NCBI RefSeq assembly: GCF_003073375.1
Contig: NZ_CP029002.1
Location: 3,508,001-3,572,000, forward strand
Length of the DNA: 64,000 nucleotides
Origin: Lysinibacillus sp. 2017
GTDB taxonomy: Bacteria; Bacillota; Bacilli; Bacillales_A; Planococcaceae
Direction: 5' to 3'
The notes below the pieces were generated by a model, which made no database searches, was not told the origin of the DNA, and worked only from the letters and a program-made list of their open reading frames with translations. Positions 1 to 64,000 of the stretch are shown here, piece by piece (position 1 is the first letter of the stretch; every line of letters begins with the position of its first letter). Position numbers and translations under genes: made by a program.

Positions 1-406
1 ATTCATCTAAAAACTTATCCTGCATGTCGCCAAGCGTCATATATTCAATTGCACGATCAATATGCTGTTCATCTTCTGCTGTTAGACGCCCCTTTGAATA
101 AGGATAACGACCAAATGATACAAGTTCTCGCACGGTTAAACGTACATTTAAGTGATTAGATTGACGTAAAATCGCAACACGCTTCGCAAATTCATTGGAC
201 TTCATTTTTTTGACATCATTTTGATCTAATAACACTTCACCTGTATCTGCATCAAGTAAACGGCTTACCATTGATAATAATGTTGATTTACCTGCACCAT
301 TAGGACCGATAAATGATGTGATTGCTTTTGATTGGAGCGTTAACGTGACATCTTCAACAACTGGTTTTTTCCCAAAGCTTTTAGAAAGCCCTTTAATTTC
401 AATCAT
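1..406 (-). CDS. yclP: Siderophore ABC transporter ATPase YclP (partial, cut by window edge)
   Basis: This is the N-terminal 135 codons of an ABC ATPase; the rest lies outside the window. It would energise ferric-siderophore uptake from the cytoplasmic face of the membrane. The Walker A motif GPNGAGKST is visible near residue 38, inside a FecC/FepC-like start (MIEIKGLSKSFGKK). Its ATG at 404-406 overlaps the stop of the upstream permease (ATGA overlap), so it is the third gene of a yclN-yclO-yclP operon. The binding protein YclQ would be expected just beyond the left edge. In Bacillus subtilis this system imports petrobactin; the substrate here is inferred. Confidence 0.93.
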   Translation of the reverse strand, partial: MIEIKGLSKSFGKKPVVEDVTLTLQSKAITSFIGPNGAGKSTLLSMVSRLLDADTGEVLLDQNDVKKMKSNEFAKRVAILRQSNHLNVRLTVRELVSFGRYPYSKGRLTAEDEQHIDRAIEYMTLGDMQDKFLDE

Positions 407-1359
407 TCTGCTTTCCTACTTTCCTTCAGTATTAGATAGATAAAGTACAGACCACCGATAAAGTTAATGATTACACTGAGTGTCGTACTTAAATGGAATA
501 CATGCAGCACTAAGAACTGCCCACCGACAAGTGCAATAATACTAATTAAACTCGCTCCCGCAATTAAAACGGAATGCTTATAGGTTGCAAAAAATTGGTA
601 AGATAAATTGGCTACGATTAAACCTAAAAATGTAATCGGACCAACAAGTGCTGTTGATGTTGCAATTAAAACAGAAGATAAAATCAGTACTTTTAATACA
701 ATTTTATCGTAATTAACACCTAAGTTAATGGCGTTTTCACGACCTAAAGACATCACATCTAAGTCACGCAATAAGCGGTAACCATAAATAAAGCACGCAA
801 TTAAAATAACGACCGCCACGAGTAATAGCTCTGTTTTCACATTCATAAAGCTTGCAAATAAACGTGATTGTAAGCTTTCATATTCGACTGGATCAATAAT
901 AACTTGTAAGAACGTCACAAAGCTTCCGAGTAATGTACCGATAATCATCCCTGCTAGTAACAATAAGAAAATTGGATATTTATCTGCTCGGAATAAAAAG
1001 CGGTATAAAATCAGCGCGAATAATACCATCGCCGCAATCGATAATCCAAAGTTTAGATAACGACTGACAACAAAAACTGATGCCGAACCTGCAAAGAAGA
1101 AAATAATCGTTTGCACTACTTCATACATAGAATCTACACCCATCATAGAGGGTGTTAATAATCGGTTATGCGTAACGGTTTGGAATGTAATCGTCGCATA
1201 AGCAATGGCTGTGCCGGTAATAACCATGGCAGCAACGCGTTCTAAACGCTTCGGAAAGGCATAGCTAAACCCGCCTTGAATATTATAAAAAGAAAATAAC
1301 AAAATACTAATAATCGCAATCACTGCTAAAACAATGAGCTTTGTACTATTTTTTCGCAT
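403..1359 (-). CDS. yclO: Siderophore ABC transporter permease YclO
   Basis: Integral membrane permease of the FecCD (BtuC-like) family, 318 residues, with about nine hydrophobic segments spread along the whole chain. It carries the family motifs GRENAINLGV (cytoplasmic loop that contacts the ATPase) and GPITFLGLIVANL in the C-terminal third. It should pair with YclN to form the ferric-siderophore channel. It overlaps yclN upstream by 14 nt and yclP downstream by 4 nt, so translation of all three is probably coupled. Assignment to YclO rather than YclN rests on gene order (N, O, P) and sequence style. Confidence 0.9.
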   Translation of the reverse strand: MRKNSTKLIVLAVIAIISILLFSFYNIQGGFSYAFPKRLERVAAMVITGTAIAYATITFQTVTHNRLLTPSMMGVDSMYEVVQTIIFFFAGSASVFVVSRYLNFGLSIAAMVLFALILYRFLFRADKYPIFLLLLAGMIIGTLLGSFVTFLQVIIDPVEYESLQSRLFASFMNVKTELLLVAVVILIACFIYGYRLLRDLDVMSLGRENAINLGVNYDKIVLKVLILSSVLIATSTALVGPITFLGLIVANLSYQFFATYKHSVLIAGASLISIIALVGGQFLVLHVFHLSTTLSVIINFIGGLYFIYLILKESRKAE

Positions 1360-2302
1360 ATGCTTTCCCCCTAAATAACATAATTAAGAAGATGGCACTG
1401 CCGATTACCGCAACTGTTGTATTTACTGGAATTTCAAATGGATAAACAATCAGACGACTTAAAATATCACACATTAATAGGAAAGCTGCTCCTAAAAAAA
1501 TCGTATGTGGAATCGTCTTGCGTAAATTGTCTCCTAAATATAACGAAACTAAGTTTGGGACGATTAATCCTAAGAACGGAATAACCCCGACTGTTAATAC
1601 AACGGTTGTTGAAATAAGCGCGACAAGTACTAAGCCAAGATTTAAAACCGTACGATAACTTAATCCTAAGTTCTTAGCGAAATCTTCACCCATCCCTGCA
1701 ACTGTAAACTTATTTGCATATAAATAAGCGAGGAAAATAGCAGGTACCGCAACGTAAAGTAATTCATAGCGTCCTGATACAACTAAGGTAAAGCTTCCTA
1801 AAAAGAAGGTCTCTACACTTTGCATTACATCCGCTTCATAAGCGATAAATGTTGAAATTGCACCAATAATATTTCCGTACATAATCCCAATAAGCGGTAC
1901 GAAGATAACATCTTTAAATTTAATACTTTCAAGTAGGCGCATGAAGACCATCATACCAATAAGAGCAAAAACAAAACTAAAGATGATTTTCCCCATATAA
2001 GATATATTTGTAAAGAATACCATTGATACGATAATACCTAGCTTTGCGGCATCAAGTGTACCCGATGTTGTCGGCGATACGAACTTGTTACGACTTAAGC
2101 TTTGCATAATTAAACCAGAAATACCCATCCCTGCCCCAGCAAGTATGATCGCTATTAATCGCGGCACTCGACTCATTAAGAAAATTTGTGTTTTATCTGA
2201 ATCCCAGTCTAATAAATCAGACGGCTTAATGTCGATTGCACCGATAAATAGTGATATAAAGGACAATACGATGGTTGCTACAACGAGCATCCAAAGTCTC
2301 AT
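1346..2302 (-). CDS. yclN: Siderophore ABC transporter permease YclN
   Basis: First gene of the operon and second FecCD-family permease, 318 residues with about nine membrane segments. Family motifs include SRVPRLIAIILAGAGMGISG near the N-terminus and GVIPFLGLIVPNLV in the C-terminal half. The loop GEDFAKNLGLSY is the usual ATPase coupling region. Together with YclO and YclP it forms an iron-siderophore importer. A Fur box lies about 50 bp upstream of the start, so expression should rise when iron is scarce. The petrobactin substrate is inferred from the B. subtilis YclNOPQ system. Confidence 0.9.
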   Translation of the reverse strand: MRLWMLVVATIVLSFISLFIGAIDIKPSDLLDWDSDKTQIFLMSRVPRLIAIILAGAGMGISGLIMQSLSRNKFVSPTTSGTLDAAKLGIIVSMVFFTNISYMGKIIFSFVFALIGMMVFMRLLESIKFKDVIFVPLIGIMYGNIIGAISTFIAYEADVMQSVETFFLGSFTLVVSGRYELLYVAVPAIFLAYLYANKFTVAGMGEDFAKNLGLSYRTVLNLGLVLVALISTTVVLTVGVIPFLGLIVPNLVSLYLGDNLRKTIPHTIFLGAAFLLMCDILSRLIVYPFEIPVNTTVAVIGSAIFLIMLFRGKAYAKK

Positions 2303-2348
2303 TTCATTTTCCCACTATTCTTTATATATTTTTTATTCTCAATGAAAA

Positions 2349-2363
2349 TGAGAATCATTCTTT
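2349..2363. promoter_or_regulatory. Fur box upstream of yclN
   Basis: The 15-mer TGAGAATCATTCTTT has a perfect AGAAT-C-ATTCT core and fits the Bacillus 7-1-7 Fur site (TGATAAT-N-ATTATCA). It sits about 47 bp upstream of the yclN start, the expected place for iron repression of the operon. A second, overlapping weaker half (TGAAAATG) begins five bases earlier. Confidence 0.8.
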
Positions 2364-2506
2364 CATTTCATTATTATATAATCGGTAATAATGAAAATCA
2401 AACACCTATTAAAAATACATACATATTGGTACAAAATTCTGACGAAATAATGTATTTTCTGAAGTATTTCTTATTTATAATTTTATCTGTTATGAAATCA
2501 CATATA

Positions 2507-2541
2507 AAAAAGTACAAATCAGTTTTTGATTTGTACTTTTT
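2507..2541 (-). terminator. Intrinsic terminator after the racemase gene
   Basis: AAAAAGTACAAATC and GATTTGTACTTTTT form a long stem around a 7-nt loop immediately after the stop of the minus-strand racemase gene. The symmetrical A/T tails mean it could also work for plus-strand transcripts, but no plus-strand gene ends here. Confidence 0.85.
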
Positions 2542-2543
2542 TA

Positions 2544-3653
2544 TTATAAGCGATACGTTTTTTGTTGAACGCTATATTTTTCTAATGCTTTACGATTCAC
2601 TTCGTAGCCTAAGCCGACTTTTTTAGGAACGTTAATATAGCCATCTTCGACCGTTACTTCTGGTGTAATTAAATCCTCATACCAATAACGCTCCGATGCA
2701 GCTGTATCTCCTGGCATTGTGAAATTTGCTAAGCTTGTCAGGGCCACATTTTGTGCACGACCAATACCGGCTTCTAACATACCACCACACCAAACTGCAA
2801 TATTATGCTCAGCACAATAATCATGAATACGCTTTGCTTCACTAATGCCACCAACACGGGCAATTTTGATATTGATAACACCGCAACTCCCAAGCTGAAT
2901 TGCTTTACGTGTGTCGTCTAATGATGTAATACTTTCATCCAAGCAAATGGGCGTTTGAATCGCTTTTTGCAGCGCCGCATGATCAATTAAATCATCATGT
3001 GCTAACGGTTGCTCGATCATCATTAAATTGAATTCATCTAGCTTTTTTAAAAGCTCCAAATCATGCAATGTGTAGGACGAATTGGCATCCGCCATTAATG
3101 GGACATACGGAAATGCCTTGCGAATGGTGCGTAACAATTCAATATCTTTCCCAGGCTTAATTTTTACTTTTATCCGCTTATAGCCTTGATCTAAAAAGCT
3201 TTGAATTGTGTGAATAAGCTGTTCATCAGTTGGCTGTAAACCGATACTAATCCCCACTTCGATTTTAGACCGTGTGCCACCAATGGCTTTCGCTAAGGAT
3301 TGGTTCGTATGTTGTGCAAAAATACCCCATACCGCGCCTTCAATTGCTGCTTTTGCCATATTATTTCGGCGAATCGGTCGAAACAGCTCGTACACTTCAT
3401 CTGGATGCTTTATTTCATGACCAAGTAATTTAGGAATCAAAAAATCTTCCAACATATGAAGAGTCGTTTTTAACGTTTCCTCTGTATAAGAAGGATCTTC
3501 AAAAGCAACGCCTTCTCCCCAACCAACTACACCTGTTTCATCCTTTGCTTCGATCACTAAAAAGCGTTTAGTTTGCATCGAGCCTAAACTCGTTGTAAAC
3601 GGCGTTTTCATCCGCATCTCCACTTGATGAATTATAACTTCTACTAATTTCAT
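2544..3653 (-). CDS. menC: Enolase-superfamily N-acylamino acid racemase / o-succinylbenzoate synthase (MenC2 type)
   Basis: Muconate-lactonising subgroup of the enolase superfamily, about 369 residues. Catalytic landmarks are present: the KxK lysine pair (RIKVKIKPG, near residue 163), metal ligands in DANSSYT, MIEQPL and CLDES, and the second general-base lysine in [10 protein letters not shown]. Enzymes of this clade either make o-succinylbenzoate for menaquinone or racemise N-succinyl amino acids; many do both. No other men gene is near. The partner is a COG3375-type GNAT 70 bp upstream, which favours the racemase role (see findings). The start chosen is ATG at 3653; a TTG at 3662 lies only 3 nt from AGGAG, and the ATG 12 nt from it, so the start is not certain. 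Confidence 0.85.
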
Positions 3654-3723
3654 TTGATTCAACTGCTCCTAATTTATCCCGCAATAACGGGCAGTATCTG
3701 TAGCGAAAGCAAAGCGACTCGCT

Positions 3724-4557
3724 TTAAAGTGCAAATAAAGAGCGTTTTACTAGTACATACTGACAAATCTGCTCATTTTCTTTCGATAAATGGATGATCT
3801 TATAGCCTTGTTCGAACATCGATTGCAATATATGACGCGTTTTATAGCGCCAATCTTCTGCTAGTGCAGGATTTTCGACTTTGATTTTTTGGAAATTTGT
3901 CGGAATAGGTAATGTATACGCATCGTTTAGCAATGCCTCATCACCTTGAAACCTTTTTTCTTCATCTAACATCGGCAACCCTACAGTATTTAATGACCAC
4001 TTTACAACAGGCTTTGCTTCCTCGATTAACTCTTCTACTTTGGAATCCCATCGCAAATAATCGTTATCAACTAATTGCCACTCTACATATAGGCGATCGG
4101 TCGGTAAAGCACGATTAAATGGATCTTCCATTTCACCATAACAATTTGGAATATACGTATCACTGTAGCCGCGTAGCTTTGAAAAATTCAAAAACCCACT
4201 GCGTGCTTCTAGAGGATCAAATGTCCAACGACAATTACGGAATCCTCGTTCACTTGCAATATCTTTTAAGTAAATTTTCATAAGCTCCCCAACACCTTGC
4301 TCACGATAATTACGCTTAATACCTAACATATGTGAATATAAATATACTTTCTCGTCTTTAAAACCAGGGCAACTATAATTGAAGCCAATTAGTTCATCGT
4401 TCAAATAGGCCCCTAGTACGATTCCGCCATTACGAATAGTTCCAATCGTTTGATGAACTGGAATACTCCCTACTGCCCAAATATCAAGTTCTAGTTTTCT
4501 CGCCTCTTCTAATTGCTCAATCGTCGTTAATTCCTTTACCGTCACTAATTCTAACAT
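3724..4557 (-). CDS. COG3375-type GNAT acyltransferase, probable D-amino acid N-succinyltransferase
   Basis: A 277-residue GNAT-fold protein. Acyl-CoA binding loop residues are seen in RNYREQGVGELM (about residue 85), and the following RNCRWTFDPLEARSGFLNFS block is typical of the COG3375 'predicted acetyltransferase' family. It is probably co-transcribed with the downstream N-acylamino acid racemase. In Geobacillus kaustophilus a protein of this type succinylates D-amino acids so that the racemase can convert them to the L form; transfer of that role is inference. The start at 4557 has AGGGGATGG 8-10 nt upstream. A longer frame from GTG at 4602 lacks such a site. Confidence 0.75.
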   Translation of the reverse strand: MLELVTVKELTTIEQLEEARKLELDIWAVGSIPVHQTIGTIRNGGIVLGAYLNDELIGFNYSCPGFKDEKVYLYSHMLGIKRNYREQGVGELMKIYLKDIASERGFRNCRWTFDPLEARSGFLNFSKLRGYSDTYIPNCYGEMEDPFNRALPTDRLYVEWQLVDNDYLRWDSKVEELIEEAKPVVKWSLNTVGLPMLDEEKRFQGDEALLNDAYTLPIPTNFQKIKVENPALAEDWRYKTRHILQSMFEQGYKIIHLSKENEQICQYVLVKRSLFAL

Positions 4558-4620
4558 AATTTTGCCATCCCCTATCGTTACTTTTTGTAATGCTAAGTTC
4601 ACTACTTTTGTTAAAACATA

Positions 4621-4760
4621 TTCATCTGTGATAAGTCATTCTATAAGGGATAACTTATTCAGACGATGTAACCCTGGGAATAGTCCGCATCCTCAAACTA
4701 TGGGTGCTTTAATAAAAAGGACGTTTCGCCATATTAAGAAAGACTATTTAATTCCATTAT
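4621..4760 (-). other. Structured-looking gene-free stretch upstream of the GNAT/racemase pair
   Basis: The 305-bp gap between the peptide transporter and the GNAT gene holds several nested inverted repeats on the minus strand: ATAGT/ACTAT around 4670-4700, GATAAGT/ACTTATT around 4640-4670, and GTCC/GGAC pairings with CCC/GGG flanks. No known riboswitch consensus (T-box, SAM, TPP, lysine, glycine, guanidine, c-di-GMP) was recognised. It may be a leader RNA of the downstream operon, but nothing confirms it. Confidence 0.3.
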
Positions 4761-4821
4761 ATACCACTCGGAACATTTCAAGTAGTTAACTTTTATTATT
4801 CCTTTCTAGAAAAATAAAAAA

Positions 4822-4855
4822 CCCCCTATTTATAGAAATTTCTATAAATAGGGGG
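4822..4855 (-). terminator. Intrinsic terminator after dtpT
   Basis: A perfect 34-nt palindrome starting CCCCCTATTTATAGAAA, followed on the minus strand by a run of T. It lies 8 nt after the dtpT stop codon. Confidence 0.93.
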
Positions 4856-4862
4856 AAATAAC

Positions 4863-6347
4863 TTATTTAATGCCGCGCATTGCTTTTGAAATGATTGGTG
4901 AAATTAATAAAATAATCACACCTAAGACAATTGAAAAGCCGCCTAGCACACCGAAATACATAGTTTCAGAAACATGTTCATAAACACGAACTAATTGTGC
5001 GTTGATTGCTTGTGCTGCTGCAGAAGCTAAGAACCATAACGCCATTGTTTGACCAGCGAATGCTGCTGGTGCCAATTTTGTAGTAGCAGATAAACCAACT
5101 GGTGAAAGTAATAATTCACCGACAACTACTAAGAAGATCGAGAAAACAACCCATAATGGATTTACTAACGTATCTTCTGGAGTCAATACAATCGCAGCAA
5201 TCATAATGATGAAGGAAATCCCTGAGAAGAATAATGCCATTGCAAATTTCTTCGGAGTAGATGGTCCACGATCGCCCAACTTCGTCCAAAGAACCGCGAA
5301 TAACGGTGCCATTGCAATGATGAATAATGGGTTAAATGATTGGAACCATGCTGCTGGAATATCAAAACTACCTAATGTTAAGTTTGTACGTGTATCGATA
5401 AATGTTGCAAGAATTGTTGAAGATTGCTCAGCAATAGCCCAGAACATTACGGCACAAATAAATAACGGAATATATGCTAATAAACGAGATTTTTCATCTG
5501 CATTTGTTTTTGGACTACGATACATAAACGCAATAAATACTGTAGGAATTAAAATACCTAGTGCTGTAATTAATAGTGAGAAGTTTTCAACGTTTGCATT
5601 ACCTGTCATATAAGCAATGACTCCTAAAATAACAACGATTAAACCACCCACAGTAAAGTTACGTACTGCTTTTTTCTTTTCAACAGCATTCATTGGATTT
5701 GTAGGTACTGAACCTGCTAAACCAAGATTTTTTTGTGATTTCCAGAATACTAGTAAACCAAGGAACATACCTACTGCTGCAACTGAGAAGCCTGCATGGA
5801 AGCCCCAGTTTTTTTGGAATAGACCAACAAGTAAAGGTGCGATGAAACTACCCATGTTGATACCCATATAGAAAATAGAGAACCCTGAATCACGACGAGG
5901 GTCACTTTCTGCGTATAAATCCCCGACAACTGATGATACGTTTGGTTTAAGTAAACCTGTACCAATAATGATGAAGAACATCGAAGCATAAAGTGCTGAT
6001 ACGCCTAATGGAAGTGCCAATAAAATATGACCCACCATAATTAAAATACCACCGTAGAACACGGCTTTTCTTGTACCAGTAATTCGGTCAGAAATCCAAC
6101 CACCAATAATACCCGACATGTAAATTAACGATCCGTAAATTGACATGATAATGTTTGCTTGTGTACGATCTAAACCTAACCCACCATCTTTAAGTGCATA
6201 GTACATATAGAAGATGAGGATGGCACGCATACCATAATATGAAAATCGTTCCCAAAACTCTGTAAAGAATAAAGTAAATAGCCCTTTAGGTTGTCCTACA
6301 AAGCCTGTCTGGGGAACAGATTTCACGATTTCCTCTTTAGAATACAT
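4863..6347 (-). CDS. dtpT: Di-/tripeptide:proton symporter, POT family
   Basis: A 494-residue membrane protein of the proton-dependent oligopeptide transporter family within the major facilitator superfamily. It imports di- and tripeptides with protons. The POT signature FFTEFWERFSYYGMRAIL is near residue 30 and the second signature GINMGSFIAPLL near residue 145; about 14 hydrophobic segments follow. It resembles B. subtilis YclF. The ATG at 6347 has GGAGG eight bases upstream; the 15-nt longer frame would begin at TTG without spacing for a ribosome site. It is a single-gene unit with its own terminator. Confidence 0.92.
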   Translation of the reverse strand: MYSKEEIVKSVPQTGFVGQPKGLFTLFFTEFWERFSYYGMRAILIFYMYYALKDGGLGLDRTQANIIMSIYGSLIYMSGIIGGWISDRITGTRKAVFYGGILIMVGHILLALPLGVSALYASMFFIIIGTGLLKPNVSSVVGDLYAESDPRRDSGFSIFYMGINMGSFIAPLLVGLFQKNWGFHAGFSVAAVGMFLGLLVFWKSQKNLGLAGSVPTNPMNAVEKKKAVRNFTVGGLIVVILGVIAYMTGNANVENFSLLITALGILIPTVFIAFMYRSPKTNADEKSRLLAYIPLFICAVMFWAIAEQSSTILATFIDTRTNLTLGSFDIPAAWFQSFNPLFIIAMAPLFAVLWTKLGDRGPSTPKKFAMALFFSGISFIIMIAAIVLTPEDTLVNPLWVVFSIFLVVVGELLLSPVGLSATTKLAPAAFAGQTMALWFLASAAAQAINAQLVRVYEHVSETMYFGVLGGFSIVLGVIILLISPIISKAMRGIK

Positions 6348-6373
6348 AGAAATTGCCTCCAATTAATAAATAT

Positions 6374-6407
6374 TCTGACAATTAATTTCATAATGTCAGA
6401 TGTCTGA
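6374..6407. repeat. Nested inverted repeats upstream of dtpT
   Basis: TCTGACA (6374-6380) and TGTCAGA (6394-6400) are perfect inverses 13 nt apart, and the latter overlaps a second inverted pair TCAGA-TG-TCTGA ending at 6407. The arrangement about 30-60 bp upstream of the dtpT start looks like an operator, but no regulator can be named. Confidence 0.35.
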
Positions 6408-6547
6408 ATAATGTATTTTATACTTTAACGCACCAGTCCATTAAAATCAATGACTTTTCAAAATGTTATAATTTTGAGTATATTGTTTATTTTCTAACAA
6501 TTTAAATAAAATATTATCATTCACATTTAAATTTAACAATAAAAAGA

Positions 6548-6578
6548 GTAGTCACGCAAGTTATACTTACATAACTAC
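6548..6578 (-). terminator. Intrinsic terminator after hflX
   Basis: On the minus strand GTAGTTATG pairs with CGTGACTAC (two G-U pairs), followed by TCTTTTTATT, about 24 nt after the hflX stop. Confidence 0.75.
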
Positions 6579-6601
6579 CCTAATCCATTTTACTCTAACA
6601 A

Positions 6602-7888
6602 TTATTTTACTACGTAGTGTTCGTATTTTTTATAGTCCGCTTGCTTTACTTCTAATTTAAGAAGTGTTCCATCTTCCTCGTAGGATGTTGCCAAAATTGT
6701 TGCATATTCATTCAAATATGAGACAACCCCTCCTTGATCATATGGAATAATCATTTCGCATGTTTGATAATCCGAGAAAATATGGTTGCGGATCATTTTG
6801 ACAAGTTCATCTAGCCCTGCATCCTCTTTAGCTGAAATCCAAATATTGTCCCCACTTACTAACGGATATTCCAAGTTTGCTAAATCCGATTTGTTATACA
6901 CATAAATTGTTGGGATGTTTTCTACATCGATTGATTTTAATGTGTCGTTCGTTACATCCATCATAAAGCGGTATTCTTCATTAGAAACATCGACAACATG
7001 TAATAAAAGGTTCGCTTCTCGTGCTTCCTCTAATGTTGAGCGGAATGCTTTTACTAAATGGTGTGGCAGTTTACTAACAAATCCTACTGTATCTGTTAAT
7101 AAAAATGATTTATTGTCTTCTAATTCGATATTACGTACAGACGTCTCAAGTGTAGCAAACAGCATATCTTTTTCAAATACTTGCTTAGCCTCGTCTTGCC
7201 CAATTTTAGCAAGTAGCTGATTCATTATCGTTGACTTACCAGCATTGGTATACCCGACAATTGATACAACTGGTACAGCATTTTTTCGACGTTGTTTACG
7301 TTGTGTTTCGCGCTGTTCCTTCACGCCTTCTAAATCTTTTTTGATTTTAGCGATTTGGTCTTCGATTTTACGACGATCTAATTCAAGTTTTGTTTCCCCA
7401 GCACCACGGTTTTTAAAGCCACCGCCTGTACCACCACCTTGACGTGATAAAGACGCATGAAGCCCAACTAGACGTGGTAGCATATATTGTAATTGAGCTA
7501 ATTCTACTTGTAACTGTGCTTCTCGTGTTTTTGCACGGCGACTAAAAATATCTAAAATAAGCATCGTACGGTCGATTACTTTACACGCCAAATCTCGCTC
7601 TAAGTTACGAATTTGTGATGGCGATAATTCATCGTTGAAAATCACAATATTCGCATCTGTTTCTTCATAAAACGCTTTTATCTCTTCAATCTTACCTGTT
7701 CCAACATAGTGTGATGGTGTAACACGCTCTAAATTTTGCGTAACCTTACCCACGACATCTACATTTAATGCGTCCGCTAAATTTGCTAATTCTTCCATTG
7801 AATAGTCAAAGTGATCATCCTTTTGCAAATTTACGCCAACTAAAATACCTTTTTCAATTAAAACTTCAACATCTTTTATTGAATTCAT
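6602..7888 (-). CDS. hflX: Ribosome-associated GTPase HflX
   Basis: A 428-residue GTPase that binds the 50S subunit and splits or rescues stalled ribosomes. The N-terminal HflX domain ends in the glycine-rich linker SRQGGGTGGGFKNRGAGETK (about residues 148-167), then a coiled coil, then the GTPase domain with G1 GYTNAGKS (212-219), G3 DTVGFV and G4 NKSD (about 330). GGGAGG lies eight bases upstream of the ATG. It is transcribed alone, with a terminator on its 3' side. Confidence 0.95.
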   Translation of the reverse strand: MNSIKDVEVLIEKGILVGVNLQKDDHFDYSMEELANLADALNVDVVGKVTQNLERVTPSHYVGTGKIEEIKAFYEETDANIVIFNDELSPSQIRNLERDLACKVIDRTMLILDIFSRRAKTREAQLQVELAQLQYMLPRLVGLHASLSRQGGGTGGGFKNRGAGETKLELDRRKIEDQIAKIKKDLEGVKEQRETQRKQRRKNAVPVVSIVGYTNAGKSTIMNQLLAKIGQDEAKQVFEKDMLFATLETSVRNIELEDNKSFLLTDTVGFVSKLPHHLVKAFRSTLEEAREANLLLHVVDVSNEEYRFMMDVTNDTLKSIDVENIPTIYVYNKSDLANLEYPLVSGDNIWISAKEDAGLDELVKMIRNHIFSDYQTCEMIIPYDQGGVVSYLNEYATILATSYEEDGTLLKLEVKQADYKKYEHYVVK

Positions 7889-8031
7889 GATATTGCCTCC
7901 CTACATATAAAACGTCTGTCAATTGCTAACATCGTAACATATAAAGCAAAAATCTGTACAATCGCTCGGAATAAGCACAGTATGATAAAATAAAGGGAAT
8001 TTTTATTATTCAAAAAGAAAAGGCGGTATTT

Positions 8032-9195
8032 ATGGAATTTGAACAGATGAAAGAGCAACTACTCGCTCTTTTTAATGATGGATCGTTAATTCAAGCGACA
8101 ATTAGTCAGCCTCGTCAAAAATCAAACGACTTAAAGCGTGTAAAGCTAAAGCCAATTGAACTACGTGGTGACTATATGATTCAGCTTGAGTATCAATATG
8201 AACGCATTTTAAAACATAAGAACATCCCAGTAACGGAATTAAAAACACAACTCGATGAATTATTGGAGCAGTTCCGACAAGTTCATGCCGAATTTACGGA
8301 ACAAAAAATTCAAATCCAACTATCGAAAAAAAACAAAGTGCTATGGAAAACAGAAAACAGTACTTCTACTAAGCAAGTTGAATTGTCTCACAATCGTAAA
8401 AAGCAATACTTACTTGATGAATCCCGTGTTCATCCTTTTTTAGTTCGACTGGGTGTGCAAGCAGAAGACGGTAAAATTAAAAAACAAAAATACGATAAAT
8501 TTAAGCAAATAAATCGTTTTGTTGAATTTATCGATGATTCTTTAGCCTATTTACCAAAAGATAAGCAAATCCGTATTTTAGATTTTGGATCAGGGAAATC
8601 CTATTTAACATTTGCTCTTTATCATTACTTAAAAGTAGAGAAGGGTTTAAACATTCGTGTTACAGGCCTGGATTTAAAAAAAGAAGTTATTGAAGAGTGT
8701 AACCGCATCGCACAAGATTTACACTACGATGATTTAGAATTTCTTGTTGGTGATATTAATGATTACAATGAAGAAACTGCAGTCGATATGGTCGTGACAC
8801 TTCATGCATGTGATGTAGCGACAGACATGGCGTTAGCTCGTGCGGTTAAATGGGGAGCCAAAGTTATTTTAAGTGTCCCTTGCTGCCAACATGAACTAAA
8901 TCGCCAACTGCATGCACCTGCATTATCGATCATGACACAGCATGGTCTCATTAAAGAACGCTTTGCAGCTTTAGCAACCGACTCAATTCGTGCTGAACTT
9001 TTATCACTTGTAGGCTACGAAACGCAGTTACTTGAATTTATCGACATGGAAAATACGCCGAAAAATATTTTAATCCGTGCGTACTTCACAGGGAAAAAAC
9101 CAACTGAAGAACAACGCGCGAAATATGTCGAATTTGTGCACTTTTTATCCGCTAAGCCTTTTTTAGAAAACGAATTGAAAGATTGTCTAGAGTAG
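8032..9195 (+). CDS. Class I SAM-dependent methyltransferase (Methyltransf_32 type)
   Basis: A 387-residue protein with a Rossmann methyltransferase domain: motif I ILDFGSGKSYLT near residue 182, acidic motif II around GLDLKKEV, and motif IV region VVTLHACDVATD. The following VPCCQHELN is typical of the GSTCD-like Methyltransf_32 family. The N-terminal 130 residues are lysine-rich and may bind nucleic acid. The substrate is unknown. AAAAGGCGG lies seven bases upstream of the ATG. No operon partner; it is divergent from hflX. Confidence 0.8.
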   Translation: MEFEQMKEQLLALFNDGSLIQATISQPRQKSNDLKRVKLKPIELRGDYMIQLEYQYERILKHKNIPVTELKTQLDELLEQFRQVHAEFTEQKIQIQLSKKNKVLWKTENSTSTKQVELSHNRKKQYLLDESRVHPFLVRLGVQAEDGKIKKQKYDKFKQINRFVEFIDDSLAYLPKDKQIRILDFGSGKSYLTFALYHYLKVEKGLNIRVTGLDLKKEVIEECNRIAQDLHYDDLEFLVGDINDYNEETAVDMVVTLHACDVATDMALARAVKWGAKVILSVPCCQHELNRQLHAPALSIMTQHGLIKERFAALATDSIRAELLSLVGYETQLLEFIDMENTPKNILIRAYFTGKKPTEEQRAKYVEFVHFLSAKPFLENELKDCLE

Positions 9196-9396
9196 CAGTT
9201 TTCATAGTACTTTACTCTCAATTCCACTTTTTATTTTCCAAAATTATCTGTCTAAACTAAAATTCCTTTTGTTACAGAATTGTAAAGATTGATACATGAC
9301 AAGTAAATTTTATATAGATTCTTTTTAGATTTTGTTATGATTAGTGAGGTTAATTTTTAAAAATCAGTTTGATTATATAATTTCAGGAGGCTTTTC

Positions 9397-10017
9397 ATGT
9401 TTAGTTCAAAGAAACAAGATCCATTTTTTGCAGCGCTTTTAAAAATTGCTGAAAACATGCAAGAAGCTGTTCATTACGCAAATGATTTCCGTATCGAAAC
9501 AGTTGCCGATTTAAAGGAAATTAGCGTTCGTATGAAACAATACGAAACAGCTGGAGATAAATTAATTCATGAATTAATCGTCATGTTAAATAAATCATTT
9601 ATGACACCAATTGAACGTGAAGATATTTTACAATTAGCAATTCGTATGGATGATGTGTTAGATGGTACAGAAGGCACAATTGCCCATTTTGAAATGTTCT
9701 CATTAACAGAAGTAGATGATTCAATGCGGAATTTCTTATTTTACGGTGCTAAATCATGTGACGAAATTGTTAAAGCAATGAAGCTTCTTAATAAAAAGGA
9801 TCTTGTGGGTATGCGACAACATGCTATTTTAATAAAAGACTATGAACGTGAATGTGATGAAGTACTACGCTCATCAATTAAGCAATTATTCTTAAACGAA
9901 AAGGACCCAATTCGCTTAATTAAATTCAAAGATATCTACGAACAACTTGAAGAAATTGCGGACTACTGCCAAACAGTAGCTAATACAATTGAAACGATTA
10001 TTATGCGTAACGCATAA
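9397..10017 (+). CDS. DUF47 (PhoU-like) phosphate transport accessory protein
   Basis: A 206-residue all-helical protein of the DUF47/PhoU-like family, matching B. subtilis YkaA in length and context. It sits 19 bp upstream of a Pit transporter, the standard pairing, and probably modulates Pit activity on the cytoplasmic side. Conserved acidic clusters (MDDVLDGTEG, YERECDE) resemble the metal-binding helices of PhoU proteins. AGGAGG precedes the ATG. Some TTACA/TTGTAA-like elements occur upstream (about 9270-9300), but a PhoP box could not be established by eye. Confidence 0.88.
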   Translation: MFSSKKQDPFFAALLKIAENMQEAVHYANDFRIETVADLKEISVRMKQYETAGDKLIHELIVMLNKSFMTPIEREDILQLAIRMDDVLDGTEGTIAHFEMFSLTEVDDSMRNFLFYGAKSCDEIVKAMKLLNKKDLVGMRQHAILIKDYERECDEVLRSSIKQLFLNEKDPIRLIKFKDIYEQLEEIADYCQTVANTIETIIMRNA

Positions 10018-10036
10018 TATTGGGGAGCCCTACTAA

Positions 10037-11053
10037 ATGAACACACTATTAATCATTACCGTATTAGTCGTTGCGAGCGCACTATTATTTGACTTCATTA
10101 ATGGTTTTCACGATACGGCAAATGCGATAGCAACATCTGTTTCTACACGTGCATTACCACCTCGAGTAGCGGTTTTAATGGCTGCTAGTATGAACTTTCT
10201 TGGAGCAATTACATTCGTAGGCGTTGCAAAAGCGATTGCATCTGACATCGTCGATCCGTTTTCTCTATCGACTCCCGAAGCACCATTAATCGGTTCTGTC
10301 GTTATTTTATCAGCTTTAATTTCTGCGATTATTTGGAACTTAGCAACATGGTATTTCGGTATACCATCAAGTTCTTCGCATACATTGATTGGTTCACTAG
10401 CTGGTGCGGCAATTGTAGCTTCTGGCTTTGGCGTTTTAAACTACTCAGGTTTCACAAAAATCCTTATTGCTTTACTTGCTTCACCAATTATCGCCATCTG
10501 TGCAGGTTTCATCATGATGACGATCATGAAGCTGTTATTTAAAAATACAAACCTTTATAAAACAAATAAAGGCTTTCGCATTATGCAAATATTCACGGCT
10601 GCAATTCAATCATTTACGCACGGAACAAACGATGCGCAAAAAGCGATGGGTATTATTACAATGGCCTTAATTGCTGCAAATTGGCAATCATCCGATGATG
10701 TTCAAATGTGGGTACGATTTGCCTGTGCCCTTGCAATGGGTCTAGGTACATCAATTGGTGGTTATAAAATCATCAAAACTGTTGGTGGTAAAATTATGAA
10801 AATTCGTCCTGTAAATGGGGCTGCAGCTGACCTTGCTTCTGCATCCATTATTTTCGGGGCAACATTAATTCACTTACCTGTCTCTACAACACATGTTATC
10901 TCATCTTCAATCATGGGTGTTGGTGCAGCACAAAATGTAAGAGGCGTAAACTGGGGTATTGCTCGTAAAATGGTTACCACTTGGATTATTACAATCCCCA
11001 TTTCAGCAGTGATGTCTGCAATAATTTATTTGATTTTAAATTTAATCTTTTAA
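10037..11053 (+). CDS. pit: Low-affinity inorganic phosphate transporter, Pit family
   Basis: A 338-residue membrane protein of the PiT family that imports phosphate, probably as a metal-phosphate complex driven by the proton gradient. The duplicated family signatures are both present: DFINGFHDTANAIATSVSTR near residue 16 and SFTHGTNDAQKAMGII near residue 190. About ten hydrophobic segments are visible. It follows the DUF47 gene by 19 bp and ends in a strong terminator, so the two form one operon. Confidence 0.93.
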   Translation: MNTLLIITVLVVASALLFDFINGFHDTANAIATSVSTRALPPRVAVLMAASMNFLGAITFVGVAKAIASDIVDPFSLSTPEAPLIGSVVILSALISAIIWNLATWYFGIPSSSSHTLIGSLAGAAIVASGFGVLNYSGFTKILIALLASPIIAICAGFIMMTIMKLLFKNTNLYKTNKGFRIMQIFTAAIQSFTHGTNDAQKAMGIITMALIAANWQSSDDVQMWVRFACALAMGLGTSIGGYKIIKTVGGKIMKIRPVNGAAADLASASIIFGATLIHLPVSTTHVISSSIMGVGAAQNVRGVNWGIARKMVTTWIITIPISAVMSAIIYLILNLIF

Positions 11054-11060
11054 CCAAAAA

Positions 11061-11101
11061 AAATCTCCTTTGTAGAAACTACTATCTACAAAGGAGATTT
11101 T
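11061..11101 (+). terminator. Terminator of the DUF47-pit operon
   Basis: AAATCTCCTTTGTAGA pairs with TCTACAAAGGAGATTT, followed by T-rich sequence, seven bases after the pit stop. Confidence 0.92.
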
Positions 11102-11163
11102 TTAATGAAGTTGTACAGTCAGTCGAATCCATGTTGAACAAGTTCAGAATCGATTCGATTTAC

Positions 11164-11385
11164 TTAGCAAAAATGAAGCACTTGATCTGCATGATGCATG
11201 GCCGATTTTGAGTAGCTCGGCTGTTCATTCTCATCTTGCTTAATTTGCTTCCGTTCTTTCGGTTCCCATAACACATAAAAAGATTGAATTACAATGACGA
11301 TTAAGATCGAGGCCGTAATGATCAGTCCCATAATAATCTTAACCATTTTCTTGCCAGACATTTCTTTCGATTGCTCTTGTGCCAT
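11164..11385 (-). CDS. Small single-pass membrane protein, function unknown
   Basis: A 73-residue protein with a lysine-rich N-terminus, one hydrophobic segment (about residues 17-40, IIMGLIITASILIVIVIQ) and a charged C-terminal tail. The pattern predicts an N-in membrane anchor. GAGGG lies about nine bases before the ATG. It lies 20 bp downstream of the next minus-strand gene, with which it is probably co-transcribed. No family was recognised. Confidence 0.6.
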   Translation of the reverse strand: MAQEQSKEMSGKKMVKIIMGLIITASILIVIVIQSFYVLWEPKERKQIKQDENEQPSYSKSAMHHADQVLHFC

Positions 11386-11405
11386 ACTCCATTTCCCTCA
11401 CTCAT

Positions 11406-11870
11406 CTATTTTGAAAGTCGGAAACCTTCTTCACGTAAATACGCTACAGCATCGTCACGTGTACCGAATGAATCCTCTAAATTTCCTTGGTGATAAATAT
11501 TCCATGCACGCTTATTAAACTCCAGTTCTAACTTTGTCGTACCTTCACGTGACACCCAAGTTTCAATAACTGGTGAATCATCGATTTCCTCTGATAAATA
11601 CTCAATAGAATCTTCAATGATTGTACGTAATGCTTTTTCATCATAATCATGAATATTCACTAGGCCTTTATCGCTTGCTTCTTTTTCGTATTTTAATAAA
11701 TCGCCTACAAAAACAAAGCCGTTTCCATTCGGGTGAAGCTTTTCAACCACGATTGTTTTTTCATATAAGCTTGCTTCAAAGTGATAGTTAATACGCTTTA
11801 GTGAAATTTCCTTTTTTGTTAGCTGGGGATATGATTCTATAATTAATTGTTTTTGTTCAAATGTTAGCAT
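11406..11870 (-). CDS. Conserved hypothetical cytoplasmic protein
   Basis: A 154-residue acidic soluble protein with no signal peptide or membrane segment. Features such as a KLHPNGNGFVFVGDLL strand-rich core and a C-terminal DDAVAYLREEGFRLSK helix suggest a small alpha/beta fold, but no known family was recognised. AAAGGAG lies about eight bases upstream of the ATG. It probably shares a transcript with the small membrane protein that follows it. Confidence 0.65.
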   Translation of the reverse strand: MLTFEQKQLIIESYPQLTKKEISLKRINYHFEASLYEKTIVVEKLHPNGNGFVFVGDLLKYEKEASDKGLVNIHDYDEKALRTIIEDSIEYLSEEIDDSPVIETWVSREGTTKLELEFNKRAWNIYHQGNLEDSFGTRDDAVAYLREEGFRLSK

Positions 11871-11937
11871 TGTTTGCTCCTTTAATGTTTCATTCTTAAG
11901 TTCTAAGTATACCGTTTTCCCAGGAAATAAAAAAGGC

Positions 11938-11963
11938 GGAGCATACGCTTGTCCATATGCACC
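11938..11963 (-). terminator. Probable terminator after the AI-2E family gene
   Basis: On the minus strand GGTGCATA pairs with TATGCTCC (one T-T mismatch), and GCCTTTTTTATTT follows. It lies just after the stop of the AI-2E family gene. Confidence 0.55.
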
Positions 11964-11968
11964 ACAAA

Positions 11969-13048
11969 TTAAACTTCTTTCGTTGCTGTTTCTTTAATAC
12001 TTTCTCGTTCATGATATATGTTTTGAACAATGACTTTAATGACACAATACGTTGGAATTGCTATGATAATCCCGATAAACCCAGCGATATTACCCGCTGC
12101 AAGAACGAGCGAAATAACAGTAAGTGGGTGAATATCTAAAGATTTCCCCATAACATTTGGAGTAATTAAATTACTTTCCACTTGTTGTGCAACTAATGTT
12201 ATCACACAAACCCAAATAACTGAAACTGGATCGTAAATTAAGGCTACTATAACTGCAGGTACTAGTGATACCCAAGGCCCAATAAATGGAACCATATTCA
12301 TTAAGAAAGCGAATAAAGCTAATAATAATGAGTACTCAAGCCCAATAATTAAATAGCCAATATACATCATCACAGCTAGTAAAAAGCTAATAAGCACTTG
12401 TCCTTGTACGTAACTTCTTAACACATTATTAATATCTTCTAATGTTTTCTTTACCCACGTACGACGCTCCCCTTTAAACAAATCATAAATTTGAGGTGCA
12501 AACTTTTCATGGTCCTTCAACATAAATATAAAGAAAAATGGTACTAATATTAATGTAAATGTCACAGAAACTGCTCCACTAACAAACGAAACAAGCCATT
12601 TACTACTTGTAACTGCAATATCTTGAATAGAATTTGTAATGGACTCTACAAACTCATCGACTTGAGGTGGTAAATTATCACGGTTTTCAAGTACATAATT
12701 GAATGTGTCTTCTATATCCTGTGCAATTGTAGGAGCGCTATCAACGAGATTGTTCACTTGGTTCGCTATTGGCGATCCAACCAATATTAGAAAACCTGTT
12801 ACAGCAGCAACAAGTAATAAAAAGATTGACGCTAAACTTCCCCATCGAGGCAAACCTCGTTTTTCCAACAACCGTTGAAGCGGTTCCGTAATATAATAAA
12901 GAACGCCACCAAGTAATAGTGGTATTAGGATGGTTTTGAAAATGATAATAATTGGATTAAAAATTGCACGAATCTCTATAAAATATTTTACACTTAATAA
13001 AGTAATTAATACGCCAATACCCACTTGAAACCAAAGCTTTTTTGTCAT
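11969..13048 (-). CDS. AI-2E family (PerM/YueF-like) membrane protein
   Basis: A 359-residue polytopic protein of the AI-2E transporter family (UPF0118). About seven to eight membrane segments are seen, with the family's C-terminal block LITPNVMGKSLDIHPLTVI and the preceding FLMNMVPFIGPW. Family members have been linked to autoinducer-2 export and to sodium or lithium/proton exchange, so the substrate here is not known. The central extracellular region (residues 95-150) lacks membrane segments. The gene appears monocistronic. Confidence 0.85.
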   Translation of the reverse strand: MTKKLWFQVGIGVLITLLSVKYFIEIRAIFNPIIIIFKTILIPLLLGGVLYYITEPLQRLLEKRGLPRWGSLASIFLLLVAAVTGFLILVGSPIANQVNNLVDSAPTIAQDIEDTFNYVLENRDNLPPQVDEFVESITNSIQDIAVTSSKWLVSFVSGAVSVTFTLILVPFFFIFMLKDHEKFAPQIYDLFKGERRTWVKKTLEDINNVLRSYVQGQVLISFLLAVMMYIGYLIIGLEYSLLLALFAFLMNMVPFIGPWVSLVPAVIVALIYDPVSVIWVCVITLVAQQVESNLITPNVMGKSLDIHPLTVISLVLAAGNIAGFIGIIIAIPTYCVIKVIVQNIYHERESIKETATKEV

Positions 13049-13155
13049 CTATTCACTTCCTCACTTAATTTATATTTTCTTTTATAAATTGCTATAAAGC
13101 TATACGTTATAGCATGCCATAAAGTGTAAAAAAATACAAAAGAAAAAAAGAGACT

Positions 13156-13180
13156 GTTTTGTAATGTAACATTACAAAAC
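13156..13180 (-). terminator. Terminator after the M3 oligoendopeptidase gene
   Basis: GTTTTGTAATG and CATTACAAAAC form a perfect 11-bp stem with a 3-nt loop. On the minus strand it is followed by AGTCTCTTTTTTTC. Confidence 0.9.
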
Positions 13181-13193
13181 AATCCCGGTTTAA

Positions 13194-14891
13194 TTATAGG
13201 TTTTTATCGTCAACTGAATTTAAATACGCTTCAATTGAACCAATAACAGACTCTACACATCCGTCTTTAAATGGTGAGACTAAGCCAGCTTCTTCAACTA
13301 ACTTTGTAAATGAATAAGAGCCACCTAAGCGACATAAGTGAATATAGTCTTTCCACGCAGCATCAAAATCTTCGCGTGAACGTTTCCAGAATTGGAACGC
13401 ACAAATTTGTGCTAATGTGTAATCAATATAATAGAATGGACTATTATAAATATGCGCTTGACGTTGCCAAACTGCACCTGATGCTAAATATTCATGACCA
13501 TCATAATCGCGGTGTGGTAAATACTTCGCTTCAATTTCTTTCCATGCAGCATTACGTTCAGCTGGTGTCATTTCAGGGTTTTCATACACAACATGTTGGA
13601 ACTCATCAACCGCTACACCATATGGTAAGAATAATAGGCCGCTGCTTAAATGCGAGAATTTATACTTTTCTGTTTGATCTTTAAAGAATAGCTCCATCCA
13701 TGGCCAAGTGAAAAATTCCATACTCATTGAGTGAATTTCACATGACTCATATGTTGGCCATAAATATTCTGGAATACCAATATCACGACTAGAATATACT
13801 TGGAAAGCATGACCTGCTTCATGTGTTAAAACATCGATATCTCCTGATGTTCCGTTAAAGTTTGAGAAAATGTATGGTGAATTATAGTCTTCGATAAACG
13901 TACAATAACCGCCACTTTCTTTGCCTTTTTTCGCAACTAAATCCATTAAATCGTGTTCAATCATGAAATTGAAGAACTCTCCTGTTTCTTTTGAAAGCTC
14001 TTCATACATTTTCTTCCCGTTTGCTACGATCCACTCAGGATCACCTTGAGGAACAGCATTTCCTGTTAAGAATGATAAGCCTTCATCGTAAAACTTGAAT
14101 TCTTCGACACCGATTCGCTCTGCTTGGCGCTCATATAATTTAGTCGCCATTGGGACGATAAACTCGCGTACTTGTTCACGGAAGTTAGCCACCATTTCCG
14201 CATTATAATCCACGCGGTTCATGTTCACATAGCCAAGCTCCACATAGTTTTTGAAGCCTAATTTTGTTGCAATTTGATGACGTAGTTTTACTAATTTATC
14301 ATAAATCGTATCAAATTGTTCTTTGTTCGCAGCAAAGAAATTTGCACTTGTCTCACGTGCTTGTTTACGAATCGCACGGTCAGTTGATTCACTATATGGA
14401 CCAAGCTGAGCAAGTGTTAATGTTTTGCCGTCAAATTCAATTTGTGCTGAAGCTACAAGTTTGCTGTACTCAGATGAAAGTTTATTTTCTTGTTGCATCA
14501 GTTCAATAACATCTGGTGAGAAGCCTTTTAATAAGTTTTCAGCTAGTGCAAATAATTGTGTACCCCATTTTTGCTCTAGTTGCGGACGGAATGGTGATTT
14601 TACTAGCTCTGTGTAATAGTTAAATACTAATTCATCAGCAACAGGGCTCACTTCGTCGAAATAGTCACGCTCTGCTTGGTAAAATTCATCGTTTGTATCA
14701 ATTGATGCACGAATATACACAAGATTTGCCATCGTTGAAAATGTATTACGCTGTGCATTTAGTTTTTCAATAACTGCACTTTGTTCTTCTACTGTTTGTG
14801 CAGCTTTAAATTGTTCTAAAAGCTCTACAGATTCTTTTTTCATTTGCTCTAAATCTGGACGTTTATATTCAAAGTCTTTAAAAGTCGTCAT
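13194..14891 (-). CDS. M3 family oligoendopeptidase (PepF-like)
   Basis: A 565-residue zinc metallopeptidase that cleaves short peptides in the cytoplasm. The zinc-binding motif HEAGH is near residue 357, followed by the downstream glutamate region SCEIHSMSMEFF, and the C-terminal HIYNSPFYYIDY block carries the substrate-binding tyrosines of the M3 family. Length is that of the shorter PepF group. It has its own terminator and no evident operon partner. Sequence and length support M3B; the particular subgroup is less sure. Confidence 0.92.
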   Translation of the reverse strand: MTTFKDFEYKRPDLEQMKKESVELLEQFKAAQTVEEQSAVIEKLNAQRNTFSTMANLVYIRASIDTNDEFYQAERDYFDEVSPVADELVFNYYTELVKSPFRPQLEQKWGTQLFALAENLLKGFSPDVIELMQQENKLSSEYSKLVASAQIEFDGKTLTLAQLGPYSESTDRAIRKQARETSANFFAANKEQFDTIYDKLVKLRHQIATKLGFKNYVELGYVNMNRVDYNAEMVANFREQVREFIVPMATKLYERQAERIGVEEFKFYDEGLSFLTGNAVPQGDPEWIVANGKKMYEELSKETGEFFNFMIEHDLMDLVAKKGKESGGYCTFIEDYNSPYIFSNFNGTSGDIDVLTHEAGHAFQVYSSRDIGIPEYLWPTYESCEIHSMSMEFFTWPWMELFFKDQTEKYKFSHLSSGLLFLPYGVAVDEFQHVVYENPEMTPAERNAAWKEIEAKYLPHRDYDGHEYLASGAVWQRQAHIYNSPFYYIDYTLAQICAFQFWKRSREDFDAAWKDYIHLCRLGGSYSFTKLVEEAGLVSPFKDGCVESVIGSIEAYLNSVDDKNL

Positions 14892-15012
14892 GATTACACC
14901 TCATCTTAAATAATTCGAAAACCGAAGCTTTCTCTTTTTATTATTCATGATTTATACTTAAATTGCAAATATTATCAGAATATTTCCTCTGCAAAAATGT
15001 AAATTACCCTTA

Positions 15013-16752
15013 TTAAATCGTAAAGCGTTTAATGGCTTGCTGTAAGTCAATGATTTCATCAGTTAAATCCGTCGATGCGTGGGTAACGACCGCCATTGCA
15101 GTTTGTTGTTCCTCAATAGAAGCGGTCATTTCTTCTGCCATTGCTGCATTTTCTTCACTGACACGAGAGATTCTTTCTATAGAATCGATAATAACTGTTT
15201 TTGATGTGTTTAATTCAACAATTGTTGCCGAAACATCTTCGATTGAATCGCTAATTAATTGCACCGCATTTTCGATTTCTTTAAATGAATGTTCCGTTTG
15301 TACAACTGCATCATTTTGCTCCATCACTATTTTCGATGTTTTCATCATTTCGGTTGTTACTAAGTTTGTTTCAAATTCAATGCCTCGTAATGTTGTTTGC
15401 ACTAAATCCGTTGCACTCGTTGTTTGATCTGCTAATTTTCGTACTTCATCTGCTACAACAGCAAAGCCTTTGCCATGCTCCCCTGCGCGCGCTGCTTCAA
15501 TTGATGCATTCAGAGCCAGTAAATTCGTCTGATCTGAAATCGCGGTAATCGTCCCAACAATTCCTTCAATTTCTTTTACTTTTGACGTCAATGAAGTACA
15601 TACCGTCTGCATTTGTTCAATAAGCGTAATCGATTCACTTGAATGTCCTCTTAACACTAGTAAATTACGTAAGCCTTCTGCATTGGAGTGTTGCATTGTG
15701 TCGGAAGAGCTTAGCATCGCTCTATTTTTTTCATGTAAACGTTCAATTTTCTTCGCAAACTCAACCACTGAACGATTTGTCGTATCTGTATCTGCTGCTT
15801 GCATGGAAGCACCTTCCGCAACTGCACTGACTGATTTTACTATATCATCGCCATAAGCATTTGTTTCTTCCGTAACTGCAGTTAAATTTGACGACGTCTG
15901 TTGAATACCGACAATTGATTGTTCGACTTCTGTAATTAATGCTTTTAATTGTATGCACATTTCATTAAACCCACCATTTAAAGTACCAATTTCATCTTTC
16001 CTTTTCATCAGCTCTAACTCAAGGGTTAAGTCTCCTTTTGAAACTTGACGAACTTTTTGTGCTAGTTGATGTAATGGACGTGCTAAATGACGCGAGAAGA
16101 GTATCGTTGCAATTGTTGCTAATAAAAGTGAGCCAACAACCGTTGCGATGATAACTATTAGTAATGATGTTGCAGGTGCATTAAAATCTTGTAGATAACT
16201 ACCCGATGCTACAATCCAATTCCAATTTGGATCCACGACTGAATAGATTAATTTCATCGCTTCTTCCGTTTTTCCAGGTAATGCGAATTCATAGTAGGTA
16301 AAGCCGCCACCAGCTTCTGCCTTGTCTTTTACTTCGCGAATATAATAGTTTCCTGAACGATCTTGGGACTCCCAAAGACTATCGCCCTCTCTTGATGGAT
16401 GTCCCAGTAACGTCCCATCATGACCTAAAATATAAATGTAACCGTTTTCACCTAAATCACTTGGATTTGTTAGTGCACGCTTACCCTCGCTATTTTTTTC
16501 GCCTATTAAAATAGTCTTAACCGCTTCTTGCGCCTGTTCTAATGATAGTTCCCCTGATTTTACACGCTCATTTGTAGCCTCGATTAATTGAATTGAAGAC
16601 TCTACACTGTTTTTAATAATGGTTTCGCCTAGCTGATCCATCCCGTTCTTCGCTTGGAAATAACTCGCCGTTCCAATAATTAAACTTGGAATCAAAAACA
16701 ACATAAATGAAAAAACAAACAATTTCCCTCTAATCGTATTTAAAACTTTCAT
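15013..16752 (-). CDS. Methyl-accepting chemotaxis protein with Cache sensor
   Basis: A 579-residue chemoreceptor. Domain order: transmembrane helix 1 (about 10-30), extracellular single-Cache ligand domain (about 35-190, with [20 protein letters not shown]), transmembrane helix 2 (about 195-218), HAMP (about 217-270) and a long cytoplasmic coiled coil with the hairpin tip [20 protein letters not shown] that contacts CheA/CheW. It should modulate flagellar motor bias in response to a small molecule, unidentified. GGAGG lies about eight bases before the ATG. It stands next to a decayed receptor gene. Confidence 0.93.
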
Positions 16753-16880
16753 ATTTCCTCCTGTAGAAATCTGATTCTATTCAATTTACTTATAATAGCT
16801 AAAATATGTACGTTTTTTCTATTTAGAAACATAAATTAACAATATTATAACCTACCGATATACTACATACTATAAAAAAA

Positions 16881-16910
16881 ATCACACTATCGAAAGATCG
16901 ATAATGTGAT
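16881..16910 (-). terminator. Terminator after the decayed chemoreceptor
   Basis: ATCACACTATCGA pairs with TCGATAATGTGAT (one mismatch pair near the middle), followed on the minus strand by TTTTTTT. Confidence 0.85.
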
Positions 16911-16916
16911 TTTTTA

Positions 16917-18002
16917 TTAAATATTAAATTTAGCCATTTCGGTTACAACTTGTTTTAATTCGTCGATAGCTTGTGTTTGCTCATCTGAAGATTTTGCTAA
17001 ATGGTTTGCACGATCGGATGTTTCATTAACCAAACCACTCATTTCTTCTGTCGATGCCAAAATTTCTTCAGCCCCAGCAGACATTTGCTCCACAACGGCC
17101 GAATCGTCCTGAATCCGATTATTTACTTCATGAACCGATTTTAAAATCTGATGTAATTGCTGTCCAATTTCACCAACTGCCTTTGTGCCATCTTTTACGT
17201 CAATAGTCGTCGTGTTCATCTCAACTAACACACGCTCTGTAATTTGTGAAAATCTTTGAAGATGTGTAGAAATTTCATCTGCTGATTGGCGTGACATTTC
17301 GGCTAATTTACGAACCTCATCTGCTACAACTGCAAATCCTTTTCCAGCTTCACCGGCTCGCGCTGCCTCAATTGCTGCGTTTAAAGCTAATAAATTCGTT
17401 TGATCTGCAATGCTTGTAATGACAACAACCATCTCTTTAATCGATTGAAAATTCTCGCCCATATCGCCGACAAGTTTCGAAGTATGATCAACAGCCTTTT
17501 CAACATTTTGAATTTGTACGACAACGCGCTCTGAATTTTGTGAACCCTCTTCCACTAAGTTCGTCATTTCCGTTGAAATTTCTGCAATTTCACTAAAGGT
17601 GTCTGCTAATTTTTGAATACCTACAGCCATTTCGCCCATTGCTGTCGTTACTTCATTGTTACTAGACTGCTGCATCTGACCACTTTGAGAAATCGTTGTG
17701 ATATTGTCTAAATAGGCAATTGTTTCACCTGAACTGGATTTAATTGGAACGATTTCCATTACAAATTCCCCGTAGTCACTACTTAATACATCTGTCGCAA
17801 AGCTGCCATCATTCACAACTTTTTCTATATGCTCATATTTTGTTGATCCTGATACTTCCCCTAAAACCGCTGCTCCGTCTTTTTCATCTACTGGCATACC
17901 ATCTACTAAAAATTCAATGTCCCCATTTTTCTCTGGGACAAAGTACGTGTATGCATATAAAACACCATTATATTCACGTAACGTATTTAACTCTTCTCGC
18001 AA
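16917..18002 (-). pseudogene. Chemoreceptor remnant lacking both membrane segments
   Basis: The frame encodes a Cache-like sensor fragment ([20 protein letters not shown]) joined directly to a chemoreceptor signalling domain (tip [20 protein letters not shown]). The first membrane helix, second membrane helix and HAMP that normally flank the sensor are missing. The open frame continues to 18080 with no ATG and no ribosome site, and its first codons lie inside the terminator of the upstream yebC gene. The best in-frame start is a TTG at 18002 without a Shine-Dalgarno. I read it as a 5'-truncated, internally deleted gene. A soluble receptor is the less likely alternative. Confidence 0.7.
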
Positions 18003-18070
18003 TTTCCAATATGTATCATTCTCACTCGGATTTTTTACTAACTCTTCGTACTTTTCAACATCGATAAAAA

Positions 18071-18098
18071 AGCCCAGGATTCATAAAAATCCTAGGCT
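18071..18098 (-). terminator. Terminator after yebC
   Basis: AGCCTAGGAT pairs with ATCCTGGGCT on the minus strand, followed by TTTTTTATCG. It overlaps the 5' end of the chemoreceptor remnant frame. Confidence 0.85.
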
Positions 18099-18138
18099 TC
18101 ATACAATTCAATTTTATCAATCAATGAGTAGGGAAAAC

Positions 18139-18858
18139 TTATTCGCCTAAATCAGCGTTGTGGTAAACGCGTTGAACGTCTTCTAACTCTTCTAATGCGT
18201 CAATCATTTTTTCGAATTTCGCTACATCGTCGCCTGTTAAAGGTGTTTCTGTTAATGGTAACATTGTTAACTCTGCAACAGTAAATTCTTCAACACCTGA
18301 AGCTTTGAATGCCTCTTGTGTTGCGTAAAATTGTTCTGGCTCAACATAAACGATGATTGTGCCTTCTTCATCCATAATGTCACGCATATCTAAATCTGCT
18401 TCCATTAAGATTTCTAGTACTTCATCTTCTGTTTTACCTTCGAAACCAAATACCGCAGTTTTTTGGAACATATGTGTAGCTGAACCACTTACGCCCATAT
18501 TACCGTCATTCTTACCGAATGCTGCACGTACTTCTGAAGCTGTGCGGTTTACATTGTTTGTTAAGGCATCAACGATTACCATTGTACCGCCAATACCGAA
18601 ACCTTCATAACGTAACTCGTCGAATTGCTCATCGCCGCCGCCTTTAGCTTTGTCGATTGCTTTTTCAATGATGTGTTTTGGTACTGAATATGTTTTTGCA
18701 CGTTCTAAAACTGTTTTTAGTGCACGGTTTGAATCTGGATTTGGTTCCCCAGATTTTGCTGCCACATAAATTTCACGACCAAATTTTGCATTAATACGAC
18801 TTGTAGCTGCATCTTTACCAGCTTTTTTTTCTTTAATATTATTCCACTTACGACCCAT
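18139..18858 (-). CDS. yeeI: YebC/PmpR family protein (YeeI type)
   Basis: A 239-residue YebC family protein, starting [20 protein letters not shown], which matches the shorter YeeI branch of B. subtilis. Proteins of this family were described as transcription regulators and more recently as translation factors that help ribosomes at proline stretches. Conserved blocks [20 protein letters not shown] (residues 82-101) and the acidic C-terminus are present. It is monocistronic with its own terminator. Which of the two proposed roles applies cannot be told from sequence. Confidence 0.9.
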
Positions 18859-18984
18859 TTAACTCACTCACTTTCAATTTATATAAAGTAACGTTTCTAA
18901 ATATAGAACGAAAAAATATTTTTTAACTTATTTATTATACATAAAGACTAAAAAAAGGTGAATTATTCTGTAAAAAATTTTTTT

Positions 18985-19018
18985 GAGCCTCTAGCAGATT
19001 ATTTCCAACTAGAGGCTC
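18985..19018 (-). terminator. Terminator after the zinc metallopeptidase gene
   Basis: GAGCCTCTAG pairs with CTAGAGGCTC around a 14-nt loop; a run of A/T rich T residues follows on the minus strand. Confidence 0.88.
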
Positions 19019-19024
19019 TCAACT

Positions 19025-19882
19025 TTATAAATTTGCTGCATTAAATGTGTCACCACCATTTAACGTACCGAGTTCAAAACCTTTTTTAAACCAGCGCATA
19101 CGTTGCTCACTCGTACCGTGCGTGAAGCTTTCTGGTACGACATAGCCTTGCGCCTCCATTTGAAGTGTATCATCACCAATCGCATTAGCAGCCGTTAATG
19201 CTTCTTCAAAGTCGCCTTCTTCTAAATACCCTTTATTTTGGACGTGATGTGCCCACACACCTGCTAAATAATCCGCCTGCAATTCTAGACGAACCGTTGC
19301 TGCATTATACTCTTCTTGCGATGCTTTGCCATTTAATGCATGGACTTGCTGAGAAATACCTAGCAATGTTTGTACGTGATGACCCACTTCATGTGCAACA
19401 ACATAGGCCATTGCAAAATCGCCTGGCGCATTAAATTGATTTTTTAGTTCCTTATAAAAGCTTAAATCAATATATAATTTCTGATCTGCTGGACAATAAA
19501 ATGGGCCGACTGCTGCACTCGCAGTCCCACAGCCAGAACTTACGCTATTTGTAAATAATACGAGTGTTGGATTTGCATAGGTCTTACCTTGTGCTTTGAA
19601 AACTTTTTGCCATACATCTTCTGTATCTGCTAATACTACCGATACGAAATCTGCCAATTCCTCTTCCTCTGCAGTTGGCTGATATTGTTCTGTTGTTTGT
19701 CCATTTTGCGTGATGCTTTTCGACACCTCACCAATGACATCTCCAGCGTCTCCACCATTTAACAATGTAAAAATAATGGCAATAATAATCCCAACACCGC
19801 CCAAGCCGCCCCCTATTTTACCAGCGCTCATGCCTCGACGATCTTCTACATTGCTACTTTTTCTTCTTCCGTTTACATCCAT
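19025..19882 (-). CDS. ypfJ: YpfJ-family neutral zinc metallopeptidase
   Basis: A 285-residue membrane-anchored protein of the KPN_02809/YpfJ family. A basic N-terminus (RKSSNVEDRRG) precedes one glycine-rich membrane helix (about residues 22-45), then an extracellular domain with the HEVGHHVQ zinc motif near residue 163 and the conserved SGCGTASAAVGPFYCP segment before it. The natural substrate is not known. The ATG at 19882 has GGAGGG seven bases upstream and replaces a longer frame from 19921. Monocistronic. Confidence 0.87.
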   Translation of the reverse strand: MDVNGRRKSSNVEDRRGMSAGKIGGGLGGVGIIIAIIFTLLNGGDAGDVIGEVSKSITQNGQTTEQYQPTAEEEELADFVSVVLADTEDVWQKVFKAQGKTYANPTLVLFTNSVSSGCGTASAAVGPFYCPADQKLYIDLSFYKELKNQFNAPGDFAMAYVVAHEVGHHVQTLLGISQQVHALNGKASQEEYNAATVRLELQADYLAGVWAHHVQNKGYLEEGDFEEALTAANAIGDDTLQMEAQGYVVPESFTHGTSEQRMRWFKKGFELGTLNGGDTFNAANL

Positions 19883-20042
19883 ATGTTTTCCCTCCAACTT
19901 TACATAACTTCTCTTTGCCATTTAATTACCCTGTTTCTGGGACATTATAACACTCGCCCAACTGGAAAATATTATGTATATCTACAGCCATTCATTATGA
20001 TAGTAAATAATAGATCCTTTTCACAACTTTTTTGTTTTTACC

Positions 20043-20068
20043 AAAACGTTCGAGCTTGTTGCCTCGTC
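20043..20068 (+). promoter_or_regulatory. Candidate ECF-type autoregulatory promoter
   Basis: AAAAC (20043-20047) and CGTC (20065-20068) are 17 bases apart, matching the AAAC-N16/17-CGTC pattern of ECF sigma promoters of the SigW/SigM type. It lies about 33 bp upstream of an ECF sigma gene, as expected for autoregulation. Confidence 0.5.
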
Positions 20069-20100
20069 TAATCAAAAAATAAAAGAAAGGAGCACAGTTT

Positions 20101-20619
20101 ATGCTGAATTCAGAGGAACACGCTTTCAAAGAAATTATGGAAACCTATAGTGATTATTTGTTACGTATCGCCTATTTATACGTTAAAGACTGGCAAGTGG
20201 CTGAAGATATCGTGCAGGATACATTTTTATCCTATTACGTAAGGTTTGAGCAGTTTGAAGAGCGTGCCTCGTTAAAAACATATCTTGTTCGCATTGCGAT
20301 AAATAAGTGCAAAGATTATTTAAAAAGTTGGAAGTATCGCAAACTTTCATTGACCAATCAATTTTTCGGCGGTAAAAATGACCATGCACATGCCATTGAA
20401 CAGCAAGAACGGCTTGATATTGCAAATGCTGTACTATCTCTGCCAATCACGCTTCGTGAAGTCACGATTCATTATTATTATGAAGAATTATCTGTACTTG
20501 AAGTAGCCGAGTTGCTATCTCTTTCTGATAACACGGTCAAAACACGCTTACGTAGAGCGAGACAATTATTAAAAGAACAATTAGTGCAAGATGAGTGGGA
20601 GGTGCTTTCGCATGAATGA
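20101..20619 (+). CDS. ECF RNA polymerase sigma factor
   Basis: A 172-residue extracytoplasmic-function sigma factor. Region 2 (about residues 12-80) has the core-binding AEDIVQDTFLSYY and the -10 recognition helix, and region 4 (about 105-160) contains the HTH LSVLEVAELLSLSDNTVKTR. It should direct RNA polymerase to stress or envelope genes when released by the anti-sigma factor encoded next. AAAGGAG lies seven bases before the ATG. It overlaps the anti-sigma gene by 8 nt. The same arrangement recurs at 54-56 kb, where the sigma gene is broken. Confidence 0.92.
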   Translation: MLNSEEHAFKEIMETYSDYLLRIAYLYVKDWQVAEDIVQDTFLSYYVRFEQFEERASLKTYLVRIAINKCKDYLKSWKYRKLSLTNQFFGGKNDHAHAIEQQERLDIANAVLSLPITLREVTIHYYYEELSVLEVAELLSLSDNTVKTRLRRARQLLKEQLVQDEWEVLSHE

Positions 20620-21958
20620 AGTTAAACGACAGTTAAACAAAAAAATGGGGGATACTAAAGATCGAACAAAAAGAATTATTAAAAATGTTGAACAGCAAAA
20701 GCATCAGGTGCCAACTAATAACAAATCATCCAAAGTGTATTATGTAACCTTTGCTTCTTTTGTTGTTTTACTTAGCATATTTTTCTTTTTATATCCGTTT
20801 AATTCCAATCAACTAACATCTGCTCCTTCACCAAAAATAGGGACACAAGAAACACAAGCAGAACAAGCTTCATTAAATCTTAAATCATTTTTCAAGAACG
20901 ATGGAGACATTGCCAAATTTATCGGTGACTTTAATAAATATGCTGGCTTCACTGAAACAACGACTTGGTTAAATGATGAATACGTTCAGCTTCTAACCGA
21001 TAACGGTGGGTCCGCAACGCGCCAAATTTACAAAGTATCAGAAGACAAAATCGAACTTGTACTTGAAAAAATAGATATTTCTAAAAGTGAAGCCCTTTCA
21101 GATGAAAAGCTCAAAGCATTAAAGCCCATTTCCACTCTTCTAATCGCACAGATAGAAGACGGTGCAACGTTTAATAACAAAGTGGTTACTTATCCAGTTG
21201 AGTTTTTGACACCTTATAAAAAGTTTAGCGATACCATCCAAGTAACAGTAAAGGAACCATCTTCAACCATCGACTATTACTATGCTCAACAGTACGGTTT
21301 AATCGGTAAAATTACGACATTTAAAGATGGCTATCAAATTACATCGATGCTCACTTCTATAAACGATGCATCTCCTACAAATACAGCAAGTGTACTGCCA
21401 GTATTCAACAAGACAACAAATAAAATAGAAGCTTTTCCGTTCGAGGAATTTTCACTACTGTTAGATCCTTTATTTATTTATAAGCCCGGATTTAATTCAG
21501 ATGATGTCACGTATGAAGCCATTTATAACAGTTCTGACAAGGAGCTGGGCATCTTTGTCGTCAACTCAGAGCATAACTATAGAACGGGAATCGTTGTACG
21601 CTCTAATGGAAAAATTAAAGTCATTGGTGGTAGCCATTATAAATTAGCAGATTGGCAACTCTCGCCAAACAAGCAATTGCTTGCATTCCGTTATTCAGCT
21701 GAGAGTGAAATAGAAAATGAAGCGATCACCTATGATTCCTTACATGTGGTGGATTTAAATGATATGCGTTTTACAAAACTTCATGTGAATACGGACTTTA
21801 CGATATTTGGTACACCTATTCTATCTTATAAGTGGCTGGATAATGCGACCATTGAATATAAAATTCCAGATGTCGATTCTCAAGATTCTGGGGTGCTCTT
21901 ACAATGGCTACAAAGTGGTGGAAAATCAACAAAGCCTATCATCGGAACATTAAAATAA
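20612..21958 (+). CDS. Putative membrane anti-sigma factor
   Basis: A 448-residue protein starting MNEVKRQLNKK. A basic cytoplasmic N-terminus of about 40 residues is followed by one membrane helix (VYYVTFASFVVLLSIFFFLY, about 42-62) and a large extracytoplasmic domain of beta-rich character. The position immediately after an ECF sigma gene, with an 8-nt overlap, and the topology make it the likely anti-sigma factor, although no named anti-sigma domain was recognised. GGAGGTG lies seven bases upstream of the ATG at 20612; the longer frame from 20591 is not needed. Confidence 0.72.
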   Translation: MNEVKRQLNKKMGDTKDRTKRIIKNVEQQKHQVPTNNKSSKVYYVTFASFVVLLSIFFFLYPFNSNQLTSAPSPKIGTQETQAEQASLNLKSFFKNDGDIAKFIGDFNKYAGFTETTTWLNDEYVQLLTDNGGSATRQIYKVSEDKIELVLEKIDISKSEALSDEKLKALKPISTLLIAQIEDGATFNNKVVTYPVEFLTPYKKFSDTIQVTVKEPSSTIDYYYAQQYGLIGKITTFKDGYQITSMLTSINDASPTNTASVLPVFNKTTNKIEAFPFEEFSLLLDPLFIYKPGFNSDDVTYEAIYNSSDKELGIFVVNSEHNYRTGIVVRSNGKIKVIGGSHYKLADWQLSPNKQLLAFRYSAESEIENEAITYDSLHVVDLNDMRFTKLHVNTDFTIFGTPILSYKWLDNATIEYKIPDVDSQDSGVLLQWLQSGGKSTKPIIGTLK

Positions 21959-21964
21959 CAAAAA

Positions 21965-22000
21965 AGATTTTGCACATACAAGTACATGTGCAAAATCTTT
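21965..22000. terminator. Bidirectional terminator between anti-sigma and phosphatase genes
   Basis: AAGATTTTGCACAT pairs perfectly with ATGTGCAAAATCTT, with A-runs and T-runs on either side. It separates two converging genes. Confidence 0.92.
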
Positions 22001-22001
22001 T

Positions 22002-22460
22002 TTATAATTGTTGTTCAATTTTCGCAAGTAATGCCTCGCAGCCCTCTAAGCACAAATCATACGTTTCTTGAAAATCACCTGTATACCACGGATCTGGAAC
22101 ATCCTTTTTATGTGTTGTAAGGTCAAGAAAACGAAACACCTTCGCATCGCCCTCTGCGCGTAACATTTGAATCGTATTTTCCACATTGCTTGCATCCATA
22201 CACACGATATAATCAAAGTTCTGTAAATCTGAACTCATTAACTGACGAGCCTTCATTCCAGCTGTTGAAATCCCGAATTCCTGTAATTTTGCCTTCGTTC
22301 CTTTATGAGGTGGCTCACCGATATGATAATTACTTGTACCAGCAGAATCGACTTTAATCTCACTCGTTAGCCCACGCTTTTCTACTAAATCACGCATCAC
22401 GGCCTCTGCCATTGGTGAACGACAAATATTACCTAAGCATACAAATAACACGTTCTTCAT
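22002..22460 (-). CDS. Low-molecular-weight protein tyrosine phosphatase
   Basis: A 152-residue cytoplasmic phosphatase. The active-site P-loop CLGNICRSPMAEAV (CX5R) lies at residues 7-20 and the general-acid aspartate in the conserved DPWYTGDF near residue 118. It resembles B. subtilis YfkJ. The ATG at 22460 has AGGGGG eight bases upstream, so the 10-residue longer frame is discarded. It is separated from plsC by a terminator, so it is probably transcribed alone. Confidence 0.93.
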   Translation of the reverse strand: MKNVLFVCLGNICRSPMAEAVMRDLVEKRGLTSEIKVDSAGTSNYHIGEPPHKGTKAKLQEFGISTAGMKARQLMSSDLQNFDYIVCMDASNVENTIQMLRAEGDAKVFRFLDLTTHKKDVPDPWYTGDFQETYDLCLEGCEALLAKIEQQL

Positions 22461-22568
22461 ATGTAATCCCCCTATTAGTAGAAAACACATGTTGCACCAA
22501 ATAGCGCAATATGATGTTCTTACTTATGTGAATTTCCCTAAAATTTAAACTTTCTTATTCGCTAAAAG

Positions 22569-22596
22569 AAGCTGCACGGAATATTCCGTACAGCTT
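22569..22596 (-). terminator. Terminator after plsC
   Basis: AAGCTG-CA-CGGAAT and ATTCCG-TA-CAGCTT form an interrupted stem, with T-rich sequence on both outer sides. Confidence 0.85.
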
Positions 22597-22602
22597 TTTT
22601 CT

Positions 22603-23205
22603 TTATTTCACTTCTGGATGCATCTCTCTCAGTTGTTTCGTTAATCGCGTTAACTCTTCTTCTAAAAAATGCACCGATGCATCACGGCCTTCTTTACCCG
22701 ACTCTACCATAAAAGGCTTTCCGTAAATTAAATAACCTTTTTGACGTTTAAATACACCTTTAGCATTTTTCGGTCCGATATAAGCAGCGGGTACAATTTG
22801 TGCCTTTGATAATTGAGCAATCGTTATAGCACCTGCTTTTAACTCTGAGTTTTCAGAGCTGCGGGTACCACTTGGGAAAATCCCAACAATCTTCCCGTCT
22901 TTAATTAATTGACGCGGAACTTTAATGACACTTGGTCCAGGGTTTTCACGATCTACTGGGAAAGCATTTAAGTTTTTGATTAACCAGCCTAAGCCTGTAA
23001 TATCGAATAATTGCTTTTTCGCCATGAAATGAATTTCACGCGGTAATATAGATACACCTAAATTTAAAATATCAATATAGCCGTTATGCGTACATGCAAT
23101 CACAAAGCCGCCTTCTTTTGGGACATTTTCAAGCCCATATACTTTTGCTTTTGCGCCGTTAACACCTAGAATTCCTTTTACAACATTCGCAATAAATTTA
23201 TACAC
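22603..23205 (-). CDS. plsC: 1-acyl-sn-glycerol-3-phosphate acyltransferase
   Basis: A 200-residue PlsC-family acyltransferase that makes phosphatidic acid at the membrane. The four family motifs are seen: the HX4D-type CTHNGYIDIL near residue 35, the NAFPVDRENPG segment, FPSGTRS near residue 112 and the IVPAAYIG block. One weakly hydrophobic N-terminal helix would anchor it. It is short for the family but complete. It follows the epimerase gene by 70 bp and may share its transcript. Confidence 0.9.
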   Translation of the reverse strand: MYKFIANVVKGILGVNGAKAKVYGLENVPKEGGFVIACTHNGYIDILNLGVSILPREIHFMAKKQLFDITGLGWLIKNLNAFPVDRENPGPSVIKVPRQLIKDGKIVGIFPSGTRSSENSELKAGAITIAQLSKAQIVPAAYIGPKNAKGVFKRQKGYLIYGKPFMVESGKEGRDASVHFLEEELTRLTKQLREMHPEVK

Positions 23206-23275
23206 GTTTTTTATCCTACCTTATGTTTAATCTATTTCTATTGTAAGCGATAGTAATGTACTTCTTCAACGCCTA

Positions 23276-24160
23276 CTATTTTGCACTCGATTTTGCAACT
23301 TCTTCGACTAATGAGGGTAACCATTCATTGAGCTTACTAAATGTAAAGCCTGCTTGCTGTGCTTTTTCGGTTGTCATATACCAAGAAGCTGGCACGGCAT
23401 ATGGCGATCGAATTTCATCTGTTCCTAGTAAAGCAATTTTCGCGCGTTTTTCTGTTTTCTCTTCAATGAGTGCAATGAGCGCCTTTAACGAAATAATGCC
23501 ATTTGCCGCGGCGTTAATTGGACCTTCTACCTCATTCATTCCTACCCATGCTAAAAAGCGTGCTGCCTCTGTTGCTTGGATGAAGCCCATTTCAGCATCC
23601 GTATTCACAAATCCAATCGGTTCCCCATTTATAATACGCTCCACATGGAAATGTAGTCGACGCGTATAATCGTCCTCACCCATGACAATCGGGAAACGAA
23701 CTGCAACAACGGGGAACTGTGCAAATTTATAAAAGACCGCCTCTGCTAAACGCTTACCTTCCCCGTAAGTAAATTGCGAAGCTTCCCCCATCATGATGCC
23801 ATACGTGTACGGATCAAAATCAGCTTCTGCATGCGGTTGTCCATTTGCTTCATAAGTTGATAGTGTTGAGGTAAATACGAGCTTCCCAATGGATCCATTG
23901 AAAATAGTACAAAACTGCTTTGCTTCATTTGGCGAGTAGCAAATATTGTCGTACACAACGTCAAAGTTTCGACCTACTACTGCTTGTTTAAAGGCTTCTG
24001 TATCTTTACGGTCTACTTGAATATGTTCAACTGTATCACCAAATGGGTTTTCTGAATTACCACGCGTTACAATCGTTACGTCATGGTTTTCTTCTAGTAA
24101 TCGTTCCACTAATTTTTGCCCAAAAAAGCGCGTTCCACCTAACACTAAAACCTTTTTCAT
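23276..24160 (-). CDS. NAD-dependent epimerase/dehydratase family protein
   Basis: A 294-residue extended short-chain dehydrogenase. The nucleotide-binding GGTRFFGQ is at residues 8-15, with DNICYSPNEAKQF and the active-site region YGEGKRLAE following (YxxxK type, here YGEGK). The substrate, probably a nucleotide sugar or similar, cannot be told. The start lies 3 bp after the stop of the rRNA methyltransferase gene, so the two are co-transcribed. Confidence 0.8.
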   Translation of the reverse strand: MKKVLVLGGTRFFGQKLVERLLEENHDVTIVTRGNSENPFGDTVEHIQVDRKDTEAFKQAVVGRNFDVVYDNICYSPNEAKQFCTIFNGSIGKLVFTSTLSTYEANGQPHAEADFDPYTYGIMMGEASQFTYGEGKRLAEAVFYKFAQFPVVAVRFPIVMGEDDYTRRLHFHVERIINGEPIGFVNTDAEMGFIQATEAARFLAWVGMNEVEGPINAAANGIISLKALIALIEEKTEKRAKIALLGTDEIRSPYAVPASWYMTTEKAQQAGFTFSKLNEWLPSLVEEVAKSSAK

Positions 24161-24163
24161 TCG

Positions 24164-25006
24164 TTAACGCTCCATTCCAATTAATAAATCTAAATCAATC
24201 GTAATTTGTTGTAATTGAATGCTTTCTTTATGTTCAATATGCCACCCCATCGGAGTCATTTCAAGTAATTTTGGAACGAGCTCCTGTGATAGCGGTACCG
24301 TATACGTAATACGCTTTACTTCAGTATGGGTAAAACTATCTTTAAAACGCTCAACAGTTTGGGCGTTCGTATAGCTTTCTTTTTCTGAATCGGCAAATGC
24401 CTGCACACGTAATTCCTTTAAATAATTTTCTTGTGGGACAATTTTCAGTACTTTCCCACCCGGCTTCAATAACCGCTTAAATTCTTCATAGTTTGCGGGT
24501 GATAAAATATTTAAAATCGTATCAAATGAACCCGCGCTGTATGGACTATTTGCTAAATCTCCCACACACCAAAGTTCGTCGGCATAAAATTTTGCAGCCG
24601 CGACAATGCCCTCTTTTGAAATATCAACACCGATTCCGATTACTCCGTCTATTTGTTGGCAAATACGGTGTAAATGTGAACCCTCTCCGCAACCTGTATC
24701 CAGTACAATTGGTGATGGCATTTTAATTTCATCGACAATTGCTTTTTGCATCGGATCGTAAATACCCGAATCAATGACGGCATGGCGTGACTCGAATAAT
24801 TCTTTTCCGTACATCGAATGAACGGGGCGGTTTAGTAAATATAAATAGCCTTGTTTTGCTACATCAAACGAATGATTCGATTGGCAGCTCATTTTTCCTT
24901 CTTCATTAATCTCCATTTGTGTTTTACAAATAGGACACGCAAAAATTTCTATATGTTGTTGTATTTGTTGAATACTTAACGCTCGTTTTGATAATAGACC
25001 CATCAT
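24164..25006 (-). CDS. rlmA: 23S rRNA (guanine-N1)-methyltransferase, RlmA family
   Basis: About 280 residues. The N-terminal zinc ribbon is clear (FACPICKTQM with a second C and H in MSCQSNHSFD), followed by GYLYLLNRPV and the SAM-binding motif LDTGCGEGSHLHR near residue 98. RlmA(II)/TlrB enzymes methylate G748 of 23S rRNA, RlmA(I) enzymes G745; Gram-positive members are usually the former. Two adjacent ATG codons follow AAGGGGA; the first (25006) was chosen, but 25003 has better spacing. Confidence 0.88.
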   Translation of the reverse strand: MMGLLSKRALSIQQIQQHIEIFACPICKTQMEINEEGKMSCQSNHSFDVAKQGYLYLLNRPVHSMYGKELFESRHAVIDSGIYDPMQKAIVDEIKMPSPIVLDTGCGEGSHLHRICQQIDGVIGIGVDISKEGIVAAAKFYADELWCVGDLANSPYSAGSFDTILNILSPANYEEFKRLLKPGGKVLKIVPQENYLKELRVQAFADSEKESYTNAQTVERFKDSFTHTEVKRITYTVPLSQELVPKLLEMTPMGWHIEHKESIQLQQITIDLDLLIGMER

Positions 25007-25065
25007 GAATTCCCCTTTTTGTTGTTCGTTTGTATCGTACCACACTTCGTAATAAATAAAAAAAA

Positions 25066-25086
25066 GGAAATAGTTTTCACTATTCC
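25066..25086 (-). terminator. Terminator after the polysaccharide deacetylase gene
   Basis: GGAATAGT and ACTATTTCC form a stem with a GAAAA-type loop; the minus strand continues with nine T residues. Confidence 0.85.
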
Positions 25087-25098
25087 TTCTGGTTTTGC

Positions 25099-26058
25099 CT
25101 ACAATTGTTCTAGTTCGCTCACTGTAACAAATTCATAACCTTGCTGTTCTAAATAGGTGATGACCGCATCTAATGCTTCATAAGACTCTTCATAAATATC
25201 ATGCATTAACAAAATCGTATTATCTTTTGCCTGTTGCTTCACATTTTCTAATGTTTTTGCAGGCGTTTTATGATGCCAATCCATCGTATCCACATTCCAT
25301 AATACAGGAGTCATCGGAATCGCTTGTCTTACCTGATCATTGATAGCTCCGAATGGTGGTCGATATATCGTTGGATATTGACCAATAACACTATAAATTT
25401 GTTCATTCGTATCATTCATTTCTTTAGAAAGTTCTTCGGCAGTTAGTTTCGTTAAATTGCGGTGACCCCACGAATGATTACCAATTTCATGACCCTGTTC
25501 ATGTACTCGCTGTAACACATCTGGAAGACTCGCAACATTTTGACCTAGTACGAAAAAGGTAGCCTTTGCGTTATGCTTTTGCAGCACAGCTAAAATTAAA
25601 TCGGTTACTTTTTTATGTGGACCATCATCAAATGTTAGCGCAACTTGTTTTTTCACGGATGCCGGCTGCTCAGTCTGAACAGGTTGTTCTGGTTGTTGTT
25701 CTTGTGGGTATTTCTGTTGTTTTGCTGGTTGTGTCACTTTTGTTTGTTCCTGCTGTGGTTTTTCAACTTCCTCTTTTATTAGTAATCCTTTTACGGCTAT
25801 ATATGTATTACAATTTCGAATTAAATTAGGGAGTCCACTTTTTTGCACAAAAACTGGTTTATTCCACGCTGACTCGATGGGTGCTTGCTTATTTAAATGC
25901 ATTAAAAATTCTCCAAAAGCTAATTGTTCTATGTATGTAGGGCTTGTCATGGCTTGCTTATTACTTGCAAATGCTGACTCTGCAACGAGACAACAAATTA
26001 TACCGATTAAAAATAAGAAACTTAATAGAACGCCAAAGCCTTTTGATTTTTTGTTCAT
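25099..26058 (-). CDS. Membrane-anchored polysaccharide deacetylase (NodB family)
   Basis: A 319-residue cell-surface enzyme. An N-terminal hydrophobic segment (about 8-28) is followed by a spacer and a low-complexity Gln/Pro-rich linker (about 100-135), then a complete NodB domain: TFDDGPH near residue 141, metal ligands in NHSWGHRN, then RPPFGA, VDTMDWH and LLMHDI. It probably removes N-acetyl groups from peptidoglycan or a related glycan. GGAGG lies eight bases before the ATG at 26058, so the 19-residue longer frame is not used. Confidence 0.92.
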   Translation of the reverse strand: MNKKSKGFGVLLSFLFLIGIICCLVAESAFASNKQAMTSPTYIEQLAFGEFLMHLNKQAPIESAWNKPVFVQKSGLPNLIRNCNTYIAVKGLLIKEEVEKPQQEQTKVTQPAKQQKYPQEQQPEQPVQTEQPASVKKQVALTFDDGPHKKVTDLILAVLQKHNAKATFFVLGQNVASLPDVLQRVHEQGHEIGNHSWGHRNLTKLTAEELSKEMNDTNEQIYSVIGQYPTIYRPPFGAINDQVRQAIPMTPVLWNVDTMDWHHKTPAKTLENVKQQAKDNTILLMHDIYEESYEALDAVITYLEQQGYEFVTVSELEQL

Positions 26059-26142
26059 CTCTCTTACCTCCACACTTCTATACTCGTTACTTATTAGACG
26101 TATGAAGAATATCAAAAAGTTTATAAATATGGAATAAAAAAA

Positions 26143-26166
26143 TGCTCACTTTTTTAATAGTGAGCA
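26143..26166 (-). terminator. Terminator after the NERD-domain gene
   Basis: TGCTCACT and AGTGAGCA form a perfect 8-bp stem; the minus strand continues with seven T residues. Confidence 0.85.
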
Positions 26167-26210
26167 CATTTGATACTTATTTAACTCTTAACACTACTTC
26201 TTATTGACTA

Positions 26211-26882
26211 TTAATTTGTCGATGTCACTGGGTTATTTACAGTTAACGTCGTACCTTTCACATTCATCATGCCTTCTAATGCGGCATAAATGGATTGAAT
26301 TTCTGTTTCAGACAAATGATTTCCCTTTAAAGAATGAACCCATTGCTTCATTTCAGACGCTTTTATCACATCGGCATCCTCTGAATGAATTTCTACTTGT
26401 TGAAACGAACAATCATTTGTAAAAAGAACGACCGAATGAAACATACTATCGTTCATTTCGGGAAGCTGATCTTGCACTGCATAACTTAATCTTTTTGTTT
26501 CGTGAATTGGATTTTCAAATACTCTTGATTGATTTTTATGTAGTAGCTCTGTCCATTGGATATCTTGCTCACGTCCATTAATCCAGCCCGTCTTCTCTTT
26601 TACGTTAATGACATAAATGCCTGATTCATGTATTAAAACCGAATCAATCATATGCATCTCATTATTCACCGGAACTTGAAGATTAACTAACATTTTATGA
26701 GAACCTTTCGCATCATCCATTACATTTACTAAATTATGTGCCGTACGTACCTTTTTATTTGTCCACAAATCAAAATACGAGTAACCTGTTAATTTATAAA
26801 ATGCGGTATTATCATGACGATAAATATTCACCACAAAATAACCCAAAATAGCAATCACCACAATTACAAAAAATAGTGTCAT
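26211..26882 (-). CDS. NERD-domain (nuclease-related) membrane protein
   Basis: A 223-residue protein with one N-terminal membrane helix (about 1-20) and a cytoplasmic NERD domain: IDSVLIHESGIYVINVKEKT contains the conserved aspartate and the hydrophobic strand with a lysine, and the FENPIHETKRLSYAV block follows. NERD domains resemble Holliday-junction-like nucleases, but most members have no tested function. AAGGAG lies eight bases upstream of the ATG at 26882; a GTG three codons earlier would overlap the ribosome site. Confidence 0.75.
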   Translation of the reverse strand: MTLFFVIVVIAILGYFVVNIYRHDNTAFYKLTGYSYFDLWTNKKVRTAHNLVNVMDDAKGSHKMLVNLQVPVNNEMHMIDSVLIHESGIYVINVKEKTGWINGREQDIQWTELLHKNQSRVFENPIHETKRLSYAVQDQLPEMNDSMFHSVVLFTNDCSFQQVEIHSEDADVIKASEMKQWVHSLKGNHLSETEIQSIYAALEGMMNVKGTTLTVNNPVTSTN

Positions 26883-27021
26883 TATGCTCACTCCTTGCGT
26901 GCATCGTTACCTATCATTTTAACAAAGATTGTAAGTCTTTTCTATACACCTATGGACTACTTTTGTTAAACCGTTCGACCTTCTCTTATCGAGTAGTCTA
27001 TCAAAAAAGTACTATTATCCC

Positions 27022-27729
27022 TTATTTTTTTAAGTTAATTTTGCTATTGTTTAAAATCGGTACAAGCTGCGCAATTTTTTCAATCGTATATGTTGGTTGC
27101 ACTGCTTTTTTTGGCTTCTTATGTGGATTTAACCAACAAGTATCAATTCCTGCACCAGCACCACCCGTAATATCTGCACTATACGAATCACCGATAATCA
27201 TTGCTTTTGTTGGATCAAAATTTGGAATACGTTCAAAAACAAAGTCAAAAAATGGTTTCATCGGCTTTTGGTAGCCTGTATCTTCAGATACAAATACTTG
27301 TTTAAAATACGGGGCTAGGCCTGTTACTTCCAATCGTTTATTTTGCGTATCTGATATACCATTTGATGTAATATAGAGCTCGTAATTTGGAGATAATGCT
27401 TGAATCACTTCAAGAGCACCTTCTACAAAAACTTTGCTTCCCGCTAAATAACTGCGGTATTCTGCGTCTAATTCACGGCCATTCACATGTCGGCCAAAAT
27501 GCTCAAACGTTTTGCCAAATCGTGTTTCCATTAATTGTTCTCGTGTAATTTCCCCCTCTTCAAGTGCCTGCCAAAGTCCTGAATTGATTTTATGATAGAC
27601 ATCTTCTATTTCAGGCGTTAAAGGAAATTTATGCGCTGCAAACAATTTAGGTAATGCCCATTTTTCTGCCGCGCCAAAGTCTAATAATGTGTCATCTAAA
27701 TCAAATAATAAAAATTGATAGTTCTTCAT
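27022..27729 (-). CDS. yfnB: HAD hydrolase, YjjG/YfnB-type nucleotidase
   Basis: A 235-residue HAD-superfamily phosphatase. Motif I DLDDTLLDF at residues 9-17, motif II ITSNGISD near residue 118, motif III lysine in YQKPMKPFF and motif IV MIIGDSYSADI are all present, and a helical cap lies between I and II. YjjG-type enzymes dephosphorylate non-canonical pyrimidine nucleotides, which is the likely role. The ATG at 27729 has GGAG nine bases upstream. Confidence 0.88.
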   Translation of the reverse strand: MKNYQFLLFDLDDTLLDFGAAEKWALPKLFAAHKFPLTPEIEDVYHKINSGLWQALEEGEITREQLMETRFGKTFEHFGRHVNGRELDAEYRSYLAGSKVFVEGALEVIQALSPNYELYITSNGISDTQNKRLEVTGLAPYFKQVFVSEDTGYQKPMKPFFDFVFERIPNFDPTKAMIIGDSYSADITGGAGAGIDTCWLNPHKKPKKAVQPTYTIEKIAQLVPILNNSKINLKK

Positions 27730-27871
27730 GATAAAATCTCCGTTTCCACTCGTTTCATTCATTTACCATAGCATAACCCCTTAAATAGTTTAACTATTTC
27801 CACCTCTTCTATTTACATTCTATTTTAATTTCGTTAGCATTTTATTATTACATAGAAAGAAGGTCTGCTTT

Positions 27872-28642
27872 ATGGGGTTTGATTTAGACCCTCACCTTAT
27901 TATTATTTTAATTTGCTTTGGATTTTTAGCTGCTTTTATCGATTCTGTCGTAGGTGGTGGTGGTCTTATTTCTCTTCCAGCGCTTCTATTTACAGGATTG
28001 AGCCCATCTGCAGCTGTCGCAACCAATAAGTTGGCGAGTACGATGGGGGCATTAACGAGTACGATTACGTTTTATCGTTCTGGTAAACTCGATCTAAAAT
28101 CCGTCGCAAAATACTTTCCATTGACCTTCTTCAGTTCAATGATTGGAGCCTATATTGTCCATTTAATGGACCCGAGTTTGTTAAAACCGCTTATGCTTGT
28201 TATGCTAGCTGTGGTTGCAATTTATACGATTTTCAAAAAAGATTGGGGCAGTATTTCTTCTGTTAAAAAGCTCTCTCAAAATAAATACATATTGTTTTTA
28301 TTCGTCATTGCGTTCATTGGCTTTTATGATGGCTTTTTAGGTCCTGGCACAGGTTCCTTTTTAATCTTTGCATTTTTAATGGTTGGCTATGACTTTTTAA
28401 AAGCAGCTGGCAATGCGAAGTTTTTAAATTTCTCTAGTAATATTGGCGCCCTTTTAATGTTTATTTGCTTAGGGCATATCAATTTTACATATGGACTCAT
28501 TATGGGGGCTTCACAAATTGTCGGTGCCATCATCGGTTCTAAATTTGCAATCAAACGTGGGAGCGGCTATGTTCGCATTTTATTCATCCTTGTTACGGTG
28601 ACTTTACTTGCGAAAAATGGCTATGACTATTTCTTTAAATAA
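27872..28642 (+). CDS. TSUP-family (TauE/SafE) transporter
   Basis: A 256-residue polytopic membrane protein of the TauE/SafE family. The two half-repeats are visible: FIDSVVGGGGLISLPALLF (residues 22-40) and YDGFLGPGTGSFLIFAFL in the second half, with about eight hydrophobic segments. Members export or import sulfite, sulfoacetate or related organic anions; the substrate here is not known. AGAAAGAAGG precedes the ATG. It is a single gene on the plus strand. Confidence 0.88.
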   Translation: MGFDLDPHLIIILICFGFLAAFIDSVVGGGGLISLPALLFTGLSPSAAVATNKLASTMGALTSTITFYRSGKLDLKSVAKYFPLTFFSSMIGAYIVHLMDPSLLKPLMLVMLAVVAIYTIFKKDWGSISSVKKLSQNKYILFLFVIAFIGFYDGFLGPGTGSFLIFAFLMVGYDFLKAAGNAKFLNFSSNIGALLMFICLGHINFTYGLIMGASQIVGAIIGSKFAIKRGSGYVRILFILVTVTLLAKNGYDYFFK

Positions 28643-28645
28643 AAA

Positions 28646-28675
28646 AATCACTTCGCTTTTATGGGCGAAGTGATT
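28646..28675. terminator. Bidirectional terminator between TSUP and DUF554 genes
   Basis: AATCACTTCGC pairs with GCGAAGTGATT; A-run on one side, T-run on the other, between converging genes. Confidence 0.9.
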
Positions 28676-28680
28676 TTTGT

Positions 28681-29358
28681 TTAAAATAGTAAAAGTAGAA
28701 CAAACCATGCGACTGGTATGAGAAGAGCCGGTAGCATATTGAGCGTTTTGCTATCTTTAATGCCTAAAATCGATAAACCCGATGCAAAAATAAGCACTCC
28801 GCCAACGATTGATACTTCTATCATAAGTGCATCGGTTAAGAACGGTTCTAAATACTGCGCTAGTAAATAAATGCCGCCTTGCCAGAAAAATAACACAACC
28901 GCGGCGAACATAATGCCAATGCCATATGTCGCAGCTAACGCCATGGCTGTCACAAAATCGAGCGTAGCATTCGTTAATAAATATGTATGATTGTTATGTA
29001 GTGCACTTTCAATCGGTCCTAAAATCGATAACGTCCCAATACAAAATAATAAAATAGCCGTTGAAAGTCCCTTACTTAAATTCGAATTGCCAAAGCGGCC
29101 GACTAGTATATTAAATTTGCCGTCTAAATTTAATGCCGCCCCTATAAAACTGCCAAGTGCTAAGCTCACGATAAATAAGACAGGATAATCACTCTTTGGC
29201 ATGTTTTGCACGATGGCATTGGCACCAAGTGCAAGTGCGGCAAAGCCCATCGCATTGAATAGCGCACTTTGATATTCCTCTTTAATGCCTTTTTTTAACC
29301 ACGTCCCAATTAATGTTCCAACGATAATTAAGATGACGTTAACAATTGTTCCAAACAT
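28681..29358 (-). CDS. DUF554 membrane protein (YdfK/YqgA type)
   Basis: A 225-residue membrane protein with six to seven hydrophobic segments. The opening GTIVNVILIIVGTLIGTWLK and the LCIGTLSILGPIESAL-like core are typical of DUF554. The family is conserved but has no settled function. AGGAGAGGAG precedes the ATG. It converges with the TSUP transporter and shares the terminator between them. Confidence 0.85.
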   Translation of the reverse strand: MFGTIVNVILIIVGTLIGTWLKKGIKEEYQSALFNAMGFAALALGANAIVQNMPKSDYPVLFIVSLALGSFIGAALNLDGKFNILVGRFGNSNLSKGLSTAILLFCIGTLSILGPIESALHNNHTYLLTNATLDFVTAMALAATYGIGIMFAAVVLFFWQGGIYLLAQYLEPFLTDALMIEVSIVGGVLIFASGLSILGIKDSKTLNMLPALLIPVAWFVLLLLF

Positions 29359-29403
29359 GGAAGACTCCTCTCCTTATTACAAAACCCAATTCGTATCAAA
29401 AAA

Positions 29404-29424
29404 GCTCCGAAACTAGTCCGGAGC
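29404..29424 (-). terminator. Terminator after the DinB-family gene
   Basis: GCTCCG and CGGAGC form a short GC-rich stem; on the minus strand it is followed by TTTTTTGATACG. Confidence 0.7.
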
Positions 29425-29440
29425 GCATCTTTTTATTTAT

Positions 29441-29911
29441 TTATTTCATTTCTTGTGTTGGACCCATTACTGGTGGCACGTTTAAACCTGCTTGTCGTAA
29501 TAGTACTGTCATCTGACCAACGTGATGCGTTTGGTGTAGGATAACCTTGCTTAGTAATACACCGCGCTTCATTGAACCACCAAATGCAGGAACTTCCTCT
29601 TCTAGCTGTTCTCTCGTTAATGTAGCCACTTCTTTTTTATAAGCTTCTAGTACCATTTCATATTTTCCGGCGATTTCTTCCATTGTTTCAGGCTGTGGCA
29701 TGTCTGGACCTGGTGCTGGAATTTGTAAACCTGCAAACTGACCAAATGCTCCTGCTACACTAACTAAATGCCAAGCTAACCAGCCTAGTGAGTTATGTCC
29801 TTCTACAATCGCTACATCCATTTTATCAGTTGGAATGGCCTGCATTACTTTTAGGGCGCCTTTTGATGACGCTGCCCAGTCTTGTACAAAATCTTCTGCT
29901 ACTCGATACAT
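29441..29911 (-). CDS. DinB-like four-helix-bundle metalloenzyme
   Basis: A 156-residue DinB/YfiT-like protein. Potential metal-binding histidines are seen in GWLAWHLVSVAG (near residue 47) and LHQTHHVGQMTVLLRQ (near residue 127), the usual three-histidine arrangement. Members act as thiol-dependent transferases (for example with bacillithiol) or have unknown activity. It is monocistronic. A second, divergent DinB protein occurs at 61.3-61.8 kb. Confidence 0.83.
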   Translation of the reverse strand: MYRVAEDFVQDWAASSKGALKVMQAIPTDKMDVAIVEGHNSLGWLAWHLVSVAGAFGQFAGLQIPAPGPDMPQPETMEEIAGKYEMVLEAYKKEVATLTREQLEEEVPAFGGSMKRGVLLSKVILHQTHHVGQMTVLLRQAGLNVPPVMGPTQEMK

Positions 29912-29988
29912 ATAATTTCCCCCTTATGTTCAATACCTTTATCATATCGGACTCTTTTGGTAGACGCTATTAGAAAAACTTATACGAA

Positions 29989-30498
29989 TTATTTTTCTAA
30001 ATAATTTTTTAGTATGCTCCACGCTTCTACCTTTTCATCAAACGATTTAATATTCTTTCCTGGAATGGGGCTTGTCGAAGGCATTTTTTCAAAATATCGC
30101 CCTTCTAAAAGAGATAGCCCAACCTTCTTTTTAAACACGTCGAAGCTTTTGCCCCCGTTAAATAACACGAGCTGAATTTGCGGGAAATGTTTGAAAAGAG
30201 CTTCGAAATCATTAGGAATTTCATTTTTAATCGTTGCATCTAGGCTACCTTGTCGTTCACAGCTTTCAATGGAATCCCATAAACCAATGCCTTTTGAACG
30301 TAGTAACTCAATCCGATCTTCATAGTGTTTGGGTATTTCTGTTTCAAAAAGCTGTCCGACAATCGGCCAAAAATGATTACGCGGGTTGCCGTAATATTGC
30401 TGTTTGTCTAATGACTGCTTTCCAGGCATGGATCCAATAACTAAAACTTGTGTTTTTTCATCTACAATTGGCGGTAACACGTTTTGAATCGGTTGCAT
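29989..30498 (-). CDS. DNA-deoxyinosine / uracil-type glycosylase
   Basis: A 169-residue single-domain glycosylase of the uracil-DNA glycosylase superfamily. VIGSMPGKQSLDKQQYYGNP (residues 20-39) and the NHFWPIVG segment match the hypoxanthine-DNA glycosylase type, and LFNGGKSFDVF supplies the second conserved block. The C-terminal STSPIPGKNI replaces the usual catalytic HPSP-like motif. It would remove deaminated bases from DNA. It follows an amidohydrolase and a lipoprotein gene at short spacing, suggesting one operon. Confidence 0.85.
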   Translation of the reverse strand: MQPIQNVLPPIVDEKTQVLVIGSMPGKQSLDKQQYYGNPRNHFWPIVGQLFETEIPKHYEDRIELLRSKGIGLWDSIESCERQGSLDATIKNEIPNDFEALFKHFPQIQLVLFNGGKSFDVFKKKVGLSLLEGRYFEKMPSTSPIPGKNIKSFDEKVEAWSILKNYLEK

Positions 30499-30528
30499 AT
30501 GTACAACCCCTTCTTTATCTTTTCATAA

Positions 30529-32109
30529 TTATTTTCTCTCAAATACAACCTTACCAGCTACGACCGTTTTCAATACTTTTGCTTTTAGCATCTGTTCGAT
30601 TGTTCCATTCAATAAGTCCCGATCAAAAATCGAAAAGTCTGCATCGTATCCTACTTTAATCAAGCCGCGCTTATGCTCTTTGCAAATGGCCTGCGCACTG
30701 CCAACTGTATACATTTTTATTGCTTCATAACGTGACAATTTCTGTTCAGGAAAGTAGCCCTCATGTGTATCTGTTACTTTTTTTCGTTCTACGGCTGCGT
30801 ATATATTTTTTAGCGGGCAAATCGCTTCAATCGGCGCGTCTGTTCCTGCAGCACACATAAAACCCTCGTCGATAAAAGTTTTCCACGCATATAAATGTCC
30901 TTTACGTTCCGTTCCTAGTTTTTCAAGTACCCACGGAAAATCAGACGGTACAAAAGCAGGCTGTAAATCTAAAATAATCGGTAATTTTTTCATGCGTGCT
31001 AATTGGTCTTCTGAAACGAGACAGCAGTGAATGAAACGATCTCGTTTTCCTTTAGGAGCTGGATATTTTTCGACAAGGGTAAGCACTTGTTCAATCGCAG
31101 CATCACCAATTAAATGTACAGCGATGGCTTCTTCATACTTTCGTGCAAGCTGAATATAGCTTTCCATTTGTTCATTTGTATGAATAAGTAGCCCGTAGTT
31201 TTGCGGGTCACTTGCATATGACTCAAGCAATGCCGCTGTTGAACCACCGAAAGAACCGTCAGCAAAAATTTTCATTGCACCCGCTTCTATAAATGGTGAT
31301 TTATAAGAAGCTCGATCCTTCATCATTTGTTCAAACACCGTATGATGGCGCAGTAAATGCACACGAAAATTTTGCTGTGTGCCAATTACTTCATTGAAAG
31401 CAGTTAATGGATTTTCATAGGAGCCATAATAACTCATATCCTCCGTATGTCCACCCGTTAAACCGTAGCTCAACATATCGTCAATTGCTAATGACAACGA
31501 TTTTTTCAATGCTTCCTTGTACGCTGTTCCACCTGTTGGTAGTGCTGAGGTTACAAGTTTTGTCGCCTGGTCATAAAATAACCCATTCAATGCCCCATTT
31601 TTATGCCGGCCTATTTTTCCACCTTCAGGGTCTACTTCCTCTTTTGTAAGTCCTCCTGCTTTAATCGCTGTTGAATTAGCTAACACCACATGATGACAAA
31701 CACGATTGAGGATAACAGGGTTTTCACAAACGGCATCTAGCTCTATATTTGTCGGAATACGCCCGTCTAAAAATTGATTTTCATTCCAGCCATCCCCGAT
31801 TAACCATTCCCTTGGTTGTAAGTATTGTGCAGTGTCCTTTACAACTTGAAGCAATTGCTCCGCACTTTGAACAGCTGTTAAGTCTAGGCGTTGTAGCTTA
31901 TCCCCATGGCCGATTATATGCAGATGACTATCGACAAAGCCTGGATACATCGCCGATTGTTGTAAATCCATTACTTCATCTGCTAAGGAGCGTAATTGCT
32001 CATCTGCGCCTACTGCGGCGATTTTCCCATTTTCAACAAGTACAGCTTCCACTGTCGCCGTCTCATTTTCCATTGTATAAATTGTGCCATTTGTCCAAAG
32101 TTGCTTCAT
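30529..32109 (-). CDS. YtcJ-like metal-dependent amidohydrolase
   Basis: A 526-residue amidohydrolase-superfamily enzyme (Amidohydro_3). Metal ligands are visible in the N-terminal VDSHLHIIGHG motif, a central carbamylated-lysine-like region (MKIFADGSFGGSTAALL), HLIGDAAIEQVL and GTDAPIEAICPL near the end. Such enzymes hydrolyse cyclic or N-acyl amides; no substrate can be proposed. It lies 17 bp downstream of the lipoprotein gene and 30 bp upstream of the glycosylase gene, so these three are probably co-transcribed. Confidence 0.85.
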   Translation of the reverse strand: MKQLWTNGTIYTMENETATVEAVLVENGKIAAVGADEQLRSLADEVMDLQQSAMYPGFVDSHLHIIGHGDKLQRLDLTAVQSAEQLLQVVKDTAQYLQPREWLIGDGWNENQFLDGRIPTNIELDAVCENPVILNRVCHHVVLANSTAIKAGGLTKEEVDPEGGKIGRHKNGALNGLFYDQATKLVTSALPTGGTAYKEALKKSLSLAIDDMLSYGLTGGHTEDMSYYGSYENPLTAFNEVIGTQQNFRVHLLRHHTVFEQMMKDRASYKSPFIEAGAMKIFADGSFGGSTAALLESYASDPQNYGLLIHTNEQMESYIQLARKYEEAIAVHLIGDAAIEQVLTLVEKYPAPKGKRDRFIHCCLVSEDQLARMKKLPIILDLQPAFVPSDFPWVLEKLGTERKGHLYAWKTFIDEGFMCAAGTDAPIEAICPLKNIYAAVERKKVTDTHEGYFPEQKLSRYEAIKMYTVGSAQAICKEHKRGLIKVGYDADFSIFDRDLLNGTIEQMLKAKVLKTVVAGKVVFERK

Positions 32110-32126
32110 CGTTCCTATCCCCTAAC

Positions 32127-32603
32127 CTACAAATCAAAATCTTGTCTTGTATATGGTTCACCAATTTTCATATGATCTAAAATTGATTCATAAGAGCCTT
32201 CATAAATAAACGTAATTTGCTGTAAATCCTTCAAATTCTCGAAATAAGAACGAGCTAATGTTTCAACAAACATGCCAGCACCTGTTGAGCCTTGAATCGT
32301 ATATACGTTGCCACCTAAATTTAATGCTAAGCCCGTATCATTGTCTTCCAATGTGTAATCAAGCAGTTCCACATCATACTCATTTACTTTTGAAAAAATA
32401 AACGGTATTAAATTGCCCTCGTTACCTTCAAGCGGCACTTCAAACGGCATTGTGTGCACCGCGTCCGCATCTGATTTATATAAAATAATTGTTTGTTGCG
32501 TATTGTCGGTTCCTTGCGTTGAATTATCTATTTTTTCTTTCTCTGTGCCACAAGCTGCAAGTGCCAACATCAAAAATAGAACTATCGAAAATAATTTTTT
32601 CAT
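32127..32603 (-). CDS. Lipoprotein, weakly GerMN-like
   Basis: A 158-residue secreted lipoprotein: lipobox LALAACG with the modified cysteine at residue 18, then an acidic spacer and a compact alpha/beta domain. The pattern ILYKSDADA ... GLALNLGGNVYTIQGSTGAG ... LQQITFIYEGS is weakly reminiscent of the GerMN domain of spore-germination lipoproteins, but this cannot be confirmed by eye. It probably heads the amidohydrolase-glycosylase operon. Confidence 0.7.
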   Translation of the reverse strand: MKKLFSIVLFLMLALAACGTEKEKIDNSTQGTDNTQQTIILYKSDADAVHTMPFEVPLEGNEGNLIPFIFSKVNEYDVELLDYTLEDNDTGLALNLGGNVYTIQGSTGAGMFVETLARSYFENLKDLQQITFIYEGSYESILDHMKIGEPYTRQDFDL

Positions 32604-32675
32604 AACCTACCCGCTCCTTTTATTTTGTTAAATTAACGATAACGAATACTACTAAACTTTTCAAATTCTGAGAAA

Positions 32676-32718
32676 AAATCCCTTCCACTATGAAAGGTAA
32701 TCACAATAGAAGGGATTT
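32676..32718 (-). terminator. Terminator after the nucleotide-kinase-like gene
   Basis: AAATCCCTTC pairs with GAAGGGATTT; T-rich sequence follows on the minus strand three bases after the gene. Confidence 0.8.
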
Positions 32719-32720
32719 GT

Positions 32721-33290
32721 TTATTTAATATAGCTTTGAATTTCTGCGATAATTTCTTCTAACTCGCGATTCGTCGTTTGAATGCGAATAAATTCACCTT
32801 CTAGCGCATTAAACTCTTCCACAAAACGTTTGCGTAACGCTTCATCATTTAATTGATCATCTAAAAAGCCGCGTCCACGTGCATCTAAACGTAATTGACG
32901 TTCGCCTTCTTCCACATCTAAATAGAAAATGTAGTCTGGTTTACGGATTGAGTAAAGCTCTGTTTCGTACTCATATTTTGCATCCACATCTTTTGCTCGA
33001 TGCGAAACAACCGTATCGATAAAATGACGAATGCAATAAATATTATTGTCATGCTCGGCCATTTTTTCGTTAATCACTTCTGTTAAACGAACATTCGATG
33101 CTAAGTAATATAAATAATGTGCCGTTGGTGATTGATGGAAAAGCTTTTCATCAATATCATGACGATTTGATGAAAATGGATAGGGCGGTGATTTCAATAA
33201 GGATGAACCTGCATCTTCAAAATGTAATTGATCGCCAACCGTACTCGTACCGCTACCATCTAAACCTGTAATAACAACTAACTTACCCAT
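32721..33290 (-). CDS. Thymidylate/deoxynucleoside kinase-like P-loop protein
   Basis: A 189-residue protein of the thymidylate-kinase fold. The P-loop region is GLDGSGTSTVG (residues 9-19), with an HFIDTV segment (DRx-like) near residue 89 and the lid RLDARGRGFLDD near residue 129. The invariant Walker A lysine of the GxxxxGK[ST] motif is a threonine here, which is unusual (see findings). It could be a specialised nucleotide kinase or a non-catalytic relative. AAGGAGATGAG lies upstream of the ATG. Confidence 0.75.
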   Translation of the reverse strand: MGKLVVITGLDGSGTSTVGDQLHFEDAGSSLLKSPPYPFSSNRHDIDEKLFHQSPTAHYLYYLASNVRLTEVINEKMAEHDNNIYCIRHFIDTVVSHRAKDVDAKYEYETELYSIRKPDYIFYLDVEEGERQLRLDARGRGFLDDQLNDEALRKRFVEEFNALEGEFIRIQTTNRELEEIIAEIQSYIK

Positions 33291-33421
33291 TTGTACTCAT
33301 CTCCTTTTGAATCCACAAAAATGTACCATATTTTCTTGAATTCGTAAATGTATCCTGGAGTACTGTTAGTTTTTCGTCACAAAAAACAAGCAGACGGAAA
33401 ATAAAATGTTTTCAAAAAATA

Positions 33422-33450
33422 TTGACAATGGTAATTTCCTCCACTAATAT
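33422..33450 (+). promoter_or_regulatory. Sigma-A promoter of the exporter leader
   Basis: TTGACA (33422-33427) and TAATAT (33445-33450) are separated by exactly 17 bases, a near-consensus vegetative promoter. It is about 380 bp upstream of the exporter gene and only 44 bp upstream of the leader ORF. Confidence 0.82.
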
Positions 33451-33493
33451 TAAGGAACACTAAATAAATTAAAACGTAAAGGAGGCTATGAAT

Positions 33494-33577
33494 ATGATGA
33501 ACCCAATTGCAATTGTAATTGTAAAAAAACAAATTCAACCCACAACATCATATTGCCCTAGCCTGAATTATTTTTAA
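33494..33577 (+). CDS. Leader peptide of the ABC exporter operon (27 aa)
   Basis: A 27-codon ORF beginning MMNPIAIVIVKKQIQ. AAAGGAGG lies eight bases before the ATG at 33494 (another in-frame ATG at 33488 is too close to it). It sits between a strong promoter and two terminators, upstream of a BmrCD-like exporter. The IAIVIV-KK stretch resembles the IAVV and IFVI stall sequences of erm leader peptides, and B. subtilis bmrCD is controlled by a leader ORF, bmrB. The bases encoding IAIV (33508-33517) can pair over ten positions with 33582-33591. The role as a stalling peptide is inferred. Confidence 0.72.
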   Translation: MMNPIAIVIVKKQIQPTTSYCPSLNYF

Positions 33578-33607
33578 TTTATGTAATTGCGCGTAATTAA
33601 AATGAGT

Positions 33608-33636
33608 ACAGGTATGGACGTACCTGTGCCCTTTTT
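33608..33636 (+). terminator. Attenuator hairpin 1 in the exporter leader
   Basis: ACAGGTA pairs with TACCTGT around a 6-nt loop, followed by GCCC and TTTTT. It lies 30 nt after the leader-peptide stop and 195 nt upstream of the exporter gene, so it would stop transcription unless prevented. Confidence 0.75.
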
Positions 33637-33641
33637 CGTTT

Positions 33642-33677
33642 GACACCTCTTCGAAAAATCGGATAGGTGTCTTTTTT
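33642..33677 (+). terminator. Attenuator hairpin 2 in the exporter leader
   Basis: GACACCT pairs with AGGTGTC (loop with an inner TCGAAAAATCGGA), followed by TTTTTTATT. It is directly adjacent to hairpin 1, giving two terminators in tandem. Confidence 0.78.
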
Positions 33678-33738
33678 ATTGTTTTCTAACGAAGGATACC
33701 GCCAATTTAGTGTAAAAAAATTTTAGGAGGGCATGATT

Positions 33739-33795
33739 ATGACTTTTCTCATGCAACGAAAACTATTAAAACAGGATCGATATGATGATGGGTAG
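33739..33795 (+). CDS. Second short upstream ORF (18 aa)
   Basis: An ORF reading MTFLMQRKLLKQDRYDDG. AGGAGGG lies eight bases before the ATG at 33739. It comes after the two attenuator hairpins and ends 35 bp before the exporter gene, whose own ribosome site is weak (AGTAGG). It may couple translation into the exporter gene. No homologue was recognised, so its reality rests on the strong ribosome site. Confidence 0.45.
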   Translation: MTFLMQRKLLKQDRYDDG

Positions 33796-33830
33796 CTCAA
33801 AGACATCCCAGAAAGAAAGTAGGTTAATGT

Positions 33831-35573
33831 ATGTTTAATGTATTTGTAAAATTAAAATGGTTTTTTAAACAGTATCGTAAACAATATACCCTTGCCATTA
33901 CGTTACTAATTCTTGCCAGTGTGATTGAAGTGTTACCACCATGGATTTTAGGTGAAGCAATTGATGCCATGACAAATGGTGAAATGGACAGTACGCAATT
34001 ATTTAAGTATGTTGGTTTTATCTTGCTCGCAGCAATCTTCAGTTATGCTTTGAACTTCTATTGGCAATATCAATTATTCGGTGGTGCCATCGCACTTGAC
34101 CGTATTTTACGAAAAAAATTAATGGCGCAATTTTTAAAAATGACGCCAACATTTTACGAAAAAAATCGTACCGGTGACCTTATGGCAAAAGCCACAAATG
34201 ACTTAAATGCGGTAACGTTAACGGCCGGCTTCGGGGTTATGACACTTATTGATTCAACCGTGTTCATGGCACTGATTATTTTAGCAATGGGCTTCTTCAT
34301 TTCATGGAAGCTAACAATTTTTGCGATGTTGCCGATTCCTGTGATGGCCATCATCATACAGTATTTAGGGAAAATTGTGCACGAACGCTATATGACCGCA
34401 CAAGGAGCTTTCGGAGAAATGAACGATAGCGTCCTAGAATCAATTGCAGGTACACGTGTTATTCGCGCTTACGTGCAAGAAAATAAAGACGAAGACCGTT
34501 TTTCTGAAATGAGCGGAGATCTCTTTGAGAAAAACATGCAAGTTGCCTATATTAACGGTTTATTTATGCCAATCACAAAAATCGGTACAGGAATTTGTTA
34601 TGTCATTGCGCTTGGCTACGGTGCGGTGCTTGTTTCCAACCATGAACTTACTGTTGGTCAGCTTGTGTCGTTTAACGTTTACCTAGGTTTAGCCATTTGG
34701 CCGATGTTCGCTATTGGTGAGCTGATTAACGTTATGCAGCAAGGTAGTGCCTCATTAGACCGTGTTCAAGAAACATTAGATTACGAAGCAGACGTTCAAA
34801 ATCCGGCATCACCAACAACATATGCATCACCAAACTCAATCGGATTTTCAGAATTCACGTTCAAATATCCACTATCTCAAATGAAAAACTTACAGCAAAT
34901 TTCATTGAATTTGCAAAAAGGGCAAACGCTTGGCATCGTCGGTAAAACAGGTGCTGGGAAGACAACATTCATTCGTCAGTTACTTCGTGAGTATCCACTT
35001 GGTAACGGTCAAATTGTCATTAATGACACGGACCTTGCGAACATGACGAAAGAACAAATTTTAGACTGGATTGGCTATGTACCACAAGACCATGTTCTAT
35101 TTTCTCGTACGATTCGTGAAAATATTTTGTTCGGAAAAGAACAGGCATCGCCCGCTGATATTGATGAAGCAATTCGCCTTGCTGACTTCCAAAAAGATTT
35201 AGCGAATTTACCACTGGGCATTGAAACGCTCGTTGGTGAAAAAGGAGTTTCTTTATCAGGTGGACAAAAGCAGCGTGTATCTATTGCACGTGCGCTTATT
35301 AAAAATCCAGAAATCTTAATTTTAGATGATTCTTTATCTGCAGTAGATGCGAAAACAGAATCAAAAATTATCGAAAACATTCAAACAGAGCGTGCTGGAA
35401 AGACAACAATTATCTCCACACACCGCTTATCTGGTATTCAACATGCAGATGAAATTATCGTACTTGACGATGGCTTCATCGTGGAACGTGGAACACATGA
35501 AGAACTCCTTCATTTAGGTGGTTGGTACAAAGAGCAATTTGACCGCCAGCAGCTAGAGGAGGTGGCGGAATGA
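33831..35573 (+). CDS. bmrC: Heterodimeric ABC multidrug exporter subunit, BmrC/YheI-like
   Basis: A 580-residue half-transporter: six membrane helices (about 15-310) then a nucleotide-binding domain with Walker A GKTGAGKTT (near residue 371), signature LSGGQKQR and Walker B ILILDDSLSAVD. The catalytic glutamate after Walker B is aspartate (DD rather than DE), the hallmark of the degenerate-site subunit in exporters such as BmrC. It overlaps the next gene by 4 nt (ATGA). It should expel drugs or lipids across the membrane together with that partner. The leader upstream suggests antibiotic-induced expression. Confidence 0.9.
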   Translation: MFNVFVKLKWFFKQYRKQYTLAITLLILASVIEVLPPWILGEAIDAMTNGEMDSTQLFKYVGFILLAAIFSYALNFYWQYQLFGGAIALDRILRKKLMAQFLKMTPTFYEKNRTGDLMAKATNDLNAVTLTAGFGVMTLIDSTVFMALIILAMGFFISWKLTIFAMLPIPVMAIIIQYLGKIVHERYMTAQGAFGEMNDSVLESIAGTRVIRAYVQENKDEDRFSEMSGDLFEKNMQVAYINGLFMPITKIGTGICYVIALGYGAVLVSNHELTVGQLVSFNVYLGLAIWPMFAIGELINVMQQGSASLDRVQETLDYEADVQNPASPTTYASPNSIGFSEFTFKYPLSQMKNLQQISLNLQKGQTLGIVGKTGAGKTTFIRQLLREYPLGNGQIVINDTDLANMTKEQILDWIGYVPQDHVLFSRTIRENILFGKEQASPADIDEAIRLADFQKDLANLPLGIETLVGEKGVSLSGGQKQRVSIARALIKNPEILILDDSLSAVDAKTESKIIENIQTERAGKTTIISTHRLSGIQHADEIIVLDDGFIVERGTHEELLHLGGWYKEQFDRQQLEEVAE

Positions 35574-37309
35574 GTACATCGAAACGACTGTATTTATACG
35601 CTTTAAAATTTAAAAAACCGATTTTAATCGGATTATTCTTATTAACACTCGGTGTTGCAGCAGATATTGCAAGCCCGTTTATTGCTAAGTATATTATCGA
35701 CCATTATATGGAGCCAGGAACTCTAAAAGTAGAGCCGATTGCGATTTTACTCGCCATCTTCTTCCTACTATCTGTATTAACAGCGGTGTTCCGTTATTTA
35801 ATGAATATTTACTTACAACGTGGGTCAAACCATGTTATTCAACAGCTACGTAAAGACGTATTCGGGCATATTCAAAAGCTACCTATCGAATACTTCGATA
35901 ACTTACCTGCTGGTAAAGTTGTTGCGCGTGTTACCAATGACACCGAGGCGATTCGTAATCTATATGTAACGGTGCTTTCCCAATTTGCGAACAGCTTCAT
36001 TACCATTGCTGGGGTTTATATCGCATTATTTATTTTAAATTGGAAGATGGCTTTATTTGCGCTACTCGTTATTCCCATCGTTTATGTTTGGATGGTTTTA
36101 TATCGTAAATACGCATCGCAATACAATCATGTCATTCGTACAAAAATTGCAGATATTAATGCAATGATTAACGAATCGATTAACGGGATGACCATTATTC
36201 AAGCGTTCCGTCGAGAAGATCAAATGAAGATCGAATTCGATGAGATGAATGATGAGCATTATGATTACAACCGTAAGCTTCTGATTTTAGATTCAGCAAC
36301 ATCGCATAACTTAGTCAATATTTTACGTTTAGGTATGTTTGCAGTGTTCGTGTTCTACTTTGGTACTCAATCAATGACACTCCCAGAAGCAGTTTCTGCT
36401 GGTACGCTGTATGCATTTGTCGATTACATTACACGTTTATTCAACCCAGTTACAAACCTTGTAAATCAGTTCTCGCAGTTAGAACGCTCACTTGTAGCAG
36501 GTTCTCGTGTATTTGAACTGTTAGATCAAAATGGTGAAGATGTAAGTAAAGACCGTATCGACCGCTATAAAGGCAATGTCGTGTTTGACCATGTATCCTT
36601 CGCTTATAAAGATGATGAATACGTACTTAAAGACATTAACTTTGAAGCAAAACAAGGCGAAACGATTGCACTTGTTGGTCATACAGGTTCAGGGAAAAGT
36701 TCAATTATGAATTTACTGTTCCGTTTCTATGATCCACAAAAAGGGCGCATCATTATTGATGGTCAAGATATTACAAAATTACCGCGTCAAGCAATTCGTG
36801 AGCATATGGGGATTGTATTGCAAGACCCATACCTTTTCACTGGAACAATCGCAACAAATGTCAGCTTAAACGATGAACGTATTTCACGTGAGACGATTGA
36901 AAAGGCATTAGAAGCCGTTGGTGGGGATCGTGTGTTAGCAAAATTTGAAAAAGGCCTAGATGAACCAGTTATTGAAAAAGGTAGTACCCTTTCATCTGGT
37001 CAGCGCCAATTAATTTCATTTGCCCGCGCATTAGCATTTGACCCTGCGATTTTAATTTTAGATGAAGCGACATCGAATATTGACTCAGAAACAGAGGAAA
37101 TTATTCAGCATGCGATGGACGTCTTAAAACGAGGGCGTACAACATTTATCATCGCCCACCGTTTATCAACGATTAAAAACGCAGACAAAATTTTAGTATT
37201 AGACCGTGGTGAAATTGTCGAGTACGGCAATCACGATGAGCTTGTTGCACTTGGTGGTAAGTATGAATTGATGTACCGCCTACAATCCGGCTCTCTTACA
37301 CAGCATTAG
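35570..37309 (+). CDS. bmrD: Heterodimeric ABC multidrug exporter subunit, BmrD/YheH-like
   Basis: A 579-residue half-transporter with six membrane helices and an ABC domain: Walker A GHTGSGKSS near residue 371, Walker B ILILDEATSNID with the canonical catalytic glutamate, and switch histidine in IIAHRLST. Its signature is LSSGQRQL, one residue off LSGGQ. Together with the DD Walker B of the partner this gives one consensus and one degenerate ATP site, as in BmrCD. B. subtilis YheH is about 90 residues longer at its N-terminus, so the substrate pocket may differ. Confidence 0.9.
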   Translation: MSTSKRLYLYALKFKKPILIGLFLLTLGVAADIASPFIAKYIIDHYMEPGTLKVEPIAILLAIFFLLSVLTAVFRYLMNIYLQRGSNHVIQQLRKDVFGHIQKLPIEYFDNLPAGKVVARVTNDTEAIRNLYVTVLSQFANSFITIAGVYIALFILNWKMALFALLVIPIVYVWMVLYRKYASQYNHVIRTKIADINAMINESINGMTIIQAFRREDQMKIEFDEMNDEHYDYNRKLLILDSATSHNLVNILRLGMFAVFVFYFGTQSMTLPEAVSAGTLYAFVDYITRLFNPVTNLVNQFSQLERSLVAGSRVFELLDQNGEDVSKDRIDRYKGNVVFDHVSFAYKDDEYVLKDINFEAKQGETIALVGHTGSGKSSIMNLLFRFYDPQKGRIIIDGQDITKLPRQAIREHMGIVLQDPYLFTGTIATNVSLNDERISRETIEKALEAVGGDRVLAKFEKGLDEPVIEKGSTLSSGQRQLISFARALAFDPAILILDEATSNIDSETEEIIQHAMDVLKRGRTTFIIAHRLSTIKNADKILVLDRGEIVEYGNHDELVALGGKYELMYRLQSGSLTQH

Positions 37310-37349
37310 AAAAATAGATTTCGTGCCAAATAGCGCGAAATCACTAAAA

Positions 37350-37380
37350 AAGCGTATGGAATCTTAAATTCCATACGCTT
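37350..37380. terminator. Bidirectional terminator between exporter and MMPL genes
   Basis: AAGCGTATGGAAT pairs perfectly with ATTCCATACGCTT around a 5-nt loop, with A and T runs on the outer sides. Confidence 0.92.
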
Positions 37381-37384
37381 TTTA

Positions 37385-39583
37385 TTATTTCAATTTCTTA
37401 TTCGGCCAATATGACCATTTACCAAACACCGTAATGAGCGCCGGTACAAGTAATGGGCGTACAACGAATGTATCGAGTAATACCCCTACTGCTGTTACAA
37501 TACCAAACTGTACTAATAAACGAATCGGTAATGATGCTAATACTAAGAACGTACCTGCCAAAATTAACCCAGCCGATGTAATAACCGCACCCGTTGAGGC
37601 AATCCCTTTTGAAATCGCTTGCTTATGCGGAATACCGCGCTTACGATTTTTCCAAATATCCGAGATCATGAAAATGTTATAGTCATTTCCGAGTGCGATA
37701 ATGAATACGAAACTATACAATGGTATCGCACTTGCCATCGCTTCATGACCTAAACCGTAATGGATAATTAACCATCCTGCTCCTAATGCTGAGAAGAATG
37801 AAATCAATACGGTAATCATGATTTGAATCGATGTGACAATCGCACGTAAGTACACTAACAATACAAGGAAAATAATAATAATCATTACTGGTTGAATTAG
37901 TTTTTCATCACCCAATTGAACTACTTTTTGGTCAAGCTGTGCACTTGTTTCGCCGCCGATCCAAAACTCATTATTTTCTAAGTTTTGCTTAGCTAAAATC
38001 GATTTTACATCTTCTTTCATTTGCTCAACGTCATCCATTGCAGCATTTGAATAAGGGTCTTTGTCTAAATCGATTTCATAAAGTTGAATGTTTTTCTTTG
38101 TTTCTCCTGTACGCATGTCTTCCACAAGACCTACATATGGTAATGCTTCTAACTCTTTTGTGATGTCTAGGTCTGTACCTTCTCCATCCACTAAAAGCTG
38201 AACGGGTGCTAATTCACCTGGTGTAAAGTTTTCAGCAATAATTGTAAACCCTTCACGTGAAGGCATATCCTCTGGGAATGAAGAAATTAAATCATAGTTG
38301 TATTTAATATTTGTTGAAGTAATCGCAAGACCAATTAAAATCACACCAGCAACAATGATAACTAACCAAGGTTTCGATGTTACAAACTCACCCACAGCAC
38401 GCATGAATCGGTGATTTGGCTTACGCTCTTTATATGGTTTGTTTTTCTTTTCTGCATGGACTTTTTCTGCTTCTACTGTACGAGGAACAAATGGCCAAAA
38501 CGCTGCTCGGCCTAAAATTCCAAGAACCGCTGGAAGTAATGTGACAACCGCAAAGCCCGTTACAAGTACACCAAAGCTAAATGGAACTGCAAAGCGTTGG
38601 AATGCACCGTAATCTGCTAAAGCTAATGTTGCTAAACCAATTACGACCGTTAAGCCACTCATAATAATGGCCCCTACCGATTCACGTACGGCTGTTGCCA
38701 AAGCTGTAAATTTGTTTTCTTCGACTAATAATACATCACGATAACGTGTGATTAAGAAGATACAATAATCCGTCCCTGCTCCAAACAGTAATACAACCAT
38801 TATGGCTACTGCCTGTGCATCCTTATCAATCCAGCCATGGTCAGCCATCGCACCTAGTAATGGACTCACAACTAAATACGCGATTCCGACTACAACTAGT
38901 GGAATAATTGCTAAAATTGGTGAACGATATATTACTAATAAAATGATTAAAATAATCAAGACAGTGGCAACCATTAATTGGAAGTCTGCTGATTTGAATA
39001 AGTCCGTCGCATCGATCGAAATCCCTACTGGACCAGAGAAACGTGCATGTAAGCCGTCATCATCTAATTTTGTCTCATACGGATTTTCACCAAATTGTGC
39101 TTCTGTTCTTTCTTTAATATTAGCTAAGTTTTCTTTTAATACATCACTATTTTTATCAGGTGAGAAAAACACTGGTGTTACAATGGCTTTCCCATTTTCC
39201 GATACTGCGCCCATTAACGCTTGAACAGGCATCTCGTGGAATGGTGGCAATGTTTGTTGGCCATCTAACGGATCCTCTGCTAATTGTTTATATAGTTGCT
39301 GAATGTTTGTTAAATCTGCTTCTGTTAATCCCGCATCTTTATACCAAGTAATTAATAGCGGAATTCCACTATTTGAAGAGAATTGCTCTTCAATAATTCC
39401 CCCTGCTTGTACGGATGTATACGTGTCAGGGATTTCTTCACCCACATAATTTTCTACACTGTTAATTTGTGGGAAAATAAGAGCAAATACGACTGCAAAA
39501 ATAATCCATAACGATGCAACAATCCATCGTGTATTTTTTCCGCCCATAATTTGACCCCATTTTTCTAATGGATGTTTTGACAT
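37385..39583 (-). CDS. MMPL/RND-family exporter (YdfJ-like)
   Basis: A 732-residue polytopic protein of the MMPL family: helix 1 (about 20-38), an extracellular porter loop, five helices (about 200-360), a cytoplasmic linker, helix 7 (about 400-420), second extracellular loop and five more helices (about 555-720). GAGTDYCIFLITRYRD and GNDYNIFMISD are the paired proton-relay motifs. MMPL proteins export lipids or hydrophobic compounds using the proton gradient. It is divergent from a MerR/B12-binding regulator, with a shared 190-bp control region, which suggests it is the regulator's target. AGGAGGAAAT precedes the ATG. Confidence 0.88.
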   Translation of the reverse strand: MSKHPLEKWGQIMGGKNTRWIVASLWIIFAVVFALIFPQINSVENYVGEEIPDTYTSVQAGGIIEEQFSSNSGIPLLITWYKDAGLTEADLTNIQQLYKQLAEDPLDGQQTLPPFHEMPVQALMGAVSENGKAIVTPVFFSPDKNSDVLKENLANIKERTEAQFGENPYETKLDDDGLHARFSGPVGISIDATDLFKSADFQLMVATVLIILIILLVIYRSPILAIIPLVVVGIAYLVVSPLLGAMADHGWIDKDAQAVAIMVVLLFGAGTDYCIFLITRYRDVLLVEENKFTALATAVRESVGAIIMSGLTVVIGLATLALADYGAFQRFAVPFSFGVLVTGFAVVTLLPAVLGILGRAAFWPFVPRTVEAEKVHAEKKNKPYKERKPNHRFMRAVGEFVTSKPWLVIIVAGVILIGLAITSTNIKYNYDLISSFPEDMPSREGFTIIAENFTPGELAPVQLLVDGEGTDLDITKELEALPYVGLVEDMRTGETKKNIQLYEIDLDKDPYSNAAMDDVEQMKEDVKSILAKQNLENNEFWIGGETSAQLDQKVVQLGDEKLIQPVMIIIIFLVLLVYLRAIVTSIQIMITVLISFFSALGAGWLIIHYGLGHEAMASAIPLYSFVFIIALGNDYNIFMISDIWKNRKRGIPHKQAISKGIASTGAVITSAGLILAGTFLVLASLPIRLLVQFGIVTAVGVLLDTFVVRPLLVPALITVFGKWSYWPNKKLK

Positions 39584-39678
39584 ATCATTTCCTCCTCCGT
39601 GTTAATCTCTAGCCTTGTTACCTACTCTGACCATAGATAACTTTATCTTATAAAAATCCTTACCCTTTTCAAACCTTA

Positions 39679-39691
39679 TACAAACATTGTA
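39679..39691. promoter_or_regulatory. Candidate operator between MMPL and MerR/B12 genes
   Basis: TACAA-ACA-TTGTA is a perfect inverted repeat in the divergent control region, about 18 bp from the regulator's -35 and within the minus-strand promoter area of the exporter. It is the only clear palindrome there. Binding by the adjacent regulator is inferred. Confidence 0.5.
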
Positions 39692-39708
39692 CAGGAAATG
39701 AAAAACAT

Positions 39709-39737
39709 TTGACAAGTAGTTTTTTTTTCGATTGAAT
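39709..39737 (+). promoter_or_regulatory. Promoter of the MerR/B12 regulator gene
   Basis: TTGACA (39709-39714) with TTGAAT (39732-39737) after 17 bases. The -35 is consensus, the -10 matches at four of six positions. Confidence 0.55.
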
Positions 39738-39775
39738 AGAACTTAATAATTATTTCGTTAGGAGGTGCTTTAAAT

Positions 39776-40648
39776 TTGAATCCCACATCTTATTCAATCC
39801 AACAAGTCGCTGAAATTACAGGACTGTCCAAACAGGTGATACGAAAATGGGAAGATCGCTATCAAATTATCCAGCCTCGAAGATTAGACAATGGTTATCG
39901 AATGTATAGCGAAGATGAAGTACAAACCTTAATAGGACTTACTTCCCTTACGAATAGCGGTATGACAATTAAACAAGCGATTGAACATTATTCGAAACTA
40001 AAAAATTCGCTTGAAGTAAACCCGGTTATCCATTCTAGAAACGCCCTCATTCAGGCTGGGACAGAGGGAAATGAACAAGAAATTCTGCATTTGCTTGAGC
40101 AAGCACTTCATAAATTCGGTGTCGAGAAGCTAATTGAAGAAATTATCATTCCTTTTTTACACGAAGTCGGGCAACTTTGGTGTGAAAACGCTTGGGGGGA
40201 ATATCAAGAAGCAATTAGCAGCCAAACCGTTCGTGACTTTTTAAGTCATATTCGTCGACACTTTTTCGTGCCTGAAGATGCACCACTTGTATTAGGAAGC
40301 TGTCTACCTGGAGAAAGACATGAAATTCCGATGCAAATTTTACTTATCCAATGTATGCTGCGCGGCTATCAGACATCGATGCTCGGTCCATCACCCGCGC
40401 CAACAGCTATCCAGTCAACTATTGCATTGAAAAAGCCAATAATTGTCTTACTGACAGGTTCAACGGATATAGCGTTCACAGAGCACGCACAATCGATTTT
40501 CACCCTCGAAAAATTGGCACAAGCGCATCGGGACATTTCCTTTTTCATCGGTGGTGCTGGTTCGGAAAAATATTATAAACAATTTCAATTGAATGCCTTG
40601 AAACTATCGCAATCCATTCATGATATTTTTCCAAAAGAAAACTTTTAA
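39776..40648 (+). CDS. MerR-type regulator with cobalamin-binding domain (CarH/LitR-like)
   Basis: A 290-residue regulator starting at TTG, supported by AGGAGGTG seven bases upstream. Order: MerR winged helix (about 6-75, VIRKWEDRYQIIQPRRLDNGYRMY), a four-helix cobalamin-cap domain (about 85-165) and a Rossmann B12 domain (about 168-285). The lower axial-ligand motif GERHEIP puts the histidine at residue 182, and the conserved FIGGAG follows near 258. In the cap, W135 and E145 of the W-x9-E-H motif of light-sensing CarH are kept, but the histidines next to them are C136 and A146. It probably binds adenosylcobalamin and controls the divergent MMPL exporter. Confidence 0.85.
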   Translation: MNPTSYSIQQVAEITGLSKQVIRKWEDRYQIIQPRRLDNGYRMYSEDEVQTLIGLTSLTNSGMTIKQAIEHYSKLKNSLEVNPVIHSRNALIQAGTEGNEQEILHLLEQALHKFGVEKLIEEIIIPFLHEVGQLWCENAWGEYQEAISSQTVRDFLSHIRRHFFVPEDAPLVLGSCLPGERHEIPMQILLIQCMLRGYQTSMLGPSPAPTAIQSTIALKKPIIVLLTGSTDIAFTEHAQSIFTLEKLAQAHRDISFFIGGAGSEKYYKQFQLNALKLSQSIHDIFPKENF

Positions 40649-40658
40649 TAAAAATTTA

Positions 40659-40687
40659 GGCTACCTAAAATCATCTTTTAGGCAGCC
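40659..40687 (+). terminator. Terminator after the MerR/B12 regulator gene
   Basis: GGCTACCTAAAA pairs with TTTTAGGCAGCC (two mismatched positions), followed by TTTCATTTTTT. Confidence 0.85.
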
Positions 40688-40881
40688 TTTCATTTTTTAA
40701 GGCGCTTTTCATCAAAAGTCGTTAGCTTCCCTGCTACCCGTTTCATTTTACAGATTATTTCAATTATAAACACTTCATTACGCGATAGCCATAAATTGAT
40801 AAATCCACTTTCTCGTGTTGTCAGTGTTTCATCGATAACAACTTTACCTGACAACCCGTTAAACTGTGCCGAAGAACAAAA

Positions 40882-40915
40882 AAGCGATTTTGCATGTTGA
40901 ATTTTGCAAAACCGC
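40882..40915 (-). terminator. Terminator after the small hydrophilic protein gene
   Basis: On the minus strand AGCGGTTTTGCA pairs with TGCAAAATCGCT, followed by TTTTTTG. Confidence 0.85.
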
Positions 40916-40923
40916 TTAAACTA

Positions 40924-41130
40924 TTAATCTGGTTGATTTTTTCGTTCACTGCCTGAAGTAGATTTTGTTTCATCCTTGTTTTTTTCGTCTTTCACTTCAT
41001 CATTTAACTCTTCAACTGGAATCGGATCAACGTATTTCATCTGTTCGTCTTTATCAAAAATACTTTCCTTGTCCGTGTTTAGCATATCTGGGTTATCCAT
41101 TTTTTTATGTTTAATTTTATCATTCTTCAT
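40924..41130 (-). CDS. Small highly charged, probably disordered protein
   Basis: A 68-residue hydrophilic protein rich in Lys, Asp, Glu and Asn, with no cysteine, tryptophan or hydrophobic core (MKNDKIKHKKMDNPDMLN at the start). AGGAGG lies eight bases before the ATG and a terminator follows it, so it looks like a genuine gene. The composition resembles small stress or spore-associated hydrophilins, but no family was recognised. Confidence 0.65.
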   Translation of the reverse strand: MKNDKIKHKKMDNPDMLNTDKESIFDKDEQMKYVDPIPVEELNDEVKDEKNKDETKSTSGSERKNQPD

Positions 41131-41293
41131 AAAAAAACCTCCTAAATCATTCTATTAATACGTATTCCCCAAAAAATAAAAAAATACACTTTTAATAGAT
41201 TAAACTTAAATCCACTGCTACTATTTCGCCAAAATATTATTTTTTTTATTTTGCTTTATGTTATAGTAATAGCAACTACATATCGTGTAAAAA

Positions 41294-41460
41294 TTGGTGC
41301 TTATGAAAATAAGCTTAAAAGGGAAGTACGTTGAAAATGCGTCGCTGTCCCGCAACTGTAATTCGAAAGTTCCTTACAAATACCACTGTTTTAATACGGG
41401 AAGGTGTAAGGCGCGTTTGATCGATAAGCCAGGAGACCTGCCAATTTCAGTACACACCAA
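41294..41460 (+). promoter_or_regulatory. Cobalamin riboswitch 1
   Basis: The B12-box and conserved core are clear: AAAAGGGAA, then GTCGCTGTCCCGCAACTGTA, and later AAGCCAGGAGACCTGCC. TTGGTG (41294-41299) and CACCAA (41455-41460) close the outer stem. An adjoining hairpin CCTA-CGTGGAAA-TAGG (41464-41479) has a GTGG loop complementary to CCAC in the distal arm (41383-41386), the usual kissing-loop arrangement, and it sequesters the AGGTGG ribosome site that follows. The RNA leads only to a short ORF and a terminator. Confidence 0.95.
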
Positions 41461-41484
41461 GTGCCTACGTGGAAATAGGTGGTG

Positions 41485-41541
41485 ATGACAGAAGTACGAC
41501 AAACGACATTCAATGAGCATGATTTTTGTGCACTTTTTTGA
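41485..41541 (+). CDS. Tiny ORF controlled by cobalamin riboswitch 1 (18 aa)
   Basis: An ORF reading MTEVRQTTFNEHDFCALF, whose AGGTGG ribosome site lies inside the riboswitch expression hairpin. It is followed 20 bp later by an intrinsic terminator, so it is the only coding capacity of this transcript. It could be a remnant of a lost target gene, a leader, or a functional microprotein; sequence alone cannot decide. Confidence 0.35.
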   Translation: MTEVRQTTFNEHDFCALF

Positions 41542-41560
41542 TTTGATTTTCGCGTATTGA

Positions 41561-41593
41561 AAGCCACTTCCATTGTAGAAGATGGCTTTTTTT
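41561..41593 (+). terminator. Terminator ending riboswitch-1 transcript
   Basis: AAGCCACTTC pairs with GAAGATGGCTT (with one bulge/mismatch), followed by TTTTTTTG. Confidence 0.85.
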
Positions 41594-41614
41594 GTTGTTT
41601 AAAACTAGTGCTTG

Positions 41615-41686
41615 TAAGATAGCTATTTGCTTTAACTCTCCCCTATGAGGTTTTCAGGTAGCTATCTTAGAATCACTATGATTCTA
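41615..41686. repeat. Inverted repeats between the two cobalamin riboswitches
   Basis: TAAGATAGCTA (41615-41625) and TAGCTATCTTA (41659-41669) are perfect inverses, and TAGAATCA (41668-41675) and TGATTCTA (41679-41686) form a second perfect hairpin directly after it, touching riboswitch 2. They do not belong to the cobalamin aptamer core. They may be an upstream RNA structure or protein-binding sites. Confidence 0.45.
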
Positions 41687-41692
41687 GCGGAA

Positions 41693-41860
41693 AAGGTTCA
41701 AGCTTAAACGTTTGATGAAAAGGGAAGAACGGTGTGAATCCGTCGCTGTCCCGCAACTGTAACTCGAAAGTCCCTCACAAATACCACTATTACCGAAAAT
41801 AGTAGGGTGTGGTGCGTTTAATCGATAAGCCAGGAGACCTGCCTTTTCAAGTACAAACCG
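41693..41860 (+). promoter_or_regulatory. Cobalamin riboswitch 2
   Basis: A second complete aptamer: AAAAGGGAAGAACGGTGTGAA, then CGTCGCTGTCCCGCAACTGTA, CAAATACCACTATT and ATCGATAAGCCAGGAGACC. It shares long identical runs with riboswitch 1 (for example CGTCGCTGTCCCGCAACTGT and AAGCCAGGAGACCTGCC), so the two arose by duplication or share recent ancestry. The following hairpin CCTA-CGAGGA-TAGG (41866-41879) contains the AGGAGG ribosome site of the next ORF, which suggests translational control. Confidence 0.95.
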
Positions 41861-41890
41861 TTATACCTACGAGGATAGGAGGTGCAGAGT

Positions 41891-41995
41891 ATGAACACTA
41901 ACCATACTCATTGTGCGAAACCGAAACGAAAGGATTTTCTTTACTACAGAAAATACCCTTCCATTTGGTTTCAATGTCATGTATTTAATGAATAG
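41891..41995 (+). CDS. Small ORF controlled by cobalamin riboswitch 2 (34 aa)
   Basis: A 34-codon ORF starting MNTNHTHCAKPKRKDFLYYR and ending FQCHVFNE. AGGAGGTG, part of the riboswitch hairpin, lies eight bases before its ATG, so this is the direct target of riboswitch 2. It is basic and aromatic, with H5, H7, C8 and a C-terminal CH pair that could bind metal, though that is only a possibility. It ends exactly one base before the frame of the next ORF, giving translational coupling. Confidence 0.5.
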   Translation: MNTNHTHCAKPKRKDFLYYRKYPSIWFQCHVFNE

Positions 41996-42019
41996 TTGAA
42001 ATCAAAAGGAGCAATGATA

Positions 42020-42199
42020 ATGAATACAAATTACGAAGCCTTATTAAAAGAACAAGTAATGCAGCAAATTTTAGGAAATGATTCTCGAAACTTACAATCT
42101 GCCGCCCAATTTTTAATCACACAACATAAAGAAGACCAACATCAAATTATGAAAGCTTATCAAAAAGTGAATACTGAAATCTTTGGCGATCTCGTTTAA
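42020..42199 (+). CDS. Small helical protein downstream of riboswitch 2 (59 aa)
   Basis: A 59-residue protein starting MNTNYEALLKEQVMQQILGN, rich in Gln, Lys and Glu, with no membrane segment or cysteine; it should be mostly helical. AAAAGGAG lies eight bases before the ATG at 42020 (an in-frame ATG at 42014 is too close). It is the last gene before the terminator, so the transcript of riboswitch 2 carries just this and the 34-aa ORF. No homologue was recognised. A link to cobalamin is implied only by its control element. Confidence 0.65.
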   Translation: MNTNYEALLKEQVMQQILGNDSRNLQSAAQFLITQHKEDQHQIMKAYQKVNTEIFGDLV

Positions 42200-42210
42200 A
42201 AACATATAAA

Positions 42211-42241
42211 AATCCGTTGTACAAATTGCGTACAACGGATT
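42211..42241 (+). terminator. Terminator ending riboswitch-2 transcript
   Basis: AATCCGTTGTAC pairs perfectly with GTACAACGGATT around a 7-nt loop, followed by CTTTTAG. Confidence 0.85.
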
Positions 42242-42293
42242 CTTTTAGCTCACAATAATGGACAATAAGACGTCCAAAGATTGAAGGTTCCTT

Positions 42294-43847
42294 TTATGCT
42301 TCTACTAACTCACGGTTTTGAACGTTACGAATCATATAATCGAATGCGCCAAGTGCTGCTGTTGCACCTGAACCCATTGAAATGACGATTTGTTTGTACA
42401 CGGTATCTGTGCAGTCACCTGCTGCGAATACACCTGGCATGCTAGTCGCACCATGTTTATCAATGACGATTTCATGGCGTTCATTCATTTCTAATGCACC
42501 TTGTAGGAACTCAGTGTTTGGTAATAAACCAATTTGAATGAAGACACCTTCTAGCGCAACATGCTTTTCTTCACCAGACACTCGGTCAGTGTAAGTTAAG
42601 CCGTTTACTTTATCTGTACCTGTAATTTCTTGAGTTAGTGCATTTGTAATAACTGTTACATTTTTTAAGCTACGAACGCGCTCTTGTAACACTTTATCAG
42701 CTTTTAACTCTTCGCTGCGTTGAATTAACGTTACGTGATTGACAATACCCGCTAGGTCGATTGCCGCTTCAACACCTGAGTTACCTCCACCAATAACAGC
42801 TACATCTTTTCCTTTAAAAATCGGACCATCACAGTGTGGGCAGTAAGCAACGCCTTTATTTTTGAACTGTTCTTCACCTGGCGCACCAAGCTGACGGTAA
42901 CGTGCTCCTGTTGAAAGGATCACTGTTTTCCCTTTTAATACGGCACCATTTTCTAATGTGACTTCAACGAAATCTTTTTTCTCGATTTTCGCTACGCGTT
43001 GCGATTTCATGATATCAACATTGTAATCTAATACATGCGCTTCTAAGCTTGATACGAATGCTGGACCTTCAGTCGCTTTCGTACCAATAATGTTTTCGAT
43101 CGATAACGTATCGTTTACTTGACCACCAAAACGTTCTGCCACGATACCTGTACGAATCCCTTTACGTGCTGAGTAAATTGCTGCAGCAGAACCCGCTGGA
43201 CCACCACCGACAACTAATACGTCAAATGGTTCAACATTTTCAAACTCTGAACCATCCGATACTTCACCAAGTTTTGTTAAAATATCTTCTAATTCCATAC
43301 GACCGCCACCAAAGTTTTCGCCGTTTAAGAATACTGTTGGTACCGCCATAATGTCGCGCGCTTGAATTTCTTCTTGGAATGCGCCACCTTCGATCATCGT
43401 ATTTGAGATGTTCGGGTTTAATACAGACATAATATTTAATGCTTGTACAACGTCTGGGCAGTTGTGACAAGTTAAGCTTACGTACGTTTCGAACTTCATC
43501 GTTTTTTTAATCGCTTGAATACGTTTTACAACTGCCGCATCTACTTTTGGTGCACGACCTGAAACTTGTAATAACGCTAAGACCAGCGAAGTGAATTCAT
43601 GGCCAAGTGGTAGCCCTGCGAATACCACACCCGATTCTTCGCCCGCTTTATTCACACTGAAGCTTGGTGTACGATCTAAAACGGCGTGTTGCACGGTAAT
43701 GCGTGGAGACATTTTTTCAATTTCTTCTACTAGCTCTAACATATCCCCGGATGTTTTATCGTCACCCACGCTTACTTTTAGGACAAGATCCCCTTCAAGC
43801 ATTGTTAAATATTGTTGTAATTGTGTTTTAATTTGATTATCTAACAT
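42294..43847 (-). CDS. ahpF: Alkyl hydroperoxide reductase flavoprotein subunit F
   Basis: A 517-residue NADH-dependent disulfide reductase that recharges AhpC. The N-terminal double thioredoxin-like domain has the CHNC redox centre (C127/C130). The thioredoxin-reductase-like part has FAD-binding GGGPAGSAA (214-222), the CPHC active site (C336/C339) and NADH-binding GGGNSGVEAA. It lies 229 bp downstream of ahpC in the same direction with a hairpin between. The ATG has no good Shine-Dalgarno (GCAGCAGCAAAGACA precedes it), which is odd for an abundant protein. Confidence 0.95.
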   Translation of the reverse strand: MLDNQIKTQLQQYLTMLEGDLVLKVSVGDDKTSGDMLELVEEIEKMSPRITVQHAVLDRTPSFSVNKAGEESGVVFAGLPLGHEFTSLVLALLQVSGRAPKVDAAVVKRIQAIKKTMKFETYVSLTCHNCPDVVQALNIMSVLNPNISNTMIEGGAFQEEIQARDIMAVPTVFLNGENFGGGRMELEDILTKLGEVSDGSEFENVEPFDVLVVGGGPAGSAAAIYSARKGIRTGIVAERFGGQVNDTLSIENIIGTKATEGPAFVSSLEAHVLDYNVDIMKSQRVAKIEKKDFVEVTLENGAVLKGKTVILSTGARYRQLGAPGEEQFKNKGVAYCPHCDGPIFKGKDVAVIGGGNSGVEAAIDLAGIVNHVTLIQRSEELKADKVLQERVRSLKNVTVITNALTQEITGTDKVNGLTYTDRVSGEEKHVALEGVFIQIGLLPNTEFLQGALEMNERHEIVIDKHGATSMPGVFAAGDCTDTVYKQIVISMGSGATAALGAFDYMIRNVQNRELVEA

Positions 43848-43994
43848 TGTCTTTGCTGCTGCATGAACACTGCTTATTGTTTACTTTCAAAAAATAAGTA
43901 GCCATTCTCTCTCTAATACAGCAAGCTGTTCACCTCTTTTCATCTATATGTAAAGATAGAGAGCTTACCTTGAATTTTCCCTAATTAAAAATAG

Positions 43995-44033
43995 AGCGAC
44001 AAAAATCAAGCCATGAAGGTTGTTTTTGCCGCT
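43995..44033 (-). terminator. Terminator or attenuator between ahpC and ahpF
   Basis: On the minus strand AGCGGCAAAAACAA pairs with TTGATTTTTGTCGCT (a few mismatches), followed by CTATTTTTAATT. It would reduce ahpF expression relative to ahpC. Confidence 0.65.
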
Positions 44034-44076
44034 TTGTGTGTTGTTATTTAAAACGAAACATCGTTCAAACTTAAAA

Positions 44077-44640
44077 TTATAGTTTACCTACTAAGTCTAA
44101 GCTTGGAGTTAAAGTTTCGCCGCCTTCTTGCCATTTAGCTGGGCAAACTTCACCTGGATTTTTACGTACATATTGAGCTGCTTTAATTTTGTTAACTAAA
44201 ATTGAAGCGTCACGGCCAATACCACCAGCATTGATTTCGTAAGCTTGTACAATACCATCTGGATCGATGATGAATGTACCACGTTCTGCTAAACCGTCTT
44301 CTTCGTTTAATACGTCGAAGCCTCGAGAGATTGTGTGCGTTGGGTCACCAATCATGATGTACTCGATTTTGCTGATTTTTTCAGAAGAATCGTGCCATGC
44401 TTTGTGAGTGAAGTGAGTGTCAGTTGATACTGAGTAAACTTCTACTCCTAAAGATTTTAATGTAGCGTATTCGTTTTGTAAGTCTTCTAATTCAGTTGGG
44501 CAAACGAAAGTGAAGTCTGCTGGGTAGAAGCATACTACTGACCATTGTCCTTTGAAGTTTTCTGAAGATACGTCGATGAATTCACCGTTTTGGAATGCTT
44601 TTGCATTGAATTCTGCAATTTCTTTACCGATTAAAGCCAT
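44077..44640 (-). CDS. ahpC: Alkyl hydroperoxide reductase subunit C (peroxiredoxin)
   Basis: A 187-residue typical 2-Cys peroxiredoxin. The peroxidatic cysteine is C47 in [13 protein letters not shown] and the resolving cysteine is in PGEVCPAKW near residue 166. It reduces hydrogen peroxide and organic peroxides and is re-reduced by AhpF. AAGGAGG lies before the ATG at 44640; the 11-residue longer frame is not used. A perfect PerR box lies 36 bp upstream, so it is induced by peroxide. Confidence 0.97.
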
Positions 44641-44675
44641 TTTAAATTTCCTCCTTATATATGCGTAAATCATCT

Positions 44676-44690
44676 TTATAATTATTATAA
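44676..44690. promoter_or_regulatory. PerR box upstream of ahpC
   Basis: TTATAATTATTATAA is a perfect palindrome and an exact match to the Bacillus per-box consensus TTATAATNATTATAA. It lies 36 bp upstream of the ahpC start. Confidence 0.92.
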
Positions 44691-44699
44691 AATAATTAT

Positions 44700-45170
44700 T
44701 ATTACCATCTAGAATTATCTTACATTATTCAACTTTCGTCAACCTTCCAAAGCCAAATATTCCTCTATGTTCACAAATACTCCAACTAAAAACTTATGGA
44801 CACCTCAAATAATATTTATAACAGAATAGATAAAAAATCTACAATACAACGATAATTATATGTTTAAAGCAAAGTTATTCTACTTCAATGGATTTCACTT
44901 TTAAATTTAAAGATTGCTTTTTCCCAAAACAAAAAGAAGAAGTTTCTCACTTCGTTGAATCCTCTCCTTTTTAACCTTCATATTTTCTCGCTTATCTACA
45001 TGTTCACATAATAATTGAGAAAATCATAAAATATGTTCTAATTTTTCTGTATGTCCTACTAACATATCAAATAGCAAATTCAATTGTTTTAAAGACACCA
45101 ACCATGGATAATAGCTCTTCACTATTTGCTGCATTACTTATTAAAAGGAGCACACTATGCACCTTATTAA
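44700..45170. other. 470-bp region without a supported gene
   Basis: An AT-rich stretch between the ahpC promoter and the small-protein genes. Only short frames exist, for example minus-strand fragments with MKVKKERIQRSEKLLLFVLG and LKQLNLLFDMLVGHTEKLEH, and a plus-strand 10-codon ORF (MHLIKNTKKQ) behind AAAAGGAG near 45150. None has convincing length or a neighbour. They may be gene relics. Confidence 0.4.
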
Positions 45171-45180
45171 GAACACAAAA

Positions 45181-45204
45181 AAACAGTAGCACAGGCTACT
45201 GTTT
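45181..45204 (-). terminator. Terminator after the tandem small-protein genes
   Basis: AAACAGTAGC pairs with GCTACTGTTT around a 4-nt loop; the minus strand continues with a T run. Confidence 0.88.
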
Positions 45205-45327
45205 TTAGTTTGTAAATGATAATACGGCATTTTTATAGTTTGCTAATTTGTTCGCTGCCTCATTTTTTGTTGTGTATTCGAACATACGAATATCATTTGG
45301 ATTATTGAATACTGTTACTACCCACAT
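45205..45327 (-). CDS. 40-residue protein, copy A of a tandem pair
   Basis: A 40-residue protein starting MWVVTVFNNPNDIRMFEYTT and ending YKNAVLSFTN. AAAGGAG lies about eight bases before the ATG. It follows copy B (45343-45465) by 15 bp and differs from it at 9 of 40 positions, so the two are a recent tandem duplication. The pattern suggests a small beta-strand pair and one helix. No family was recognised. A terminator follows its stop codon. Confidence 0.72.
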   Translation of the reverse strand: MWVVTVFNNPNDIRMFEYTTKNEAANKLANYKNAVLSFTN

Positions 45328-45342
45328 GGTTTATCGCTCCTT

Positions 45343-45465
45343 TTATTTTGTATATGATAATACGGCGTTTTTATATTTTGCTAATTCTTTAGATGCTTCA
45401 TTTTTCGTTGTATATTCGAACATACGAATATCATTTTGACTGTTAAAAACGGTTACTACCCACAT
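45343..45465 (-). CDS. 40-residue protein, copy B of a tandem pair
   Basis: A 40-residue protein starting MWVVTVFNSQNDIRMFEYTT and ending YKNAVLSYTK. AAAGGAG lies nine bases before the ATG. Both this and copy A are followed by conserved NEA..LA.YKNAVLS ends; synonymous as well as replacement changes separate them, which argues for selection on the protein. It is the first gene of the two-gene unit and lies downstream of two cre-like sites. Confidence 0.72.
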   Translation of the reverse strand: MWVVTVFNSQNDIRMFEYTTKNEASKELAKYKNAVLSYTK

Positions 45466-45621
45466 GTTTCATTTCTCCTTTGATTTCAAATCTGTATTAT
45501 AAAATCGTTCATTCCCCAATGACTTTCGCGACTTGTTGTATAACACCTTACTTGAATCCCATTCTACTCCGATTTCTTTAAAAAGAAAGTGAAATCGATA
45601 GCTTTTCACAATGTATTCATA

Positions 45622-45742
45622 ATTAAAACGCTTTCTTTGAACACTTTGTGACACTCGTTTTTTGGAGGTCTAAAACACAAAATAGAAAATTAAATCTTTA
45701 AACAGCATCTTCTGTTGTAGTACAGAATAAAAACGCTTTCTT
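45622..45742 (-). promoter_or_regulatory. Two cre-like repeats upstream of the small-protein genes
   Basis: The 13-mer AAGAAAGCGTTTT occurs twice on the minus strand (within 45622-45637 and 45727-45742), 105 bp apart. Each 16-base window matches 14 of 16 positions of the catabolite-responsive element consensus WTGNAARCGNWWWCAW, missing the conserved T and C. CcpA binding is possible but unproven. The 400-bp region also holds no other supported gene. Confidence 0.35.
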
Positions 45743-45863
45743 TTAAAACAAAAGGATAATTATTACATTTATAAGGTGCATTACCTTGTTTATTTGTTAA
45801 AAATACATCGTTTTAGGGTATGTGTAATATACGTATTCCTATCTATTTAGAGGCAGGTGACTT

Positions 45864-46103
45864 ATGAAGGAAGAACAATTAGTAAATGAAGGTTACCGAA
45901 AATACATTGGCGATCATATCGATGTATTTTTTACCGATATTTGTGAGCGTTCAGGAAATTGTGTCCGTGGGAGTCCTAATGTTTTTGATACAAAGCGAAA
46001 GCCGTGGATTATTGCAGACGCTGCATCAACCGATGAAGTAGCTGCCGTCATCTGGAGCACTTCAATATATTCGAAAAGAGGGATAAACCATTGCAAATTT
46101 TAA
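45864..46103 (+). pseudogene. yjdI: YjdI-like [4Fe-4S] mono-cluster protein, frameshifted
   Basis: A short ferredoxin-like protein of the YjdI/Fer4_19 family: FFTDICERSGNCVRGSPNVF and DTKRKPWI are diagnostic. After EVAAVI the frame shifts and the protein ends in an unrelated tail (WSTSIYSKRGINHCKF). In the neighbouring frame the DNA from 46054 still reads SGALQYIRKEG and stops at 46083-46085, the normal ending. So the bases coding the CP part of the CPSGAL motif, including the last cluster cysteine, appear deleted (about 14 nt). GAGGCAGGTG precedes the ATG. The gene is probably non-functional. Confidence 0.75.
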
Positions 46104-46360
46104 TTGAGGAAAAACGTGTAATTGCTACAGAGAATGGTAAAGAGCTTGGGGAGATGACCTTCGTTAAGTCTAGTGACCAATTTTTCATTATTGATCATAC
46201 AGGTGTTGCCGATGAGGCACGTGGTCGTGGTGTTGGACAAGAAATGGTGAAAACTTTTGTTGAGTTTGCACGAGAAAACGGCAAAAAAATCGTTCCACTT
46301 TGTCCATTTGCGAAGGCACAATTCACCAAAAATCCTAACTATGAAGATGTATTAGAGTAA
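46091..46360 (+). CDS. yjdJ: YjdJ-like small GNAT acetyltransferase
   Basis: An 89-residue minimal GNAT protein (Gcn5-related, YjdJ family). VADEARGRGVGQEMVKTF near residue 38 is the acetyl-CoA binding motif and VPLCPFAKAQFTKNP the conserved C-terminal block. The TTG start at 46091 has AAGAGGG ten bases upstream. The normal partner, YjdI, lies just upstream; its original stop would have been 5 bp before this start. The substrate is unknown. Confidence 0.82.
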   Translation: MQILIEEKRVIATENGKELGEMTFVKSSDQFFIIDHTGVADEARGRGVGQEMVKTFVEFARENGKKIVPLCPFAKAQFTKNPNYEDVLE

Positions 46361-46364
46361 AACC

Positions 46365-46403
46365 AAAACGCTTCGTCGATTATATAATTAGACGAAGCGT
46401 TTT
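46365..46403. terminator. Bidirectional terminator between yjdJ and the DUF948 gene
   Basis: AAAACGCTTCGTC pairs perfectly with GACGAAGCGTTTT around a 13-nt loop, with a T run. Confidence 0.88.
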
Positions 46404-46413
46404 TTGTTTACTA

Positions 46414-46818
46414 TTACTGCGCTTTTCGATTTAAAAAGCCCATCGCGATGTTCGTCCATTGCTCGACTTCCGCTTGCTTTTGTGCATCGTTTTGAACATT
46501 CTTCACAATGGCTAGCGTCGCTTTTTGTGTAGACTCAGACACTTCATTTAACATATTTCCTGAATCTTTTACCGATTGGACAAGAGCTTGAAACGATGTT
46601 TTCTTATAGTCAATATCCGTTTTCATTCGGTCCACCGTTGACGTAAGTGCCGTTGTTTGCGTTTGAACTCCGTTTAGCTGCTTTTGAATCCCCTCTACAT
46701 GTGACAAAATAATTGTAATCGTATTTTTTAGCGGGACAACAACGACTGCAATACATCCAACTAAAGCAACGACTGCAACGATTAAAATAATAACGGTAGC
46801 TAAAAGCCATGGATTCAT
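46414..46818 (-). CDS. DUF948 (YtxG-like) membrane protein
   Basis: A 134-residue protein with one N-terminal membrane helix (about 5-30) and a long coiled-coil-like cytoplasmic or external segment. The layout is that of DUF948 proteins such as the general-stress protein YtxG. AAAAGGAGG lies about six bases before the ATG. Monocistronic. Confidence 0.78.
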   Translation of the reverse strand: MNPWLLATVIILIVAVVALVGCIAVVVVPLKNTITIILSHVEGIQKQLNGVQTQTTALTSTVDRMKTDIDYKKTSFQALVQSVKDSGNMLNEVSESTQKATLAIVKNVQNDAQKQAEVEQWTNIAMGFLNRKAQ

Positions 46819-47044
46819 CTTTATTCCTCCTTTTCAATGAACTATTATCTTATATTTTATTATAATTACCCTCATTTTTACTAATTTATCCGTTCCATGT
46901 TCCTACCTTCAAATTAGTTTCATCATGAACTTTAATAATAACATCTTAAAAAAAATTTTTTCTGAAAATTTAAATATAGTTATTGACAATAGAATTACTT
47001 GGATTTAAGATTAAGAACATATCAAACGCAACTGAATATATTTT

Positions 47045-47141
47045 CTTATCAAGAGAGATGGAGGGACAGGCCCTTTGAAGTCTCGGCAACAGCTATTTTA
47101 GCATTGTGCCAAATCCTGCAAGTGTAAACTTGGAAGATAAG
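47045..47141 (+). promoter_or_regulatory. SAM-I riboswitch (S-box)
   Basis: CTTATCAAGAGAGATGGAGG opens the aptamer, GGACAGGCCC and GGCAACA follow, and GGAAGATAAG closes it by pairing with the first bases. This is the standard S-box order. It shuts the downstream methionine-transport operon when S-adenosylmethionine is plentiful. The terminator comes 24 bp later. Confidence 0.97.
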
Positions 47142-47164
47142 ATCAAAAGTGATGAAGTCTATTC

Positions 47165-47201
47165 AACCTTTCGTATCTTATTTTTTATGATACGAGAGGT
47201 T
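47165..47201 (+). terminator. Expression-platform terminator of the SAM riboswitch
   Basis: AACCTTTCGTATC pairs with GATACGAGAGGTT (one mismatch), followed by TTTTTTG, 50 bp before metN. It is the switchable terminator. Confidence 0.9.
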
Positions 47202-47250
47202 TTTTTGTTTTAAAAATAACTTTTGCAAGGGAATGAAAGTAGGTTTTTAA

Positions 47251-48276
47251 ATGATCGAATTTTCAAATATATCAAAGACATTCAAAATGAAAGACCGTGA
47301 AGTGCACGCTGTTAAAAATGTAAATTTAACGGTACATAAAGGAGATATTTTTGGCATTATCGGTTTTAGTGGCGCAGGAAAAAGTACGTTACTGCGATTA
47401 GTTAATTCTCTAGAACAGCCAACAACCGGCTCCATTACCGTTAACGGTACGGACTTAGCGAAAATTTCTCAAAAAGAGCTTCGTCAATTGCGACGAAACA
47501 TCGGAATGATTTTCCAGAACTTTAACTTAATGACCTCGCGTACTGTAGCAGGAAATATCGCTTATCCATTAAAACTTGCAGGCAAATCCAAAAGTGAGAT
47601 TGAGCGAAGAACTGCAGAATTATTAAAGTTTGTTGGGTTATCTGAAAAAGCAAAGGATTACCCAGAACAATTATCAGGCGGACAAAAGCAGCGAGTCGGA
47701 ATCGCTCGTGCACTTGCTACAAACCCTGATATTTTAATTTGCGATGAAGCAACTTCCGCGCTAGATCCTGAAACAACAGCGGATATATTGAGATTATTAA
47801 AACGCGTGAATGAAGAACTCGGGATTACTGTCTTACTAATTACACATGAAATGCATGTCATCCAAACGATTTGTAATCGTGTTGCTGTTATGGAAAATGG
47901 ACAGGTCATTGAAAGTGGCAATGTCTACGACGTTTTCACCCAACCACAACATCCGACAACACAACGCTTTATCCAATCTGTACATCAAGATATGCCATCC
48001 GAACACATTTTAAAAGAATGGAAGCAATCTGGTGGACAACATTTATACCGAATATTATTTAAAGGCTCATTAACTCATAACCCATTACTTTCTGAAATTA
48101 CACAAAAACATCAAGTACCGTTCAATATCATTTACGGATCGGTACGAGAATTGCAAAATAAAATGTTTGGCAATCTTCTCGTTTCATTTAAAGGTAATGA
48201 TGCACAAGTGAACTATGTAATAGAAGAACTTTCACAAATTGTAGAAGTAGAGGAGGTTTTATTAAATGAAGGTTGA
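47251..48276 (+). CDS. metN: Methionine ABC transporter ATPase MetN
   Basis: A 341-residue ATPase: Walker A GFSGAGKST (near residue 38), signature LSGGQKQR, Walker B ILICDEATSALD, followed by the C-terminal NIL (ACT-like) domain from about residue 260 that senses methionine. It drives uptake of methionine (and possibly its D-isomer or oxidised form). The first gene after the SAM riboswitch; its ribosome site (AGTAGG) is weak. It overlaps metI by 11 nt. Confidence 0.95.
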   Translation: MIEFSNISKTFKMKDREVHAVKNVNLTVHKGDIFGIIGFSGAGKSTLLRLVNSLEQPTTGSITVNGTDLAKISQKELRQLRRNIGMIFQNFNLMTSRTVAGNIAYPLKLAGKSKSEIERRTAELLKFVGLSEKAKDYPEQLSGGQKQRVGIARALATNPDILICDEATSALDPETTADILRLLKRVNEELGITVLLITHEMHVIQTICNRVAVMENGQVIESGNVYDVFTQPQHPTTQRFIQSVHQDMPSEHILKEWKQSGGQHLYRILFKGSLTHNPLLSEITQKHQVPFNIIYGSVRELQNKMFGNLLVSFKGNDAQVNYVIEELSQIVEVEEVLLNEG

Positions 48277-48928
48277 TTGGAATACATTTTGGCCGAGGAT
48301 TGCAGAAGCAACAGGTGAAACACTTTTTATGGTCATTTTAACGCTTCTTTTCGGTTCAATTCTTGGTATAACGCTAGGTTTACTTTTATTTGTTACAAGA
48401 GAAAACAATATTCTTGAAAGCAAAATTACATTTAACTTACTAAATATCTTAATTAATATTATTCGACCTGTTCCATTTATTATTTTCTTAGTGGCTATAT
48501 CCCCTCTCACACGCTTAGTAATGGGGACCACAATTGGAACATCCGCAGCCGTCTTTCCAATGACCATTGCTTCTGCATTTGGGATTGCACGAATTGTGGA
48601 AACAAATCTTATTGGTATTGACCCCGGTGTTATAGAGGCAGCAAAAGCAATGGGAGCCAGCCCGTTTCAAATTATTTTTACGGTGTTAATCCCTGAAGCA
48701 CTTGGACCTCTAATTTTAGGTTTAACATTCGTCACAATTAGTTTAATCGACTTTTCAGCAGTAGCAGGAACAGTTGGTGGAGGTGGTTTAGGTCATATCG
48801 CAATCACTTACGGTTACCAACGATTCGATACAAGTGTCATGATCGTCACCGTCATTATATTAATTATTCTTGTACAACTTGCACAATGGTTAGGCAACGC
48901 ATTAGCAAAAAAAATATTAAGACGATAG
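48266..48928 (+). CDS. metI: Methionine ABC transporter permease MetI
   Basis: A 220-residue permease (called MetP in B. subtilis) with five membrane segments and the EAA loop VIEAAKAMGASPFQIIFTVL near residue 125, which docks onto MetN. AGAGGAGG precedes its ATG, and it overlaps metN by 11 nt. Part of the riboswitch-controlled operon. Confidence 0.95.
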   Translation: MKVDWNTFWPRIAEATGETLFMVILTLLFGSILGITLGLLLFVTRENNILESKITFNLLNILINIIRPVPFIIFLVAISPLTRLVMGTTIGTSAAVFPMTIASAFGIARIVETNLIGIDPGVIEAAKAMGASPFQIIFTVLIPEALGPLILGLTFVTISLIDFSAVAGTVGGGGLGHIAITYGYQRFDTSVMIVTVIILIILVQLAQWLGNALAKKILRR

Positions 48929-48941
48929 GAGCAAATCATTC

Positions 48942-49796
48942 ATGAAAAAATTATTATTTTTAGTATTCACAGCATTAGCAATATTTACCTTAGCAGCCTG
49001 CGGAGATGAGGAAAGCAGCGTAGTAAAAATTGGTGTCAACGGTGCAGATGGTGCACAATGGCCAATCTTAAAAGAAAAATTGGCTAAAGAAGGCATCGAA
49101 ATTGAATTAGTTGAATTTGAAGACTACATCTTACCAAACAACGCATTAGCACATGGCGATGTTGATTTAAATGCATTCCAACACATTTCATTTTTAGCTA
49201 GCTATACAAATGAAAGTGGCAACGATTTAATTCCATTAGGCTCTACCGTGTTTGCACCACTTGGGTTATATTCAAAAAAAATTACAGATATCAATGAAAT
49301 TAAAGAAGGCGACAAAATTGCCATTCCTGACGATGCATCAAACCAAGCACGTGCATTACGTTTATTAGAATCAGCAGGATTTATAGAACTAGCAGACGAC
49401 TTCGGATTATTTGGGGATCCAACAAAAATTACAGCAAACAAATTAAACTTAGACATCATTCCAATGACAGCTCAACAAACACCACACGTATTACCAGATG
49501 TAACGGCCGCTATCATTAATAACGGGATTGCTGGTCAAGCTGGTCTTAACCCAGGGGAAGATCCAATTTACCGTGAGTTAAGTGAGGATGAAAGTGTCTT
49601 CCCATATGTCAACATTATTGCTGCACGTGCAGAAGATAAAGACAATGAAGTATATCAGAAAATTATTGAAGCCTACCATACAGAAGAAATTGAAAAAGCC
49701 ATCAAAGAAGATACAAAAGGTGGCCAAGTTATAACGATTTTATCAAATGATGAATTACAAACTACATTCAAAGAGTTAAAAGAGATTTCTAAATAA
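48942..49796 (+). CDS. metQ: Methionine-binding lipoprotein MetQ
   Basis: A 284-residue NlpA-family substrate-binding lipoprotein. Lipobox TLAACGDE with C20; the mature part has VNGADGAQWPILKEK and GDVDLNAFQHISFL, typical of MetQ. It captures methionine outside the membrane for MetNI. TAGGAGC precedes the ATG, 13 bp after metI. Confidence 0.95.
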   Translation: MKKLLFLVFTALAIFTLAACGDEESSVVKIGVNGADGAQWPILKEKLAKEGIEIELVEFEDYILPNNALAHGDVDLNAFQHISFLASYTNESGNDLIPLGSTVFAPLGLYSKKITDINEIKEGDKIAIPDDASNQARALRLLESAGFIELADDFGLFGDPTKITANKLNLDIIPMTAQQTPHVLPDVTAAIINNGIAGQAGLNPGEDPIYRELSEDESVFPYVNIIAARAEDKDNEVYQKIIEAYHTEEIEKAIKEDTKGGQVITILSNDELQTTFKELKEISK

Positions 49797-49809
49797 GGGG
49801 GATTTTAAA

Positions 49810-51009
49810 ATGACAATTACAGTTGACGGCAGTGCACGTATTTCACAATCAATTCAACAAAATAAGGAAAAATATATTACGGTAAGTAAAGCAATTCATG
49901 CGAATCCAGAAATCGGCAACAAAGAATTCTTCGCCAGTGAACAGCTCGTTCAAGTATTACGCGACGCTAATTTTGAAGTAGAAACAGCTGTGGCAGGCCA
50001 TGAAACAAGCTTTTATGCCGTAAAGGATAGCAAAAAACCAGGGCCAACCATTGCATACTTAGCAGAATATGATGCATTACCTGGTCTTGGCCATGCTTGC
50101 GGTCACAATATTATTGGTGTAACAAGTACAGCCGCTGCCATTGCCTTAGCGGAAAACGTAAGTGAAATCGGTGGGAAAATTGTTGTACTTGGAACACCTG
50201 CCGAAGAAGGTGGCCCGAACGGTAGTGCAAAAGGTAGCTTCGTTCACCACGGCTATTTAAAAGATGTCGATGTCGCGCTTATGCTCCACCCTTCTGGTAA
50301 AACAGGGGTAACGAATGAATCACTTGCTGTAGATCCATTAGATTTCCATTTTTACGGAAAAGCAGCACATGCATCCGGCTCACCCGATAAAGGGATTAAT
50401 GCACTTGATGCAGTCATTCAATTATTCAATGGGATTAACGCGCTTCGTCAGCATGTACCATCCGATGTACGTATTCACGGCATTATTACACATGGTGGGG
50501 ATGCACCAAATATCGTACCAGAATATGCAGCTGCACGATTTTATATCCGTGCTCCTTCTTGGCCAAAAACGGAAGAAATATCAAACAAAATCCGTAAAAT
50601 TGCAGAAGGTGCAGCACTTGCTACTGGTGCTACAGTAAAAATCGAACGCTTCCAAAACGAAGTAAAAGACCTTGTTGTAAACGAAGTGGTCGATCAACAA
50701 TTAGCCAGTAAATTAAGCAGTCTTGGAGAAAACGTACATCCTCGTGGTCATCGTTCACTGGGTTCAACTGATGCTGGTAATATTAGCTATGAAGTTCCTA
50801 CTTCACACGGCTATATTAAAATTGGACCAGATGATTTAATTGCCCATACAAACGAATTCCGTGAAGCGGCCAATTCTGACTTGGGTTATCAGGCACTCGT
50901 AACAGGTGCAATCGCTTTAGCGCAAACTGGCTATGAATTTTTACAGTCCCCTCAACTAGTCGAGGAAGCAAAGGCAGCTCACCAACAAGCTTTAAAAGAA
51001 AAAGCATAA
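49810..51009 (+). CDS. M20-family amidohydrolase in the methionine operon
   Basis: A 399-residue M20D-type metallohydrolase. Metal ligands: HACGHN (C97, H99), EE at 132-133 in PAEEGGPNGS, and the dimerisation-domain histidine motif AAHASGSPDKG. It starts 13 bp after metQ, with AGGGGG before the ATG, so it is the fourth gene under the SAM riboswitch. Family members hydrolyse N-acyl amino acids or peptides, for example N-acetyl, N-succinyl or p-aminobenzoyl conjugates. Its context suggests release of methionine or a sulfur amino acid from an N-acyl form after uptake. Confidence 0.85.
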   Translation: MTITVDGSARISQSIQQNKEKYITVSKAIHANPEIGNKEFFASEQLVQVLRDANFEVETAVAGHETSFYAVKDSKKPGPTIAYLAEYDALPGLGHACGHNIIGVTSTAAAIALAENVSEIGGKIVVLGTPAEEGGPNGSAKGSFVHHGYLKDVDVALMLHPSGKTGVTNESLAVDPLDFHFYGKAAHASGSPDKGINALDAVIQLFNGINALRQHVPSDVRIHGIITHGGDAPNIVPEYAAARFYIRAPSWPKTEEISNKIRKIAEGAALATGATVKIERFQNEVKDLVVNEVVDQQLASKLSSLGENVHPRGHRSLGSTDAGNISYEVPTSHGYIKIGPDDLIAHTNEFREAANSDLGYQALVTGAIALAQTGYEFLQSPQLVEEAKAAHQQALKEKA

Positions 51010-51050
51010 TTAATAAAAACAAAGATTATCCCCTTTCCTTTACAAAAAGA

Positions 51051-51085
51051 AAAGTACAATTTCGTGTAATACGAAATTGTACTTT
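51051..51085. terminator. Bidirectional terminator between the met operon and the NlpC/P60 gene
   Basis: AAAGTACAATTTCGT pairs perfectly with ACGAAATTGTACTTT around a 5-nt loop. Confidence 0.93.
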
Positions 51086-51092
51086 TTCATGT

Positions 51093-52715
51093 TTATAAAT
51101 AGCGACGCGCGCCAGAATAATTCTTTTTATATACGCCTTGGTTCAACGGTTCGATTTTTACTTTCGATGCATAGTGTGGTGCATGAAGCATTTGGCCGTT
51201 ACCAATGTATAAGCCTACATGGTACACTTTCCCCGTTCCGCCATTATACGCAAAGAATACTAAATCCCCTGGCTGTAAATCTTTCTTTGCTACGGCCTTG
51301 CCACCTGTTGCTTGATAGAACGAATCACGTGGAATCATGATACCGTGTGCACGGTATACTGCATATAAAATTCCCGAACAATCATAGCCCCAAGAGGAAG
51401 TACCGGCCCATAAATACGGTAAATTCAAATAGCGCTTTGCCTCATTCACAATGGTCGAAGCAGTCGGTTTTGGAACATCGCTATACTTTTTGTATGATTT
51501 GGCATCAGATTTTTTTAACAGCTTAATCCCTGTACTTGGTGTTTGAACATGATAAAACTGGTTGTCTTCTTTAATGATTGGTAAAATCGTTGCGTAACTG
51601 ATTTCAATGTATTTAGTTTTTTGATCTTTATTCAGTAATGTTGCTTTTTTAGCTGTCACAATGGCAATTGAACAATCATCATAATTTTTAGTTGTAGACG
51701 TTATATGACGTTTGGATACCCAACCTGGATAGCCCGCTTTTGAATACGGAACATATTGATCGTTTAACGCAACACGCATCCAGTTCCCTTGCTCAGCAAT
51801 CACAGTCACCTTATCACCAAATAACGCTTGTGTATCTGTACGTCCAACAAGCCATTTCTTTTGGCTAAGTGACATAGAAGGAATCCACTTATCGTAATTC
51901 ACTGGATTTAGTGTAGAAGGAAGATCCACTGCTCGAGATTGATTGCGTTTGTTCCATAAGTTTGCAACCGAAACATCGACTTGATATGTTTTCTTTCCTA
52001 CTTCACGTTCACAGCTTTTTGGTTGTTCCTGTGGAGTTGGAATTGGCCCCGGAGTTGGAGTTATTATTGGTTCTGGCTCTTTTTCATCGTCCACTTCTTT
52101 TACTGGATCTTTTTGACGCAATGTCGGATCTAAAATTCGTGCCATAAATGTCGTGAAGTCAGAACGAATCATCTTTGCATTTGGTCTAAAAACACCTTGT
52201 TTACCGACAAAAATAATTTCATTTTCAACAAGTGCTTGAATTGGAGCTGCTGCACTATTTGTTACAGGAACATCTTTAAATGTTTGAATGGCTTTTCCTT
52301 CTAGATGGAATGCCTGTGCTAGCAATATTGCAGCTTGTGCACGTGTTAATGGTCCATCAGGATTAAAATTACCGTTTATATCTTTCATAATGCCTAATTC
52401 TGTTACAGTAGCGATAATTGGCATACGCGGATCTTCCTGATCAACATCGTTATATGTAGGGATTGTACTTGTCTGAGTAGTTACATTTAATGCACGTACA
52501 ATCATTTCAGCTGCCTCATAGCGTGTAATCGCAGTAGTTAAGCGAAAATCCTCATTTGGCTGCTCTGTTAATACCCCTTTACTAATTAAAACCGTAAATT
52601 CTTTATGTAGATGATGATTATCTGGTACGTCCGTATACATTTGAGCATTTGCTATCGATGAAATACCTGTTAATACAAAGCAAATTATCACAAATTGAAT
52701 TAATAACCTTCGCAT
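51093..52715 (-). CDS. Secreted SLH-domain NlpC/P60 cell-wall endopeptidase
   Basis: A 540-residue secreted protein. Signal peptide (about 1-24), three SLH domains (about 27-70, 85-130, 145-195) that bind pyruvylated wall polymer, a Pro/Glu-rich linker, SH3-like modules (about 245-320 and 340-400), and a C40 NlpC/P60 domain (about 415-540) with the catalytic cysteine in GYDCSG, and HVGLYIG and a second histidine region HAPHYA following. It cuts peptidoglycan stem peptides. It appears to be monocistronic; the gene is bounded by a bidirectional terminator. Confidence 0.93.
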   Translation of the reverse strand: MRRLLIQFVIICFVLTGISSIANAQMYTDVPDNHHLHKEFTVLISKGVLTEQPNEDFRLTTAITRYEAAEMIVRALNVTTQTSTIPTYNDVDQEDPRMPIIATVTELGIMKDINGNFNPDGPLTRAQAAILLAQAFHLEGKAIQTFKDVPVTNSAAAPIQALVENEIIFVGKQGVFRPNAKMIRSDFTTFMARILDPTLRQKDPVKEVDDEKEPEPIITPTPGPIPTPQEQPKSCEREVGKKTYQVDVSVANLWNKRNQSRAVDLPSTLNPVNYDKWIPSMSLSQKKWLVGRTDTQALFGDKVTVIAEQGNWMRVALNDQYVPYSKAGYPGWVSKRHITSTTKNYDDCSIAIVTAKKATLLNKDQKTKYIEISYATILPIIKEDNQFYHVQTPSTGIKLLKKSDAKSYKKYSDVPKPTASTIVNEAKRYLNLPYLWAGTSSWGYDCSGILYAVYRAHGIMIPRDSFYQATGGKAVAKKDLQPGDLVFFAYNGGTGKVYHVGLYIGNGQMLHAPHYASKVKIEPLNQGVYKKNYSGARRYL

Positions 52716-52895
52716 CTTTCACTCTCCTCTTCAAATATAATCAAAAATTGGAATTTCCTTAAAAACACCTTTTTAACTATACCCCTATTTTCACTTTACT
52801 TTCTACTATTATATAAATTATATTCATTTCGATAAGTTAATAATTAACAAAAACTATTACTTTACTGATATGTATATACTACACTTGGGTCTTTT

Positions 52896-52911
52896 GTTTT
52901 CACGTGGAACA
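52896..52911. promoter_or_regulatory. parS-like palindrome
   Basis: Read on the minus strand the site is TGTTCCACGTGAAAAC, which matches 14 of 16 positions of the Bacillus Spo0J/ParB site TGTTNCACGTGAAACA; the last two bases differ. It lies in a gene-free 318-bp region. That region also holds AT-rich sequence and the terminator of the TetR remnant. Confidence 0.4.
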
Positions 52912-52968
52912 AAAAATAAAAATAAATTACTAAAAAATAATTAATTTTTGCTTTTCTAAGTACAAAAA

Positions 52969-53008
52969 GACGCTAGGGATGTAATTCGTCCGAATTTTTC
53001 CTAGCATC
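52969..53008 (-). terminator. Hairpin terminator after the TetR remnant
   Basis: On the minus strand GATGCTAGG pairs with CCTAGCGTC (one mismatch), followed by TTTTTGTAC. Confidence 0.6.
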
Positions 53009-53033
53009 TATTTTCATCTAGTAGCCTCATCCC

Positions 53034-53204
53034 TTATCGATTCATTGCAATGATTTGCTCAGCGATATATTCCCAACTAAAATGGACACCTTCTGTTAAC
53101 CACCACATAATAATGCCAATAATAGATGCCGCTAAAATATCGATGGAAATAATATCCTTCTTTTCTTCACGCACAACAATCGCATCTTTCAAAAGCAAAT
53201 GCAT
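53034..53204 (-). pseudogene. C-terminal remnant of a TetR/AcrR-family regulator
   Basis: The frame ending at 53034 reads SIIGIIMWWLTEGVHFSWEYIAEQII at its end region, the typical last helix of TetR_C domains (WWL.EG...S.EYIAEQ). The DNA-binding helix-turn-helix that should precede it is absent, and the only part upstream is unlike TetR. The open frame continues to 53327 but its first codons lie in the terminator of a nitroreductase gene, so the start is arbitrary (ATG at 53204). I read it as a decayed fragment next to a nitroreductase that it may have once regulated. Confidence 0.55.
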
Positions 53205-53280
53205 TTTCTTTTTCCTTACCGTTTTAGCATTTATTTTAACGGTATTTATGCCGAATAAAAAACAAGTGACAGAGTGAAAA

Positions 53281-53312
53281 AAGAGAGTTGCTCGTAATTG
53301 GGCAACTCTCTT
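53281..53312 (-). terminator. Terminator after the nitroreductase gene
   Basis: GAGAGTTGC pairs with GCAACTCTC; the minus strand continues with TTTTTTC. Confidence 0.85.
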
Positions 53313-53359
53313 TTCGTATTTGTACATCTGACTATCCGTTCAAATAATTCTTATTAAAA

Positions 53360-53989
53360 TTAAATGAATTTTGTAATTTTCTCTACTGCAATACGTGATG
53401 TGCCACGCGCTGGTTCAGCTGCTTCACCAATCGCAATTAGTAGCACTGGAATTTCATTTTGTGGTAAATCGAATTTCTCAGCAAATTTCACTTTGTTAAA
53501 GCCGCCCATTGGCACTGTGTCGTAGCCAAGTTCTTTTGCTAACAGCATGATTTGCATTGAAATAAGACCCGCATCAAAATGAACGATATTACTTACTACT
53601 TCTGCTGGTAAGCCGCTATATAATTTCAATGTATTTTCAATCATCATATCCGCAATCTCGCGTGGCATAAAGCCTTGCTCGAAGTTTGCGTTATAAATTT
53701 CTTCTGCGTTTTTGTACATTTCAACATCTGCTAATACTGCGATTATCGCTGATGATGTTTCAATTTGTTCTTGGTTATTACCGATTGCACGAAGCTCTTT
53801 TTTCACTTCTTGATCTTGAATAACAAGGAAACGCCAAGGTTGTGTGTTACTTGATGATGGCGCTGAAGAAGCATCCTTTAATAATTGCATTAACGTTTCT
53901 TGAGGAATTGTCACGCCCGCTTTATATTTACGCACAGATTTACGCTCGTGCATTAATTGTTTTGTTGAAGTAGTCATTGTTGTTGTCAT
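53360..53989 (-). CDS. Nitroreductase-family flavoprotein
   Basis: A 209-residue FMN-binding protein. The N-terminal ERKSVRKYKAGV near residue 15, the FMN-contacting SSNTQPWRFLV near residue 47 and the GGFNKVKFA/NEIPVLLIAIGEA end match the YdgI/YfkO-type nitroreductase family. It transfers hydride from NAD(P)H to nitro-compounds, quinones or others. GGGAGAG is upstream of the ATG at 53989. The broken TetR gene lies on its 3' side. Confidence 0.9.
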   Translation of the reverse strand: MTTTMTTSTKQLMHERKSVRKYKAGVTIPQETLMQLLKDASSAPSSSNTQPWRFLVIQDQEVKKELRAIGNNQEQIETSSAIIAVLADVEMYKNAEEIYNANFEQGFMPREIADMMIENTLKLYSGLPAEVVSNIVHFDAGLISMQIMLLAKELGYDTVPMGGFNKVKFAEKFDLPQNEIPVLLIAIGEAAEPARGTSRIAVEKITKFI

Positions 53990-54109
53990 GTATATACTCT
54001 CCCATTTAGTTAAATTTAAAGTAGCCTAATGAACTAGGCACTTCATTTTAGCATGGGGGAGTTGGTTTCCCATAAAATTATGCTTAGTAGAGTATTTCAC
54101 TTGGTTTTA

Positions 54110-55240
54110 TTATTCAAAACGAATTAAATACATCGCTTTGTCTGGCCCTTCACCGTTCACGACCAGCGTTCCCTCTTTTGTAAATCGTGGCAAAACAAGG
54201 CGCTCTTTAATACTTGGTAGGGTAGAAATTCGTTCTAATTTTCCATCCCTAGTTTCAAATAGCTGAACAGTATTACTTTTACCTTTTTGAACTGCGATGG
54301 CAAAATGCTCACCGTCCGTTGCATAATCATGAAGACTCACAGATGTTTTGAGCCTTTCGAACTGACCACTTTCTAGATCCACTACACCTAAAATTGCCGG
54401 CTCATCCTCCCTATCATTCCACATATAGCCGTACACTTTGTTGTTTACTAGCGATATATTTTCTACATATCGATAAGGCACTATATAGTTTCCGATATCG
54501 TTTAATTGTTCAAAATCCTGTACGGTAATATTGGTGCTGACACCGCTTTCCATTTTCACTCTTTCAGAAATGGTGATAAGACTTCCATCAATTGTCGGTC
54601 TACTATTGCTTCCGTCTCCAATTTCCCTCAGTACTTCTGTATGCCCTGTGTTTAAATTTAATACTTTATACGTGGCTACACTTGAATTGCCATTAATTCT
54701 CGTTAGCCCCATAAAAATTAATGTGTCATTTTTAAGCTCGATTCCGTAGAAATAATCGGTTTCGTAAACTTGGATTTCGTTTGTTTGACGATTTAATGAA
54801 TGGATTTTCAATTCATTTTTTTCTTCCTGTGGCCAAATTAGCCATTTTTCTGATACTGCATAGTCAAAGATCTGATTAGGTTGTTTGATTAATAAGGTTT
54901 GCTGTTTATTTGCCACATCAAACGAATAAATTCCCGTGTCCGCACTATAAATAAATTCATTCGTCTTATCAATATAAATAGCGTTAGCCAATACAGGGTA
55001 AGGAACATTTGGAATGACGACCTTCTCAATCGTAAAGTTTTGCTTATTAAATAATGCCTGATAGATAGAAGGGCCTGCTAAAAATACGGCAATGATTAGG
55101 GTACAAGCCGTAATCATTGCGGGCATCCAGTGACGTTTAGGTTTTTGTTCAGGTGTTTGCATATTATTTCTCGTCTTCTCGATAATTCGCCCCTTATTTG
55201 CCGAAGTATCTCGAAGTGGCGTTAAACGATAGTTAGTCAT
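54110..55240 (-). CDS. Putative membrane anti-sigma factor, partner of a broken ECF sigma
   Basis: A 376-residue protein starting MTNYRLTPLRD. A basic cytoplasmic N-terminus of about 38 residues, one membrane helix (MPAMITACTLIIAVFLAG, about 39-58) and a large external domain rich in beta-strand repeats, probably a TolB-like propeller (GIYSFDVANKQQ, WLIWPQEEKN). It overlaps the ECF sigma gene by 8 nt, the same spacing as the pair at 20.1-22.0 kb, and is its presumed anti-sigma factor. GGAGGTG lies before the ATG at 55240. With its sigma broken it may be without a target, or may bind another. Confidence 0.7.
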   Translation of the reverse strand: MTNYRLTPLRDTSANKGRIIEKTRNNMQTPEQKPKRHWMPAMITACTLIIAVFLAGPSIYQALFNKQNFTIEKVVIPNVPYPVLANAIYIDKTNEFIYSADTGIYSFDVANKQQTLLIKQPNQIFDYAVSEKWLIWPQEEKNELKIHSLNRQTNEIQVYETDYFYGIELKNDTLIFMGLTRINGNSSVATYKVLNLNTGHTEVLREIGDGSNSRPTIDGSLITISERVKMESGVSTNITVQDFEQLNDIGNYIVPYRYVENISLVNNKVYGYMWNDREDEPAILGVVDLESGQFERLKTSVSLHDYATDGEHFAIAVQKGKSNTVQLFETRDGKLERISTLPSIKERLVLPRFTKEGTLVVNGEGPDKAMYLIRFE

Positions 55241-55745
55241 GTAAAAGCACCTCCCATTCCTGTTGTTGAAGCGTTTGCTGTAGCAAATCCTTACCACTTT
55301 TCAGCCTTGATTTCACGGTACTTTCTGGGCGTTCCAAAAGCTCAGCAATTTCTTTTACCGATAAATTTTCTAAATAATAATAAACAATCGCCTCACGCTG
55401 TTTTAATGGCAATGCTAAAATGGCCTGATCAAGCACGTTTAATTCTTCTTGCCGCACTAAACGATCTCTATGTAATACCCGTTCTTTCGGAAATAACTTT
55501 TCTGTAAACTGGATTTTACGATACGCCCAGCTTTTTAAATAATCTTTACAGGCATTGGCCGTGATACGTGATAAATATGCCCGAAGCTCACCTTTTTCTT
55601 TATAATTCTAACAATATAATTTCATAAATACATCTTGTACAATATCCTCTGCTAGATGGGAATCCTTCACATAATAATAGGCAATGCGATAGAGCAATTC
55701 GGTATAGTCCTGCATCGCCTGCTCAACAAGCTGCGAAGATTTCAA
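55233..55745 (-). pseudogene. ECF sigma factor interrupted by an in-frame amber codon
   Basis: A 170-codon frame from TTG at 55745 (GGAGGGGG upstream) encodes a complete ECF sigma factor, with AEDIVQDVFMKLY in region 2, KDYLKSWAYRK and region 4 LSVKEIAELLERPESTVKSR. A TAG codon at 55608-55610 stops it after residue 45 (...FMKLYC), and the same frame reads on as NYKEKGELRAYL. Compared with the intact paralogue at 20.1 kb, just one codon is affected; a CAG to TAG change would explain it. A fragment from an internal start at 55457 would have only region 4. The gene is probably inactive unless the stop is read through. Confidence 0.8.
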
Positions 55746-55868
55746 GTGCTCCCCCTCCTCTCTCTACATAAACGAAGCTACCTCGATGAAAGACGAAAAA
55801 TTTTTCTTTCCTTTATAAAAACACATTATGTACCAATTAGTGCATGAAATTTTTTTTCAAATAAAAAA

Positions 55869-55889
55869 ACCTAGCATAATGCTAAGCTT
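55869..55889 (-). terminator. Terminator overlapping the end of the 118-aa gene
   Basis: TTAGCAT and ATGCTAG form a stem that contains the stop codon; TTTTTTTATTTG follows on the minus strand. Confidence 0.75.
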
Positions 55890-56238
55890 TTAAATGTTTA
55901 AATTCGATAGTGTTACAACGTTTTTTTAGTAAATCAAGCACTTCGTTCAGCTGTGTAATCTCATCTTTCTCCACCATAAAGGCATTTTCATCATTTCGCG
56001 CTACGTAGGTACTACTTGGATATCCGGCATTTTCCTTTGTAATTAAACGGATATAACCAAACGTCATACCAGATTCCTTATAATCGACTTGCACAATATC
56101 ATCAAAAGCAATGGTTTTCGTGCGTGGCTTCGATCTTGTGATGAACCACCATTTTTCCCCTTGATAATCGATTGTTAGTTCCTTTTTATCCAAATTCACT
56201 TTATAGCCACCGTATAATTTAAAACTAAATGTTTTCAT
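55882..56238 (-). CDS. Hypothetical protein, PH-like/DUF4429-type
   Basis: A 118-residue protein with an alternating beta-rich pattern (VNLDKKELTIDYQGEKWWF, then IAFDDIVQVDYKE) and a C-terminal helix. The strand layout and the IAFDDIVQV motif resemble the bacterial PH-like DUF4429 fold. No membrane segment. AGT-type ribosome site is weak. Stop codon lies inside its terminator stem. Confidence 0.6.
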   Translation of the reverse strand: MKTFSFKLYGGYKVNLDKKELTIDYQGEKWWFITRSKPRTKTIAFDDIVQVDYKESGMTFGYIRLITKENAGYPSSTYVARNDENAFMVEKDEITQLNEVLDLLKKRCNTIEFKHLKA

Positions 56239-56368
56239 CTGTTATACTCCATTTCAAACGTCGTTAGTTTAATTATACGGATTTTGATCATGAAATTCTA
56301 ATTTCAGCGATGCTCTTCTACTTTGGGTACAAATGAAAAAGAATGTTGAGCCTATGAGACTTAACATT

Positions 56369-57022
56369 TTACTTATTTTTCGCTTGTTTTGAAAAATGAA
56401 TCGCCGTTAGCATCAATGTTGCGATTAAAAATAATTCAAGCGCATTCGTCATCGCATTACTTTCAATATCAAACGGTATCGCACTTCCAACAGTCATAAC
56501 AATCGTACCAACTAGCATCCACCACCATTTTCTTTTCCAAACCAGTGCCACAGCTGCGATGAATAGTGCCATCATAACAAGTAAAATCATCAGTGGTGGT
56601 CCAGAAGCTTTGTGCGTTGAAGCATAACTTAGTACTCCGTAAGGTTCTTGTAAGCTCAGCTTTAAGCCACTTAAATCAAAACTGTACTGTAGGACTATTG
56701 CCACAATCATTAAAATGCCAAAAACATAACCAACCCAGCTTTTATGAGCAAGTCGGATATTCGCTTCTCGCATAATATAAAGTGAGAAAAGAATTAATGT
56801 TGGCGTAAATAATGCATGCAGCCAAAAGCGACCATAGCTTAGATACTCTAATAATTGTCCTTCACCAATAACATGCCCTAGCGCTAAAATCCCATTATCG
56901 TAAATAAGTGCAATAATAACTAAAAATAAAATCGCTGATGCCGTTTTCTGATGTTTAATCAATCCCCAAACAAAAGTGAAAATGTAGGCAATCGCGAAAA
57001 CGCCAAAAATATATGGATCCAA
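56369..57022 (-). CDS. Multi-pass membrane protein of unknown function
   Basis: A 217-residue protein with six to seven hydrophobic segments and short loops, beginning MDPYIFGVFAIAYIFTFV. The TTG start at 57022 has GGGAGGG seven bases upstream, a strong ribosome site. No transport or enzyme motif was recognised. It is divergent from the FAD oxidoreductase gene. Confidence 0.65.
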   Translation of the reverse strand: MDPYIFGVFAIAYIFTFVWGLIKHQKTASAILFLVIIALIYDNGILALGHVIGEGQLLEYLSYGRFWLHALFTPTLILFSLYIMREANIRLAHKSWVGYVFGILMIVAIVLQYSFDLSGLKLSLQEPYGVLSYASTHKASGPPLMILLVMMALFIAAVALVWKRKWWWMLVGTIVMTVGSAIPFDIESNAMTNALELFLIATLMLTAIHFSKQAKNK

Positions 57023-57147
57023 TCTACGTCCCTCCCTATATAATTGTTCACTCTTCTTATATGCTTTATCCCCATTCCCAAAAGATTTTCCGATTAAACA
57101 TCGCCATTACAGGGAATTGTTTACTAAATCATTTAAGGAGGATGCAT

Positions 57148-58362
57148 ATGGAATTACACAACGGATTATTATTTTGGCCAACTACTTTTTCAAAAACTCC
57201 CCATACAAATCCTGAAATCAGTCCCCACTATGACGCAATTATCGTAGGTGGTGGTATGAGTGGCATACTTACTGCAAAAGCATTACTAGATGAAGGATTA
57301 AAAGTTGCGATACTTGAAAGAAATGAAATTGGCTCTGGTAGTACCTCTGCCAACACGGGCTTACTGCAATATTCTAATGATGTTCAATTACATGAGCTCA
57401 TTGATTTAATCGGCGAAGAAGACGCTGTACGTTTTTATAAATTATGCTATGGGGCACTCGGTTATTTAGAAGAAATTGCTTCTACCTTACCAGACAATGC
57501 TGACTTTATTCGTCGTCCAAGTATTTGCTATGCCAGTAAAAAAAGTCATGTAAAAAAACTTGAGCAAGAATGTGAGGCACTTGTTCAACACGGTTTTCCT
57601 GCGGAGTTTTGGAATGAACTAGTTGTTCAAAATCGCTTACCTTTTGAATCACCCGCTGCTCTTTATACCGAAAATGATGCCGAAATTAACCCTTATAAAT
57701 TTGTTGTTAGTTTAGCAGAACAATTGAAAGGGCGCGGATTAGACATTTTCGAAAATACATTAGCTAATCTTATTGAAGATGCAGGCACACATATCGTCAT
57801 TCGCACGATGAATGGAGATTTCACTACCGCGCGATTAATTTATACGACTGGTTATGAACGTCTACCATATGGACAAATGAAAGGTGCTGATATTAATCGC
57901 TCATATGCGATTGTAACCGAACCAAAACCTGAATTTGAGGGTTGGTACAAAAAAGCACTCATTTGGGAAACCGCACGCCCTTATCTTTATTTTCGCATGA
58001 CGGTAGATAATCGAATTGTGTTTGGTGGGCTTGATGAGGAGAAAGCAAAACCTGAAAAAAACGAAGAAAAAATCGATAAAATAGCGGACAAGCTACTCGA
58101 GCAATTACATGATTTAATACCAGATGAGTCATTTACAGCATCCTTTAAATATTGTGCGACTTTTGGTGAATCCGAAGACCATTTACCTTTCATCGGTCAG
58201 CATTCAGAAAATCCGAAACATTATTACCTACTTGGTTTCGGAGGAAATGGAACCGTTTATAGTATGCTCGGCTCTAAAATACTAGCGGATTTAATCATGA
58301 ATCGTACCAATGATGATGCGCGAATCGTCACGCTTGACCGGAAATATGGACTTAGAGATTGA
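57148..58362 (+). CDS. FAD-dependent oxidoreductase (DAO family)
   Basis: A 404-residue flavoprotein of the D-amino-acid oxidase/glycine oxidase superfamily. FAD-binding GGGMSG at residues 34-39, ERNEIGSGSTSANTGLL near residue 58, and the C-terminal FIGQHSENPKHYYLLGFGGNG which completes the flavin site. It probably oxidises an amine or amino acid; the substrate is unknown. Start at 57148 has AAGGAGG about five bases upstream; the longer frame from 57013 has no such site. It ends in a terminator. Confidence 0.82.
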   Translation: MELHNGLLFWPTTFSKTPHTNPEISPHYDAIIVGGGMSGILTAKALLDEGLKVAILERNEIGSGSTSANTGLLQYSNDVQLHELIDLIGEEDAVRFYKLCYGALGYLEEIASTLPDNADFIRRPSICYASKKSHVKKLEQECEALVQHGFPAEFWNELVVQNRLPFESPAALYTENDAEINPYKFVVSLAEQLKGRGLDIFENTLANLIEDAGTHIVIRTMNGDFTTARLIYTTGYERLPYGQMKGADINRSYAIVTEPKPEFEGWYKKALIWETARPYLYFRMTVDNRIVFGGLDEEKAKPEKNEEKIDKIADKLLEQLHDLIPDESFTASFKYCATFGESEDHLPFIGQHSENPKHYYLLGFGGNGTVYSMLGSKILADLIMNRTNDDARIVTLDRKYGLRD

Positions 58363-58372
58363 TCATACAAAT

Positions 58373-58411
58373 GAAACCGTGAAGTCCTTGTTTAGAAGGA
58401 TTCACGGTTTC
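58373..58411 (+). terminator. Terminator after the FAD oxidoreductase gene
   Basis: GAAACCGTGAA pairs with TTCACGGTTTC, with a second inner stem TCCTT/AAGGA; T-rich sequence follows. Confidence 0.88.
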
Positions 58412-58474
58412 TTCGTATTGGTCCTTTTTTTAATATATAATAAAGGTAAATGATTCACGATTGGAGGGTTTTCA

Positions 58475-58876
58475 TTGGTTTTCAAATCAAAAATAGATCG
58501 TTGGATGTCGGTTATTTTCATCCTTTTACCAATCGTCATGCTTTACGCTGTCATAACGGAGCCTGATATTGCGACGATTATTATGACTGTACTTATTATC
58601 ATTTTATTAGCGGTGCTTGTTTTCGGAACAAAATATGTCATCGACAGCGATGAACTTATTATTTATGGTGGTATTTATAAAAAGCGCATCAAAATCGCAC
58701 AGATTACAAGTTTACGTCCAACGAAAAATCCACTTTCCGCGCCAGCGATGTCACTCGATCGTATCGAAATACTATTTGATCCACATTCACAAATGACGCT
58801 CGTTTCACCGAAGGATAAAGAAATGTTTGTTAAGAAGCTGCTCGATGTGAATCCGGATATAAAGTTAGTTAAATAA
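58475..58876 (+). CDS. Membrane-anchored bacterial PH-domain protein
   Basis: A 133-residue protein with two hydrophobic segments (about 10-30 and 32-52) followed by a PH-like domain (about 52-130) with the characteristic IDSDELIIYGGIYKKRI and ITSLRPTKNPLSAPAMSLDR motifs. The TTG start at 58475 has GGAGGG seven bases upstream. Such proteins sit on the membrane, but the function is not known. Confidence 0.75.
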   Translation: MVFKSKIDRWMSVIFILLPIVMLYAVITEPDIATIIMTVLIIILLAVLVFGTKYVIDSDELIIYGGIYKKRIKIAQITSLRPTKNPLSAPAMSLDRIEILFDPHSQMTLVSPKDKEMFVKKLLDVNPDIKLVK

Positions 58877-59038
58877 TTTTATTAATTACTGGATACATCT
58901 ATATGAAAAGTATTATTAGTTACGCTCACTATTCCATGAAGCATTCCTTTTGCCCTTCCATGTGTGGGCAAAAAACTCAGTACTAAAGTTTTTTACACCA
59001 GTTTTTTTACATTCTTATCTTCAAGCGTGACTTAAAGT

Positions 59039-60079
59039 TTACGCTAATTCCTCTACTGCGATGTTTCCGTTACTTGTTTTTAGTTTGATATGATTTGCTT
59101 TTGTCCCATGTGCATAGCTTGATGTTTTGTCGTTATAAATTGTTACTGAACCCCAGCTTGTTTTACCTTCAATTTCTACATTATCCAACTTACTAACTGA
59201 ACTTAATAAAATCCCACCGTTATCTGTTACTAAATTTAGCGGATGGTTAACTGTATTCATTTGCGCTTCAATTCGACCATTACATGAGCGAGCATCAACC
59301 ATTCCATCCACATGTTTTATTTGAATTTTTCCATTATCAGATTCTAGTTTGAGTTGGTTTGCTTTACAATTTTCCGCAACCACTCGACCATTACTAGACT
59401 CTGCATTTACAAGCAACACATTGGAGTTCGTTAAAACGATACGGCCATTATCCGAGTAAGCATCAAGCTTCTCACCCTGAATGCCATCAGTCGAAATACG
59501 ACCATTATCAGATTTTAAATTGAATTTCTTGGCTAGTGTATCTGATACTTTTATCGAACCATTATCATTATCAATCGTAATTTGCTCGTATTGTTTTTTT
59601 GGTAAATGGATCACTACGTCCGCTTTGCCTACACTTCCTATAATCGTTATAAACCATAAGCGACGAATACGCTCTTGTCTTTTTGCCTTCACGACAAGCG
59701 TATCATTTTCAATGACCATCGTTGCTTCCGTTAAATTGTCCGCATCTTTTGTTTCAATCATGGCATACGTCGCATCTGTTGAGACAATCGATAAATTCAC
59801 CCCATCTACGTCAACTTTCACTTTCGAATATGGAACAACATCATCATTTTTTACGATTGAAACTGTTTCCGCAAAATCAGCTTCGTCATAAGAAGCTAGT
59901 AATTCTTCTGCCAGTTCTTCAATATTACCAAGCGCGGTAATAATCTCTTCTGTTGTTTTTCCTTCTGCACGTCCATTTTCGAAGTACTCTTCAAAATCTC
60001 GACGAATATCGGCACGTTCTTGCTGCTGTAACTTTTGTAACCGGTTATCAAGTAAATCTAAAAATTGTTGTTCATTCAT
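59039..60079 (-). CDS. HAAS-domain protein with DUF4097 beta-repeat
   Basis: A 346-residue protein: N-terminal helical HAAS/DUF1700 domain (about 1-68, [17 protein letters not shown]...), then a DUF4097 beta-helix with repeated SDNGRI/SDNGKI/SNGRVV-like turns (about 145-330). It is encoded just downstream of a PadR repressor with a 4-nt overlap, the standard PadR-HAAS arrangement, where it is probably the target or sensor of that regulator. Function of the beta-helix is not known. Confidence 0.85.
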
Positions 60080-60396
60080 TTTGATTTGCTCCCTTGAATT
60101 AACGTATTTACACCCGTGTTAAAACTTTCCCATTCTGCTTTTAAACTGTTCAATTCTTCGATGCCTTGCGTGGTAATTTGATAATATTTTCTCGGCGGTC
60201 CTTCTGTGGATTCCTTCAAGTATGTTGTGAAGAAACCATCCTTCGTAAGTCTTCGCAATAGCGGATACACAGACCCTTCCGAAATTTCAATTTGTGTGGA
60301 AATCGTCTGCACGAGTTCATATCCATACATGTCCTTCTTTTCTAGGAGGGCTAGTACACATAAATTCAGCACACCTTTTTTAAATTGTGGGTTCAT
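60076..60396 (-). CDS. PadR-family transcriptional regulator
   Basis: A 106-residue PadR repressor: winged helix with [20 protein letters not shown] and [13 protein letters not shown], and a C-terminal dimerisation helix. The ATGA overlap with the HAAS gene indicates co-transcription and probable autorepression. A 60390-60440 promoter area is AT-rich with a TACAGTAGTGTATC palindrome-like element. Confidence 0.9.
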
Positions 60397-60541
60397 AAAA
60401 TTACCTCACTACCATTTTATATACAGTAGTGTATCAAATACTATTATTCATTGCAAGGTAGTGAACTAAAAATAATTGTGTTTTCTGAAAAAATAAAATG
60501 CATTGGCTCATTTACTAATGCATTTTCCGCTTAATATTCCT

Positions 60542-61306
60542 TTAGAAAAACTCATATAAATCATCAAAGTAACGAAACTCCTCATCGGCTAGTCGATAAC
60601 GCTTATAGCCTAAATAAAACGCCGTTTCGAGATTGGTCTTTCCTTTAAACGATCTAATAACTAATGCTTCATCGTATCTTGGATCGCCAATCGCCATTCC
60701 TGATACATCAATAAATTGTGCTACCTTTCCATTAACAACTAAAACATTGTCTGTGGTGCAGTCTCCATGAATCATTGTTTGCTGAACTGGTGATGGTAGA
60801 TTTGCTTTTAATTTCTGTAATAATGCCAATGTGCCATCTGATTGTCCATTTTCTACATATTGCTGTGCTTTATGAAGACGCCCCTCTAGCCAATTTCCTT
60901 GAAACTCCATGCCAACGGGATTCTGTTCATGAAATTGATGTAGAAATTCACCAAAACTTTTTACTAATGCCTTTCTTTGTTGCTCATCATTTGTTAATTT
61001 TAGTGCTGTTGTCAACGTTACTCCAGGCTCAAACGACATTAATAGATGACTTGCATTATTAACTTCAAAAAAGCCTATATATGTAGGCACAGGAATCTCA
61101 TCATGACGATTTAATTGCTCCAACACACCTGCCTCAGTTTTCAGCCATTCTCGATATCGGCTATCAACGGAACTTTTTAAAAGATATTGTCCTGTATTCG
61201 TAGTCACTTTATAAACTTCAGATGTCCAGCCCTGTTCGTCTAGTTTATTCCATTCCTTCACTGTACCGATTAATTTTTCGATGTTCTTAATGATTTCTGT
61301 ATTCAA
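60542..61306 (-). CDS. Aminoglycoside phosphotransferase (APH)-family kinase
   Basis: A 254-residue small-molecule kinase of the protein-kinase-like fold. ATP-loop region NTGQYLLKS near residue 36, Brenner motif HGDCTTDNVL near residue 181 and the metal-binding VAQFIDVSGMAIGDPRYDEA. Substrate unknown; it may be a macrolide, aminoglycoside, fructosamine, choline or similar. A Shine-Dalgarno GGGAGG lies upstream of the ATG. First of a run of small minus-strand genes. Confidence 0.82.
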   Translation of the reverse strand: MNTEIIKNIEKLIGTVKEWNKLDEQGWTSEVYKVTTNTGQYLLKSSVDSRYREWLKTEAGVLEQLNRHDEIPVPTYIGFFEVNNASHLLMSFEPGVTLTTALKLTNDEQQRKALVKSFGEFLHQFHEQNPVGMEFQGNWLEGRLHKAQQYVENGQSDGTLALLQKLKANLPSPVQQTMIHGDCTTDNVLVVNGKVAQFIDVSGMAIGDPRYDEALVIRSFKGKTNLETAFYLGYKRYRLADEEFRYFDDLYEFF

Positions 61307-61348
61307 TTTACAATAACCTCCCTCTTTTACTTCTAACAGGAATGTTCC

Positions 61349-61828
61349 TTATTCAAACATCAGTAAATTAAATTCTTTTTCATACACATGAGTTAAAATA
61401 GAATGTAGTTGACCGCGGTGATGATAAATATGTGCAACTATTTCTACTAACCATTCGAAGCGTGTATAATTTACACCCCAATATGAAGTAACTTGTTCAT
61501 GTAATTCAGCCTCGGAATAGTGCAAGTACGAATTTTTTAAAGCTGAAAAATTTTCTTCAATTTCTCTTCTAATTTCCGCGAGCGTTTCAAATTCATAATC
61601 TTGATAAATAACATCCATTTGTTCTTTCGTATAGCCAAGTGAAATATAATAATCTGATTTACAAATCGTCGCAATATGACTGAGCAGGTCACCTACAGAT
61701 AACTTAGTTGCAGTTGGTCGCAGCTCTAAATCCTTATCCTCAAGGTATTTCGTCATTTCCAATGTTTTTTGTAAAGCTACTTCAATTTGATGCAAACAAG
61801 CCATGCAATAATGAATCATTCTTTCCAT
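61349..61828 (-). CDS. DinB-like four-helix-bundle protein
   Basis: A 159-residue DinB family protein. The candidate metal histidines are in GDLLSHIATICK (near residue 46) and VEIVAHIYHHRGQLHSILTH (near residue 130). Unlike the DinB protein at 29.4-29.9 kb in sequence. Its role is likely thiol transfer or a related small-molecule detoxification. AAGGGATGGAAAG precedes the ATG. Confidence 0.82.
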   Translation of the reverse strand: MERMIHYCMACLHQIEVALQKTLEMTKYLEDKDLELRPTATKLSVGDLLSHIATICKSDYYISLGYTKEQMDVIYQDYEFETLAEIRREIEENFSALKNSYLHYSEAELHEQVTSYWGVNYTRFEWLVEIVAHIYHHRGQLHSILTHVYEKEFNLLMFE

Positions 61829-61870
61829 CCCTTCTATATACGACTATTAGTAATGTAAATTCAATTAAAA

Positions 61871-62260
61871 CTAGACAAATAACTGCTGTACTTTCTCTAC
61901 TACTTCTCTTGGAACTACTTCATTAGTAGATAGTGCTTCAATCTCCATCCATACAGGCAAATATGTGCCACTATCTGTACTCATATATTCTTCGCCCTGC
62001 CCCGTTCCGAACTCCCCACCAATTATTTTTGCTGAAAAATAATACTGTGTTCCGTTGAAAGCAACTTGTGTGAGTAACTCATGTACTTCTACTTCTACAC
62101 CGAGCTCTTCAAAGGCCTCACGCTTTGCACATTGTTCAATTGTTTCACCAACTTCTTGCTTACCACCAGGAAACACATAATAAATTCGCCCCTCTTTTTC
62201 ACGACGAATTAATGCTACTTTTCCGTTTTCTACTATTACTACCGCGCCACGATCTGTCAT
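61871..62260 (-). CDS. Nudix hydrolase
   Basis: A 129-residue Nudix enzyme. The Nudix box GGKQEVGETIEQCAKREAFEELG (residues about 32-54) is intact, with all four acidic ligands. Nudix enzymes hydrolyse nucleoside diphosphates linked to another group; the substrate here is unknown. GGAGATCC lies upstream of the ATG. Confidence 0.9.
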   Translation of the reverse strand: MTDRGAVVIVENGKVALIRREKEGRIYYVFPGGKQEVGETIEQCAKREAFEELGVEVEVHELLTQVAFNGTQYYFSAKIIGGEFGTGQGEEYMSTDSGTYLPVWMEIEALSTNEVVPREVVEKVQQLFV

Positions 62261-62340
62261 ATTTTTTGGATCTCCTTTCGTATTTGAAATGATGCAAGTC
62301 TACAAATCGATGCTATTTTGCTATATGAAAACATAAGGTG

Positions 62341-62880
62341 TTAAATTTGGTCAAGACACTTATACCCCATTTCCAATCGTACTTCACCATTCTCTATATC
62401 CTCATTTGTATAACTATTTAAATTAAATCCTATTATTTCAAATCCATTTTTCATATAAAAACTGATGGCAGGATAATTTAATGTTTGTGTTTCTAACATA
62501 ATTGATCTGGCTTTATATTTGTGAGCCATATCCTTTGAAAAAGTAATTAATTCTTGTCCATATCCCTGCCGTTTATACTGCTCATGAATATGTAATTCTT
62601 CAATTCTTAACGTATTGTTCCATTTATGAAATGTTAAAACTAATACACCTACTTCAAAATCATTTTTTATTAGTTGAAAATAATGTGCATCATGATGCGA
62701 AAAAAAATTACTCTCTAGCCTTTTATGTAACTTATTCTCTAGTTTCTTTTCTTCAAATTCGAAAGTGAACTTATGATTACCTTGTTTTAGCGAAACACTA
62801 TAAAATCTATCTGTACAATACTCATATATTAACTGCTTGCCATTAGGATAATCTTTTTGAAATATCTCCTTAATCTTCAT
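62341..62880 (-). CDS. GNAT acetyltransferase
   Basis: A 179-residue protein with a C-terminal GNAT domain; the CoA-binding motif is YKRQGYGQELITFSK (about residue 115) and the final IMLETQTLNYPAISFYMKNG matches GNAT strands 5-6. The start was set at ATG 62880; a GTG 15 nt earlier is also possible. Substrate unknown. Confidence 0.75.
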   Translation of the reverse strand: MKIKEIFQKDYPNGKQLIYEYCTDRFYSVSLKQGNHKFTFEFEEKKLENKLHKRLESNFFSHHDAHYFQLIKNDFEVGVLVLTFHKWNNTLRIEELHIHEQYKRQGYGQELITFSKDMAHKYKARSIMLETQTLNYPAISFYMKNGFEIIGFNLNSYTNEDIENGEVRLEMGYKCLDQI

Positions 62881-62977
62881 TATTGAATATCTCACCTCAC
62901 TTTCAACCTCATTCTATAATTTCAATCACTTGAATATCATGATTTTTTGTAGCGTGCAATTGAGTCCACCAGCTTTT

Positions 62978-63487
62978 CTATTCTTTTAAACACAATTTAT
63001 ATTGCAGCAATTTCACTTCCTTGCCTAAGTAGATTTCACTCCCAATACGGCTTACTTCCGTAAAACCTAGCTTCTCCATCATTTTCCTTGAACGATAATT
63101 TGTTTCATGTGTCTCCCCATGAAATATGGTGATGCCTAATTGTTCAATCGCGTAATCCATTAATTTTTTTACCGTTTGAGTTCCAATTCCAACATGCCAA
63201 AGTTTACTTTCTCCAATTGCAATGCCAATCTCAGCACTGGTATCTTTTATATCTGCTAAATCAACATAGCCAATAAGCTTATTTTCATATTCAATTCCGA
63301 GACGAATAAAATCCTTTGATTGCTTCGTTACACACCAATTCCACCATTGAAATAATTCATCATTGTCTCTATTTTCTGGCCAATCATTCGCTTTACAAAA
63401 TCGTTCATCTTGATTCCAATTTAAAACAACGTTAAAGTCCTCTAATTTTAACTTTCTAAAAGAGATTTGTTTTGAATTTATTTTCAT
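62978..63487 (-). CDS. GNAT acetyltransferase
   Basis: A 169-residue GNAT protein of the RimJ/RimL type. GESKLWHVGIGTQTVKKLMD contains the acetyl-CoA loop, and FHGETHETNYRSRKMMEKLG the terminal strand. The ATG at 63487 has AAAGGAGG five bases upstream; the frame begins 27 bases earlier, but that part is not needed. The next gene upstream overlaps by none but is only 23 bp away. Substrate unknown. Confidence 0.82.
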   Translation of the reverse strand: MKINSKQISFRKLKLEDFNVVLNWNQDERFCKANDWPENRDNDELFQWWNWCVTKQSKDFIRLGIEYENKLIGYVDLADIKDTSAEIGIAIGESKLWHVGIGTQTVKKLMDYAIEQLGITIFHGETHETNYRSRKMMEKLGFTEVSRIGSEIYLGKEVKLLQYKLCLKE

Positions 63488-63510
63488 GTTGCCTCCTTTG
63501 TGTAGCTTTT

Positions 63511-64000
63511 TCATTTATCACCCTTTATCTTTCTCTGATCATCATCCTCATTAAACTTCGCAAAGACATGTACATCAAAAGCCTGATCATTTTGATATAT
63601 ATAATTTTTTAACATACCTTCTTTTTCAAATCCTTGTTTTAGCAACAATTGACTGGAACCTTCATTTTTCACAAAAACAATCGCACCAATTCTTGTCAAG
63701 CCCATCTCTTTGAATCCGTATTCCGTAATTTTAGCAACGGCTTCAGAAGCATATCCCGCTCGCCAAAAGTTAGGATGGATATCATAACCCACTTCGGCAC
63801 GTTTATGCGCTGGTGACCATAAGTTAAAGCCGATTGTGCCGATTAAACCTGGAATGCCTTTTCTTTCAATCCCCCAACGAATTCCCCTTTTACTTTGAAA
63901 ACTCGTTGTAAATGCAGAGATTAAATTTTCCGCTTGCTCCAATTGTTCAAATGTTTTCAGTCCGTAATATTTCGTCACCTCTTCATTTGAAAAAATAGAA
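63511..64000 (-). CDS. RimJ/RimL-type GNAT acetyltransferase (partial, cut by window edge)
   Basis: At least 163 residues; the N-terminus lies outside the window. The frame continues upstream beyond 63978 as FSNEEVTKYYGLKTFEQLEQ, which is the typical N-terminal block of RimJ/RimL-type GNAT enzymes, so the apparent GTG start at 63978 is not real. The CoA loop ... HPNFWRAGYASEAVAKIT and the end GAIVFVKNEGSSQLLLKQGF are seen. It probably acetylates protein N-termini or another amine. Confidence 0.85.
   Translation of the reverse strand, partial: SIFSNEEVTKYYGLKTFEQLEQAENLISAFTTSFQSKRGIRWGIERKGIPGLIGTIGFNLWSPAHKRAEVGYDIHPNFWRAGYASEAVAKITEYGFKEMGLTRIGAIVFVKNEGSSQLLLKQGFEKEGMLKNYIYQNDQAFDVHVFAKFNEDDDQRKIKGDK

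Follow-up and report, generated by a model that had tools for sequence, protein, structure and literature searches.

What do two cobalamin (B12) riboswitches control when nothing but tiny ORFs lies behind them? The question is posed by Lysinibacillus sp. 2017, in a 64,000-nt stretch of its genome (contig NZ_CP029002.1, positions 3,508,001–3,572,000; hereafter the window, whose own numbering is used below). A first, sequence-only reading had proposed two complete B12 aptamers on its plus strand, each followed by a CCTA...TAGG hairpin and then only by very small ORFs and terminators, and had suggested either that the tiny proteins are B12-regulated products or that one unit makes a regulatory RNA. 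The answer that we favour, and hold to be probable though well short of certain, is that tandem B12 OFF-switches drive a mini-protein of B12 scarcity through a leader-ORF relay, as one B12-repressed unit rather than two units with tiny products.

The tandem riboswitch locus

A covariance search (Rfam cmscan, with the RF00174 gathering threshold of 31.5 bits) bore out both aptamers on the plus strand, at 41278–41459 (121.7 bits, E 5e-30) and at 41677–41860 (107.4 bits, E 6e-26). Both score above the threshold and span the whole model (positions 1–189 of 189), with a spacing of 217 nt, and the first starts at 41278 rather than at 41294, as had been read. The CCTA...TAGG hairpins are likewise present behind the aptamers, CCTACGTGGAAATAGG at 41464–41479 and CCTACGAGGATAGG at 41866–41879, and what follows is, as described, tiny plus-strand ORFs only (18 aa, 41486–41542; 34 aa, 41891–41995; 59 aa, 42020–42199) before the convergent ahpF. 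Both of the hairpins proposed as terminators are there too; a simple terminator scan lists only the terminator-like one at 42211–42241 (on both strands), between the unit and ahpF, and that at 41560–41593 was seen by folding (−12.8 kcal/mol, z −4.0). Since ahpF is convergent and lies behind the 42211–42241 hairpin, the unit would not be expected to read through and express it. With two full aptamers, each having its own expression platform (as assigned by folding and comparison only), the arrangement fits a same-ligand tandem. A promoter scan found no plus-strand promoter-like site for riboswitch 2, nor for riboswitch 1; the two may share a single transcript.

The genome (3.74 Mb, one contig) holds five RF00174 matches, the window pair being two of these, and the other three precede nrdH/nrdI-like genes, a gene for a BtuF-like transporter protein and an unidentified gene (all named by eye, with no family search).

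The 59-aa protein family and its riboswitches

Searched with the single 59-aa sequence, 21 of 200 genomes from the window's taxonomic family contained relatives, and a profile built from 17 relatives placed what we call the 60-aa family in 81 of 261 related genomes, to which an order-wide search over the same 261 added nothing; in a class-wide draw 7 of 398 genomes matched, all within the window's own family. The ORF is under purifying selection, with pN/pS values of 0.32, 0.09 and 0.10 for 12 unique 60-aa, 6 unique 58-aa and 6 unique 55-aa members respectively (sets confined to sequences beginning MNP with one of these lengths, from genus set g14, inferred to be Lysinibacillus), and of 0.33 between the window and L038, the closest relative found. 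Judged by this conservation, the 59-aa ORF is a real gene. G092, the nearest relative genome found (loci L007/L038), has no start codon for the 18-aa ORF at the corresponding place, and neither do L008, L009 and L011; this ORF was judged no gene and rejected as a product for lack of conservation.

No curated Pfam or NCBIfam family was matched above its cut-off by the 17 members (best E 0.0031 and 0.007 respectively, each for at most two members), and the 60-aa profile matched no PDB sequence at E < 0.001 (best E 0.14). An AlphaFold2 model of the 59-aa protein, made from three aligned sequences, has three helices (mean pLDDT 80, pTM 0.60), and a fold search with this model returned nothing significant (one PDB match at E 8.8, and 28 viral models with a best E of 0.69). 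Titles and abstract openings in the open-access collection searched yielded no paper on the 60-aa family, or on a leader-ORF relay at B12 riboswitches outside Mycobacterium. The family thus appears to be undescribed.

In all, 115 copies were located (of 122 matches, two were left aside together with the five weakest, which included the first half of a duplicated protein), and these were divided by a sequence motif, CQAYE, picked after the table had been seen, into 45 type A and 70 type B copies. A riboswitch motif lies upstream, on the same strand and within about 4.5 kb, of 64 of the 70 type B copies versus 0 of the 45 type A copies, with less than 4.4 kb of upstream sequence for four copies of either type and less than 400 nt for two type A copies. 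The motif search recovered the Rfam matches in all eight loci checked. An Rfam scan of its six misses adds L087 (RF01482, 53.3 bits) and L077 (33 bits, degenerate), bringing the type B count to 66 of 70; by motif and Rfam alike, no riboswitch was found for L095, L098, L107 and L169. Given 1–12 riboswitches per genome in the genomes listed, well under one upstream riboswitch would be expected by chance. The idea of tiny B12-regulated products therefore survives for the 59-aa protein, conserved and riboswitch-linked; it finds no support for the unconserved 18-aa ORF or, given the leader-like character described below, for the 34-aa ORF.

The riboswitch is less than 480 nt from the 60-aa ORF in 51 copies, and in the remaining 13 metE intervenes between riboswitch and 60-aa gene, ending about 16–268 nt before the latter. 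Among the 51 direct copies, 10 have a platform like that of window riboswitch 1 (RS1-type) and 41 one like that of riboswitch 2 (RS2-type). Outside the tandem either type serves alone, and the tandem itself is rare, being found in the window and G092 only (2 of 70 type-B copies).

The neighbourhood of the family offers some further observations. Upstream of the window riboswitches and on the same strand is a gene for a MerR-type regulator with a B12-binding domain (CarH-like, Pfam B12-binding_2; 39776–40648), in which the His of GERHE could, by analogy with CarH, be the cobalamin ligand. Such a CarH-like gene stands beside the 60-aa gene in the window and G092 only, among 70 type-B contexts, and in both the next gene after the 60-aa gene is the convergent ahpF. 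In 18 loci of one genus set (G063, G074, G093, G109, G115, G133, G139, G145, G155, G160 and eight more) the 60-aa gene is followed, after 155–1371 nt and in the same orientation, by a gene for a PepSY-like membrane protein (named by eye); absences carry little weight here, 1.5 kb downstream having been covered for most loci. At L037, a cobalamin riboswitch (1405–1584) directly precedes a pyruvate carboxylase-like gene (1753–5199; named by eye), whose homologue at L090 ends 485 nt upstream of a riboswitch-linked 60-aa gene. L133 and L137 encode proteins of 117–118 aa that resemble a tandem duplicate of the 60-aa domain, and further upstream they have metE and a second riboswitch. The window genome has a second family copy, of type A (L073, G000:C1:1291148-1291324, motif CQAYEVVKH), near which no riboswitch was found.

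Expression platforms and the 34-aa leader ORF

RS1-type platforms, those of the 10 direct copies and of window riboswitch 1, have no leader ORF and end in an intrinsic terminator, located 114–125 nt past the B12 box in nine of the ten loci, 187 nt past it in the tenth and 131 nt past it in the window. In relatives an element of this kind stands in front of the 60-aa gene or metE, which makes the expression platform of riboswitch 1 the best reading of the 41560–41593 hairpin. The hairpin directly behind the aptamer is customarily named P13 in these riboswitches, and in the window copy it could instead, through its loop and 3' strand, form an antiterminator with the terminator's 5' arm (duplex −10.5 kcal/mol). 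Over 51 unique platforms with RS1 and RS2 types pooled (55 usable of 74), this pairing averaged −7.2 kcal/mol within platforms versus −6.6 kcal/mol across them, a small mean gain, and 10 of 2000 permutations were not beaten by the own pairs, the script having picked some hairpins other than the likely terminators, for example that of L007. The P13/terminator pairing of the RS1 type fits the usual transcriptional OFF-switch. Switching in this direction, riboswitch 1 would form its P13 hairpin in the presence of B12, leaving the terminator to stop RNA polymerase, and in the absence of B12 the P13 strand would pair with the 5' arm of the terminator and transcription would go on.

Between the riboswitches, at 41615–41669, lies another hairpin (z −3.5), conserved in five loci: its stem sequence varies and its loop, CTCTCCCCTAT, is identical in the window, L007, L008, L009 and L011. 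An identical loop on differing stems is what speaks for an alternative in which riboswitch 1 makes a B12-dependent regulatory RNA, as with AspocR and Rli55 of Listeria, with this hairpin as its possible working part; its C-rich loop might pair with ribosome sites. The hairpin is, however, behind the terminator, so it would be made on read-through only, and the sole other genome match to its 18-base loop pattern has two mismatches. Elsewhere, moreover, the RS1 type directly precedes metE or, in 10 other loci, the 60-aa gene. We found no positive evidence for the regulatory RNA that one unit had been suggested to make, and regard it as barely credible. A Listeria-type sRNA in the narrower sense, with a noncoding output and no conserved gene downstream, was rejected, as a conserved coding gene lies downstream.

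In the RS2-type platforms (41 of 51), the ribosome site, AGGAGG or GGGGG, emerges from the P13 stem, and a second hairpin, GAGTRTG...CATRCTC, contains the start codon. In the window the P13-like hairpin CCTACGAGGATAGG runs into the AGGAGG of the 34-aa ORF (41866–41882 together), and GAGTATG...CATACTC, with the start codon of that ORF, occupies 41887–41909. Across 23 aligned sequences the pairs of this platform are kept in 98.3% of cells, as against at most 56.8% when slid, and those of the start-codon hairpin in 98.8%; its helices, start-codon hairpin included, show no two-sided covariation in these 23 sequences, shuffles doing as well, and the start-codon helix is a plausible one. Riboswitch 2 would be, on the same transcript, a second OFF-switch that in the presence of B12 makes the 34-codon leader's ribosome site and start codon inaccessible.

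A leader start and an open frame of 33–41 codons are found in 39 of the 41 RS2-type loci. At L086 and L163 the leader frame is fused in frame to the 60-aa domain, giving one 84-aa protein, which argues that the leader start is used there. L087 has the same leader start region behind its RF01482 riboswitch, and a scan of the 10 RS1-type loci found no SD-led ORF of more than 24 codons at the leader position. For 19 unique sequences, out of 22 leaders with 40 codons beginning VTR in set g14 (the other 17 unfused leaders being excluded), pN/pS is 0.84 over the whole leader and 0.94 for codons 18–40, and synonymous divergence is low (0.13 versus 0.28–0.49 in the length groups of the 60-aa family); together these values imply that the bases are constrained and the peptide hardly so. 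Shuffled leaders remain open in 92–355 of 2000 cases each (11 representatives, partly non-independent). Conservation of the small ORFs downstream of the riboswitches, which the sequence-only reading had named as support, is thus found for the 59-aa ORF and is absent for the 18-aa one, and the 34-aa ORF keeps its start, frame and length with hardly any constraint on its amino acids (in one genus set). On this pattern the 34-aa ORF resembles a regulatory leader rather than an independent product.

A plainer alternative would have the B12 riboswitches repress the small protein and the 34-aa ORF encode a second, separately working peptide that binds, for example, metal or cobalamin through its His and Cys residues. 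His/Cys-rich ends had indeed been remarked on, an HTHC/HAHS start is common to many loci, and the window and L038 leaders (34 aligned codons) both keep TNHTHCAKP and WFQC, with an excess of differences at the third codon position (7/8/16 at positions 1/2/3); some constraint on the peptide is possible in the window/L038 lineage. Yet the N-terminal motif falls in a predicted RNA helix, the codons for the shared HTHC/HAHS residues being predicted to base-pair with the region of the start codon, and the C-terminal half of the leader varies between genera. The pN/pS values given above for the inferred Lysinibacillus leaders also tell against a working peptide, as do the 10 RS1-type loci that have the 60-aa gene and no leader, and we consider it decidedly improbable.

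A U run occurs between the leader stop and the 60-aa start in 35 of the 39 unfused loci (it is absent in the window, L038, L039 and L040), the two being 24–64 nt apart in all 39, and the stem preceding that run mostly starts a few bases or less from the leader stop (37 unique leaders folded, of the 39 unfused). In the window a coupling hairpin (41959–42011; −18.1 kcal/mol, z −2.8), with a similar one in L038, takes its 5' arm from the final codons of the leader, and its 3' end partly covers the ribosome site in front of the 59-aa ORF. Either kind of hairpin, that with the U run or that hiding the SD, could give a ribosome translating the leader a means of turning on the gene behind it. In the relay that we favour, absence of B12 would lead to translation of the leader, and the ribosome at the leader stop would block formation of the next hairpin, which would be an intrinsic terminator in most leader-bearing relatives and, in the window, the hairpin over the 59-aa ribosome site. 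The 59-aa protein, modelled as three helices, would be the output, synthesized under B12 scarcity. In several of the folded leaders the final codons make a separate hairpin that includes the stop codon, so that a ribosome at that place could have more than one effect.

Eight loci (L100, L102, L106, L108, L112, L119, L131 and L134) have an extra hairpin with a T run inside the leader ORF, about 109–113 nt past the B12 box and so near the RS1 terminator distance. The leader might also be accidental, with riboswitch 2 acting directly on transcription via terminators, or via the 60-aa ribosome site, and leader translation playing no role. RS1-type platforms appear to work in this way without a leader, and U-run hairpins such as those just described, within the leader ORF of several inferred Lysinibacillus loci, would suit it. 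That a ribosome site, a start codon and an open frame recur in 39 of 41 loci argues against an accident, as do the U-run hairpins after the stop in 35 of 39 loci and the fusion of the frame to the 60-aa domain in two genomes; we deem an accidental leader unlikely, if by no means negligible.

Methionine synthesis and comparison with known systems

Cobalamin riboswitches normally control B12-related genes, as the sequence-only reading had pointed out, and this tie holds for the 60-aa gene, which follows metE in 13 copies and whose type-B genomes all have metH (65 of 65, versus 205 of 261 genomes overall). Type B was found in 0 of 13 genomes with full-length metE and no MetH, and in 0 of 43 with neither; these counts, like those for metH, ignore shared ancestry. 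Full-length MetE is present in 42 of the 65 type-B genomes. As the other 23 lack it, among them the window genome, in which metH is present and no metE match was found, a role for the 60-aa protein as a MetE subunit or obligate partner is unlikely. From these distributions we infer a link of the protein to MetH. Going further, the family could be a dedicated effector of B12 scarcity on methionine synthesis, binding or restraining MetH, for example, while MetE or imported methionine takes over, and the riboswitch would reach it via an intrinsic-terminator attenuator worked by the ribosome finishing the leader ORF. We put this forward tentatively, as a possibility that we would not call likely; if true, it would be a metabolite-sensing form of leader-peptide attenuation, in which translation of the leader is governed by a riboswitch instead of by codon supply. 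Within the window, 5 kb from the tandem, a SAM riboswitch (47043–47143) precedes methionine transporter-like genes (47251–49796; named by eye), which, with metH and no metE in the genome, fits methionine economy.

On these data, a protein family so far unnamed would join the B12 regulon of Lysinibacillus and related bacteria, and the tie to metH genomes is a testable lead on the cellular rationing of B12. A disposable ORF before a terminator suggests how a riboswitch that hides a ribosome site could control transcription, in many genomes. Leaders and mini-proteins this small are easily overlooked in annotation, so 'orphan' riboswitches elsewhere may have such outputs.

The nearest mechanism is that of M. 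tuberculosis ppe2, a B12 OFF-switch with a short uORF whose translation is needed for PPE2 expression (PMC11260477). There, ppe2 depends mainly on termination-reinitiation at a tight stop/start overlap, and intrinsic terminators are described as rare in that group (PMC11260477). The two are alike in logic, each having a short upstream ORF behind a B12 switch. Hiding of the upstream ORF's ribosome site by the riboswitch, a mark of the ppe2 type, may occur here: in the 23 aligned loci the SD is part of the P13 stem or adjoins it, and a predicted hairpin encloses the start codon, with no covariation seen. Stop/start overlap, however, is absent in 39 of 39 unfused loci, and the present system differs in belonging to Bacillota, in having 24–64 nt between the ORFs with separate ribosome sites and a different output gene, and in placing a U-run or SD-hiding hairpin beside the leader stop. 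The M-box of M. tuberculosis directly controls a conserved small ORF, rv1805A, which has a homologue outside riboswitch control (PMC12810186); a small ORF with a riboswitch-free homologue resembles type B together with type A here, whereas the M-box is a Mg2+ sensor working through Rho-dependent termination, with another protein as output.

Tandem SAM-I/AdoCbl riboswitches on metE and same-ligand tandem AdoCbl switches are also on record (PMC9481103, PMC9600662). On the reading favoured here, they share with the window OFF-switches in series on one transcript and a metE/metH link, and differ from it in that the output here is a 59-aa protein and not metE, and in that the two platforms here appear to be unlike each other, a terminator followed by control of leader translation. 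Listeria AspocR and Rli55 are B12-riboswitch-controlled RNAs that act as antisense or protein-sequestering RNAs (PMC8079631). The output is unusual in both cases, and the conserved output here is a protein.
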